A DNA stretch of 43,299 nucleotides, taken from positions 1 to 43,299 of the forward strand of contig JBDKVB010000072.1 of assembly GCA_039679385.1 (NCBI GenBank), written 5' to 3'. Under the pieces are notes generated by a model that was given only the letters and a program-made list of their open reading frames with translations, made no database searches and was not told the DNA's origin. How positions within the stretch are numbered: the first letter of the stretch is position 1; each line of letters starts with the position of its first letter. The stretch is from Armatimonadia bacterium. Its GTDB lineage: Bacteria > Armatimonadota > Zipacnadia > Zipacnadales > JABUFB01. Made by a program: the position numbers and the translations under genes. Shown here one piece after another: positions 1 through 43,299 of this stretch.

Positions 1-1597
1 TCGTGGGCTCCGACCCGAAGGACGCCTTCGTGTGCGTCACCCCGGCCGCGAGGCTCACCGACAGGGCACTTGTGGACTTCGCCAGTTGCAGGTTCGCTTC
101 CGCCAGCCTTACCCCGGACGCGGAGGCTGCAACCTCAGGGCGCTGCTCCACGGCCTGCTGCACGAGTGTCTGCACGTCTCCCGGCGGTGCCTCGAAGGTC
201 ACGCCTTGTGTTACCTCGAGCTCTGTGTCCTGAGGAAGCGTCAAGACACGCTTCAGCCGCGCCTTGGCGTTCTCAATGTTGGTCCGGGCCGAGATGACTT
301 CGCCCTGGGCGGTTGCCAGCTGAGTGTTGGCCTGCACGACCTCAAACTGCGCTACCACCCCACCGTCCGCCAGCTTCTTGCTCAGGTCGAGGTGGGCGGC
401 GACGGCTACTGCCTGCTGCTGAGCGACATCCGCCAGCTGCACAGCCCGCATCACACCATACGCCACTTCGCGAGCAGTGAGGTCCAGCGCCCGCGCTGTC
501 ACGTCTGAGCTCAGTTTCGTCAGCTCCAGGGATCGCACCGCCAGGTCCTGAGCCCGCTCAATCCGCTTACCACTGTAGATTGGCTTCACCAACTGGAGTT
601 GCTCGGTCGCGATGTCGGCGCTGCCAAGGCTCATGGACTTGCCCTCGCCCAGACTCACACTGGCAATCGGCCCTCTGCGACCATAGGTGGCCGACGCGGT
701 CAACTGGAAGTCATCGAGCCCGAAGGCCTTGCGCACTTGCGCCTCGGCCTGCCGGATGTCTGTTGCATCGATGCCCAGCTCGAGGCTGTTCTTCACGGCC
801 AGAGCCGCAGCGGCCTCGGGCGTCACAGCGAGAGCGTGACCTGACTTGGTGGTCACAGCCGTCGTAGTCCCGGTAACGCCCGTCGTAGGAGCCTCAGGTG
901 TCGCCACAGCGACGCGGGCGGGTCGGATCACGGACTGGCCTGACGGTGCAGCCGCCGGTGCGCTCGTAGTCGAGCTTGGTACAGGCGTGACTCCGGTGGT
1001 AGCCTCGGTCGCGACAGGTTCGGGCTGCTTCGGTGCTGCCGGCGTCGCTTCCGCCGGTGCCTGGGCGATGGTCAGGGGCACCGCAGAGATCACCTTGACC
1101 GCGCGGACTCCAATCTGATCCTTAGCCGGTGCAATCGCAGGAGCGGGTGTGATCCTTGCCGCTGGAGCCTCGCTGGTAACAGTCGCCGGTGCTCGAGTCA
1201 GGCCCGGCGCGACGACTACCGGGGGCTCGGCGCCGGACAGCACCACAACCCCCGGGAACCCGGCCTCGGGTGCCGAGGCAGTGGAGGTCAAGGGCCTGAT
1301 GGTGACCGCAGGCATCTGCGGGCCGCTCGCCGTCGGCGAGACTGCACTTGGTCGCGACGTGATGACACCCGGCCGCGCCTCCCGAGGAAGTGCAAGGCCG
1401 GTCGAGGTCGCCGTCGGCCCCGACACAACTGCGCGCGCAATCGTAGTCGGCCCCGGAGCGGGCTCCGTGGCCTCGGTGGGCGCCGGGCCCTCTGTGCGCG
1501 TCGTGCGCGTCAAGCCGGCCGCCCAGACAGACGAAACGGTCGCAAGGCAGCCTAACACTGCCCACAACCGCAAGGGATGGTAATACCGAGTTCGCAC
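1..1597 (-). CDS. TolC-family outer membrane efflux protein, 3' end beyond left edge
   Basis: Reading leftward from a GTG at 1597, preceded by an AGGAGGA ribosome site about 6 bases upstream, the frame stays open for 532 codons to the window edge. Residues 1-28 form a signal peptide (hydrophobic stretch LWAVLGCLATVSSVWAAG). Residues about 29-250 are low-complexity Ala/Pro/Thr/Val. From about residue 254 the sequence is typical of the TolC/OEP family: long amphipathic helices with segments such as IRQAEAQVRKAFGL, AQQQAVAVAAHLDLSKKLAD, and EQRPEVAASASGVRLAEANL, the family's characteristic 'RPE...A...RLAEANLxLAKS' pattern. TolC proteins form trimeric outer membrane channels for tripartite efflux or type I secretion; the adaptor and pump are probably further left. 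The 200-residue disordered N-terminal region is unusual, since TolC normally enters its helical barrel soon after the signal peptide. The gene starts 12 bases after the AbrB-like gene stops, so the two are probably co-transcribed. The family call is firm; substrate unknown. Confidence 0.85.
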   Translation of the reverse strand, partial: MRTRYYHPLRLWAVLGCLATVSSVWAAGLTRTTRTEGPAPTEATEPAPGPTTIARAVVSGPTATSTGLALPREARPGVITSRPSAVSPTASGPQMPAVTIRPLTSTASAPEAGFPGVVVLSGAEPPVVVAPGLTRAPATVTSEAPAARITPAPAIAPAKDQIGVRAVKVISAVPLTIAQAPAEATPAAPKQPEPVATEATTGVTPVPSSTTSAPAAAPSGQSVIRPARVAVATPEAPTTGVTGTTTAVTTKSGHALAVTPEAAAALAVKNSLELGIDATDIRQAEAQVRKAFGLDDFQLTASATYGRRGPIASVSLGEGKSMSLGSADIATEQLQLVKPIYSGKRIERAQDLAVRSLELTKLSSDVTARALDLTAREVAYGVMRAVQLADVAQQQAVAVAAHLDLSKKLADGGVVAQFEVVQANTQLATAQGEVISARTNIENAKARLKRVLTLPQDTELEVTQGVTFEAPPGDVQTLVQQAVEQRPEVAASASGVRLAEANLQLAKSTSALSVSLAAGVTHTKASFGSEPT

Positions 1598-1609
1598 CGA
1601 ACTTCCTCC

Positions 1610-1900
1610 TCACCCGTCTTTGCGGGTGGTTTCATCTTCCTGGTCTGCTTCCGCCGCGCTGGCAGCCTCAATCAGAGGCATCAGGTCCTTCACGATTCCC
1701 TCCAAGTCCTGGAGGCGCGCAAACAGTATCCCGTGTCCCGACGGCCCCTGGAGAACCAACAGCTTATCGCCGGGGTTGATTCCCAGTTTCTCCCGGACGG
1801 CCGCCGGAATCACCACCTGCCCCCGTTCCCCCACCGTCACAGAACCCTGAAATGCATCATCAAGCGACCTTGGCATGCCTTCTCGCCTTTCACCCATCAT
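1610..1900 (-). CDS. AbrB/SpoVT/MazE-type DNA-binding regulator
   Basis: A 96-residue protein with a swapped-hairpin AbrB domain: the core VTVGERGQVVIPAAVREKLG followed by INPGDKLLVL is the family signature. The C-terminal part is acidic and helical (EAASAAEADQEDE) and may dimerise or act as a partner-binding tail. ATG 1900 is preceded by AAGGG seven bases upstream; ATG 1897 and ATG 1876 (MPRSL) are possible alternatives, and a GTG at 1939 would lie almost on the transcription start and is unlikely. The gene has its own sigma70-like promoter (1951-1978) and a palindrome in its leader (1911-1935), which suggests autoregulation. It lies directly upstream of, and probably in one transcript with, the TolC-family gene, so it may control that efflux or secretion operon. 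It could also be an antitoxin of the MazE type, but no toxin gene is adjacent. Confidence 0.85.
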   Translation of the reverse strand: MMGERREGMPRSLDDAFQGSVTVGERGQVVIPAAVREKLGINPGDKLLVLQGPSGHGILFARLQDLEGIVKDLMPLIEAASAAEADQEDETTRKDG

Positions 1901-1910
1901 TTCGCCGCCC

Positions 1911-1935
1911 TTCATGCATACATGAAATGCATGAA
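1911..1935. promoter_or_regulatory. Palindromic operator candidate in the AbrB leader
   Basis: Perfect inverted repeat with 9-base arms TTCATGCAT and ATGCATGAA around a 7-base spacer (ACATGAA on the + strand). It sits between the predicted transcription start (about 1944) and the start codon of the AbrB-like gene, so a bound protein would block transcription. It is AT-rich against a GC-rich background. AbrB/MazE proteins commonly bind such dyads in their own promoter; that this one does is inference. Confidence 0.65.
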
Positions 1936-1950
1936 TCACCGACGCGTATC

Positions 1951-1978
1951 ATTCTACCCGGGTTCCCGGCGATGTCAA
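1951..1978 (-). promoter_or_regulatory. Sigma70-type promoter of the AbrB-tolC transcript
   Basis: On the minus strand, -35 TTGACA (1978-1973), a 16-base spacer, and -10 TAGAAT (1956-1951). The predicted start is near 1944, giving a leader of about 44 bases that contains the palindrome at 1911-1935. The -35 is a perfect consensus and the -10 differs at one position. Confidence 0.75.
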
Positions 1979-2087
1979 GCAGTGTTCCCCCACCCTTCGA
2001 CTGGCACCACTCAGGTTCTGCAACATGGCCGCAAAAAACGGGCTGGCCTCGCCGCGTCAAGGTCGGCGAGGCGGGGCGCCTCCCGGC

Positions 2088-2116
2088 TTGACCGCGCCCT
2101 GGACGAGGGGTAACAT
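2088..2116 (+). promoter_or_regulatory. Sigma70-type promoter of the DUF362 gene
   Basis: -35 TTGACC (2088-2093), 17-base spacer, -10 TAACAT (2111-2116), about 40 bases before the DUF362 start codon. Just upstream, 2047-2071 holds an 8-base inverted repeat (CCTCGCCG / CGGCGAGG) that may be an operator or chance in GC-rich DNA. Confidence 0.55.
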
Positions 2117-2156
2117 GGCCCTGTCCCGCACCCGGTGGGACGAAAGGAGTCCCGAC

Positions 2157-3275
2157 ATGAGTGCTCTCGTGAGCGTGGTTCACGGCGACGATGTTGCTGC
2201 CCTGCTCGATCAGGCGCTGTGCCTCCTCGGCGGCATCGGCAAGTTCGTGAGCCCCGGCGATGTCGTCCTGATCAAACCCAACAGCTTCTCCAAACAGGTC
2301 CCCGCCAACGGCAATGTCGCCAAGCCGGAACTCGTGATCGCCCTCGCCAAGCTCGTGCGCGATGCCGGTGCCAGGCGCGTCGTGGTCGGCGAGCGCAACA
2401 AGGCGGCCTTCGTCGCCAACTTCGAGAACAGCGGCGTTGAGAAGGTCGCCGAGTTCCTCCCCTTCGAGGATGCCGAGACCGTCTCCGTCACGGTGCCCAA
2501 CGCCAAGGCGCTTCAGACCACCGTCACAGTGCCCAAGATCCTGCTGGACTGCGACAAGCACATCACGGTCCCCGTGGGCAAGACCCACTGCGGCGCCGGA
2601 GTCACTGCCTGCATCAAGAATGCCATGGGCCTCATGGTCGGCAGCGAGACCATCAAGTCCCATGCCTACGGGATCTGCAATGTCCCCCTGGACATCAACA
2701 CCCTCAAGTGGCCGGTCCTGGGCGTCGTCGACATGATGGTCTCCCAGGAGGGCAACTTCCCCGGCCCCACGATGACGCCCGTGCCCATGGGTGTGATCGT
2801 GGCCAGTGGCGACATCATCGCCGCCGACGCTACCTGTGCGCGGTTGATGGGCTACGATCCGCGCGATGTGTGGATGATCCGCTCCGGTGCACTCCGCGGC
2901 CTTGGGAAGATGGCCGAGGAGGATATCACCGTCGTCGGAGAAGACATCGCGCGTGTGGGCAAGAAGCTGACGGGCGTCATCTTCGATCCCACTGAGTTCG
3001 GAGACCGCGTGAACTTCTGCGTGGATCTACGCTGTCGTTTCTGCGCGCAGGACGTAACCTCCTTCCTGCGCAGTGACGCCGGCAAGGAACTTATGGACAA
3101 GCTGGGCCGATTCAACGTCGTCGTCGGCCCGGTGCCCGAGGCGAAGATCGACGAAAGCCTGCCCACCCTGGTCATCGGCAACTGCAACGCCTGGCTTATG
3201 GACCTTGGCCCCTTCGTCCACGGCTGCCCACCGGCGGTGTGGCAGATTGCCCAGCAGGGCAAGCGCCTCCTCTAG
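2157..3275 (+). CDS. DUF362 domain-containing protein
   Basis: A 372-residue cytoplasmic protein. The N-terminal region has the family hallmark FVSPGDVVLIKPNSFSKQ; later come a conserved VPVGKTHCGAGVTACIKNAMGL block (family pattern 'K.H....T...KN.mG') and an Asp-rich ADATCARLMGYDP segment. A C-terminal Cys cluster (FCVDLRCRFC) could bind metal or an iron-sulfur cluster. DUF362 proteins are widespread and often paired with ferredoxin domains, but no enzymatic activity is established that I can name. ATG 2157 is chosen because GAAAGGAG lies seven bases upstream; the frame is open further upstream without a ribosome site. It is monocistronic: own promoter, and a strong hairpin terminator at 3309-3338. 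Confidence 0.85.
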   Translation: MSALVSVVHGDDVAALLDQALCLLGGIGKFVSPGDVVLIKPNSFSKQVPANGNVAKPELVIALAKLVRDAGARRVVVGERNKAAFVANFENSGVEKVAEFLPFEDAETVSVTVPNAKALQTTVTVPKILLDCDKHITVPVGKTHCGAGVTACIKNAMGLMVGSETIKSHAYGICNVPLDINTLKWPVLGVVDMMVSQEGNFPGPTMTPVPMGVIVASGDIIAADATCARLMGYDPRDVWMIRSGALRGLGKMAEEDITVVGEDIARVGKKLTGVIFDPTEFGDRVNFCVDLRCRFCAQDVTSFLRSDAGKELMDKLGRFNVVVGPVPEAKIDESLPTLVIGNCNAWLMDLGPFVHGCPPAVWQIAQQGKRLL

Positions 3276-3308
3276 TCCCCGCCCTGCACCAACTGAGCCC
3301 AGAAGCAA

Positions 3309-3338
3309 AGAGACGGCCCTTGTGGGTCGTCTCTTTTT
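3309..3338. terminator. Intrinsic terminator, probably bidirectional
   Basis: An 11-base stem (AGAGACGGCCC / GGGTCGTCTCT, one G-T wobble) with a 4-base loop, followed on the + strand by TTTTT. On the minus strand the same stem is followed by TTGCTTCT, so it can also end the convergent esterase transcript. Confidence 0.85.
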
Positions 3339-3371
3339 GCTGTGCCGTCCTGGTTGCCCGCTCGGCGGGCC

Positions 3372-4337
3372 TTACTTGATGCCCTTCAGGTGTCGGTCGA
3401 AGAAGGCGAGGGTCATCTGGTCGACCTCGCGACTGGTCGGCTCCGTGGGAGTCTGCGGCCCCCATCCATGCCCACCACCCTTAACCGGGACGAAGGTCGA
3501 CTCTACGCCCGCCTTCTGCAGGGCGGCGTAGAGCAACTCGGACTGGTTGAAGGGCACGGTCTGGTCCTTGTCCCCGTGGAAGATCAGGAAGGGCGGATCG
3601 TTCTTATCTATATAGGTTATCGGGTTGGCCGCCCGGCACTTGTCGGGGTTGTCTGCGATGGGGCCGCCGATCAGGAGGGCTTCCGGCGAGTTGGCCCCCA
3701 TGTGGTTCATGGTGCTGGGGAACTTGCCGATCTGGGTGAAGTCCGTCGGGCCGAAGAGGTCGACCACGCACTGCACTGCACTGGAGAAGTCGGGGTTACC
3801 GCCGGGTCCTTCCAGCTCCTTGACGCCGCCCGAGGTGCCCAGCAGCGCCACCAGGTGACCTCCGGCCGAGCTTCCCCAGCAGCCAATCTTGTTCGGGTTG
3901 AGGTGGTACTTCTCAGCGTTGGCACGCAGGTAGCGGATCGCCGCCTTGCAGTCCTCGATCTGCGCCGGGAACTGCGCCTCGCGACTGAGGCGGTACTCGA
4001 GGCTGGCGGTGAAGTAGCCCCTCTGGGCCAGGGGGATGTTCCGACCGGGGTTGTTGTCGCCGGAGACCCAGGCGCCGCCGTGGATCCACACCACGACCGG
4101 CATCGGCGCCTCGGGAATCACTTTGGGCCGCACGAGGTTCATCTTCAACGGCCTGCCACCACCCGTCCCGAAGACGACGTCCGGCAGCAGCTCAACGTTG
4201 TCAGGCAAGGCGCGAACCCCCTGGGTGGGAGCAGGCGCCGGCTGGGAATGGGCTCGGGCAATCAGTACCCCCAGCGCCAGCAGCAAGCAACCGACGATCA
4301 GCGGCAACCGCTTTGCAGAACCGGGAACTCCCAGCAT
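3372..4337 (-). CDS. Secreted alpha/beta-hydrolase esterase (BD-FAE/HSL-like)
   Basis: A 321-residue exported hydrolase. Residues 10-32 are a signal peptide (LPLIVGCLLLALGVLIARA). The oxyanion motif HGGAW is at 86-90 and the nucleophile elbow GSSAG at 155-159 (Ser157). A late FHGDKDQTVP segment supplies the acid and KGGGHGWG the catalytic His. This is the layout of the BD-FAE/hormone-sensitive-lipase-like esterases that remove acetyl or feruloyl groups from plant polysaccharides, so it may de-esterify hemicellulose outside the cytoplasm; the exact substrate cannot be read from sequence. ATG 4337 is chosen because it directly precedes the signal peptide; the frame extends upstream but without a signal. 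It follows the HAD gene by 78 bases on the same strand. Confidence 0.85.
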   Translation of the reverse strand: MLGVPGSAKRLPLIVGCLLLALGVLIARAHSQPAPAPTQGVRALPDNVELLPDVVFGTGGGRPLKMNLVRPKVIPEAPMPVVVWIHGGAWVSGDNNPGRNIPLAQRGYFTASLEYRLSREAQFPAQIEDCKAAIRYLRANAEKYHLNPNKIGCWGSSAGGHLVALLGTSGGVKELEGPGGNPDFSSAVQCVVDLFGPTDFTQIGKFPSTMNHMGANSPEALLIGGPIADNPDKCRAANPITYIDKNDPPFLIFHGDKDQTVPFNQSELLYAALQKAGVESTFVPVKGGGHGWGPQTPTEPTSREVDQMTLAFFDRHLKGIK

Positions 4338-4415
4338 GGCAGCACCCCCAAAGCATTGTGCTTCGTGTCTTTGGACGCTTCGGGGGCCCGCAGGTTCTCG
4401 CAATCTGCCTGGCCC

Positions 4416-5069
4416 TCAGGCCTGTACACCGGCTCCGGCAAGAGCATCGGCCAGTTGCAGGATGGTCTCGATCCGCAGGTCGGCGTTGACGTCGCCCTCG
4501 TCGTTGTCCAGCAGCACCGTGAGCATCCCCAGCTTGATCGCCGGTTCCAGGTTGCGCGGGTTGTCCTCCACCAGGGCGATCTGCTCTGGTGGCAGCGCCA
4601 GCGTCTGCACGATGTGCTCGTAGATCGCCTCCTGCGGCTTGCACTGCCAACCGTTGTACTCGATGTCGAAGACGCGCTGGAAGTGCCGACTGACGCCGAG
4701 GGTCTGCAGCACCTTGCGTGCATAGACCTCGGTGGCGTTGGTGAAGACGTGCAGCTCGGCCTGGAACCGCGACAGCATCTCCGAGAGCTCCGGCGAAGCC
4801 TCCAGACACCCGGCGGGGTCGACCTGACTGACGGCCCAGTCATACAGCGGCTTGGGCGGCAATCCGTACTCAGCCTCCAGGCCCTTGGCCGTCGTCCCGT
4901 ACTGCCGCCAGGTTCGGACTCGAAGCGCATCGGCCTGGGCAAAGGGCAGGCCCAGGTTGTCCATGATCCACTGCGTGATCCGCTCATCCACCACCCGCTG
5001 CAGGCCGGCGGAGGCGTCGTAGAGGGTATTGTCGAGATCGAAGAGAATAGCGTGGATAGTGCGGGGCAT
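4416..5069 (-). CDS. HAD-superfamily hydrolase, pyrimidine 5'-nucleotidase-like
   Basis: A 217-residue cytoplasmic HAD phosphatase. Motif I is FDLDNTLYD (Asp11 nucleophile, Asp13 acid), motif II VFTNAT, motif III Lys in WQCKPQEAIYE, motif IV VEDNPRNLEPA. The DLDNTLY form of motif I, the helical cap and the 'EDNPRNL' ending match the pyrimidine 5'-nucleotidase (SDT1/PHM8-like) branch of HAD-IA, which dephosphorylates nucleoside monophosphates; other HAD-IA activities are possible. ATG 5069 directly precedes the conserved N-terminus. It is divergent from the ATPase gene at 5158 and lies upstream of the esterase, with which it may share a transcript. Confidence 0.8.
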   Translation of the reverse strand: MPRTIHAILFDLDNTLYDASAGLQRVVDERITQWIMDNLGLPFAQADALRVRTWRQYGTTAKGLEAEYGLPPKPLYDWAVSQVDPAGCLEASPELSEMLSRFQAELHVFTNATEVYARKVLQTLGVSRHFQRVFDIEYNGWQCKPQEAIYEHIVQTLALPPEQIALVEDNPRNLEPAIKLGMLTVLLDNDEGDVNADLRIETILQLADALAGAGVQA

Positions 5070-5157
5070 GGCTGAAGCATAGCGGCAAACCTGCGAGCCG
5101 GTCAACCGACCCGTCGCCCTGGCCCGCGCCGAAGGGGCACGCGCAGGAGGCAACGCC

Positions 5158-5913
5158 ATGGAGTACCTACAGCAGAAGAACCTGCGGGAGATCGAAGGGC
5201 TCAATCAGCGTGGCGGGCCGACGCTCAGCTTCGTCGATCTGGTTCGTGCGGGAACGATGAGCCCCGAGTTGGTGGCCTACTGCTGGACCGCGATCGCCCG
5301 GGGCGCCTCCTTCCTCACTGCCGCCGGTCCCGGTGGCGCGGGCAAGAGCACGGTGCTGGCCAACCTGCTCGGGCTGCTTCCTCCGCACGAGGAGATCGTC
5401 ACCGTCACCGACCCGCAGATTGTCGATGACACGCTCCCCAGTTGCTACCTGGCGCACGAGATCGGCGCCGGCCACTGGTACGGCTACATCTGGGGTCGGC
5501 AGGTCGCGGACTTCTTCGGCCTGATGGCCGGTGGCAGTCGCATCGCCGGTTGCTTGCACGCCGACGAACTCGACGAGCTGGTCCGCATCCTCACCACTCC
5601 GCCGCTGGAGGTCCCGCTTGACCACGTGAACTTGCTGGACCTCCTCCTGTTCATCCACGTCGAGCGCGGGTACCGGCGCCGCGTGGTGCAACTGTGGGAG
5701 AGCACCGACAGCGGGCACCGCCTGGCCTTTGCCTGGAACGCGGAGACGGACACGATCACCCAGACAGGTGCGTCCGTTCTCCTGCCGCGCCTCGGAGCGA
5801 CGAAGGCCGACTACGAGCTTCGCCTCAACCAGGTCAACCAGATCCTTGCCGACGGCGAGGAGAGCTTCGAGGGCGTCCGCCGCGGTGTGCTGAGAGCCTA
5901 CGCTCAGCAGTGA
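5158..5913 (+). CDS. Stand-alone P-loop ATPase, secretion-ATPase (CpaF/VirB11/GspE)-like
   Basis: A 251-residue ATPase with AGGAGG eight bases before ATG 5158. The Walker A loop GPGGAGKST is at 57-65, preceded by a hydrophobic strand (ASFLTAA). A strand GSRIAGCLHADELDELVRIL resembles the region after Walker B in type II/IV secretion ATPases, where a His in 'LHAN' senses nucleotide. It is about half the length of CpaF or GspE and lacks their N-terminal domain; no pilin, platform or prepilin peptidase gene is nearby. Its C-terminal half has an antiparallel strand region (RRVVQLWESTDSGHRLAFAWN), also seen in CpaF-type proteins. The P-loop is certain; the secretion-ATPase assignment is moderate and the role unknown. 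Confidence 0.65.
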   Translation: MEYLQQKNLREIEGLNQRGGPTLSFVDLVRAGTMSPELVAYCWTAIARGASFLTAAGPGGAGKSTVLANLLGLLPPHEEIVTVTDPQIVDDTLPSCYLAHEIGAGHWYGYIWGRQVADFFGLMAGGSRIAGCLHADELDELVRILTTPPLEVPLDHVNLLDLLLFIHVERGYRRRVVQLWESTDSGHRLAFAWNAETDTITQTGASVLLPRLGATKADYELRLNQVNQILADGEESFEGVRRGVLRAYAQQ

Positions 5914-5927
5914 GTACAGACACGAAA

Positions 5928-5962
5928 CCGGGGCCTGCACAGCTCCTGCGCACAGGCCCCGG
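5928..5962. terminator. Hairpin terminator between convergent genes
   Basis: Perfect 10-base stem CCGGGGCCTG / CAGGCCCCGG with a 15-base loop. It is followed by TTTCG on the minus strand, fitting the end of the DUF4091 transcript; the + strand has no T tract, so termination of the ATPase gene would be weaker. Confidence 0.6.
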
Positions 5963-5996
5963 GGTCCAGAGACGGTTCGGTTCTGCAGCCTCTCCC

Positions 5997-8900
5997 CTAC
6001 TTCACCCCACGCGCCTGCAAGGCCTCAATCATGTCGGCAACCTCGTCGCGTCGCGACTGAAGCAGCGACGCCGACTTGCTGTACTTGTTCATCGCCGTGG
6101 ACAGCGTGGTCGGCACGCGGCACAGCTCCTCGGCCTGACTGAGCATCTCCTGCGGAGGACGCTGGTTCGCAGGGAGCTGCCGAGCACTGTCAACCAGGCG
6201 CGACAGCAGGGCCAGGTACTCGTAGTCCTCGATGCCGTCACGGAGACATTCCAGCCGAATCGACGGCCAGGGCTTGCGCTCATTTCCGGGGTAGATCAGC
6301 ATCCCGTCGCCGTTGTCCTTGAAGCTGTTGTAGGTGCCCAGGTCCTTCAGGTGGATGGGCACCTCCGGGAAGCAGGGCTTGCCTGAAGCAACATTCGGCA
6401 GGCCGTCCCAGTAGCACACGCACCAGTACAGGAAACCAGTGGCTCCTGCCTGACGAAGCTGCCAGAACAGCAGCCGGTGGTCGGTCGCCGGCTGGTCGAT
6501 GAAGAAGTTGGCATAGGGCGGCTTCGGCGAGCAGCACGTGTAGGCCCAGAGCGTGTCACCCGCCGCCAGTCGCTCGCGGTAGAAGTCGGAAGTCAGCGCC
6601 GGAGTCAGCGGGCACCAGATGTCGACCAGGCCGGCAAGCTGACGCGGGTTCGGGTCACCGATCGTCTGCATGATCGGGTACCCCGGCGCGGACTCATGGA
6701 TGCGTCGGTAGCCCTCTGCAAGGAAGGGGTAGTCCTTCGCGCCGGGCTCGTCGTAGCCGTACACGTGCAGTTGGCCGGGCAGCTTCTGACGCTCCCACTC
6801 CTTCGCATACGCCGCCACCAGTTGCGCGTGCTCCGCCGGTCCCTTCTCGGCATCGACCCTACCCAGCGAGACCGAGGAAGGCACGCGGAACACGCTCATC
6901 GACAGCGGCGAGAAGTACTTCGGAGCGACCTGCTCGACGGTCTGGTGCAGGGCGCTCAGGTCAACCTTCAGCTCCCCGTTCTCTTCCTTGTGGGACACGT
7001 ACTCGGCGCCGATATTCTTGACCCCGAGGCGGTACTTGCCCAGGAACTCGCACCACTCGCGGAACATCTCGATGGGCATGTTGTCCCGGTAGGGCGCGGT
7101 TCCCCACCACCACTTCGACAGGGTGCTCGCGTACAGCCCGAAGGCCGTTGCCAGCGTCCCGGGCCTCGGCAAGGAGAAGGACCTCACCCGCAGTTGCACT
7201 GGCACAGTCACTGCACTCTTGTCGCTGCGCAGCGTGACCGTACCCGAGTACACGCCCGGCTGAGTACCCGCAGGGACCTCCGCACTGAACCACAGGGGCT
7301 GGCGCTGTCCGGCAGAGACGTCCACCGGTCCCGCCGGAAGGAGCGGATCGGGCCACCATCCGACGAAGTCCGTCGGATAGTCAGGCTTCGCGGTCTCGAC
7401 GAAGCCAACTCGGTACCAGGTCAGCGGCACTTCGCCACCAGGGCCCTTCAGAGCCGGGGCTACCACCTTGAGGCCCTTCACGTTAGCGGCACCGGGGATG
7501 ACCACAAGCTGGAAGGACTCCGTCTCATCACCGGCAGCCGTTAGCGCGACCTTCTGCAGCGGAACCTCGCCCTGCACCGGCTCGGTCTGTGGGACCTTCT
7601 GGAGTGCCGAGGTGACGACCACCCGGAACTCGCCGGTGGTTGCCGCAGGCTCGAGAGTGAAGAGACCTTCCAGCGCCACCTTGCGCGCCTGCTCCAGACG
7701 GTCCTGCAGCCCGGCCAATTGCTCGAGGTTGATCTCCGAAGCCGGATCGGCCATGCGGTCCGCCTCAGCCTTGGCCTCGGCGATCAACTGCTCCACCTTC
7801 GGCAGGTGCGAGGCCGGAACGGAGATCTGCTTGAGCTCTTCCTGCAGGGCCGTCCGAGCCTGGGCGAACTCCGCGAGCCGCTGTGTCAGCCCGCGGCGGT
7901 AGTAGGGAGTAAGGTCAGGGGTCAGAGTGACATCGCCCAGTCGTCCGGCGTTCTCGGAAGCTCCCAGTGACCAGGTCACATCCTCGCTGCGAGAGGCGCG
8001 GTGGAAGGCCAGGTTCAGCCCCCAGACCTTGCCTACACTCAGATCGAGGTCCAGTGCCGAGAGAGGTATCGAGACTTCGGCAGACCAGGTGTCGCCGCTG
8101 ATCTGCACCGCGCTCTGAGCGCCGGAGTCCCAGACCTGCCCATCGCCACGGGTGGCAAGGACCGTTCCCGCAGCATTGACCTGGAGGCGGAAGGGGTTCT
8201 TGCGCTGATGGCTCGGGTCGAGCTGCAGCTCCACGTAGTCACCGGCGACGGTCTGCTTGCCCGGCACCAGACCCTTCACAACAGACAGCGGGCCCGTCTT
8301 CGGACTGCGGAAGGCCACGTAGACTCGGTTGTTGTCATAGGCGACCCAGGCCCGAGGCTGCGGATCTGCCAGGCCTGTCCCCGGCTCCACCACGAAGGTC
8401 CGGACGCAGTTGGCCGAGGTCCAGCAGTCGTCGCTCAGGTGGCCGTCGATCAGAGGCGTGCCTGCGGCGGCCGTCATCTCCGGCGTTCCCACCAGGGCCA
8501 CATCGTCGTACCAGGTGGTTCCCTCGTCACCGGCGTAGAGCGCGATGCCCATATTCACGGCGTCGGGCGGCACCGGCACATACTGCCGCACGTAGGTCCA
8601 GTCCTGGGCGGTTGACGGCACCGGCACCGGGACAAAGCCCACGTGGCCCTTGTCGGCGCGGTAGAAGTGGCAGCCGGTCCCGATGGGTCGGGCGCGGTCG
8701 ATGCGGATCCAGTAGGAGAAGATGAGACTGGAGCCGCCCTTCACGGGCACGGTGTACTTCATCCACTGCTGCGTCGCCTTGCCGGACGGATGGGGCTCGT
8801 CGCTGATGACCGCACCGCTGGCCTTGCCGGAATGGAAGATCCCGCGGTCGAGGCGATGATGCCCCCACTTCTCGGGCTTGGGCGGGAAGGGATCCCAGAA

Positions 8901-9089
8901 AGTCGGCATGTCCGTCCCTTCCTCGAAGCCGCCATTGCGGACGAGGGTGTACAGAGCGCTGACCTCGGGCGCGATCGGCTGCATGGGGGCAGGCTCCTCT
9001 CCGAAGGCCATGCCGCTTGCCACCAGAAGGGTTAGCAGCAGGCCGGGCAGGATCACCGCAGGTGCGTATCCAGGGGCAGGTCGATGCAT
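5997..9089 (-). CDS. Large secreted glycosidase-like protein with DUF4091 (GH123-like)
   Basis: A 1030-residue exported protein. ATG 9089 has GGGAGGA eight bases upstream and opens a signal peptide (AVILPGLLLTLLVASGMAFG). By eye the order is: a jelly-roll carbohydrate-binding module starting at NGGFEEG (about 50-200); a CBM9/DOMON-like module beginning TPLIDGHLSDDCW (about 210-400); a helical spacer (about 405-480, AEAKAEADRMADP); beta-sandwich domains; then a TIM-barrel with VYGYDEPG near residue 776, the Asp-Glu pair expected of GH123-like substrate-assisted hexosaminidases; and a C-terminal DUF4091 helical/strand region containing RLECLRDGIEDYEYLALL. GH123 enzymes release N-acetylgalactosamine; this large multi-module form is common in uncultured polysaccharide degraders but the substrate is not established. 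Transcription probably ends at the hairpin 5928-5962. It is followed on its upstream side by a PH-domain gene 37 bases away, probably in the same transcript. Confidence 0.8.
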   Translation of the reverse strand: MHRPAPGYAPAVILPGLLLTLLVASGMAFGEEPAPMQPIAPEVSALYTLVRNGGFEEGTDMPTFWDPFPPKPEKWGHHRLDRGIFHSGKASGAVISDEPHPSGKATQQWMKYTVPVKGGSSLIFSYWIRIDRARPIGTGCHFYRADKGHVGFVPVPVPSTAQDWTYVRQYVPVPPDAVNMGIALYAGDEGTTWYDDVALVGTPEMTAAAGTPLIDGHLSDDCWTSANCVRTFVVEPGTGLADPQPRAWVAYDNNRVYVAFRSPKTGPLSVVKGLVPGKQTVAGDYVELQLDPSHQRKNPFRLQVNAAGTVLATRGDGQVWDSGAQSAVQISGDTWSAEVSIPLSALDLDLSVGKVWGLNLAFHRASRSEDVTWSLGASENAGRLGDVTLTPDLTPYYRRGLTQRLAEFAQARTALQEELKQISVPASHLPKVEQLIAEAKAEADRMADPASEINLEQLAGLQDRLEQARKVALEGLFTLEPAATTGEFRVVVTSALQKVPQTEPVQGEVPLQKVALTAAGDETESFQLVVIPGAANVKGLKVVAPALKGPGGEVPLTWYRVGFVETAKPDYPTDFVGWWPDPLLPAGPVDVSAGQRQPLWFSAEVPAGTQPGVYSGTVTLRSDKSAVTVPVQLRVRSFSLPRPGTLATAFGLYASTLSKWWWGTAPYRDNMPIEMFREWCEFLGKYRLGVKNIGAEYVSHKEENGELKVDLSALHQTVEQVAPKYFSPLSMSVFRVPSSVSLGRVDAEKGPAEHAQLVAAYAKEWERQKLPGQLHVYGYDEPGAKDYPFLAEGYRRIHESAPGYPIMQTIGDPNPRQLAGLVDIWCPLTPALTSDFYRERLAAGDTLWAYTCCSPKPPYANFFIDQPATDHRLLFWQLRQAGATGFLYWCVCYWDGLPNVASGKPCFPEVPIHLKDLGTYNSFKDNGDGMLIYPGNERKPWPSIRLECLRDGIEDYEYLALLSRLVDSARQLPANQRPPQEMLSQAEELCRVPTTLSTAMNKYSKSASLLQSRRDEVADMIEALQARGVK

Positions 9090-9126
9090 GACTGACGTCC
9101 TCCCGGGTGTGCGCACAACTGGCTCA

Positions 9127-9714
9127 CTAGCCGCTGCGCGCTTCGTCGTTCTTGGTCTCTTTGGCCGCACGCGCGATGGCTTCTTCCGCCACCCGCGCGA
9201 CTTCCTCAGGCCTGGCAAGGCAACTGAACTCAAGGGGATTCGGTGTTGCCACAAAACGCAGGCTCCCGACGGCGCCGCCGGTCTTGACGACCTGGGTCAC
9301 CTTCTCGAGCTTCACGCTGTGGACCTCGATGCTCTTCCTGCCACTGCGCACCAGGGCCCGGCGGTTCGTGATCATGTACTCGACGTTGGGCTCTTCGGCC
9401 GCCGCAACGATAAGGGGGCCGAAAGCCAGTGCAAAGCCGACCGCCATGAAGGGCAGGCCCCACAGCGGGAACAGGATACGGAACACGAGACTGTCCGCCG
9501 GCTTGCCGCCGAGCGCACCCGAGGTGCCCAGGAAGGCCATTAGGGTCCAGAAGGCTGAAAAGGTGAAGAAGACCATCCCGAAGCAGCCTCGCGGCCAGTT
9601 GCGCAGGATGTAGCGCGAGCGTACCGGTCGGCCTTGCCACTGCACCGTTTCGCCCGGCTCAAGCTTCTCCTGCAGATGAACCGCGAGATCCTGCGGCCAG
9701 CCCTCATAGCTCAT
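9127..9714 (-). CDS. PH-domain (bPH2/DUF304-like) membrane protein
   Basis: A 195-residue membrane protein. ATG 9714 is preceded by GGGAAGGA. An N-terminal segment LEPGETVQWQGRPVRS is followed by two transmembrane helices (CFGMVFFTFSAFWTLMAFLG and LFPLWGLPFMAVGFALAFGP) and then by a PH-like beta domain with VEYMITNRRALVRSG and VHSVKLEKVTQVV, the pattern of bacterial bPH2 proteins ('Y.lTnrRv...g......i.l..i..v'). Such proteins are small membrane-associated modules of unclear function, often next to transport or stress genes. It precedes the DUF4091 gene on the same strand and is divergent from the oxidoreductase at 9857. An overlapping longer frame upstream has no ribosome site and crosses the divergent gene, so it is rejected. 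Confidence 0.75.
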   Translation of the reverse strand: MSYEGWPQDLAVHLQEKLEPGETVQWQGRPVRSRYILRNWPRGCFGMVFFTFSAFWTLMAFLGTSGALGGKPADSLVFRILFPLWGLPFMAVGFALAFGPLIVAAAEEPNVEYMITNRRALVRSGRKSIEVHSVKLEKVTQVVKTGGAVGSLRFVATPNPLEFSCLARPEEVARVAEEAIARAAKETKNDEARSG

Positions 9715-9856
9715 GGTAAGGTCCTTCCCCTGTGAGCTCGCTGACGCCCCCTTCGCCAAGAGTTGTGCGATCCCTTGCAGCAGGCAGGATTCCGTCCTGG
9801 CACCGGGGAAGCTAGGAACTGAGGTTCCTGATGCTCCTACTGGTGAGGTGCTCAAC

Positions 9857-11086
9857 ATGACTGCAAACTTCGAGCCCGTCAGGCTATGTTTGGTGGGCGT
9901 ATCCAACTTCGCAGAAAGCCACGCCGGCTCCGTTCGCAAGATGGAGGAGGAGGGCTTGGCCAAGCAGACCTGCGCCCTCGTCCGCAGCCCGCAGAAGTAC
10001 GCCGACGCCGTGGCCAAGTACCAGGAGCGCGGTGTGAAGGTCTACTTCACACTCGAGGAGATGCTGCGCGAGGAGCAGGGCAAGACCGAGCTGATCACGC
10101 TGCCGATCGCCATTCCCGACCACGCCGCGGTGTCCATCGCCTGCATGGAGGCCGGGTACAACGTTCTGTGTGAGAAGCCGCCTGCTGCGACCATCGAGCA
10201 GATCGACGCCATGATCGAGGCCCAGAAGCGCACCGGCAAGATGTGCGCCATCGGGTTCCAGAATCAGTCCAAGAACACCGTCCGCGCGCTCAAGCGAGCC
10301 ATCTGCGACGGCCGCCTCGGTGACATCCAGCACATCGAGACCATGGCCACCTGGGTCCGCCTCGAGACCTACTACGAGCGCAACGACTGGGCGGGCAAGC
10401 TCCTCTTCTTCGGCAAGTACTGCCTCGACGGCAGCGCCCAGAACGCCCTGGCCCACTACCTGTACAACGGGCTCTACTGGGCTTCGCCCAAGTGGCTGCA
10501 CGCCGCCTCGCCGGTCAAGGTCCGTGGCGAGGTCTACCATGCACACCCGATCACCAGTGAGGACCTGTCCGGGATTCAGGTCGAGACCGACACCGGCGTC
10601 CTCGTGACCTACCTCGTGACCCTCGCCGGCTGGGAGCACTCTGGCCCGATCTCGAAGGTCTACGGCACCAAGGGCTGGGCGGAGTGGGCGATGAGCGGCT
10701 CGACGGTGTTCCACTTCGATGATGGCACCACAGAGACGGTGGAGTTCGACGGCAACGCGGAGCACCACGAGGTCTTCCGCAACGCCATCCGCTACCTGCG
10801 CGGCGTGGATGCGGAGCTCAACTGCCCGGTCGAGATGACCCGGCCCCACACCGTGGCACTGAACGCGGCCTTCGAGTCCAATGGTGCGCCGCAGCAGATT
10901 CCGGCGGAGTACGTGACGCGCGAACCGCGCAACGACACGATCTTCACGGCCATCAACGACATTCCCGAGGTCATCCGACAGGGCTATGAGCAGGGCAAGC
11001 TCTACAGCGACCTGGGAGTGCCCTGGGCCAGGGCAACGCGCTGGGTCGACACACGGGACTACCGGGCCTTCAGGCCTTCCTTCTAG
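9857..11086 (+). CDS. Gfo/Idh/MocA-family oxidoreductase
   Basis: A 409-residue NAD(P)-dependent sugar oxidoreductase. The Rossmann start RLCLVGVSNFAESHAGSV departs from the usual GxGxxG (Val-Gly-Val-Ser-Asn), so cofactor binding may be altered. The family's EKP motif is at 106-108 (VLCEKPPAAT), followed by the C-terminal alpha/beta dimerisation domain with ITSEDLSGIQVETDTGV and a conserved His-rich AEHHEVFRNAIRYL segment. Members oxidise, reduce or epimerise sugars and inositols in the cytoplasm. ATG 9857 has GAGGTG six bases upstream; the frame is open 48 codons further up, but that region overlaps the divergent PH-domain gene. The gene heads a + strand series with a sugar transporter and a second Gfo/Idh/MocA gene. 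Confidence 0.85.
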   Translation: MTANFEPVRLCLVGVSNFAESHAGSVRKMEEEGLAKQTCALVRSPQKYADAVAKYQERGVKVYFTLEEMLREEQGKTELITLPIAIPDHAAVSIACMEAGYNVLCEKPPAATIEQIDAMIEAQKRTGKMCAIGFQNQSKNTVRALKRAICDGRLGDIQHIETMATWVRLETYYERNDWAGKLLFFGKYCLDGSAQNALAHYLYNGLYWASPKWLHAASPVKVRGEVYHAHPITSEDLSGIQVETDTGVLVTYLVTLAGWEHSGPISKVYGTKGWAEWAMSGSTVFHFDDGTTETVEFDGNAEHHEVFRNAIRYLRGVDAELNCPVEMTRPHTVALNAAFESNGAPQQIPAEYVTREPRNDTIFTAINDIPEVIRQGYEQGKLYSDLGVPWARATRWVDTRDYRAFRPSF

Positions 11087-11103
11087 CGACACCGAAGCAG
11101 ACC

Positions 11104-11180
11104 AAAGCCGCCGCAGTAGCCGCACGAGAGTCTCGTCGCCTCGGTTGACGAGAAAAGGTGTCGGCCTGCGGCGGCTTTTC
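11104..11180 (+). terminator. Long-stem terminator-like inverted repeat
   Basis: Arms AAAGCCGCCGCAG (11104-11116) and CTGCGGCGGCTTT (11166-11178) pair perfectly over 13 bases. The roughly 49-base loop contains a smaller hairpin (CGAGA / TCTCG). The second arm runs into TTTTC, consistent with termination after the oxidoreductase gene. Confidence 0.55.
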
Positions 11181-11262
11181 TGGTATCCTTGGGCCTTGTG
11201 CTGGCGATCTGGCCGGTGAAGGTACCTGCAATCTGTGAAGACCTGCCTGTGGGGATGACCCT

Positions 11263-12210
11263 TTGGATCTGTTCGGTTTCCTGCTCGCCCTCGTGTCGAT
11301 GGTGCTCTTCGGCCTGTACATGGTCCCGCGCAAGCTCTGCGGTCTGCGGGACTTTGCTTTTGTCCTGAGCATGTGCGTCGGCACCGTCGTGTCTACGCAG
11401 ATTGCGGCGCTGCTGGTTCATCGCGGTTGCCTGCCGCCGGTAGCTCCCGGAGCTGCCCTGCTGGCGCTCTCTTCCGGGCTGGTATGGACCCTCGGGATGC
11501 TGTCCTACACCCTCTCCGTCACCCACATGGGCCTGGCCCTTGCGACACCGATCAAGAACACCACGGCGGTAGTCGGAACCGTCTTCGGCCTGGTCGTGTT
11601 CTCCGAATGGAGAGAGACGAGTCCCTGGCTGGCCCTGGTTGGTAGCCTGCTTGTGGTGGCCTGCGCGGTGATTCTGGCGCAGACCGGCACGAAGAACGGG
11701 AGCAAACCGGAAGGACCGGAGGAGGCTGGAGAGGGCGCCGGCGAGCCGGAGCGCAGTTCCGTCAACGCAGCGGGCGTGTTCTGGGCGCTGATGGCCGCCC
11801 TAGGCTTCGCCTTCTACGCGGTACCCTTCAAGTTCGCGCAGCGGGCCGGTCTGGACAGCTACACTCTGACCGCCCTGACCGGTCTGGGCACCCTCCCGGG
11901 CGCCGCTTGCTTGTTTCTGTTCTTCAGCCGGGGTCGTCGCGGGTGGCTGCGGGCGCCGCTGTCGGATCACCTCTATGCGGCGCTCTGCGGAGTCATCTGG
12001 TCGGCAGCCACCGTCACCATGGCCGAGGCAATCCTGCGCATCGGCCTGGCAGTAACCTGGCCGGTAACGAACCTCAACACCATCGTGACCGTGGCCGCAG
12101 GCATCCTGTGGTTCCATGAAATCGATGCCCGCAAGCATGCACGGACCATCGCCATCGCCATGGTCTGTGCCACCGTCGGTTCCCTGCTCCTGGGAGTGGC
12201 CCGTGGATAG
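11263..12210 (+). CDS. GRP-family (RhaT/GlcU-like) sugar transporter
   Basis: A 315-residue inner membrane protein with about ten transmembrane helices in two halves, split by an acidic cytoplasmic loop (KPEGPEEAGEGAGEPERSS). The first half has the 'ALVSMVLFGLYMVPRK' entry helix and MGLALATPIKNTTAVVGTVFG; the second half repeats the pattern with FWALMAALGFAFYAVPFKFA and VTWPVTNLNTIVTV. This two-fold structure fits the glucose/ribose porter (GRP) branch of the drug/metabolite transporter superfamily, which imports sugars by proton symport. The start is TTG 11263 with GGGGA seven bases upstream; no in-frame ATG lies earlier with a ribosome site. Its stop overlaps the PAP2 start by 8 bases, so the two are translationally coupled. 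Confidence 0.8.
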   Translation: MDLFGFLLALVSMVLFGLYMVPRKLCGLRDFAFVLSMCVGTVVSTQIAALLVHRGCLPPVAPGAALLALSSGLVWTLGMLSYTLSVTHMGLALATPIKNTTAVVGTVFGLVVFSEWRETSPWLALVGSLLVVACAVILAQTGTKNGSKPEGPEEAGEGAGEPERSSVNAAGVFWALMAALGFAFYAVPFKFAQRAGLDSYTLTALTGLGTLPGAACLFLFFSRGRRGWLRAPLSDHLYAALCGVIWSAATVTMAEAILRIGLAVTWPVTNLNTIVTVAAGILWFHEIDARKHARTIAIAMVCATVGSLLLGVARG

Positions 12211-12862
12211 CTCCATCCAGACCTTCCTGTCCAGACTGCGTTCGCGTCTCACCTGCGGCCGCTGCCTGTGGCTGCTCCTGGCCCTCTCACTGCCCTTGGT
12301 CCACCTTGCCCTCGACCCGCTCACTGAGCCCGCACGACAGGCAATGTTGCGGGTGCCCGGCCTGGGCTGGGTCATGGAAGTCGTGCGCTGCTTCGGCAAG
12401 TTCGAGACCCAGACGGCCATGCTGCTCACTGCCTTCCTGGTGATGTGGCTCGCCCGCTGGAAGCCTGCGAAGCGCTGGCTGCTTGTCACGGTCCTTGCAC
12501 TGCTGGCGACCGCGATTGCCACCAACGGCCTCAAGCTGATCGTGCGCAGGGAGCGGCCCAAACCGGTGAGCAGCCAGATCACCACCACCAATGAGATACA
12601 GGACATCGCCACGGGCAAGCGTATGTCCTTCCCCTCCGGCGACACCGCCTCCGCCTTCGCCATCGCCCTTGTACTGGGCGCTTTCGTCCCCTCGCTGGGG
12701 CCGTGGTCGGTGCTCATGGCCTGTCTGGTGGGCGTCTCGCGAGTGTACTTCGGCTGCCACTACTGGGCGGATGTGCTTGGGGGAGCGCTGGTCGGCGTCG
12801 CGATGACGGTCCTGGTTCTGCGCTCTGCCCGTCGGCGCGGCTGGCTCCCAGAGCCGAGGTAG
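12203..12862 (+). CDS. PAP2-family membrane phosphatase
   Basis: A 219-residue membrane phosphatase. GTG 12203 overlaps the transporter's stop and has GGGAG seven bases upstream. The three PAP2 motifs are present: KLIVRRERP (KxxxxxxRP), FPSGDTASA (usually PSGH) and SRVYFGCHYWADVLGG (SRxxxxxHxxxD). Several transmembrane helices surround them (LWLLLALSLPLVHLAL, MLLTAFLVMWLA, LLVTVLALLATAIATNGL). PAP2 enzymes hydrolyse phosphate from lipids such as undecaprenyl pyrophosphate, phosphatidate or phosphatidylglycerolphosphate. The His to Asp change in motif 2 removes the acid/base residue that normally assists leaving-group departure, although the nucleophilic His of motif 3 remains. Coupling to a sugar transporter is suggestive, but the substrate is unknown. 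Confidence 0.8.
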   Translation: MDSSIQTFLSRLRSRLTCGRCLWLLLALSLPLVHLALDPLTEPARQAMLRVPGLGWVMEVVRCFGKFETQTAMLLTAFLVMWLARWKPAKRWLLVTVLALLATAIATNGLKLIVRRERPKPVSSQITTTNEIQDIATGKRMSFPSGDTASAFAIALVLGAFVPSLGPWSVLMACLVGVSRVYFGCHYWADVLGGALVGVAMTVLVLRSARRRGWLPEPR

Positions 12863-12977
12863 CCCGGCAAGGGATTCTCCTCACGACGGCGAAAAGCCCC
12901 GCCGTACTTCCGCGACACGACGGCCGACGGATTGCCCCGCGCGGACACCCCATCGGCCTGACACCAAGGAGATCACC

Positions 12978-14045
12978 ATGGCAAAGCTACGCGTCGGAGT
13001 CATCGGCACCGGTAAGAAGAAGCAGCGCGGCGACCGCTTCGGCTACGCAATGGCCTATCAGCACGGCAACGCGTACCAGAAGCTCGACAGTTGCGAGATC
13101 GTTGCCTGCGCGGACATCATGGAGGAGAACGGCCAGGCCTTCTCAGAGACCTACGGCGGCTGCAAGGTCTACACCGACTACAAGCAGATGCTGGAGGCCG
13201 AGAACCTGGATGTCGTGAGCGTCTGCACCTGGATGCACCTTCACGAGGGCATGGTGCTGGATGCCTGCCGGGCCAAGGTCAAGGCGATTCACTGCGAGAA
13301 GCCCATGGCCAACACCTGGGGTGGCGCAAAGCGGATGGTTGCTGCCGCCAAGGAGAACGGCGTCCAGCTCACCTTCAACCACCAGCGCCGCTATGGCGCG
13401 CCCTTCGTGATGGCCAAGAAGCTCCTCGATGACGGCGTCATCGGCCAGCTCGAGCGCATGGAGACCGGCGCCGGGAACGTCTACGACACCGGCACCCACT
13501 TCATGGACATGTTCAGCTTCTTCAACAACGAGCAGCCGGCGAAGTGGGTCATCGCGCAGATCGACTACCGGACCGAGAACCTGGTCTTCGGCGGCGCCTG
13601 CGAGAACCAGAACCTCGTGATGGTCGAGTACGCCAACGGCGTGTTCGGGATGTCGGCGATGGGTGCCGGCGGCGCCAGCCCAATCCCCTGCGCCGACCGC
13701 ATCATCGGCTCCGACGGCGTGATCGAACTCGGCGTCAACCAGGGACCGGCTCTGCGCTACCGGCCGGCCGGCGACAAGGACTGGACCGTTCCCGACACCC
13801 AGGGCGAGAGCATCCACGGCCCCGGGTTCATCGACCGCGCTCTGGCCGACGTCATCAGTTGTCTGCTCGAAGGCCGCAAGTGCCAGCTCGACGCGGAGAA
13901 CGCTCTGATCGTCACCGAGATCATCTTCGGCACCTACGAGTCCAGCCGCCGCCGGGGACGCGTCGACTTCCCGCTGGAGATCGACGACAACCCGCTCGAG
14001 TCCATGGTCAAGAGCGGCGAGCTCAAGCCCGGGAAACCTGCCTAG
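12978..14045 (+). CDS. Gfo/Idh/MocA-family oxidoreductase
   Basis: A 355-residue cytoplasmic dehydrogenase with AAGGAG six bases before ATG 12978. The Rossmann start is LRVGVIGTGKKKQRGDRFG, with a basic insert after the glycine loop, followed by ADIMEENGQ (acidic residue for NAD ribose) and the EKP motif at 107-109 (HCEKPMANTW). The C-terminal domain carries NVYDTGTHFMDMFSFF, where DTGTH holds the conserved Asp/His of the active site. It is a distant paralogue of the protein at 9857. Members oxidise or rearrange sugars; the specific substrate cannot be inferred. It lies 115 bases after the PAP2 gene and may be separately transcribed. Confidence 0.9.
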   Translation: MAKLRVGVIGTGKKKQRGDRFGYAMAYQHGNAYQKLDSCEIVACADIMEENGQAFSETYGGCKVYTDYKQMLEAENLDVVSVCTWMHLHEGMVLDACRAKVKAIHCEKPMANTWGGAKRMVAAAKENGVQLTFNHQRRYGAPFVMAKKLLDDGVIGQLERMETGAGNVYDTGTHFMDMFSFFNNEQPAKWVIAQIDYRTENLVFGGACENQNLVMVEYANGVFGMSAMGAGGASPIPCADRIIGSDGVIELGVNQGPALRYRPAGDKDWTVPDTQGESIHGPGFIDRALADVISCLLEGRKCQLDAENALIVTEIIFGTYESSRRRGRVDFPLEIDDNPLESMVKSGELKPGKPA

Positions 14046-14078
14046 CCTGCGGGCAACCGCCGCAGACTGCCCTGGCAG

Positions 14079-14095
14079 CTTAAGCCAGACTTAAC
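14079..14095. promoter_or_regulatory. Direct TTAA repeats, possible Pho-box-like site
   Basis: CTTAAG (14079-14084) and CTTAAC (14090-14095) form direct repeats 11 bases start to start, one helical turn. Such words are rare in this GC-rich DNA. The spacing and sequence resemble the CTTAAC-type Pho boxes of cyanobacterial PhoB/SphR regulons. The site is about 125 bases before a porin of the phosphate-selective type. This is a weak call resting on two short words. Confidence 0.3.
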
Positions 14096-14156
14096 GTGCC
14101 TCTAGCTCCAGCATAAGCGGCAGCCTGTATCCTTCACCTCAAGTGCGACACGGCCG

Positions 14157-14188
14157 GGCCCTCCTCTCCCCAATCGGCGAGGAGGGCC
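14157..14188 (+). promoter_or_regulatory. Hairpin in the porin leader
   Basis: Perfect 10-base inverted repeat GGCCCTCCTC / GAGGAGGGCC with a 12-base loop, 29 bases before the porin start. There is no T tract after it, so it is more likely a leader structure affecting mRNA stability or translation than a terminator. Confidence 0.35.
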
Positions 14189-14217
14189 GACGGCCAGATC
14201 CTGGAGGTAGTCTTGGG

Positions 14218-15492
14218 ATGAGGCCCCCCTTCGTCTGCTGTGCTCTGCTCTTCGTCCTTCCTCTGTTCGTTCTTGCCGCTCCCGGTCAGGCTGAGCCCGC
14301 TTCCGTGAGCGCCGACCGTGTCTACGTCGATGCGGTGCTCGACGGCCTGGTCAAGGCGGGTGTCCTGACGGCCGCTCAGGCAGCCTCCATCAAGGAACAG
14401 GCGAGTGCAGCCGCAGCCCAGGCTGCCGCTGCTCCTGCCGCGGTTGCCGTCACACCACCTCCATCAAAGCCCGCGTCCAAGAAGTGGTACGACACCGTCA
14501 AGATCAGCGGGTACTTCCAGGGCCGGTGGACCGACTACCTCGACGACCAGGAGAAGTCGGCCGACGCAAACACCAAGGTGGAGGTCGGCAACGAGTTTCA
14601 GGTCCGCCGGGCACGCACGAAGTTCGAGTTCACGCCCACCGACGACGCGCGGGTTGAGATCGAGGCCGACTGGGGCGATGAGAAGCCGACGGTGAAGGCC
14701 GCTTTCATCGAGAACGCCCTGTCGCCGAAGGGCTGGTGGACCCGCCTCGGGCAGCAGAAGGTCCCCTTTGGCTTCGAGCTGGTTCAGTCCTCGGGCACGC
14801 GCCTTCCCTTCGAGTCCAGCAACCTGGTCCGCCGCGAGTTCCCCGGCGAGTACGACACGGGTCTGGTCGCCTTCTGGACGCGCCCGCAGGACCGCGCACT
14901 CTTCGCAGCGGGCAAGTCCTCCGCCTGGGCGCCGGGTGATCAGGGCACCTTCGCCCTCGGTGTCTTCAACGGCCAGGGCACCAGCGACAAGCCCTGGGGA
15001 GACACCCAGACCGGCGACCTCAACGACAGCAAGCACCTTGTGGCCCGCTATGCTCGGCCCTTCACCTGGAGGGGCGATGCCTACGCCGAAGTCGGCGCCA
15101 GCTACTTCACAGGCAGCTACTACTCCGTGAAGGCGCAGCGCAACTACGACGACAACCTTCTCGGCCTACACGCATACCTGGCGCCCGATCCCCTGGGCCT
15201 GCAGGCCGAGTACTACACTGGCGAGACCGAAGGCGACGACCTCCAGGGCTGGTACGCAATGGGCCTGTGGCGCACCGGTCCGAAGGCGACGGCATACCTT
15301 CGCTACGATGACTACGAGGGACGCCGCAAGGGGAACGGCACCAGCCCCTACGACCGGCACCGCACGGGAGTAGGCTATGCCTACCAGGTTGACTCCAAGG
15401 TCCGTCTGACCGCGCAGTATGACCTCGAGCGGCTCGAGACCACCAACAAGGACAACGATCAACTGGGGATGCAGCTCCAGGTCAGCTTCTGA
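14218..15492 (+). CDS. Outer membrane porin, phosphate-selective (OprO/OprP-like) type
   Basis: A 424-residue outer membrane protein. ATG 14218 starts a signal peptide (FVCCALLFVLPLFVLAAPGQA). Residues about 30-60 form the helical segment RVYVDAVLDGLVKAGVLTAAQA common to such porins, then an Ala/Pro linker, then the beta-barrel opening KISGYFQGRWTDYLDD. Aromatic-girdled amphipathic strands alternate with charged loops (EFQVRRARTKFEFTP, VKAAFIENALSPKGWWTRLGQQKVPFG, the usual 'GQ.k.PFG' motif), and the protein ends in LGMQLQVSF, with the C-terminal Phe recognised by the BAM machinery. OprO/P-like porins pass phosphate or polyphosphate, but many distant members are general or sugar porins. It has its own terminator and the Pho-box-like site upstream. 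Confidence 0.8.
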   Translation: MRPPFVCCALLFVLPLFVLAAPGQAEPASVSADRVYVDAVLDGLVKAGVLTAAQAASIKEQASAAAAQAAAAPAAVAVTPPPSKPASKKWYDTVKISGYFQGRWTDYLDDQEKSADANTKVEVGNEFQVRRARTKFEFTPTDDARVEIEADWGDEKPTVKAAFIENALSPKGWWTRLGQQKVPFGFELVQSSGTRLPFESSNLVRREFPGEYDTGLVAFWTRPQDRALFAAGKSSAWAPGDQGTFALGVFNGQGTSDKPWGDTQTGDLNDSKHLVARYARPFTWRGDAYAEVGASYFTGSYYSVKAQRNYDDNLLGLHAYLAPDPLGLQAEYYTGETEGDDLQGWYAMGLWRTGPKATAYLRYDDYEGRRKGNGTSPYDRHRTGVGYAYQVDSKVRLTAQYDLERLETTNKDNDQLGMQLQVSF

Positions 15493-15538
15493 TCGGCAGA
15501 GGGCGCTCCCGCAGCGCTACCCTCACGGAGACAAGGGA

Positions 15539-15573
15539 GACGAGGCCCCGGCGTGGAACAGGGCCTCGTCTTT
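15539..15573 (+). terminator. Intrinsic terminator after the porin gene
   Basis: Perfect 10-base stem GACGAGGCCC / GGGCCTCGTC with a 12-base loop followed by TTTC. It separates the porin from the beta-helix gene starting 25 bases later, which therefore needs its own promoter or readthrough. Confidence 0.75.
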
Positions 15574-15598
15574 CACTTTGTAAGGGAGGACCTTTGAC

Positions 15599-18500
15599 AT
15601 GTCCCCTGCGGCACTCAGAGCGTGGGCTCTCCCGATGTTGGTGGTCGTGGCTGTGGGCGGTGTCCTGGTTCCCGCCATGGCCGGCGAGGTCAAGCTCTAC
15701 GTTGCCCGGGGCGGCAACGACCAGGCGACCGGAAAGCTACCCGATCCCCAGGGCATCAACGGCCCCTTCGCAACCCTCCAGCGCGCCCAGCAAGAGGTGC
15801 GGCGACTCCGGGCCGGCTCACCGCAGGACGCGGTGATTGTCTTCGTCCGTGGCGGCACTTACGAGCTTCCCGCGGCTCTGCAGTTCGGGCCGGAGGACTC
15901 CGGCACCTCGACCGCTCCCGTCACCTACCGCGCCTATCCGGGCGAGAAGCCGCTTCTGGTCGGTGCACGCAAGATCACGGGCTTCCATCCCTACAAGGGC
16001 CAGATCCTCCAGGCCAGCCTGCAGAACACGCCGCTGGCCAAGACGGTCTTCCGGCAACTGTTCTTCCGTGGCGAGCGCATGGTCATGGCCCGTTGCCCGA
16101 ACGTAGACCCCTCGGACCCTCACGGCGGGAAGTGGGAGCATGTGGCTGCCGTTGACGGTGACCAGGTGCAAGACCACTTCACCGCCATGCCGGGCGTGGT
16201 CAAGGACTGGACGAAGGTGAGCTACGCCGAGGTCGGCATCTTCCCCCAGCATGACTGGGCCTGGAACATACTTCGAGTCAAGTCGGCCGACAAGGCAGAG
16301 GGCACCGTCACGCTCGCCGGCAAGACCTCCTACGATATGCGCGTGGGCGACCGCTACTTCGTCCAGAACCTGCTCGAGGAGCTCGATGCACCCGGCGAGT
16401 GGTACCTGGACCGCGACACGTCCACGCTCTACTTCTGGCCACCGGCGGACGTGAACACCGGCGAGGTTCTCGCGGCCGTCATGGATAGCGTGGTAGTCAT
16501 CAAGGGTGCCCGCTATGTGAATCTGCGCGGGTTCACTGTGGAGGCCTGCGACGGCGACGCGGTGGTGCTCGATGGGTGCGAGAGGTGCGAGGTTGCCCAG
16601 TGCACGGTTCGGAACTGCGGCGCCTGGGGAGTGCGCATCAACGGCGGGACCAACTCCGGTGCCTTCGGGAACGACGTCTACGCCACAGGCTCGGGCGGCA
16701 TCTCGCTCAGCGGCGGCGACCGCAAGACCCTCCAGCGTGGCGACAACTACGCGACGAACAACTACGTACACCATGTGGCCGCCTTCAACCGGACCTACAA
16801 CACCGCCATCAATTGCAGCGGCGTGGGCAACCGGGCCGACCACAACCTCATCCACGATACGCCCCACGCAGGGATGACCCTGAGCGGGAACGACAACCTC
16901 GTCGAGTACAACCTCGTGCACCACACGAACCTGCAGTCGGCAGACACGGGCGGCATCTACTTTTGCTCCCGCGACTGGACCCAGCGCAACAACACCATCC
17001 GCTACAACATCTTCCACCACTGCGGCGGGTACGGGAAGATCAACTCCTGGTCGCCGGTCTCGAAGGGCAAGATCGGCTTCCACTACCCGGGCTTCACCTG
17101 GGGCATCTACCTGGACGACCCGACAACCGGCACGCTGGTGTACGGCAACATCCTCTGGAGCGTGCCCATCTGCGCCCTGCACAACCACGGGGGACGCGAC
17201 AACACCTGGGAGAACAACATCCTCGTCGACTGCCCGGCAATCAACGAGGGGATGCTCGCCCCGAACTGGGGAGAGTGGCCCAGCATTTACCAAAAGCTGC
17301 GGGACAACCGGCAGCCCGGCTCGCCCTACCTGGAGCGCTACCCGGAACTGGCGGACTACAAGGACACTCGTCCCGAGGAGATGAGCGGCGTCCGCTTCCT
17401 GCGCAACATCGTCTACTACACGGAAGAGGGTACCCGTTGGCTCCGCGAGGAGAACCAGAGTGGCTGGCAGGGCGGGCAACTGCTCTACCAGTTGCGCATG
17501 ACGAAGGAAGACTTCGCCAAGAACGAGTGGGACTACAACCTGGTCTATGCGCCGCCGGGGATGGAGGTCAAGGTCCGGCTGGATCGTCAGCCGGACATCA
17601 ACGAGCTCATGGGCTGGGAGAAGTGGCGCAGCCTCGGCGTTGATCAGCACTCGGTGCTGGCAGACCCGCTCTTCGTGGATGCGGCGAATCACGACTACCG
17701 TCTGAAGCCCGAGTCGCCGGCGCTCAAGCTCGGGTTCCAGCAGATCCCGACGGACCGCATCGGGTGCTTCGCCGATGACCGCCGGGCAAGCTGGCCGATT
17801 GTCGAGGCTCCCGGCGCCAGTGCCCGGGGCGAGTTCACGACACTCGAGTACGTGGACCTTCCGGGCTACGGTCGCACTCCGGCGCGGGAGGTCAATCCAC
17901 GCAAGGGTCTGGGGACGCTCGCGGCCAAGCTGGCAGCCAAGCAGCCGATCAAGGTCGCCTACTTCGGCGGCGGGATTCACCCCTCTTCGGGCTGGCGTGC
18001 GGAGCTGCTGAAGACCCTTCGCGCTCACTACCCGGGTGTTGAGGTCAGCGAGATCGACGCCGGGATCTGCGATTGCGTCCGTGGTTCGAGCTTCAGCACC
18101 TTCCGATTCCGCCATGACGTGCTCGACAAGAAGCCGGACCTGGTGCTGGTAGACTTCGCCTCGGACGACCGAGACATCGCCGACCAGCGGTCCATCTGGC
18201 TGTCGATGGAGGGCATCGTGCGCCAGGCCTGGAGCACCGACCCGAAGGTGGAGTTCCTGTTCCTGTACGCCTTCCGCGACGGCTACCAGGCAGACTACCG
18301 AGAGGGCATGTCGCCGGTGGTAGTCTCGGCCTACGAACGCGTGTCGGAGCACTACGGCATTCCCTCGATTAACCTGGGGGTGCGCGTGGAGAAGCTGGAG
18401 CGCGAGGGAAAGCTGGTGGTCAAGGCGACGGCCGAGGAAGCGGCCAAGCTGACCGGCAAGATTGTGTTTTCGGCGGATGGTACCCGCCCCTCGGCGGCCG

Positions 18501-19096
18501 CCAACCAACTCTACGCCCAGACAATCGCCGAGGGACTGGCGCAGATCGCCGCTGCTTCGACAGCGCCGACCGAAGCACTCCACGTGGCTGCGCTCGCCAA
18601 GCGTCCCATCAACGCCAACAACATGGAACGCGCCCGGCAAGTGCCGATCACTGCCGACATGCTGACCGGACAGTGGCAGAAGTTGTCGCCGCTGGATCCG
18701 CTCAGCCGCCAGTTTGCGCGGCACTTCGACAGCATCTGGTACACCAACACGCCGGGCGCCAAGTTGACCTTCCGCTTCAAGGGGACGGAGGCCGGTTTCT
18801 TCAACCTCATGGGTCCCGACACCGGCATCGCTCGGATGACCGTGGACGGGACCGTCGTCGGCACCCGGCAGCAGGTCGATCCCTGGTCGTACTACCAGCG
18901 GCTGTCGGGGCTGTCCATCGCCGGCGGGCTGCCCGACACAGAGCATACTGTGGTGGTGGAGCTGCTTCCCGACGTGCCGAATCGGGCGGTGCCGATCGCC
19001 GAGTCCAAGAAGGCCGGACGCTATCGGGCAGAGGACTTCGAGGGTGTGGCGCTGCGCTTCGGGTTCCTCCGGATCGTCGGGGAGATGCTTCCGTGA
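15599..19096 (+). CDS. Secreted right-handed beta-helix protein fused to a degenerate SGNH domain
   Basis: An 1165-residue exported protein; GGGAGG lies nine bases before ATG 15599 and residues 1-29 are a signal peptide. Residues about 30-740 begin LYVARGGNDQATG and FATLQRAQQEVR, the entry to pectate-lyase-like parallel beta-helices, and contain repeated coils (HNLIHDTPHAGMTLSGNDNL, VEYNLVHHTN) ending in ADPLFVDAANHDYRLKPESPA, the standard beta-helix tail. About 785-975 looks like an SGNH/GDSL hydrolase (KVAYFGGG..., KKPDLVLVDFASDD, ADGTRPSAAANQLYA), but the usual Ser, Asn and His positions read Gly792, Asp856 and Arg963. The last 190 residues form a beta-rich, possibly carbohydrate-binding module (LTFRFKGTEAGFFNLMGP). 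It probably binds or cleaves polysaccharide outside the cell; activity is unproved. Confidence 0.8.
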   Translation: MSPAALRAWALPMLVVVAVGGVLVPAMAGEVKLYVARGGNDQATGKLPDPQGINGPFATLQRAQQEVRRLRAGSPQDAVIVFVRGGTYELPAALQFGPEDSGTSTAPVTYRAYPGEKPLLVGARKITGFHPYKGQILQASLQNTPLAKTVFRQLFFRGERMVMARCPNVDPSDPHGGKWEHVAAVDGDQVQDHFTAMPGVVKDWTKVSYAEVGIFPQHDWAWNILRVKSADKAEGTVTLAGKTSYDMRVGDRYFVQNLLEELDAPGEWYLDRDTSTLYFWPPADVNTGEVLAAVMDSVVVIKGARYVNLRGFTVEACDGDAVVLDGCERCEVAQCTVRNCGAWGVRINGGTNSGAFGNDVYATGSGGISLSGGDRKTLQRGDNYATNNYVHHVAAFNRTYNTAINCSGVGNRADHNLIHDTPHAGMTLSGNDNLVEYNLVHHTNLQSADTGGIYFCSRDWTQRNNTIRYNIFHHCGGYGKINSWSPVSKGKIGFHYPGFTWGIYLDDPTTGTLVYGNILWSVPICALHNHGGRDNTWENNILVDCPAINEGMLAPNWGEWPSIYQKLRDNRQPGSPYLERYPELADYKDTRPEEMSGVRFLRNIVYYTEEGTRWLREENQSGWQGGQLLYQLRMTKEDFAKNEWDYNLVYAPPGMEVKVRLDRQPDINELMGWEKWRSLGVDQHSVLADPLFVDAANHDYRLKPESPALKLGFQQIPTDRIGCFADDRRASWPIVEAPGASARGEFTTLEYVDLPGYGRTPAREVNPRKGLGTLAAKLAAKQPIKVAYFGGGIHPSSGWRAELLKTLRAHYPGVEVSEIDAGICDCVRGSSFSTFRFRHDVLDKKPDLVLVDFASDDRDIADQRSIWLSMEGIVRQAWSTDPKVEFLFLYAFRDGYQADYREGMSPVVVSAYERVSEHYGIPSINLGVRVEKLEREGKLVVKATAEEAAKLTGKIVFSADGTRPSAAANQLYAQTIAEGLAQIAAASTAPTEALHVAALAKRPINANNMERARQVPITADMLTGQWQKLSPLDPLSRQFARHFDSIWYTNTPGAKLTFRFKGTEAGFFNLMGPDTGIARMTVDGTVVGTRQQVDPWSYYQRLSGLSIAGGLPDTEHTVVVELLPDVPNRAVPIAESKKAGRYRAEDFEGVALRFGFLRIVGEMLP

Positions 19097-19140
19097 CCCA
19101 GATAAGGGGGCGTTAGTGGTGCTTAGCCGCACACTAAGGA

Positions 19141-19159
19141 CCTGACACCAGGTGTCAGG
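19141..19159. repeat. Perfect TGACACC dyad (copy 1)
   Basis: CCTGACACCAGGTGTCAGG is a 19-base perfect palindrome around a single A, between the stop of the beta-helix gene and its terminator. A related spaced dyad lies at 22434-22465, so the pair flanks comEC-comEA. It resembles the short dispersed CCTGACACC/GGTGTCAGG elements seen in many environmental genomes, but could be an operator. Confidence 0.5.
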
Positions 19160-19178
19160 TTGCTGCAAGTATCTCGCA

Positions 19179-19207
19179 GGGGGCTGTGATCTCACAGCCC
19201 CCTTTTT
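19179..19207 (+). terminator. Intrinsic terminator after the beta-helix gene
   Basis: Perfect 11-base stem GGGGGCTGTGA / TCACAGCCCCC with a 2-base loop, followed by TTTTT. Its right arm overlaps the stop codon of comEC on the opposite strand. Confidence 0.85.
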
Positions 19208-21684
19208 GGTGCCCGGCAAGGAGCGAGGCAGGTGGTGACAAGGAGTCGGCGACCCCGCTGCTCGACTCGCACGGCACCCACCTCCTCGGTGCTGAGTTGG
19301 TGGCGGGCGAACTCGGCGCAGGTGTCGGCGCCTGCCCGCTCGGGTGGCTCACCACGACGCGAGACGACTGCCACCTTCGGCTGTACCGTCTCCCAGAAGG
19401 CGGGAAGATTGGCGCTGCTGCGTCCGTGATGGGGGACCTGGAGGAAGTCGGCGCGAAGTCGCGAGGGCGACAGATGATTGAGTGCCCAGACCATGCCGGC
19501 GGTCTCGAGGTCACCCGGGAAAAGCGCTGTGAGGCGGCCGGACTTGACTCTGACCAGGAGCGAGGCGTTGTTGTCTCCGGTGGGAAGCTCCTGCGTCTCG
19601 CGGTCGGCCGGTGGTGAGAGCACCTCCAGCGTGGTCTCCCCGAGGGAAAGTCGGGTGCCCGCACGGGCGACTCGCACGATCGCGCCCCCCGACCGCAGTG
19701 AGGAGAGAGTTCGCTGCCAGCTTCGCTCCTCGGCGTCACCGCTCACGAGCACGACTCCGACGGGCATCCAGCGAGCCAGGGTGGTGACGGCGCTGTAGTG
19801 GTCGGTGTCTGGGTGAGTGATCACGAGCACGTCGATCCGGCGGTGGCCACGGCGAACCAGGTAGGGGCGAAGCACGTCGCGGGCCAACTGGAAAGTGGAG
19901 AGCCCGAAACGGCCGCCGGCATCCACGAGGATGGTTCGCCCGTCGGGGGTCTCGACCAAGGAGCTCTGGCCCTCGCCGACGTCGAAGGTGGTGACGGTCG
20001 CGGGTCGGGGCCAGAGGCAGGAGATCGCACACCCGCAGGTTACCAGAGCAAGGACGAGGGCGGCGGCGGCGAGGAGCGTGCCCCGATGCTCCGACCAAGC
20101 CCGCTTGAGCGCCCCGGAGCGCAGGAGCCCGAACAGGAGGGCGAGGGCCGCGTACCAGATCACGCAGCCCAGGGGCGGCAGGTACACGTTGTCCACGAAG
20201 GCACCGGGTAGGCGGACGCAGAGGCTGTTAACCCCGCAGATGCAGGAGATCAGCACCCGTGCCAGCGCGCACAGAGGCCAGGCCAGAGCAGGCGCAAGAG
20301 ACCCGAGCAGCGCCGCCGCCAACCCCAGGATCACCACCAGCGTCGAGAGCGGCACCGCAACAAGGTTCGCCACAACGCCGACCATCGAGAACCCGTAGAA
20401 GTGGCTCCACAACAGCGGGACGGTCATCAGCCAAGTACCCACGGTCGCGATGCCTGCCAGAGAGATACACTCTGCAATGCCTATCGCGGCGCGGCTGAGA
20501 GCATCGTGGCCGTACAGAGGGCGTGGTCTGCGACCCGCCAGAGAGACCGTCACGCCGATGGTGGCGGCGAAGGTGAGCTGCGCCCCGGCCCCAAAAATCA
20601 CGCCCGGATGGGTGAGCATCAAGAGGATCGCGGCAAGGGCGATGGAGGAGGCGAGGTCGTACTGACGCGCTGAGACGGTGCAGACGGCCCAGATCGCGCA
20701 CATGATCAGGGAGCGGGCGATGGAAGCGCCCATGCCGGTCAGCAGACCGAACCACAGGATCAGCGGGCCGATGAGCAGCAGATGCCGCCAGGTCAAACCG
20801 CGAGAGCCGCCGGCGAGAGTGACGACAAGGGCGACTACTGCTGAGACCTGGGCGCCGGACACCACCAGGAGATGAATCGTGCCGCTGCGCCGGAAGAGCT
20901 CACGCGTCTCGTCGCTGAGGTCGGCTACGTCGTCGCCCAGTACCATCGCGGCAAGGAGGTCGGCCATCTGCTCGTCGCCAGAACCACCCAGGGCCCGCCG
21001 GTAGAGCTCCAACACGCGCCGGCGGGTGCCGGACAGATGCTCCTCCAGCCGCACCAATAGGGACGCCTCTCCCGGAAGGGCGGTCAGCGTGGCGGCCTCG
21101 ACCACAGAGAAGACGCCTCGACGGGCGAGGGCCTTGCGTGCATCCGGCTGGCCCCAGTTGGTCGCTCGCTGCGGGAGGTTGACCAGGGGCTTGTCCAGGC
21201 GCACCTGCTGACCCGGCCGCAGGAGCATCCTGACCCGGCTCTGGACTGTCACCTGGGCCTGCCCGCTGACCCGGCGGCGGCGTCCCTGGGCGTCAGTCGC
21301 GTACCTAGGCCGGAGCAGGAAGGCGGCGTGACCACCGCGTTGGTAGCTGACCTGAAGGAGGGTGCCTTCGAGGCTCGAGAGTGGGGCTTCAGCGAGTCTT
21401 GAAAGGTCGCCGGGGAGCGGGGTCATGGCGAGACTGTGCAGCAGCGCACCGAGGCCTGAGGTCGCCAGGAGCAGGCTCACGGCGGCACAGTGCGGGTTGC
21501 GCGTTAGGAGGCATATCACCACAAGGAGGACCGTGAAGCCTGCGCACGCCCACATCGGGAAGGCTATGCGATCCGCCAGCAGGATCCCTATCGCCAGCGC
21601 CGCCGACAGGGCCACCAGCGGCCTCGGTGCAATCTCACGTCTGGCTTGCTTCAGCAGGTCCTGGACAATCGCCACCGGGTGCAC
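19192..21684 (-). CDS. comEC: DNA internalization protein ComEC/Rec2
   Basis: An 830-residue inner membrane protein that forms the channel for single-stranded DNA uptake in natural transformation. Early transmembrane helices (about 22-90) are followed by an OB-like periplasmic region with LEGTLLQVSYQRG. The central competence domain carries MVLGDDVADLSDETRELFRRSG and IHLLVVSGAQVSAV, where the usual 'SGLHV' reads SGAQV, and many further helices. The C-terminal metallo-beta-lactamase-like domain starts VTTFDVGEGQSSLVETPDGR and has ITHPDTDHYSA, DNNASLLVRV and LQVPHHGRSSANLP, matching the proposed nuclease domain. All three domains are present and full length. GTG 21684 lies three bases after the comEA stop, so translation is coupled. 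The downstream end overlaps a terminator of the convergent gene. Confidence 0.95.
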   Translation of the reverse strand: MHPVAIVQDLLKQARREIAPRPLVALSAALAIGILLADRIAFPMWACAGFTVLLVVICLLTRNPHCAAVSLLLATSGLGALLHSLAMTPLPGDLSRLAEAPLSSLEGTLLQVSYQRGGHAAFLLRPRYATDAQGRRRRVSGQAQVTVQSRVRMLLRPGQQVRLDKPLVNLPQRATNWGQPDARKALARRGVFSVVEAATLTALPGEASLLVRLEEHLSGTRRRVLELYRRALGGSGDEQMADLLAAMVLGDDVADLSDETRELFRRSGTIHLLVVSGAQVSAVVALVVTLAGGSRGLTWRHLLLIGPLILWFGLLTGMGASIARSLIMCAIWAVCTVSARQYDLASSIALAAILLMLTHPGVIFGAGAQLTFAATIGVTVSLAGRRPRPLYGHDALSRAAIGIAECISLAGIATVGTWLMTVPLLWSHFYGFSMVGVVANLVAVPLSTLVVILGLAAALLGSLAPALAWPLCALARVLISCICGVNSLCVRLPGAFVDNVYLPPLGCVIWYAALALLFGLLRSGALKRAWSEHRGTLLAAAALVLALVTCGCAISCLWPRPATVTTFDVGEGQSSLVETPDGRTILVDAGGRFGLSTFQLARDVLRPYLVRRGHRRIDVLVITHPDTDHYSAVTTLARWMPVGVVLVSGDAEERSWQRTLSSLRSGGAIVRVARAGTRLSLGETTLEVLSPPADRETQELPTGDNNASLLVRVKSGRLTALFPGDLETAGMVWALNHLSPSRLRADFLQVPHHGRSSANLPAFWETVQPKVAVVSRRGEPPERAGADTCAEFARHQLSTEEVGAVRVEQRGRRLLVTTCLAPCRAPKRGL

Positions 21685-21687
21685 CCG

Positions 21688-22431
21688 CTACAGTGAGAGA
21701 TAGGGTTTCATGCGGGCGAAGGTCTTCTCGCCGATGCCCTTCACCTGCAGGAGGTCCTCGACGCGACGGAAGGGGCCGACGGTCTGGCGGTACGACACAA
21801 TGCGCCCGGCGACGACGGGACCGACCCCGGGCAAGGCCTCCAGCTCCTCCGCGGTTGCGCTGTTGAGGTGAACCTGTCCGGGAGCAGGAGTAGCCTGGGT
21901 GCCGCCCTTCCGGAGGGTCTGGGAAGACGGGCCTGCGCTTGTGGAAGGCTGGGGCGGAGCTGCTCTCGTCGGCCCGGATACACCGGCCGAACCCGTGGAC
22001 GCAGGGGTGCCCGCACAGACGGTGAGGTCGGGCTGATGGACTGGTGGTGCCGCAGTGGAGGGCTGGGGTGAAGAGGAAGGCTGCGCTGCTCGACTGGGGA
22101 CACAGACCTGCTGGCCGTCCTTGAGAGGACTCGCCAGGTTCATCCACTCGGGGCAGGCCTCGGCGGAGAACCCGCCTGCCGCCTGGACCGCCTGATAGAC
22201 TCGCGAACCGCCCGCGAGTGTGTAGACATTCGGGGATCGCACGGCTCCGACGACGTGGACCGTGATGCGTCCGGTGCCGGCGTCGGCCGCCGCGTCACGA
22301 GTCGCCGCAGTGTTCTCAACCACAAGGGCCTGAGGACTGGCGGCGCGTCGAGCGAAGACTACTCCGACCGCCAGCACCGCGAACCCTAGGGCGACAGCAA
22401 GGGTCACCCGTTGCCCCTTGGTCAGGATCAT
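21688..22431 (-). CDS. comEA: Competence DNA-binding protein ComEA (SLBB + helix-hairpin-helix)
   Basis: A 247-residue membrane-anchored DNA receptor. An N-terminal helix (RVTLAVALGFAVLAVGVVFA) anchors it; about 52-112 is an SLBB domain (ITVHVVGAVRSPNVYTLAGG ... AVQAAGGFS ... LKDGQQVCVP); 113-180 is a Pro/Ser/Thr/Gln linker; about 185-247 is a double helix-hairpin-helix domain (VHLNSATAEELEALPGVGPV, then LLQVKGIGEKTF) that binds double-stranded DNA without sequence preference. It delivers DNA to ComEC, encoded three bases downstream. ATG 22431 is chosen over a GTG at 22440 because a G-rich stretch lies six bases before it. The long linker is the only unusual part. Confidence 0.9.
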   Translation of the reverse strand: MILTKGQRVTLAVALGFAVLAVGVVFARRAASPQALVVENTAATRDAAADAGTGRITVHVVGAVRSPNVYTLAGGSRVYQAVQAAGGFSAEACPEWMNLASPLKDGQQVCVPSRAAQPSSSPQPSTAAPPVHQPDLTVCAGTPASTGSAGVSGPTRAAPPQPSTSAGPSSQTLRKGGTQATPAPGQVHLNSATAEELEALPGVGPVVAGRIVSYRQTVGPFRRVEDLLQVKGIGEKTFARMKPYLSL

Positions 22432-22433
22432 GC

Positions 22434-22465
22434 CTGACACCCCCCGGTGGAGGCAATGGTGTCAG
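22434..22465. repeat. TGACACC dyad (copy 2) at the comEA start
   Basis: CTGACACC (22434-22441) and GGTGTCAG (22458-22465) form an 8-base inverted repeat with a 16-base spacer, immediately upstream of comEA and overlapping its translation-initiation region. It carries the same arms as the dyad at 19141-19159. Confidence 0.4.
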
Positions 22466-22547
22466 CCGGAGCCCAGGCCCAGGACGGGAGAGGGCTCCAG
22501 CCAGTTACTCAAGTTAGTGAGCGCACCCGGCGCTACGGGGTCCCGCC

Positions 22548-22652
22548 TCAGCCACCACCCGGCATGCAGCCGGGAAGGAGAGTCAGGGCCAGGGCCAAGG
22601 TCAGCGCCAGGTAGAGCGCCAGACTACGTATGGACGCCGTGAACCGATTCAC
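22548..22652 (-). CDS. Small putative lipoprotein, 34 residues
   Basis: A short frame from GTG 22652 to TGA 22548, with GGGGG nine bases upstream. It encodes MNRFTASIR, then a hydrophobic run SLALYLALTLALALTLLPGC, then MPGGG and stop. The basic N-terminus, long hydrophobic core and LPGC lipobox immediately before the end are what a type II (lipoprotein) signal peptide needs; after cleavage only a Cys-Met-Pro-Gly-Gly-Gly tail would remain. It lies between leuS and comEA on the same strand. Very short lipoproteins with almost no mature domain occur in other bacteria (for example LptM/YifL-type). It could also be a chance frame, since GC-rich DNA readily encodes Leu/Ala runs; the ribosome site and lipobox argue for reality. 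Confidence 0.45.
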   Translation of the reverse strand: MNRFTASIRSLALYLALTLALALTLLPGCMPGGG

Positions 22653-22706
22653 CGTCGCTACCCCCGAGCCGTCGCCTGGGATATCTGCGACAACATCCTC
22701 ACACGG

Positions 22707-25190
22707 TCATTTTACCACGATGTTGACCAGTTTATCCGGCACAGTGATGATCTTGACGACCTGCTTGCCGGCGAGGTGCTTGGCCACGACCGGCAGCTCC
22801 AGCGCCTGGCTCTTGACCGACTCCATGTCGCTACCGGCCGGCACCTGGAGGCGGTCGCGAACCTTGCCGTTCACCTGGACAACCACACTGACGCTCTCCT
22901 CGGCGGCCAGGGCGGGATCAGCCTGCGGCCAGCTGGCCTGCAGGACGCTGGGCTTGTGGCCGGTCCGCTTCCAGAGCTCTTCGCACAGATGCGGCGCCGT
23001 CACGGACAGCAGCAGGATCAGGGCCTCGACGGCCTCACTGTAGACGGCCTTCTTGCCGGGACACTCGCCGACGGTCGCCATGTAGGGCAGGACGTCGTTG
23101 GTGAGCTCCATCAGCGCGGCGATCATGGTGTTCAGGCCCATGTTGGCGATGTCTTCGGTGACGCGGCGGATCGTCTGGTGGGTCTTGCGCCGCATCGCCC
23201 GGTCCTGTTCCTCCGGTGAGGCGGGCAGGTTGTCCCTCCAGGCCGGGGCGAAGCCTGGGCCCTCGAGGGCCGCACGCCAGACACGCTGCAGGAAGCGGTG
23301 CGCACCCTCCACGCCCTTGTCACTCCACTCGGCATCCTGCTCCGGCGGTCCGACAAAGAGGATGAAGGTTCGCGCCGTATCCGCCCCGTACTGCTCGACC
23401 ATGTCGTCGATGCCCACCACGTTGCCCTTGGACTTGCTCATCTTCGAGCCGTCCTTGTAGATCATCCCCTGGGTGAACAGGCGGGAGAAGGGCTCGTCGA
23501 ACTTCAGGAATCCGCGGTCCTTGAGGACCTTGGTGATGAATCGGCTGTACAGCAGATGGCGCACTGCGTGCTCCACGCCGCCGACGTACTGATCGACGGG
23601 CATCCAGTAATCGACGTCTTCGCGGTGGAACACCTCGTCATCGGCCTTCGGGCTGCAGTAGCGCAGGTAGTACCACGAGGAGTCCACGTAGGTGGTCATC
23701 GTGTCGGTCTCGCGCTCTGCCGGCTTGCCGCACTTGGGGCAAGTCGTGTGCTTGAAGGTCGGATGGCGCTTGAGCGGGGAATCGCCGGTGGGCTGGAAGT
23801 CGGCCTCCGGAGGCAGCAGGACCGGCAGGTCCTCCTCGGGCACCGGCACCGGTCCGCAGTCCTCGCACCACACGATTGGGATCGGAGCTCCCCAGTAGCG
23901 CTGGCGGGAGATGAGCCAGTCACGCAGCCGGTAGTTCACCGTGCGCTTGCCGACTCCGAGCTTCTCCAGGTGATCGGCCAGGGCGCTCTTGGCGTCCTCG
24001 GAGCTCATGCCGTCGAAGGACCCACTGTTGACCTGGACACCGGCGGTCGTGTAGGCCTCGGTCATGGTCTGTGGGTCGAGGGTCTCGCCCTCGGGCTGGA
24101 TGACGACCTTCACGGGTAGGTTGAACCGGTGGGCGAACTCCAGGTCGCGCTGGTCATGCGCCGGAACGGCCATGATCGCACCGGTACCGTAGCCCATGAG
24201 CACGTAGTTGCCGACCCAGATCGGCACGCGCTCGCCGGTCAGCGGATGGATCGCATAGGCGCCGGTGAAGACGCCACGTTTCTCCGTCTCAGCCGCCGAG
24301 CGAGCAATCTCACCCTCACGCAGGGCGCTGGTGACGAACTCGCGAACGGGCTTCTCGTACTCGGTCCCGGCGGTCAGTTGCTTGACCAGCGGATGCTCGG
24401 GCGCCAGCACCATGTAGGTGACGCCGTAGAGGGTGTCGATGCGAGTGGTGAAGACCTCGACCTCGTCGTCGCGGTTCTCGAGCTTCAGGCGGAAGGACAC
24501 GCCCTCCGAGCGGCCGATCCAGTTAGCCTGCATAGTCCGCACGCGCTCGGGCCAGTTGTCGAGTAGCGAGAGGTCGTCGAGCAGCCGGTCGGCATAGTCG
24601 GTGATGCGGAAGAACCACTGATTCCCGGTGGGCCGGGGCTCCACGAGGCTGCCGCAGCGCTCGCAGGCGTCGCCGTCGAGTTCTTCGTTGGCCAGCACGG
24701 TCTGGCAGGAAGGGCACCAGTTGACGGTTGCGGTGCCGGTGTAGGCTAGTCCGGCCTTGTACAGCTCCAGGAACAGCCACTGGGTCCACTTGTAGTAGTC
24801 GGGCGCAGAGCAATCGACCTCGCGCTCCCAGTTATAGGTGATGCCGAGGCGGGAGAACTGCACGCGCATCTTGTCGGTGCACTGCTTGGTCCAGGCCACC
24901 GGGTGGATCTGGCGGGTGATGGCGGCGTTCTCGGCGGGCAGTCCGAAGGCATCCCAACCCATGGGGTGCATGACGGCGTAGCCCTGCATCATGTGGAAGC
25001 GGGCGAGGATGTCGCCGATGATGTAGTTGCGCATGTGGCCCATGTGCAGGTCGCCGGAAGGGTAGGGGTACATGTTGAGGCAGTAGTACTTGGGCTTGTC
25101 GGCATCGCGCTCGATGTTGAAGAGGCGATGCTCGGTCCAGTACGTCTGCCAGGCGGGTTCGATGGTGTTGAAGTCGTAACGGTCAGCCAC
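22707..25190 (-). CDS. leuS: Leucyl-tRNA synthetase
   Basis: An 827-residue class Ia synthetase that charges tRNA-Leu. The HIGH motif is HMGH at 49-52 (DLHMGHMRNYIIGD) and the KMSKS motif is KMSKSKG near residue 582. A zinc-binding region reads NWCPSCQTVLANEEL ... CERCG and a second Cys pair is in HTTCPKCGKPAERE. The CP1 editing domain is present (VEVFTTRIDTLYGVTYMVLA, the TTRPDTL-type threonine-rich editing motif with TRIDTL, and YGTGAIMAVPAHDQRD). The C-terminal domain ends VVQVNGKVRDRLQVPA ... KIITVPDKLVNIVV. GTG 25190 is chosen because AAGGAG lies seven bases upstream; an upstream extension of ten residues has no support. Length is normal for the bacterial enzyme. It heads the leuS-lipoprotein-comEA-comEC series. 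Confidence 0.97.
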   Translation of the reverse strand: MADRYDFNTIEPAWQTYWTEHRLFNIERDADKPKYYCLNMYPYPSGDLHMGHMRNYIIGDILARFHMMQGYAVMHPMGWDAFGLPAENAAITRQIHPVAWTKQCTDKMRVQFSRLGITYNWEREVDCSAPDYYKWTQWLFLELYKAGLAYTGTATVNWCPSCQTVLANEELDGDACERCGSLVEPRPTGNQWFFRITDYADRLLDDLSLLDNWPERVRTMQANWIGRSEGVSFRLKLENRDDEVEVFTTRIDTLYGVTYMVLAPEHPLVKQLTAGTEYEKPVREFVTSALREGEIARSAAETEKRGVFTGAYAIHPLTGERVPIWVGNYVLMGYGTGAIMAVPAHDQRDLEFAHRFNLPVKVVIQPEGETLDPQTMTEAYTTAGVQVNSGSFDGMSSEDAKSALADHLEKLGVGKRTVNYRLRDWLISRQRYWGAPIPIVWCEDCGPVPVPEEDLPVLLPPEADFQPTGDSPLKRHPTFKHTTCPKCGKPAERETDTMTTYVDSSWYYLRYCSPKADDEVFHREDVDYWMPVDQYVGGVEHAVRHLLYSRFITKVLKDRGFLKFDEPFSRLFTQGMIYKDGSKMSKSKGNVVGIDDMVEQYGADTARTFILFVGPPEQDAEWSDKGVEGAHRFLQRVWRAALEGPGFAPAWRDNLPASPEEQDRAMRRKTHQTIRRVTEDIANMGLNTMIAALMELTNDVLPYMATVGECPGKKAVYSEAVEALILLLSVTAPHLCEELWKRTGHKPSVLQASWPQADPALAAEESVSVVVQVNGKVRDRLQVPAGSDMESVKSQALELPVVAKHLAGKQVVKIITVPDKLVNIVVK

Positions 25191-25326
25191 GGTGGGACTC
25201 CTTCTGATCCAGCCACTCAAGGGGTGTGCCGGGCACCAAGGCGTGTAAAGGGCAACACGGGTGCACGAGAGTTAGTCAGGAAGAACTGCGACAGCGGATC
25301 TGCCAGGCAGCAGACCAGCGCGAAGA

Positions 25327-25364
25327 GTGGCCACCCCTGGAGGTTCAGGGCGGCCACCCCTTTT
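25327..25364. terminator. Hairpin between the presenilin-like gene and leuS
   Basis: Stem GTGGCC / GGCCAC with an inner CCCTG / CAGGG pair and single mismatched bases between them; CCCCTTTT follows on the + strand and only TCTTCG on the minus strand. It lies after the minus-strand gene at 25393, so it probably marks that 3' end, though its T tract faces the other way. Confidence 0.4.
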
Positions 25365-25392
25365 GATGTCTATGTAGACTACCACGCGGGTT

Positions 25393-26277
25393 CTACAAGC
25401 GCAAGGCCACGGCCACGACCGCGAAGAGCACCCCCAGGATAACCAGCGCAATCAGAAGGTCACGTCGCTCCTGGGCGGTCAGGTGGAACTCGTGGAGGTT
25501 GACGGCCAGGAATCCGGCGGACATGTAGGGCAGCAAGGGCATGCCTGCGAGCCCAAAGGGATTGCCCAGCGCAATGGCGATGCCGACGCACGCACCAACC
25601 AGCATCGCCCAGAAGGTCGGAACGACCCTCAGGCCAAACCGGACGGCGAGGCACATGAACAGGGAAAGGAAGATGAAGTCGCCCAAGCCGATGGTTGCGA
25701 CGTGAGCAAGGCCCCTGGCACCCGCCGGACCGGCTGCGGAACCTGCCTGCGGAATCGCGAGGGAGAGCTTGGCCACCAGCTTCGGAGCCTTCTCAAGGGC
25801 CTGGCCGGTCGGTCCCCAGAAGACGGTGAAGATGTCGGCCACGGCTGCGACGATGGCCACCGGAAGGGCCATCGCCCGCTCGCGGACAATGTGTGCGAGG
25901 ACCTTGCCGACGAAGAGGCAACTGAGCAGGAAGAGGACGTTGGAGGCCGGCCCCAGGTAGAGACGGAGCATCTCGTGGGAACCTGATAGCTTGTCGAGGA
26001 GTACCCACGCAATGAGGAAGGCGGCTGATAGCAGCATCTCCTCATAGGGCTGGGTGCGCCACAGGGTTCCTGCACCCACCAGCGCCATCGACAGGCAGGC
26101 GAAGAGCAGGCTGCCTCCGAAGGTGGCCACCCAGTCGGGGATGCCGCTGGTGAGCGGCACGGCGACGAGGAAACCGTAGCAGACGACGCCGATGGCTAGC
26201 AGGGCGTAGGGCGCTGGGAGACTGAAGAGTTTGGGCTCTTGGGTGTCCAAGGCCTTAGAGCCTTCCGGGCTGGTCAT
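25393..26277 (-). CDS. Presenilin/SPP-like intramembrane aspartyl protease candidate
   Basis: A 294-residue polytopic membrane protein with about nine hydrophobic helices. Asp148 lies in a helix reading AIVAAVADIFTVFWG, followed after 52 residues by Asp200 in the next helix within ATIGLGDFIFLSLF. The latter is an exact GLGD, the GxGD signature of presenilin/signal peptide peptidase (PF06550 and relatives). Two helices later comes GMPLLPYM (247-250 PLLP), in the position of the PALP motif. The pattern between the two Asp residues (LEKAPKLVAKLSLAIP) also resembles the 'V.LAe....lklP' stretch of archaeal presenilin homologues. These proteases cut transmembrane segments inside the membrane. The Tyr of the eukaryotic YD motif is Ala here, and the last helix is extra. 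Start ATG 26277 is weakly supported: GGGGA upstream can pair with TCCCC beside the start. The motif match is by eye. Confidence 0.6.
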   Translation of the reverse strand: MTSPEGSKALDTQEPKLFSLPAPYALLAIGVVCYGFLVAVPLTSGIPDWVATFGGSLLFACLSMALVGAGTLWRTQPYEEMLLSAAFLIAWVLLDKLSGSHEMLRLYLGPASNVLFLLSCLFVGKVLAHIVRERAMALPVAIVAAVADIFTVFWGPTGQALEKAPKLVAKLSLAIPQAGSAAGPAGARGLAHVATIGLGDFIFLSLFMCLAVRFGLRVVPTFWAMLVGACVGIAIALGNPFGLAGMPLLPYMSAGFLAVNLHEFHLTAQERRDLLIALVILGVLFAVVAVALRL

Positions 26278-26379
26278 GGGGACAGGTTCCCCAGGATCAG
26301 TCCGAGTACCTGCCTGCGGCGAAGCGCTCTGTGGATCGGGACTGGAGAGGCGGAAGGGAACTGCTGCGGTTAGTGGGGT

Positions 26380-26763
26380 CTAGCGGGTATCCTGCCAGCC
26401 GACGAAGGTACCACCTTCGATGCGGTGCTTTGTCACGCGCCTGTGGGCATCAAACTGCATGACGAAGTGGACGAGGTTGGGGCAGGAGCGTCCGACGACT
26501 TCCTTGTGGAGGGTGTAGCCGATGGGATGCGGCATCTCCTCGCTGTCGGAGGCCTCGTCGGCATACTCGGCGAGCAGGTCATTGGCCTTGTCGACTCGGA
26601 CCGTGATGGTCTCGCCGCACTTGCTGCAGCGGACGCTCACGTTGAGAGCCGGCGCGGTGCCATTGCTGGTTGGGGCAGTTCCCAGCAGGATCTGGGCCAG
26701 GTACCCGAAGAGTTTACCTACTGGTACGGGCCCGCGTCTCGCCAGGACAAAGGCAGTCGCCAT
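26380..26763 (-). CDS. Conserved small Cys-x2-Cys protein of unknown function
   Basis: A 127-residue protein. Residues 42-60 read VSVRCSKCGETITVRVDKA, with Cys46 and Cys49 as a likely half of a zinc or iron site; then an acidic region (LLAEYADEASDSEEMPH), and GYTLHKEVVGRSCPNLVHFV followed by MQFDAHRRVTKHRIEGG. The layout ('C..CGE.i.vr.d...dl', then 'Gy...Ke..G..C', then 'FD..R.......GG.f') is one I associate with hypothetical proteins in Chloroflexi and Armatimonadota, but I know no function. The upstream part may contain a helix (VGKLFGYLAQILLG). The start is uncertain: ATG 26763 has only GGAG 14 bases before it, and the frame is open further up through a terminator-like hairpin. A promoter with TATAAT lies at 26897-26924. 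Confidence 0.6.
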   Translation of the reverse strand: MATAFVLARRGPVPVGKLFGYLAQILLGTAPTSNGTAPALNVSVRCSKCGETITVRVDKANDLLAEYADEASDSEEMPHPIGYTLHKEVVGRSCPNLVHFVMQFDAHRRVTKHRIEGGTFVGWQDTR

Positions 26764-26779
26764 CGGTCGACACTCTACT

Positions 26780-26827
26780 CCAAAAACAAAGACCCGGCTC
26801 CCCCCTACGATGCCCACCCAGCCGGGT
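26780..26827 (-). terminator. Terminator-like hairpin in the leader of the Cys-x2-Cys gene
   Basis: On the minus strand, ACCCGGCT and AGCCGGGT pair over 8 bases around a 20-base loop, followed by CTTTGTTTTT. It lies between the promoter at 26897-26924 and the start codon at 26763, so it could be an attenuator or the end of a short untranslated RNA of about 110 bases (see findings). Confidence 0.6.
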
Positions 26828-26896
26828 ACTGAAGACACTTCCGTAGCGCCGTCACGCCTGCCGTCAGGCATCCCTCGCCAACGGTTCCTCGGCAGC

Positions 26897-26924
26897 ATTA
26901 TAGTCTTCCGCACCCCAAAGTCAA
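26897..26924 (-). promoter_or_regulatory. Sigma70-type promoter upstream of the Cys-x2-Cys gene
   Basis: On the minus strand, -35 TTGACT (26924-26919), 16-base spacer, -10 TATAAT (26902-26897, perfect consensus). The predicted start is near 26890, leaving about 127 bases before ATG 26763. Confidence 0.7.
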
Positions 26925-26984
26925 TACGTCCAATCAAACATGCGTTCCCCAGCAGACCTCGTGAGGCACCGGGGTACCCGAGGG

Positions 26985-27836
26985 TCAGTCGCCGCGTTCT
27001 CTGGCGCAGCCTTCGAGCCTGGCGATCGTCTCGCGAATGGCCTCGTCAGGAGTGGAGGCGCCAGCAGTGACGCCGACTCTCTCGACGCCTTCGAGCCAGG
27101 CACAGTCGACCTCCTCGGCGGTCTCGATGTGGTGGGTTGGCTTGCCTGCGTCGGCGCAGATCTGTGCCAGTCGGGTGGTGTTCGCGCTATGGCGTCCGCC
27201 GATGACGACGACCATGTCGACACCCCGGGCCATCTGCAGGGCGGCCTCCTGGCGCTGGGTGGTGGCGTCGCAGATGGTGTTGGCGATGGCCAGATCGGAG
27301 ACCTTCGGGATGAGGTAGCGGACGAGTTCCTGCAGTGTCTCGACACGCTGCGTGGTCTGGCACACCACGGCGATGCGGCGCTTCAGCTCGCGGCCGACCA
27401 GGTCGTCGGCGCACTGGACGATATCCGCAGCCCCGCCGGTGTGCTCGCGGATTGCCTGCGCCTCGGGATGCTCGGGCTCACCGAGGACGAGGACCTGATA
27501 GCCGGCCTTGTGCAGACGAGCCGCCTCCCGCTGGGCACGGGCGACGAAGGGGCAAGTGGTGTCGATGACCTCCAGCCCACGCTCGCGGGCGCGGTCATAG
27601 ACTGTCGGTCCGACACCGTGGGTGCGGAGCATGACGGTTGCCCCCGGCGGAGCATCGTCGATGTCCTCGATGGGCTCGAGCCCCTGCTCCCGTAACTGGT
27701 CGACCGCTTGCCGGTTGTGGATCAGCGGTCCCTGAGAGTAGAGACGACCCCGCTGGGCTGTCTCGGCGACGGCCCGCTCGATGGCGCGTCTGACACCAAA
27801 GCAGAATCCTGCATGCTCGGCCAGGACGATCTCCAT
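26985..27836 (-). CDS. ispH: 4-hydroxy-3-methylbut-2-enyl diphosphate reductase (IspH/LytB)
   Basis: A 283-residue iron-sulfur enzyme, the last step of the MEP isoprenoid pathway, converting HMBPP to IPP and DMAPP. The three cluster ligands are Cys12 (HAGFCFGVRRAIE), a Cys in IDTTCPFVARAQ and a Cys in ANTICDATTQRQEAA. Other family marks are YSQGPLIHNRQAV, MLRTHGVGP, VVCQTTQRVETL, VVIGGRHSANTTRL and TAGASTPDEAI. ATG 27836 is preceded by AAGGAAG and starts exactly at the conserved N-terminus; a longer upstream frame crosses a repeat and is rejected. Length and motifs are complete, so it should be active. Confidence 0.95.
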   Translation of the reverse strand: MEIVLAEHAGFCFGVRRAIERAVAETAQRGRLYSQGPLIHNRQAVDQLREQGLEPIEDIDDAPPGATVMLRTHGVGPTVYDRARERGLEVIDTTCPFVARAQREAARLHKAGYQVLVLGEPEHPEAQAIREHTGGAADIVQCADDLVGRELKRRIAVVCQTTQRVETLQELVRYLIPKVSDLAIANTICDATTQRQEAALQMARGVDMVVVIGGRHSANTTRLAQICADAGKPTHHIETAEEVDCAWLEGVERVGVTAGASTPDEAIRETIARLEGCARERGD

Positions 27837-27876
27837 AGCGGTGGCTTCCTTTCGGTGGTAGCGGCAGCGCCTCTCA

Positions 27877-27982
27877 CGGCACCTCACCCCTGCCTGCGGC
27901 ATCTCCTCTCCACGCGGTGGAGAGGAGAAGGCAACGGCAACGAAAACGGCAACGACAAGGGCAACGACAAGGGCAACGACAC
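27877..27982 (+). repeat. Dispersed intergenic repeat, copy 1, with hairpin and AACGGC/AACGAC microsatellite
   Basis: Starts with CGGCACCTCACCCC then TGCCTGCGGCATC, followed by a perfect 12-base hairpin TCTCCTCTCCAC / GTGGAGAGGAGA with a GCG loop (27902-27928), then tandem units of the GGCAACGGCAACG / GGCAACGACAAG kind (27930-27982). A second copy of the leading 27 bases, with one mismatch, starts at 29611. The two copies are in the same orientation and flank the GH26-like gene. Similar CTCACCCC...GAGAGG elements are widely dispersed in environmental genomes. Confidence 0.6.
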
Positions 27983-28082
27983 CTCAGTCTCGAAGGACTG
28001 CTGGGCGCGGGCAGGACGCTCGCGGCCGACCCGGGTTCCGCCTCCTGCGCCCAAAGTGGGTAAGGCCAAGACGGGCGCGTCG

Positions 28083-28112
28083 TTGACGCTGCCGGTCAGC
28101 CATGACTATAAT
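28083..28112 (+). promoter_or_regulatory. Sigma70-type promoter, nearly leaderless, of the GH26-like gene
   Basis: -35 TTGACG (28083-28088), 18-base spacer, -10 TATAAT (28107-28112). The start codon at 28128 is only about nine bases after the predicted transcription start, leaving no room for a ribosome-binding site. Confidence 0.65.
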
Positions 28113-28127
28113 GCCTGCGATCCCATT

Positions 28128-29597
28128 ATGGCCAGTCTCCGATTCCTCTGCGCGAGTCTCCTACTGCTGACTCACTTCGCCGGGGCCCAGGCTCTTGCAC
28201 CCTATGAGCCCGCCAACGGCTGCTACCTTGGCGCCTACATAGAGAAGGACCCGAGGGCTGCCGACGATATCGCGGTCTTCGAGGCGCTGACCAATAAGAA
28301 GCATGCCTCGTACTTCCATTACGTGGGGTACGGCCAGCCCTTCCCCTTCGAGTGGGCCAACAAGCTGAAGGCCGTCGGGGCAATGCCGCACATCGCCTGG
28401 GAGCCGAATGATGGTCTGGGCGAGATTCGCGACGACGCCTACCTGCAAGGTTGGGCGCAGGCCTGTGCACACTACCAGGCACCGATCCTGCTGCGGTTTG
28501 CCTCGGAGATGAACGGCGACTGGGAAGCCTACTCCGGCGACCCCGACCTGTACATCCGCAAGTGGCGTCTGGTCTACAGCGTGATTCACTCCGTGGCGCC
28601 GAATGTGATCATGTGCTGGTGCCCCTTCGCGACGCCGAAGAGCACGATCCCGCTCTACTACCCGGGAGACGCCTACGTGGACTGGGTTGGGGTCAACGCC
28701 TACAGTGTGATGTACAACGAAGGCAACCTCAACAAGCGCGCGGTCGACAACGCGGTGCAGCACCTGGAGTTCATCTACAACCTGTACGCCGACCGCAAGC
28801 CGATTGCCGTCTGCGAGTACGCCGCGACGCACCACTGCGGCGCGCTCAACAAGCCCACGGTCGATTTCGCGGTGCGCGAGATGCGGAGGATGTACGAGAC
28901 CATTGAGACGCGCTTTCCGCGGGTGCGCATGATCAACTGGTTCTCGGTGGACACCCTCAGAGAGAACCTGGCGCACAACGACTATGCGCTCACCAATGAC
29001 GAGGAGGTGCTGGCCGCCTACCGGCAGGTCATTGCCTCGCCGCACTTCCTCAGTCGCGTCGAAGCTACGCAGGCCGTCGTTGCGGGAGCCGGAGGTCTGG
29101 CACTGCCTGGAACGGCCGGAGCACCCGGCGCCGCTCTCCTGACGCCGCTGGCCACTCCGGGAGCCGCTCCGACTGGGACCTTGCCGGCGCCCAGTGGTCC
29201 GCTGACACCAGTGGGGCCGCTGACCCCGATAGGACCGGTTACGCCGGCGACCACTGCGGAACCGAGCGTCCACACCTCAGTGCCACTGGCGCTGTCTGAG
29301 CTGGCCTCGCCGCCCGCCCGAGGTGTCGCGTTGGTGGTCGAGGGCGCACCACCTGCGGCCCTGGCAGGTCGCGTCAACATCGAGGCGGTCCTGGGCAGCG
29401 GTCTCCAGCCGGACCGCGTCAGTCTGATGCTCGACGGCCAGGTTCGCTCGGCCTCCAACGCTCCGCCCTACTTCTTCCCCTGGAACACCGAACGGGCAAC
29501 GGTCGGCGAGCACCGCGTGCGTGTCATCGTTCGGAGCGAACTGGGCGAAGTCCTCGCCGAGGCGGAGGCGGCAGTCGTGGTCGCACCGCGTCCGTGA
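28128..29597 (+). CDS. Secreted GH26-like glycosidase with C-terminal Ig-like domain
   Basis: A 489-residue exported protein. ATG 28128 opens a signal peptide (LRFLCASLLLLTHFAGAQA). The barrel (about 25-310) starts GCYLGAYIEKDP and has LLRFASEMNGDW with Glu127 in the place of the GH26 acid/base ('R.fhEmNG.W') and IAVCEYAATHH with Glu230 as probable nucleophile; DWVGVNAYSVMY fits strand 6. A Pro/Gly/Thr linker (about 330-385, repeats such as LTPVGPLTPIGPVTP) leads to a beta-sandwich ending (RVSLMLDGQVRSASNAPPYF) of the bacterial Ig type. GH26 enzymes are mostly beta-mannanases and lichenases; the substrate here is unknown. The long open frame upstream (from 27708) runs through the repeat and is not coding. 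The near-leaderless promoter is described separately. Confidence 0.8.
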   Translation: MASLRFLCASLLLLTHFAGAQALAPYEPANGCYLGAYIEKDPRAADDIAVFEALTNKKHASYFHYVGYGQPFPFEWANKLKAVGAMPHIAWEPNDGLGEIRDDAYLQGWAQACAHYQAPILLRFASEMNGDWEAYSGDPDLYIRKWRLVYSVIHSVAPNVIMCWCPFATPKSTIPLYYPGDAYVDWVGVNAYSVMYNEGNLNKRAVDNAVQHLEFIYNLYADRKPIAVCEYAATHHCGALNKPTVDFAVREMRRMYETIETRFPRVRMINWFSVDTLRENLAHNDYALTNDEEVLAAYRQVIASPHFLSRVEATQAVVAGAGGLALPGTAGAPGAALLTPLATPGAAPTGTLPAPSGPLTPVGPLTPIGPVTPATTAEPSVHTSVPLALSELASPPARGVALVVEGAPPAALAGRVNIEAVLGSGLQPDRVSLMLDGQVRSASNAPPYFFPWNTERATVGEHRVRVIVRSELGEVLAEAEAAVVVAPRP

Positions 29598-29610
29598 GAT
29601 TGCGCCGCAA

Positions 29611-29705
29611 CGGCACCTCACCCCTGCCTCCGGCATCCCATCTCCACGAGCGGCCTAACGACGCGCCGCTTTGGGCGAGGGGAAACGGAAACGGCAAAGG
29701 CGCCG
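29611..29705 (+). repeat. Dispersed intergenic repeat, copy 2
   Basis: Starts CGGCACCTCACCCC then TGCCTCCGGCATC, 26 of 27 bases identical to copy 1 at 27877, followed by an imperfect hairpin (AGCGGC / GCCGCT, 29649-29670) and a short AAACGG/AACGGC microsatellite. It lies between the GH26-like gene and sixA. Confidence 0.5.
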
Positions 29706-29738
29706 CCCCGTGAGGACGCGGGCCAAGCCGTATGGGTA

Positions 29739-30188
29739 CTACCCCATGGTCTTGGGCGTCAGCAACCAGCGCAGGACTCCGCAGCCGGGCTTCAGGCACT
29801 CGGACTCCACCCGTGCCAGGCCGCCCTTCCTCATCTCGACCGCCCCACCACCAATCAGCTCACCGACCATTCCGCTGAAGTCCGGCTCATGCCCGACCAG
29901 CATCACACGATCACCGGGCGAGCGTCCGTCGAGGAGCTTCGCGATGCCCGACAGTGATGCCCCGGAATCGAGCGCAGCGTCCACCACGACTTCGAGGCCC
30001 AGGACCTCAGCTACCACCTCAGCGGTCTGCCGGGCTCTCAGTAGCGGACTCGAGTAGATCGCGCTGAGGCCGAGCTCGTGGTCCTTGACCCAGCGCGCCA
30101 CACGCTTCATCTCCTTGAGGCCCTGCTCGGACAGGGGCCGCTCTCCCTCCGGTACCGCATCGCCGTGGCGCAGAAAGAACGTCTCCAT
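29739..30188 (-). CDS. sixA: Phosphohistidine phosphatase SixA-like
   Basis: A 149-residue histidine-phosphatase-superfamily protein. The catalytic RHG is at residues 7-9 (METFFLRHGDAVPEG, His8 nucleophile), the second Arg is in SSPLLRARQTAEVVAE, and the late His is in VMLVGHEPDFSGMV. The short single-domain layout and 'RHG.A' start match SixA, which removes phosphate from His of phosphotransfer proteins (ArcB HPt domain, PTS-Ntr in E. coli). ATG 30188 has GGGAGGTG six bases upstream. It is divergent from the DUF4832 gene with a 200-base gap in which I see no clear promoter. Confidence 0.85.
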   Translation of the reverse strand: METFFLRHGDAVPEGERPLSEQGLKEMKRVARWVKDHELGLSAIYSSPLLRARQTAEVVAEVLGLEVVVDAALDSGASLSGIAKLLDGRSPGDRVMLVGHEPDFSGMVGELIGGGAVEMRKGGLARVESECLKPGCGVLRWLLTPKTMG

Positions 30189-30388
30189 GGTGGACACCTC
30201 CCGATATGCCGACATCCCGCGCCCAGACTGCGGGTCTGCGACACTGACTGGTTCGCCGGCGCACGCCTGATTCCCTGTGGAGGGCGATAGGCCGGCGGAA
30301 GGATGTTGGTTGCGGTCAGGGGAACAGGGCGATGGTGAAGTATCCGCCGGACCTTTCGTGATAGGAACTTCCCAAGGGAGGCCCGACC

Positions 30389-32305
30389 ATGTTCCGCGTT
30401 GCCTTGCTGCTTTGGCTCACACTCCTGATGACCGGCCTGGCCCTGGCTCAGGACACTCCGACACAGGAAGCGGGAGTTGCGATGGTGCAGGTCACTCCGG
30501 CCCTGAGCGACGAGGTGCTGCTGAACCCTCGCATGGGGCTCTACCTCCAGTATCCTCCCCTTACGGCGAAGCCCGAGGACTGGTTCATGAGGATCGCGGG
30601 CGTCGCCTACTACCGGATGGACTGGTCTGCGCTGAACCCGGAGGAGGGTGTCTACAAGTTCGACGAGTTCTTCGGCCCGCGCTTCGACTTCTGGGTGGCG
30701 CAGAACCACAAGCGCGTCGCCTTTCGGGTTATGTGCCAGAGCATGCACTCCGCCGCTGACTACGTGACGCCCAAGTGGGTCTTCGACAAGGGTGTCCCGG
30801 GAGTGCAGCACACGGCCCTTCGTGGGCAGACGCAGACGGACCCGGTGTTCTGGGACGAGCGCTACCTGGAGGTCCAGTGCGAGTTCATCCGCAAGCTCGG
30901 GGAGTACCTGGATGGCCGGGAAGGGCTGGAGTTCGTCGACATCGGCAGCATCGGCGAGTGGGGCGAGATGCACCTCGCACGCTGGACGCCCCAGCAACTC
31001 GCTGAGACCGGCTTCAGCCATACCCGCTATGTCCAGGCCTACCGACGGATCATCGATGCCTATGTGAAGGCCTTCCCGCGCACCCAGGTATTCCTCAATG
31101 TCGGCGGGCAGGACAACCAGACCATCAACGACTACGCGGCGCTGCGGGGAGTGCACTTCCGGCAGGATGGGCTGAACCCCTCGGGCGCCAGCTATGATGT
31201 GGGCAACTGGCTGTACAAGCCCTACTCGCGGCGTGGTGTCGTGTGCAACTTCGAGTTCCACAGCGGCCTCGACGAGATGAAGGCCAAGGGCTGGGACCTG
31301 CAGGCGACGCTGGACAAGGCCCTCGAGGCCCCCCTCAGCTACCTGAACACCAACCTGGGGAACTACTATACTTTGCCCGAGGAGGCCCGACAGAAGCTCA
31401 CTGAGACGGCGCGGAAGATCGGCTACCGCTTCGTGATGACCCGGCTGGAGCACAATGCGCAGGTCCGGCTGGACGGCGAGCACGTCTCGCGGCTGCTGGT
31501 GAACAGCACCTGGCGCAACGACGGCGTGGCTCCCTGCTACGACAGCTATGCCCTGGAGTGGCGGCTTGAGGATGCGAAGGGCCAGGCGGTCGCCTCGGAG
31601 CTCACCTTTCCCAAGGTTCCGACGACCCAGTGGTGGCCCGGTGAGGAGGTCTCCAGTTCGGTCCTGCTGCGACTTCCGGGGACGACTCCTCCGGGCGAGT
31701 ACCAGCTCAAAGTCTCGATGGTGGATCCGGAGAGCGGTCGGCGGATTCTGCTCGGGATCGCCGGTCGCGACGAGGCAGACTGGTATGCTCTCGGTGTGGT
31801 GCCCGGTGTGAGCGCACCGGCGACTGCCGGCAAGGTGTATGAGGAAGGCTTCGAGGGCGAGGTCAAGCCTTGGGGAACCGCCGAGGGGATCTCGGCCGCC
31901 GTCGGCGATACGCAGGCACACTCGGGACAGCACGCGCTGCTGGTGACAGGCTCGTGCCAGAAGGCCTGGAACTACACGAGCTTCCGGGCACCGGTGGAAC
32001 TGCGGCCCGGCAGTCGCTACCGGCTGTCGGCGTGGCTACTGGTGGAGTCGATGGAGCCAACGAGGTATGCGCCGCACGTCAAGCTCGGCGTCAACAACAA
32101 GGACGGTAAGTGGCTGACCAACTTCAACTCCGACACCTATGACCTGAAGCAGATGGGAACCTGGCAGCGCGTGGAGGCCGATGTGGAGGTTCCCCTGGAG
32201 GGTGCAAGCGGGGACATCGCGATCGAGCGCGGCAACCAGGAGGCACCGATCACCACGCGACTGTGGCTGGATGACGTGACGCTGGAGCTGGAGGAGGGCC
32301 TGTAG
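30389..32305 (+). CDS. Secreted DUF4832-containing protein, glycosidase-like with C-terminal CBM
   Basis: A 638-residue exported protein. AGGGAGG lies eight bases before ATG 30389; residues 1-20 are a signal peptide. The barrel begins NPRMGLYLQYPP and continues YYRMDWSALNPEEGVYKF, the strand-and-helix form of GH42/GH-A clan N-termini; IGSIGEWGEMHLARW has a candidate acidic catalytic residue. DUF4832 follows (VVCNFEFHSGLDEMK, LSYLNTNLGNYYTLP, ending in a beta-sandwich with LVNSTWRNDGVAPCYDSY). About 490-638 is a jelly-roll carbohydrate-binding module (EGFEGEVKPWG ... HSGQHALLVTGSCQKAWNYT ... LWLDDVTLELEEG) of the CBM4/9 type. The activity is unproved; the domain order strongly suggests polysaccharide binding and hydrolysis. 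A strong terminator follows. Confidence 0.75.
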   Translation: MFRVALLLWLTLLMTGLALAQDTPTQEAGVAMVQVTPALSDEVLLNPRMGLYLQYPPLTAKPEDWFMRIAGVAYYRMDWSALNPEEGVYKFDEFFGPRFDFWVAQNHKRVAFRVMCQSMHSAADYVTPKWVFDKGVPGVQHTALRGQTQTDPVFWDERYLEVQCEFIRKLGEYLDGREGLEFVDIGSIGEWGEMHLARWTPQQLAETGFSHTRYVQAYRRIIDAYVKAFPRTQVFLNVGGQDNQTINDYAALRGVHFRQDGLNPSGASYDVGNWLYKPYSRRGVVCNFEFHSGLDEMKAKGWDLQATLDKALEAPLSYLNTNLGNYYTLPEEARQKLTETARKIGYRFVMTRLEHNAQVRLDGEHVSRLLVNSTWRNDGVAPCYDSYALEWRLEDAKGQAVASELTFPKVPTTQWWPGEEVSSSVLLRLPGTTPPGEYQLKVSMVDPESGRRILLGIAGRDEADWYALGVVPGVSAPATAGKVYEEGFEGEVKPWGTAEGISAAVGDTQAHSGQHALLVTGSCQKAWNYTSFRAPVELRPGSRYRLSAWLLVESMEPTRYAPHVKLGVNNKDGKWLTNFNSDTYDLKQMGTWQRVEADVEVPLEGASGDIAIERGNQEAPITTRLWLDDVTLELEEGL

Positions 32306-32347
32306 CAACCCGGCCCGCTGCCGGTAGGAAGTAGTGGGGGAATCAGA

Positions 32348-32378
32348 GGCGGCGCGGAACTGGTCCGCGCCGCCTTTT
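32348..32378 (+). terminator. Intrinsic terminator after the DUF4832 gene
   Basis: Perfect 11-base stem GGCGGCGCGGA / TCCGCGCCGCC with a 5-base loop followed by TTTT. On the minus strand it is followed by TCTGATT, so it may also slow the convergent transcript. Confidence 0.85.
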
Positions 32379-32405
32379 CGTCTCGTCCTCTTGCGGGGGA
32401 AGCTG

Positions 32406-33380
32406 TTAGCGGTCGTCGCGGGGCATCCCGAGGGCCTGACGGACCTGGCTCCTGATTCCCAGCGCTGAAGAGGTCCACTCGCTGCCGTACTCCGGGCGGT
32501 TGCGGTCGGAGGTCTTGAAGGTGTCCAGGAGCTTCAGGGCGTCGCGGTACTTGGCCTCCCAGCCCTTGTTCTTGGGCGCCGGACTGGAGGCAAGGACGTC
32601 GCCCTGGGCGACGAGCGAGATAGCCTCGTAGAAGCGGACTTCGAGCGAGCGCTTCGTCTTGGGGAAGTCGGCGCGGAACTTGGCGAGGGCGTCCGAGGCC
32701 TTGGTCGGATCATCGGGGATACTGAGGATGATCAGGTCAAGGGTGGCGTCTTCCTTCGCGCCGACCTTGTTCTCCGGGTCCTTCGCGATAGCGTTATTCA
32801 GGTGTCCGGTGGCGATCTTATACTTGCCCAGGCGGAGAAGACCGTGGCCGAGGTCAGCCAGGGAGCGCGGGTCGTCCGGGGTCTTGAGGAGCTGTTGCGC
32901 AGCGGTCAGCACCCCGGGCATCGCCTGCAGGACCTCGATGAAAGCCGAGGGCGAGGCGTAGCCCCAGCCTGAATACAGATCGTGCCCCTGCGAGTCCAGG
33001 AACAGATAGCCGTGGTTGACCAGGATCTGGGCCTGCATGTTATCGTCGGCCACCGCAGCCGTGGTGTAGCGATCGACGAAGGCGCCGTTGGCCTCCAGGT
33101 CGGCATCCAGCGCACAGCACTCGTAGGACTGCAACAGCGCTACAACCTTCGGGTAGCGCAGAGTGCCGGTGCGCATCATCTGGCAGGCCGGCACCTTCTG
33201 GGAGTAGATGTAGACGAAGACGGGTTTGCCGGATTGCTTGGCCGCGCTCAGGGCGTCCTCCACCCGGTCATACCATTTTGCGTCGTCGGCCGCGAACCCG
33301 ACGCAACCACCGAGCACCAGCAGCGTCAGGGCTGATGCCAGCCCGGTCCTGATAGCGTGTCTGCGACTAAGCGACCTCAC
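32406..33380 (-). CDS. Lipoprotein with thioredoxin-fold lacking CxxC, plus TPR-like helices
   Basis: A 324-residue predicted lipoprotein. GTG 33380 follows the stop of the GNAT gene by four bases. The hydrophobic signal ends LLVLGGCVGF, a lipobox with Gly-Gly-Cys. About 35-150 is a thioredoxin fold (WYDRVEDALSAAKQSGKPVFVYIYSQK, then ILVNHGYLFLDSQG and GWGYASPSAFIEVLQ), but where the redox CxxC should be it reads KVPACQMM, so there is one Cys and no disulfide centre. The C-terminal half has TPR-like helices (LADLGHGLLRLGKYKIATGHLNNAIAKDPENK and later). Such proteins may be chaperone-like or binding proteins; an oxidoreductase role is unlikely. Part of the minus-strand envelope locus. Confidence 0.7.
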   Translation of the reverse strand: MRSLSRRHAIRTGLASALTLLVLGGCVGFAADDAKWYDRVEDALSAAKQSGKPVFVYIYSQKVPACQMMRTGTLRYPKVVALLQSYECCALDADLEANGAFVDRYTTAAVADDNMQAQILVNHGYLFLDSQGHDLYSGWGYASPSAFIEVLQAMPGVLTAAQQLLKTPDDPRSLADLGHGLLRLGKYKIATGHLNNAIAKDPENKVGAKEDATLDLIILSIPDDPTKASDALAKFRADFPKTKRSLEVRFYEAISLVAQGDVLASSPAPKNKGWEAKYRDALKLLDTFKTSDRNRPEYGSEWTSSALGIRSQVRQALGMPRDDR

Positions 33381-33384
33381 AGCC

Positions 33385-33870
33385 TCACCGATCCTTTCGT
33401 TCCGAGAGCTCCATGAAATAGTAGATCTTGCGCGCAACTTCCTGATAGCCCATGGAGGGGTAGAACCGCATGCCTATCTCATTCGTGGTTGTGGTCTCGA
33501 TCTGACTGTATCGTAGGCCGAGGCTTTCGAAGTAGTCAAGAGCATGGGACAGGAGGGTCTTGCCGAGCTTGCGTCCCTGGTAGGCCGCATCGACGCCCAG
33601 GTTCAGCACGCGGCCGACACTTGTCTCCAGGTCCACGACGGTCGTCACATACCCCGCCACGTGACCATCGATCTCGACGACGAAGCACCCTTCGGGGTTG
33701 TCGGCGAGATTGGACAGGAGGTCCTGACGCTTGCGCTCCTGCCAGGAGACGCCTTGGAGAAGCCCGAAGCCGTGTTCGATGGCGGCGTCGATGGAAACGG
33801 GCTCGAAGACGGCGAGGGTGATGCGGCAAAGGGCTTCCTGATCGTCGCTACGGTAGGGGCGGAGGTTCAT
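33385..33870 (-). CDS. GNAT-family N-acetyltransferase
   Basis: A 161-residue cytoplasmic acetyltransferase. AAAGGAG lies eight bases before ATG 33870. It starts NLRPYRSDDQEALCRI, has a central strand CFVVEIDGHVAGYVTTVVDL, the acetyl-CoA loop VDAAYQGRKLGKTLLSHAL (Q/RxxGxG/A form) and the late strand-helix IETTTTNEIGMRFYPSMGYQ, all typical of GNAT. The substrate may be an amino group of a protein or small molecule; RimI-like members acetylate protein N-termini, but nothing here is specific. It is translationally close to the lipoprotein gene downstream and lies 41 bases after the PHP-like gene. Confidence 0.9.
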   Translation of the reverse strand: MNLRPYRSDDQEALCRITLAVFEPVSIDAAIEHGFGLLQGVSWQERKRQDLLSNLADNPEGCFVVEIDGHVAGYVTTVVDLETSVGRVLNLGVDAAYQGRKLGKTLLSHALDYFESLGLRYSQIETTTTNEIGMRFYPSMGYQEVARKIYYFMELSERKDR

Positions 33871-33911
33871 GTTGTGCGCACTCCTTTATGGGGATAGGCG
33901 ACGGTCGCAGG

Positions 33912-35486
33912 TCACCAGGTCAGCGTCGCCTGCAGGTAGGTCGCATGCGTCTGGGCATTGTAGCCGAGCTGGAAGCAGGAGTACTCGATGGCGACATGCT
34001 CCAGGCGCGGGTGCTCAAGGAGCGGTGAGTCACCGTTAAGCAAGTCGCGGACGCCGCCGGGCATTTCGGCGAGACCCATCATGTCGCGGATCTCCTGGTC
34101 CCAGGTTGTGGAGAGGCTGACCGAGTCGGCACCTAGAGTTGTGGCCACATGCAGCTCTGCGTAGCGATGGATCATGAAGTAGCGGTTGAGAAAGCTCGAG
34201 AAGCGTGCCACGGTGGGCGTGGAGGCCAGGGTCATCCAGGGCAGGTAGAGTCCACCGGAGGCAGACACCTGCCCGCCCTTCATGGCTCCGCGCAGGGCCT
34301 CAAGGGAGACCACCGAGGACTCGACCATGATGTGCGGGAGGCCGACGCTGGAAGCGAACTGTGCGTTGGAGGCGGTCAGGCCCGGCTTGTCAACGTACTT
34401 CGGATCGTAGATGAAAGAGAGCGTCCGGAACATCTCGAACATGTTGGGCTGAAGGAGGTACCCGTCGAAATCGAAGCGCTGGAGTCGCTCGGGACCACCT
34501 GGATCACCGGGATGCAGCAGGTAGGCCAGCCCCCCGGCACGGTGGATGACGTCGACGGTCTGGCGCATGGTCATGTTGTCGGCGATCGGGTCGTCGATGA
34601 AGACGGCCAGGACGGCCCCGGTGTGGCTGTAGGCGACCTGACCGGTGATGACAAGGAAGTCCTCCGGAAGCCGCCCCTCAGACTTCAGCCGCTGCGCGCA
34701 GCGACGTGCCAACTGAGCGCCATCGATGCGGCTGCGGTCGGCGACAGCAACGGCCTTGATGCCCCTCTCGCCAGCGGTCACCAGCATCTTCTCGATGGAG
34801 GCTGTGGAGTCATAGGAGATGTTGCTGAAGACCCGGACGTCGACCGCAACCTGTCCCTCCTGGGACTCGACAGTCGTCAGCTCCGGTGGTAGGCGCTTCG
34901 TGATCCACGGAGTAACGGCCTCGGCCACGACCTGAGAGCGCAGGTACTGCGGCCTGCCAAGGAGGGACCGGACCGTGTCGGCGCCCCACTTGCGGGTGCC
35001 CTGGTGCAACAGTGCATAGGCGGCGGCCCAGGGAAGGCAGTCGCGGCGCTCGTCGGCGCTGTCAACCAGGGCATCGAACTGGTCCTCCGCCAGGAGGTAG
35101 GGGTTCTGGTCGCCGCGTTGGAACAAGTCAGGTGAGGTGAAGAAGTCCTGGCGGCAGAGCTCATCCAGGTTCTTGCCAGGGTACAGGTCGGGCAGGTAGT
35201 GCGGGCAGTACAGCGTACTGGCTTCCCACCTGAGGCCGCCATCGAGGGGACGCTCGGCCATGTGGCGTCCCATCCCGCCGACGGTCGGAGGGATGGTTGA
35301 GAGGGGCTCGGGCACCACCCTTGCATGGACGGCCGCCGCTGCGTCCTCCTCCAGGGAGCCGCCGAGAACCGCCTCGGGTGCTTCCTCGTCCTGGCCAAGG
35401 GCCATCCCTTCCACAAGCACGGATACCAGGGCGAAGGCCAGCGACCAGAGGCCATGCAGTCGGCGTAGCCGGATGGGTGGTCTCAT
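33912..35486 (-). CDS. Exported PHP-fold protein with degenerate metal site
   Basis: A 524-residue protein with a signal peptide or anchor (LWSLAFALVSVLVEGMALGQ). Residues about 213-330 follow the PHP (polymerase and histidinol phosphatase) order: VDVRVFSNISYDSTAS where DxHxHS should be (no His), AVAVADRSRID where 'iTDHd' should be (Asp without His), LVITGQVAYSH where the usual Glu is Gln, and AYLLHPGDPGG, which keeps the His of motif 4. So three of the four metal-binding motifs are altered. The N-terminal 200 residues are unclassified; the C-terminal part (EALRGAMKGGQVSASGG, TLGADSVSLSTTWDQEIRD) continues the barrel and a beta domain. It starts 15 bases after the repeat-protein gene. It may be a binding or scaffold protein; a metal-dependent phosphatase role looks unlikely. 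Domain identity is by eye. Confidence 0.6.
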   Translation of the reverse strand: MRPPIRLRRLHGLWSLAFALVSVLVEGMALGQDEEAPEAVLGGSLEEDAAAAVHARVVPEPLSTIPPTVGGMGRHMAERPLDGGLRWEASTLYCPHYLPDLYPGKNLDELCRQDFFTSPDLFQRGDQNPYLLAEDQFDALVDSADERRDCLPWAAAYALLHQGTRKWGADTVRSLLGRPQYLRSQVVAEAVTPWITKRLPPELTTVESQEGQVAVDVRVFSNISYDSTASIEKMLVTAGERGIKAVAVADRSRIDGAQLARRCAQRLKSEGRLPEDFLVITGQVAYSHTGAVLAVFIDDPIADNMTMRQTVDVIHRAGGLAYLLHPGDPGGPERLQRFDFDGYLLQPNMFEMFRTLSFIYDPKYVDKPGLTASNAQFASSVGLPHIMVESSVVSLEALRGAMKGGQVSASGGLYLPWMTLASTPTVARFSSFLNRYFMIHRYAELHVATTLGADSVSLSTTWDQEIRDMMGLAEMPGGVRDLLNGDSPLLEHPRLEHVAIEYSCFQLGYNAQTHATYLQATLTW

Positions 35487-35501
35487 GGGTCACCCGCACC
35501 C

Positions 35502-36758
35502 TTAGCGGTAGGCTGCGATTGCCACCAGACACTCGACGCGCTGGCGTCGACCGAGGATCTTCCGGGCGAGGGTAAGGGCTTCGTCCGGTGCGGTCTTGGC
35601 CAGGGCTACGGCTGCTGCGGAGACGACGGGCTCAGTGACCAGAGGATCGTCGATGTGCTCAACGATGGCCAGGGCGCCGCGCGGATCAGAGCCGGCAACC
35701 CGCTGGGCCACGGCAGCACGCGCAGCGTTCCTCTGGTCCTCGTCGGCGATGCGGTCGCAGAGGGCCACGGCCTCCTGCCGGTTCGTCAGTGCCAGCGCCT
35801 GTGCGATCGCCGCACGGGTGTCATCGGCGACGGCTCCGGTCGCTTCACCCAGTCCGTGGAGCGCGACCCTCGCGAGCCCCTCGGCCATTGTAGCCTGCTC
35901 GGCCGGTAGGGCAGCCGCCGCCATGGCAACGACATGAGCGCGAGAGGGCTCATCAGCGATTTCCTGAGCCAGGACCAGAGCCAGCTCCGGGGAGGTCGGC
36001 GCCAGCGACCGCGCAACCATGCCCAGCGCCAGAGGTCTGTGGGTCGGCTCGGTGATGCCCGCTACCACACGGCGGGCTGCTTCGAGGTTCGTGGGTGCCC
36101 ACGCGGCTGCCAACTCAGCGCGCGCCAGAGGAAGTTCGGGGTCAGTGGCCGGCACGCCCTGCAGGGACTTCTCCGACTCGCTGAAGGCGTCCTGGGCGAC
36201 GTTCGGCTGGCGTATCACGATGCCGGCGGCGAGGTCGCGCAGACAGGCTGACCTGGAGAGTGGGTCGGGGACTTTCCGCGCGGCCTCCAGGGCCTCGGTC
36301 ATCCATGCCGCCGCGTCCGCGGCGTCCAGATTGAGGGCGGCAATGGCGATCTCACGGAGCGCGACCGCCTTCTCGACGACGACTTTGTGCGCCTGCGCAG
36401 CTTCGTGGGCCTGCGCGAGGACCGTCATCGCCTGCTTGCTATCTACCTTCGCCAGACGCACGGCCACGGTTCGCAAGGCCAGGCAACGGACCATAGGGTC
36501 GCCGATGGCGCTTGCGACCTCCGTCGCTTCGCCGGCGAGGGCATCATACTGAGCGCGGTCGATCCTGGCCCATCCTACGGCAACCGTTGCGAGGCTAAGC
36601 GCTCGCGTCTGGAGGTCCTGCGACCGGGCAGTCAGTTGCGCCGCTTCCCGCAGCACTGCCGCGGCTTTGGGCGCATCGGCCGTCCACCCCGGCAAGGCCA
36701 GGGCCAGCAGCATCAGCGCCGCCAGAGGCGTAGCACACACTCGGCATCCTGTGGGCAT
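35502..36758 (-). CDS. Exported alpha-helical repeat protein (TPR/HEAT-like)
   Basis: A 418-residue protein with a signal peptide (PLAALMLLALALPGWTADA). The rest is a chain of about ten 30-40-residue helical pairs, each with a pattern like 'A..a..I.dp..R..al..va..la..dp..A..ia', for example IADEPSRAHVVAMAAAALPA, CDRIADEDQRNAARAAVAQR and EHIDDPLVTEPVVSAAAVAL. These form a right-handed solenoid used for protein binding. It is very Ala-rich. GGGGGTG lies seven bases before ATG 36758. It lies between the hairpin at 36880-36904 and the PHP-like gene, with which it is probably co-transcribed. Confidence 0.7.
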   Translation of the reverse strand: MPTGCRVCATPLAALMLLALALPGWTADAPKAAAVLREAAQLTARSQDLQTRALSLATVAVGWARIDRAQYDALAGEATEVASAIGDPMVRCLALRTVAVRLAKVDSKQAMTVLAQAHEAAQAHKVVVEKAVALREIAIAALNLDAADAAAWMTEALEAARKVPDPLSRSACLRDLAAGIVIRQPNVAQDAFSESEKSLQGVPATDPELPLARAELAAAWAPTNLEAARRVVAGITEPTHRPLALGMVARSLAPTSPELALVLAQEIADEPSRAHVVAMAAAALPAEQATMAEGLARVALHGLGEATGAVADDTRAAIAQALALTNRQEAVALCDRIADEDQRNAARAAVAQRVAGSDPRGALAIVEHIDDPLVTEPVVSAAAVALAKTAPDEALTLARKILGRRQRVECLVAIAAYR

Positions 36759-36879
36759 GTCACGACACCCCCTGAGTAGCTCACGTGCTGTTCAAACGCG
36801 CGGAGGTGCCTGCGGGGTTCCCCCCCGGTTTTGCGTGCACCTTGTGGGCCATCGGATTTCGGAGCCAGCATATACAGAG

Positions 36880-36904
36880 AACCGGGGCCGCTCTGGCCCC
36901 GGTT
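36880..36904 (-). terminator. Hairpin between the HEAT lipoprotein and repeat-protein genes
   Basis: Perfect 10-base stem AACCGGGGCC / GGCCCCGGTT with a 5-base loop; on the minus strand CTCTGTAT follows. It may end the HEAT-trio transcript partially and separate it from the four genes downstream. Confidence 0.55.
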
Positions 36905-36947
36905 CGGGAACACAAACCACATCAGCCGTCGCGCCCAGGGTAGCGGG

Positions 36948-37604
36948 CTAGCCTTTGGGAGGCGTCTTGGCGGCTGCGGCCGGGGCCGCGGGTGCCGCTT
37001 CCTTGTTCTCGGCCTCTTCCTCCGGCGGAGCAACCGAAGCCACGGTGGGCAGGACCTTGACCGGCTCACTCGTGAACTCGGTCATCGGGATCTCAAAGGC
37101 GGCCCCGTCCGAATCGTTGCCGAGTTTCTTCAGTCCCAGCTTGGCCTGATCCTGAACGGGCACTGCAGGCTTTGCGGCGGCGTCCTTGGTCGCCGCGCCC
37201 TTGCGCAGTTCGGGGATGGCCTCGCGGTCGCCAATCTCACCGAGCACCCAGGCGGCACGGCAGCGATTGCCGGCCTCCAGGTGCACATTGTTCATGATCG
37301 CGGCAACCATCGCGATGATTGGATCGGGTTTCTTGTCCGTGACGACTTCCCGGCCCTGCTTCACGAGGGCTACGCCGGCCATGTCGTACACATCTTCGTC
37401 GGTCTCGAGCAGGTCGGCGAGGGTCTCGATTGCCCGATCATCGCGCAGGTTAGCCAGCTCGATCACGGCTCGCTCCCGCACCTTGACGTCCTGCGAATCG
37501 ACATCTTCCTTGAGCCGCTCCATGGGGTCAAGCGCACAGCCGGTCAGGACGACCGCGCAGAGCGCCAGGAGAGCGGTGACGCACCTGAGGATCTTTGTTG
37601 CCAT
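36948..37604 (-). CDS. HEAT-repeat lipoprotein
   Basis: A 218-residue protein. GGGAGGA lies seven bases before ATG 37604. The signal LRCVTALLALCAVVLTGC ends in a lipobox (LTGC). Two to three HEAT-like repeats follow (VKVRERAVIELANLRDDRAI, then NRCRAAWVLGEIGDREAIPEL), with an insert that includes KKPDPIIAMVAAIMNNV. The C-terminal 70 residues are Ala/Pro/Glu-rich and disordered (PPEEEAENKEAAPAAPAAA). With the next two genes it makes a set of three HEAT proteins, each anchored in or on the membrane. HEAT solenoids bind proteins; no catalytic site is visible. Confidence 0.75.
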   Translation of the reverse strand: MATKILRCVTALLALCAVVLTGCALDPMERLKEDVDSQDVKVRERAVIELANLRDDRAIETLADLLETDEDVYDMAGVALVKQGREVVTDKKPDPIIAMVAAIMNNVHLEAGNRCRAAWVLGEIGDREAIPELRKGAATKDAAAKPAVPVQDQAKLGLKKLGNDSDGAAFEIPMTEFTSEPVKVLPTVASVAPPEEEAENKEAAPAAPAAAAKTPPKG

Positions 37605-37693
37605 CGAATGTCCTCCCACAGTCCGTGGGTTCGGAGCGTTGTTGTCCAACCTGCCGAACGTTAGGCTGAGCAGATGTGCAGTGCCGGTATGGC

Positions 37694-38770
37694 TTATCCC
37701 TCGATCGGGATGGAGAGGGCTTTTGCTGTCTCTTTGGCTGCCTCGCGCGCCCAGTAGAAGTCGTCGCTGAGGCTCTTGTTGAGGGCCTCGGCGATCCTTG
37801 GCTGGGCCGCTTTGGGTACGATGGTGAAGGACAGAGAGTGGATCGCAGCCGCCCGAACGTCTCCGACCTTATCCTCCTGGGCCTTGATGAGGCCGTTGAT
37901 GAGGATCGTGCTGGTGGCCTCGTCCTGAAGGTGGCGAGCGAGGTCTCCGAGTCCGTAAGCGGCCGCCACGCGGACCTCAGGCTGCGGCTCCTTCGTTACG
38001 TCGAGGGAGTCAAGCATGACGCTGAGGGACTTGGGGTCACCGAGGATCCCGAGAGTCTGCGCGCAGGCCATGCGCACCTCCCAGCACTTGTCCTCGGGAG
38101 GCTTGGGTCCTGCGGGTGCTGGAGCTGTGGGCTTCGGCGGCGGCAAGGGCAGACCTGCAGCCTTGAGCCGGGCGATTTCGTCGGCTTCGGCCTTGGCCTC
38201 GTCAGCCTTGCGCTTGTCCTCGGCCTTCTTGGCCTCGGCGGCAGCCGCTGCGGCGAGAGCCTCAGTCTTGTCGCCAAGGATCGTCTCGAGGCTTCTGGCC
38301 GCTTCGCGGTCATGCATCAGACCGAGAGCCTGCACAGCCGCGCAGCGGACCGTGACAACTTCCTGCGCATCGGTGACGCGTGCCCTCAGATCGGCAGCGG
38401 AAGTGGTGGCCTTGAGTTTGCCGAGGGCCAGTGCCGCGGCGGCCCGGACTTCGGGCGAGGCGTCTTTGAGCGCCTCGGTGAGCGGCCCCCAGGCGTCGCG
38501 GGCACCCACGTCACCCAGCAGCGTCGCTGCGCGCCACTTTGCCGGCGGCGTCTGGTTCTTGAGGTTCTCCAGGAGAGCCGGCGTAATGCCGTGCCCACGC
38601 TCCTTGAGCTGGGTCATGGCATCCAGGACCTTGGAGTAGTCCGTGCCCGGAAGCTCGGCCAGCAGCTTCTTGGTAGCTACGGAGCGTTGCCATTCTGTGA
38701 TCCCCAACACGGCGATTAGGACCACCGCGATGATGACCACAACAGTTGGCATGCGTCGGTTCACGGTCAT
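37694..38770 (-). CDS. Membrane-anchored HEAT-repeat protein with a coiled-coil insert
   Basis: A 358-residue protein. Residues about 5-28 form an anchor helix (MPTVVVIIAVVLIAVLGI). HEAT repeats start around residue 45 (TPPAKWRAATLLGDVGARDA, then PEVRAAAALALGKLKATTSA, then VRCAAVQALGLMHDREAARS). An Ala/Lys/Glu-rich helix (residues about 168-205, AAAEAKKAEDKRKADEAKAE) and a Pro-rich stretch interrupt the solenoid, after which it resumes (WEVRMACAQTLGILGDPKSL, EVRVAAAYGLGDLARHLQDE, VRAAAIHSLSFTIVPKAAQP). The insert could bring two solenoid arms together or bind a partner. ATG 38770 follows a TTG at 38773; the ribosome site is weak. The middle gene of the HEAT trio. Confidence 0.75.
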   Translation of the reverse strand: MTVNRRMPTVVVIIAVVLIAVLGITEWQRSVATKKLLAELPGTDYSKVLDAMTQLKERGHGITPALLENLKNQTPPAKWRAATLLGDVGARDAWGPLTEALKDASPEVRAAAALALGKLKATTSAADLRARVTDAQEVVTVRCAAVQALGLMHDREAARSLETILGDKTEALAAAAAAEAKKAEDKRKADEAKAEADEIARLKAAGLPLPPPKPTAPAPAGPKPPEDKCWEVRMACAQTLGILGDPKSLSVMLDSLDVTKEPQPEVRVAAAYGLGDLARHLQDEATSTILINGLIKAQEDKVGDVRAAAIHSLSFTIVPKAAQPRIAEALNKSLSDDFYWAREAAKETAKALSIPIEG

Positions 38771-38850
38771 CAACTCACGTTCTGAGCGGTATGATCAGCC
38801 TGCGCAGCCGACACGCTTCCCGGCGGGAACCGGTGTGACGGTGAGCCATC

Positions 38851-38876
38851 CCTCGTCTGGGAAGACCAAGACGAGG
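38851..38876. other. Intergenic hairpin between two HEAT genes
   Basis: CCTCGTCT / AGACGAGG, 8-base perfect arms with a 10-base loop; no T tract on either strand. It may stabilise an mRNA end or be a weak attenuator. Confidence 0.35.
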
Positions 38877-38888
38877 TGGCGCTTTGCG

Positions 38889-41549
38889 TTAGGCCTGGTC
38901 TGCGGATGAGGCGGCAGCACGTACTCTCTCGAACACAGCCATGGCTGCGTCTACCTTCTCGGGTTTGGGCTGGTCTTCTTCCGCGAGGTGCTGGATCAGG
39001 TCGAGGGCCTGAGCGTCGCCGATGAGCACCAGCGAAGCAGTCATCCATTCCCTGAGCTGGACATCCTTGGTGGAGCCGCGGATTTCCAGGACCGGGTCAG
39101 TTGCGGGCTTGCCGATGATGCCGAGAGCTGCGGCCAGCCACGGTTTGAGCTTCGCGTCGGCGGTGGAGAAGCGGTCGATGAGCACGCGTACGGGCTGCTC
39201 GCCGAGCAACTCGAGGGAGGCTGCGCACGCAGCGCGGAGGTCGTCATCCTGGGTGGTAAGCATCAGGTCGACAAGGGTCTTGCCGGCCTCACCGAGTGCG
39301 GCCACTTCCCCGGCCTTCGTGACGACGGCGAGGCGCTCACCGATGCGGGCGATGGCACGGGCAGCGCGGCCAGCGAAGGGGTTACCAGGCTGCAGCAGCG
39401 ACGTCAGCGGCTTGAGGCTTGCCTGGTCGCCGGTGTAGCCAAGGGCGCGGATGCTCCGAGATCGCACGTTGGCGGCTTCGGCAGCATCGACTGCCGCGGC
39501 TGCGAGGCGCGTGTTGTCGACCTTGACCTTCGCATGCTCCTCGGAGGTGAGCGTGGCTGTGGCCTCCAGCAGTTGCGTGGTGACCACGGCGGTCAGCTCG
39601 GCCTGGACAATGGTGGCTCGGCGCTTGGCGTTCTCGTCGCCGGTCTGCATGGCCTTTGCGAGCTCTTCCTGGATCTTGCCGATGCGCCAGTTCGCAAGGA
39701 CGTCCATGGCTTTGTCGCGGACCTGGACATCGGGGTTGTTAAGGCAGGCCACGAGAGGCGCAGTAGCGCGCTCATCAGCCAGCTCGTCGAGGGAGTTGAT
39801 GGCCTCTAGCTTGACGAGGGGCTCCTGCTTGGCCATCGCGTCGATCAGGGCCGGGACGGCATCCTTGGCGCCGGTGCGTCCCAAGGCGAGCGCGGCCATG
39901 GAACGAGCGGCGACCGGCTTGGCGCCGTCAGCGAGGATGGCTTGCGCATAGGGGACTGAAGCGGCGCCGATGCCGCCCATGGCGATGGCTGCCCAATGGG
40001 CCTCCACGGCAGCAGTTGACAGGGCGGCCTGCAGCATCGGCAGGGCCGGCTCGCCGATGCGGATAACCGCGTCGGACGCCATACTGCTCACGCGTGGGTT
40101 GGCGCTGCCCATGGCAGTGAGGAGTACCGGGACAGCCGGAGCGCCCACGTTGGCCAAGGCATCGCGGGCCGCATGATAGACCTGCCAGTCCTGATCGCCG
40201 AGGGCGGAGGCCAACTGGGGCAGGACACGCTCGTCGGCGATGTCACGCAGTGCAGCGGCGGACACGCGCCGGACATCCTGGCTGCTGTCGGTGAGCATGC
40301 CGCCGAGAGGTACAACGGCCTTGGGTCCACCGATTTCAGCGATAGCCTGGGTGGCGTTGAGGCGGACCTCGGTCTCGCCGCTGGTCAAGGCACGAGTGGT
40401 CTGTGCGATGGCGTCGGGGCCAAGGGCTGTCAGGGCAATCCGCAGCTCACTCGTCGCACCCTTGCGGTTGTTCATAAGGGTGGTCACGAGCGGCTCGGCA
40501 GCGGTCACGTCGCCGATGCGTCCGAGGGCCTCGGCGGAGGCTGCCTTGACGGGGTCGGTGTCGCTCAGGTGGGTGATGAGCTGCGGTACGCAACCGTTTT
40601 CCTTGGCGACGTCAACAAGGAACCCGAGGGCACTGGCCGCTCTGCGCCGCACAGCCCACTGATCGTCACCGTTCAGGCGGTCGAGGAGCGGCTTGACCAT
40701 GACCACTGCTTTGTCGGGAGGGATGTTCGGAGCGGTCTTGTTGGTCTGGTTGCCGATCGTGCCCAGCACGCGGCAGGCGGCACCCCGAACCTCGGGGCTC
40801 TTGAAGGTGAGTAGCTTGTCGATGATCGGCTGCACGGCGGGGACCTTCATGGTCGTCAGCGCGGCTTCTGCCGTGCCCTTGGCGCGCATGAACTCCTGGG
40901 TGGTCTGATCGCGAATCGTGCCGTCGGGGAGGCTCTTCTTGGTGGGCTCGGTCTGCTGCATGAGAGCGAGGAGCCTGTCGGTGGCCCGGGGGCTGGCGAT
41001 GCCGGCCATGATGTCACGCACGTTGTCGCGGACATACTGATCCCAAGCATCGGCGATACTCATGCACGCATCGATCACAGGGTTCTCAGTGGCGGAGGTG
41101 TCGGCCTCGATGGCCTTGCCGACGTTGATGAGCGGGGCCTTGCCCGCACCGCGCGTCGGACCGTCTTTATCCTGGATGCCCTCGATGCAGACCTCGACGG
41201 TCCGGCGTCCGAGGCGGGTCAAGACGGCCTGATCGCGGCCCTGGGCAGCGCCGTCAAGCATGTCGTGCGCGGTGAGCATCTCGTACATGGCATCGTCCGC
41301 GCCGATCAGGGCGATCGCCTGGACCGCCTTATCCTGTATCCACCGTGGCTTGTCCTCCAAGGCTTCCATCAGCTTCTGCTTCTCTACGAGCGTGCGCACA
41401 GCAGCAATGCGCTGCTCGACAGTGCCGTTGCCGATGGTCTTGGCGAGCCGATCCAGTTCGCTCTTGCGGTACGAGGCGACCATGATGACACACAGGATTG
41501 CGCCAAGCATCAAGACCCAGGTGATCTGGCGCCTGGTGTTCTCGTCCAC
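38889..41549 (-). CDS. Large membrane-anchored HEAT-repeat protein
   Basis: An 886-residue protein. GTG 41549 has AGGAG nine bases upstream; a longer upstream reading has no ribosome site. Residues about 7-26 form a membrane helix (ITWVLMLGAILCVIMVA) followed by SYRKSELDRLAKTIGNG. Nearly all the rest is HEAT/PBS-lyase-like repeats of about 35 residues, such as PEVRGAACRVLGTIGNQTNK, WAVRRRAASALGFLVDVAKE, VKAASAEALGRIGDVTAAEP, QDVRRVSAAALRDIADERVL, NPRVSSMASDAVIRIGEPAL and VKLEAINSLDELADERATAP. About 20 repeats would make a long curved solenoid projecting from the membrane. No enzymatic motif is seen. It is probably first in the transcript of the HEAT trio, with a promoter at 41783-41812 and a leader of over 200 bases. 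Confidence 0.8.
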   Translation of the reverse strand: MDENTRRQITWVLMLGAILCVIMVASYRKSELDRLAKTIGNGTVEQRIAAVRTLVEKQKLMEALEDKPRWIQDKAVQAIALIGADDAMYEMLTAHDMLDGAAQGRDQAVLTRLGRRTVEVCIEGIQDKDGPTRGAGKAPLINVGKAIEADTSATENPVIDACMSIADAWDQYVRDNVRDIMAGIASPRATDRLLALMQQTEPTKKSLPDGTIRDQTTQEFMRAKGTAEAALTTMKVPAVQPIIDKLLTFKSPEVRGAACRVLGTIGNQTNKTAPNIPPDKAVVMVKPLLDRLNGDDQWAVRRRAASALGFLVDVAKENGCVPQLITHLSDTDPVKAASAEALGRIGDVTAAEPLVTTLMNNRKGATSELRIALTALGPDAIAQTTRALTSGETEVRLNATQAIAEIGGPKAVVPLGGMLTDSSQDVRRVSAAALRDIADERVLPQLASALGDQDWQVYHAARDALANVGAPAVPVLLTAMGSANPRVSSMASDAVIRIGEPALPMLQAALSTAAVEAHWAAIAMGGIGAASVPYAQAILADGAKPVAARSMAALALGRTGAKDAVPALIDAMAKQEPLVKLEAINSLDELADERATAPLVACLNNPDVQVRDKAMDVLANWRIGKIQEELAKAMQTGDENAKRRATIVQAELTAVVTTQLLEATATLTSEEHAKVKVDNTRLAAAAVDAAEAANVRSRSIRALGYTGDQASLKPLTSLLQPGNPFAGRAARAIARIGERLAVVTKAGEVAALGEAGKTLVDLMLTTQDDDLRAACAASLELLGEQPVRVLIDRFSTADAKLKPWLAAALGIIGKPATDPVLEIRGSTKDVQLREWMTASLVLIGDAQALDLIQHLAEEDQPKPEKVDAAMAVFERVRAAASSADQA

Positions 41550-41876
41550 GGCCGTCAACTCCTCAGATGGTGTTGCATTGTCGCCCCTTGGGGCGCCGAC
41601 GCCCCCGACCCGGTAGGTTCGGGGACGTACACAGGGTTCTTTCGCGCCAGAGCCAGCGGTGACCTTCCTGTAACGCGCAAGCGTGTTTCGTCGCCGGGAG
41701 ACAGGACTCCTCCTGCCTCCTGCAACCAATATAGGCCAAGTTCCCGGACTGCCGGCAACGACGCGGAGAGGCTGAGAATCAAAGAATAGCCTAGCCTGCC
41801 GCGAAGCGTCAACCGCTAATCGCCGGAGGCCCTGGTCGTGATCCCTCGGCCGCGTCGTCTCCAGTGCGCCGAGTGC
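41550..41876. other. 327-base intergenic region upstream of the HEAT genes
   Basis: No gene seen. It holds the promoter at 41783-41812, a weaker TATATT-type -10 candidate around 41730, and a 14-base palindrome CGCCCCTTGGGGCG (41582-41595) about 33 bases before the HEAT start. The last may form a leader hairpin. No riboswitch that I can recognise. Confidence 0.5.
41783..41812 (-). promoter_or_regulatory. Sigma70-type promoter of the HEAT-protein transcript
   Basis: On the minus strand, -35 TTGACG (41812-41807), 18-base spacer, -10 TATTCT (41788-41783), predicted start near 41776. Confidence 0.5.
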
Positions 41877-43022
41877 CTAGAGGGCGTCGGCGATTCGCGC
41901 CAGTGCCTCCATGCGATCGGGTATCGGCAGCTTCTGCGGGCACTTCTCAACGCAGGCGCCGCAGGCTACACACTTGGTCGTGTCATTCCGCTCATGGCCT
42001 TTGGTGGCGCGGATCTCCGCGTCGGCACTGCTCATCCCGAAGACGGTCTTGAGCTGGTACAGCGACATCGACTGCATCACCGGGAGCTTCTGCGGGCAGG
42101 ATCCGAGGCAGTAGCGGCAGCCGGTGCAGAGTGGCCGGCCCTTGCTGAACTCCGCGAAGGCCTCGAGGAACTGCCCACGCTGGGCCTCGGTCATTGAGTC
42201 GCTGCTCGAGGCGACCTGCGCGTTCTGCTCGAGGTGCGCGATCACATTCATGCCGGAGAGCACGGTGCTGACTCCCGGGTTCGAGAGCAGGAAGCGCAGA
42301 GCGATCTCCTGTACCGGCTTGCCCGCCAACTCCGGAAGGGCACGGGCGAAGGCCTCGGACTCGCCAGTGAGCAGACCGCCGCGGAGCGGGCCCATGATCT
42401 TGACGCCGACGCCGTGCTCATGGGCGAAATCCAGTGCGCGCTCAGGGGCACGATCGCTGAAGTTGTAGTAGAGGGTAAGGGTGCGGAAGTCGGGCACCTG
42501 GTCGAGCCAACTGATGATGAGGTCGGGTGCGGCGTGGCTGGTGAAGCCGAGGTGCTTGACGAGGCCCTGCTCCTTCGCCTCACGCAGGGCCTGAAGCGGG
42601 GAGTCTTCGCCCTTGCAGCCGGCCTCGAAGTGCTCGGGGGCGCTCATGTCCCAGAGCTGGTAGAAGTCGAACCAGTCGACGCCGACGCGCTTGAGCGAGT
42701 TCTCGATGCACTGCCACATCTGGTCGCGAGTGCTAATCCCCAGACCGCGGTCGAGACGAGGCTCTCCCGCCCGGGGCTGAGCTTTGGCCGAGAGGACGAT
42801 CTTGTCGCGGGGCACATCGCGGATCGCTGCGCCCGTCCAGGCCTCGGCGTTGGTGTCGAAGTCTTTGAAGCTGTAGGCCGAGCCGATGTCGAAGTAGGTG
42901 AGTCCGAGCTGCAGGCCGCGGTCGATGATCTCCTTGGCGTTCTCCGGGCCTTTGAACCGCATGGTCCCAAAGCCGAGCGCAGAGACCATGATGCCAGTGT
43001 TGCCGACAGGTCTGTATTGCAC
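41877..43022 (-). CDS. Aldo/keto reductase with C-terminal 4Fe-4S domains
   Basis: A 381-residue cytoplasmic oxidoreductase. GTG 43022 has GGAGG seven bases upstream. The barrel has YFDIGSAYS (catalytic Asp and Tyr), IVLSAKAQP (catalytic Lys), and FYQLWDMSAPEHF, where the usual His of 'YQLH' is Trp; GVKIMGPLRGGLLTG and LSNPGVSTVLSGM fit the NADPH-binding end. From about 299 come two ferredoxin-like clusters, CTGCRYCLGSCP and, near 350-360, CVACGACVEKCP, giving eight Cys for two 4Fe-4S centres. Such AKRs are common in anaerobes and may couple aldehyde reduction to electron transfer. The Trp replacement could change the reaction. It is separated from the HEAT genes by 327 bases. Confidence 0.85.
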   Translation of the reverse strand: MQYRPVGNTGIMVSALGFGTMRFKGPENAKEIIDRGLQLGLTYFDIGSAYSFKDFDTNAEAWTGAAIRDVPRDKIVLSAKAQPRAGEPRLDRGLGISTRDQMWQCIENSLKRVGVDWFDFYQLWDMSAPEHFEAGCKGEDSPLQALREAKEQGLVKHLGFTSHAAPDLIISWLDQVPDFRTLTLYYNFSDRAPERALDFAHEHGVGVKIMGPLRGGLLTGESEAFARALPELAGKPVQEIALRFLLSNPGVSTVLSGMNVIAHLEQNAQVASSSDSMTEAQRGQFLEAFAEFSKGRPLCTGCRYCLGSCPQKLPVMQSMSLYQLKTVFGMSSADAEIRATKGHERNDTTKCVACGACVEKCPQKLPIPDRMEALARIADAL

Positions 43023-43077
43023 GGTGGTACCTCCGAGAACGGGTGTGGGGCTCGGGCGAAGTGCCTTTGTACATGCA

Positions 43078-43097
43078 CCGGGCCACGGGTGGCCCGG
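43078..43097. other. Hairpin between the aldo/keto reductase and the right-edge gene
   Basis: Perfect 8-base arms CCGGGCCA / TGGCCCGG around CGGG, no T tract. It lies 3' of the gene at 43180-43299 and 5' of the reductase, so it may be a weak terminator or leader structure. Confidence 0.35.
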
Positions 43098-43179
43098 CAC
43101 CGGGGCGACCCTTGCGGGACGCACCCGGCCACCTTAGGCCAACCGAGGTCGGCCTGTCAACCGGGCTTTGACCTGGCCC

Positions 43180-43299
43180 TTACCCACTTTTGGGGATGGG
43201 TATAGGTTTTGGTATGAGGAGGCGGCGGGTGAGTTTTGCGAGCCAGGGGTCGTGGTGGCGCACCAACTGCAGGCCCAGCCACAGGACGCTGGCCGTCTT
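43180..43299 (-). CDS. 3' end of an unidentified gene, cut by the right edge
   Basis: From the window edge the frame reads KTASVLWLGLQLVRHHDP, then WLAKLTRRLLIPKPIPIPKS, Gly and TAA at 43182-43180. The 39 residues visible have a hydrophobic-basic helix and a Pro/Lys/Ile tail, as might end a membrane or nucleotide-binding protein, but I cannot identify the family. Base composition agrees with the neighbours. The start lies to the right of the window. Confidence 0.55.
   Translation of the reverse strand, partial: KTASVLWLGLQLVRHHDPWLAKLTRRLLIPKPIPIPKSG

Follow-up and report, generated by a model that had tools for sequence, protein, structure and literature searches.

A divergent presenilin/SPP-like intramembrane aspartyl protease predicted across the Armatimonadota

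Introduction

Presenilin, the catalytic subunit of gamma-secretase, is an enzyme linked to Alzheimer's disease and known in eukaryotes and archaea, and the presenilin-type proteases that we found described in the literature have eukaryotic and archaeal members only, none of them bacterial. In substrate-bound presenilin-1, the catalytic loop contributes a short helix (TM6a) and two strands (beta1 and beta2) that join the substrate in a hybrid sheet (PMC7248309). Signal peptide peptidase (SPP) cuts type II segments, and its active site is oriented opposite to that of presenilin (PMC7366577; PMC2947513). The archaeal PSH proteins carry the YD motif and have a PPL sequence where an obvious PAL motif is missing (PMC2947513).

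Here we describe a gene of the Armatimonadota that probably encodes a bacterial counterpart of this enzyme. Our literature searches found no report of presenilin or intramembrane proteases in Armatimonadota, though an earlier report of bacterial members may exist. The gene lies in a stretch of 43,299 nucleotides, referred to below as the window.

Results

The gene and its motifs

The open reading frame at 25393-26277 lies on the minus strand, a strand that the initial annotation had not given; it begins with ATG, has no internal stop and encodes 294 amino acids. The initial annotation had placed Asp148 in AVADIF, Asp200 in GLGD and PLLP two helices later in a 294-residue protein; the translated frame reproduces this numbering and has PLLP at residues 247-250. 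The features discussed below are as follows; counts refer to the family alignment.

25393-26277, minus strand: predicted presenilin/SPP-like intramembrane aspartyl protease gene (open reading frame, phylum-wide family and fold)
25834-25836, minus strand: codon of D148 (AVADIF), the predicted first catalytic Asp, in TM5; invariant in 101/101
25678-25689, minus strand: GLGD, residues 197-200, with the predicted second catalytic Asp, D200, in TM6; G197 and D200 in 101/101; aligned to presenilin GLGD
25687-25812, minus strand: inter-Asp loop, residues 156-197, containing short helices and a pair of beta strands (DSSP on the model; comparison with PMC7248309)
25528-25539, minus strand: the PAL-type motif PLLP, residues 247-250, at the head of TM8; P247 in 96/101 and L249 in 97/101; aligned to presenilin PALP
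25468-25500, minus strand: loop that follows the PAL helix, residues 260-270, conserved, positively charged and predicted cytoplasmic; N260 in 96/101 and E270 in 99/101
25399-25476, minus strand: extra C-terminal helix TM9, residues 268-293 (model helices), outside the region superposed on presenilin

A phylum-wide family

Taken singly, the 294-residue protein found no match in Pfam, NCBIfam or the PDB sequences, phmmer searches included. Single-protein searches therefore looked negative, and it was the family profile, once built, that gave matches. A protein search returned members in 52 of 61 related genomes. The A1 profile, built from 49 members, matched 269 of the 291 genomes scanned in the phylum, 186 of the 194 good-quality genomes and 152 of 156 genera. 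Almost all matched genomes carry a single copy; several of the genomes with no match are small or incomplete. One genome has two members in tandem (L134; G079:C1:5630200-5633200). A contig scan with an insensitive method returned a single record, itself from Armatimonadota (Ca. Hebobacteria), and no family match was found in plasmid sequences. The protease-like gene is a phylum-wide, mostly single-copy family of the Armatimonadota.

Conservation was counted over 101 aligned family sequences, many of them only 19-30% identical to the window protein. D148, G197 and D200 are invariant (101/101), and G155 is missing from a single sequence (100/101). They are followed by E270, F203 and G124 (99/101 each), L249 (97/101), P247, N260 and V152 (96/101 each), P139 (95/101) and P176 (94/101). 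The Pro and Leu of the PAL-type motif are thus about 95% conserved, and its middle residue is mostly Ala, Gly or Leu. Across the same sequences the two Asp residues are 41-61 residues apart, and the second Asp stands 43-54 residues before the PAL Pro. Judged from this alignment, the conservation of the motif residues is far beyond chance.

Two positions vary in a way that bears on the active site. The residue preceding D148 is Val, Ala, Ile, Phe, Met, Thr or Leu, and Tyr occurs there in none of the 101 members. The Ala that the initial annotation had remarked on in place of the YD tyrosine is real. At position 199, Gly is found in 81/101 sequences (GxGD) and Ala in 20/101 (GxAD). The GxAD members, which include L151, L146-L149, L140 and L137, keep both Asp residues, and many of them come from one large family of Armatimonadota. 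A Gly-to-Ala change at the equivalent site of human presenilin-1 (G384A) is a familial Alzheimer's mutation.

Sequence links to presenilin and SPP

When the A1 profile was run against 177,635 distinct PDB sequences, the one match up to an E-value of 10 was the C-terminal fragment of presenilin-1 (E 0.003), with GLGDFIF aligned on GLGDFIF and the PLLP column on PALP. The wider A2 profile matched presenilin-1 (E 0.0025) and presenilin-2 (E 0.0055) only in the same set, with GxGD and PALP in register; a profile limited to the most distant members matched no PDB sequence. Among the 49 members, the Pfam Presenilin model (PF01080) gave weak matches in 8 (best E 0.024) and Peptidase_A22B (PF04258) matched 3 (best 1.3e-5), and the curated cut-off of PF04258 was passed in 1 of 291 genomes. 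The window protein itself falls below the curated cut-offs of PF04258 and PF01080 and has no match to either. The archaeal SPP model, PF06550, is absent from the window's genome; in 14 control genomes it matched two archaea only, and PF04258 matched none. The profile search proposed with the initial annotation came out negative for PF06550 and positive both for single relatives, through PF04258 and weakly PF01080, and for the family profile, whose PDB matches are all presenilins. These sequence links are each weak singly and jointly specific.

Predicted fold and helix layout

An AlphaFold2 model of the window protein with its family, made with no structure template, has a mean pLDDT of 90.5 and a pTM of 0.88. 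In a VIA-align search, 24 presenilin, SPPL2a and PSH entries came out on top with Z from 15.6 to 9.9, the next unrelated chain scoring 4.9; such Z values are possible for helical bundles, and what counts here is how far the unrelated rows fall behind and how homogeneous the top rows are. These 24 superpositions cover 147-191 residues at 2.8-5.1 A. A second AlphaFold2 model, likewise template-free, of the distant member L151, which has GPAD in place of GLGD, reached a pLDDT of 93.1 and a pTM of 0.90 and retrieved 20 presenilin-superfamily entries (Z 13.9 to 8.9; next unrelated 5.9). Three of the 30 row lineages in the second alignment, that of the window protein among them, are common to the first, so that the two predictions are not fully independent. 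In both models the superposition extends over roughly 150-195 residues, with the best rows at about 3 A, and takes in the PAL helix as well as the two Asp helices. Foldseek E-values were modest (best 1.0e-3 for the first model and 3.2e-2 for L151), and no significant match was found in a viral structure library.

The first model has the following elements in protein numbering, which is model numbering plus 18.

TM1 22-42, TM2 48-71, TM3 77-98, TM4 102-128
TM5 134-153 (with D148), short helices 156-170, strands 172-176 and 192-197
TM6 198-213 (with D200), TM7 218-238, TM8 249-263 (after PLLP), TM9 268-293

The nine helices and the extra terminal helix of the initial annotation are both borne out: the model has nine long helices, with two short ones following the helix of the first Asp, and TM9 comes after the PAL helix TM8. 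Its author had also looked to structure prediction for two Asp residues facing each other in adjacent helices; what the two models give is the presenilin/SPPL2a/PSH fold, and in that of the window protein D148 is on TM5 and D200 on the adjacent TM6. The PAL-type motif opens TM8, two helices past the GxGD helix. Model residues 30-248 superpose on presenilin-1 73-452 and, as model residue 248 is protein residue 266, TM1 and TM9 lie outside this range. In both models the first Asp is in the fifth helix and one helix follows the PAL helix, which differs from the presenilin-type layout, where the first Asp is in the sixth helix and the PAL motif opens the last of nine. The short helices and beta strands of the catalytic loop are present in both models, in the same places as TM6a and beta1/beta2 of substrate-bound presenilin-1.

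Membrane orientation

The loops TM2-3, TM4-5, TM6-7 and TM8-9 carry a mean of 2.46 Lys/Arg per loop, compared with 0.66 for the short loops of the opposite side, and all 101 sequences show this bias. The positive-inside rule predicts a first Asp helix that runs from the cytoplasm to the outside and a catalytic loop that lies outside. The active-site orientation predicted from these loop-charge counts is that of SPP and not that of presenilin.

Genomic neighbourhood

Two neighbours on the minus strand flank the gene.

22707-25220, minus strand: leuS, leucyl-tRNA synthetase (Pfam), the downstream neighbour; same order in 13/22 loci
26380-26937, minus strand: small open reading frame with CxxC-type Cys residues, just upstream; no Pfam match; in 8/22 loci

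The protease-like gene sits directly upstream of leuS on the same strand in 13 of 22 flanked loci, distant families included, and some of the remaining loci are cut by contig ends. The small Cys-containing frame, whose true start is probably further in, recurs in 8 of the 22 context loci, all within the same order. In the window, leuS, comEA and comEC follow downstream on the same strand, as the initial annotation had it, and the small frame and ispH (LytB) lie upstream. It had also seen no obvious substrate nearby, and neither leuS nor the small Cys frame names one. A general tie to competence genes was ruled out, since leuS is the conserved neighbour and comEA/comEC are present in some loci only. 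The window's genome and most relatives also have members of the SppA (PF01343) and site-2 protease (PF02163) families, and on this ground we rejected a simple replacement of either. Large frames with carbohydrate-related domains also lie near the protease gene, on the plus strand of the window (15599-19096, 27708-29597 and 30389-32305); their domains are beta helix/GH141 insertion, GH26, and DUF4832 with CBM_4_9.

Discussion

Our analysis points with good confidence to this Armatimonadota core gene encoding a divergent intramembrane aspartyl protease of the GxGD (presenilin/SPP) superfamily. Homology and fold are well supported by the family profiles and the structural models, and the protein is very likely an active intramembrane aspartyl protease, given sequence and model together. 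The initial annotation had proposed such a protease, and the invariant D148/D200 pair, the family profile and the fold of two models all argue for that reading. The best name, in our judgement, is a divergent bacterial branch of the presenilin/SPP superfamily, and not a presenilin, an SPP or a PSH, because the catalytic pair, GxGD, a PAL-type motif and the fold are shared but the YD motif is lacking, the helices are laid out differently and the protein scores below the Pfam cut-offs.

We consider it unlikely that the protein has the presenilin fold and yet is no protease, its two Asp residues serving binding, transport or scaffolding in the manner of a pseudoprotease. The case for proteolysis is built from sequence and model, and the YD Tyr that is never present, the GxAD variant and the differing helix layout would all suit such a role; both Asp residues, Gly197 and the PAL-type Pro and Leu are nevertheless kept across the phylum. 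Pseudoproteases usually lose catalytic residues. GxGD is also carried by the type IV prepilin peptidases (MEROPS A24) and, with comEA and comEC downstream in the window, an enzyme of that kind, processing pilins or competence pseudopilins, might come to mind. However, no Pfam A24 match was found in any of the 49 members scanned with all matches listed, nor in the family lists of 91 members, and this identity was rejected on that count. The fold match is moreover to presenilin/SPP, a PAL-type motif is present and the comEA/comEC adjacency is not general, all of which leaves a prepilin peptidase very improbable. Short motifs can arise by chance in hydrophobic helices, and the window protein has no Pfam match, so that GLGD, the upstream Asp and PLLP could be imagined as coincidences in an unrelated polytopic membrane protein. 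The residues that stay invariant in all 101 divergent sequences, together with a fold match that is specific and scores well clear of unrelated membrane proteins, already refute this unless both models are wrong, and we give it almost no credence.

For the protease that we favour, D148 and D200 would activate a water molecule and so cut the transmembrane helix of the substrate, which might extend the enzyme's own strand pair by a further beta strand and lie next to the PAL motif. Given the SPP orientation, substrates should be N-in (type II) segments, which could for instance be leftover signal peptides or membrane anchors. A fuller account, which we put forward tentatively and hold at somewhat less than even chances, is that of an ancient, phylum-wide core branch, vertically inherited, with a rearranged helix order (one helix fewer before the core and one gained after the PAL helix), a non-Tyr active site and the SPP orientation, acting on N-in segments such as signal-peptide remnants. 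If this account holds, the superfamily would have originated, or spread early, outside archaea and eukaryotes. A near-universal bacterial branch would give a route to asking where the superfamily arose, and would also offer a possibly single-subunit model, together with natural tests of which features are dispensable, among them the YD Tyr, the second Gly of GxGD and the order of the helices.

Comparison with known systems

Set against the MEROPS A22 superfamily as a whole, the Armatimonadota family has two Asp residues in adjacent transmembrane helices, GxGD, a PAL-type motif and the presenilin fold; it lacks the YD motif and arranges its helices differently, and the window protein stays below the Pfam cut-offs. 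With presenilin (PF01080) it shares GLGDFIF and a PAL-type motif in register, the pair of Asp residues in adjacent helices, a fold that superposes at about 3 A across as many as 191 residues, and a catalytic loop with TM6a-like helices and beta strands. In contrast to presenilin, the Armatimonadota protein is bacterial, has no Tyr before the first Asp, has a short inter-Asp loop, carries one transmembrane helix fewer before the core and one more after it, and is predicted to have its active site in the opposite orientation. The SPP/SPPL proteases (PF04258) have the same fold (SPPL2a 9k93, Z 13.4, 189 residues, 3.2 A), the same predicted orientation of the catalytic helices and a similarly short inter-Asp loop, and one relative of the window protein passes the PF04258 cut-off. 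The family differs from them in the YD Tyr that it lacks, in having PLLP, PALP or PALV and not QPALLY, in its other N- and C-terminal helices and in the position of the window protein below the Pfam cut-off. Archaeal PSH/MCMJR1 (PF06550; 4hyg, 4y6k) is likewise prokaryotic, has GxGD and matches the fold with Z of about 11.8-11.9 at 4.0-4.1 A; unlike PSH, the Armatimonadota protein has no PF06550 match, and its fold match to PSH is weaker than that to presenilin.
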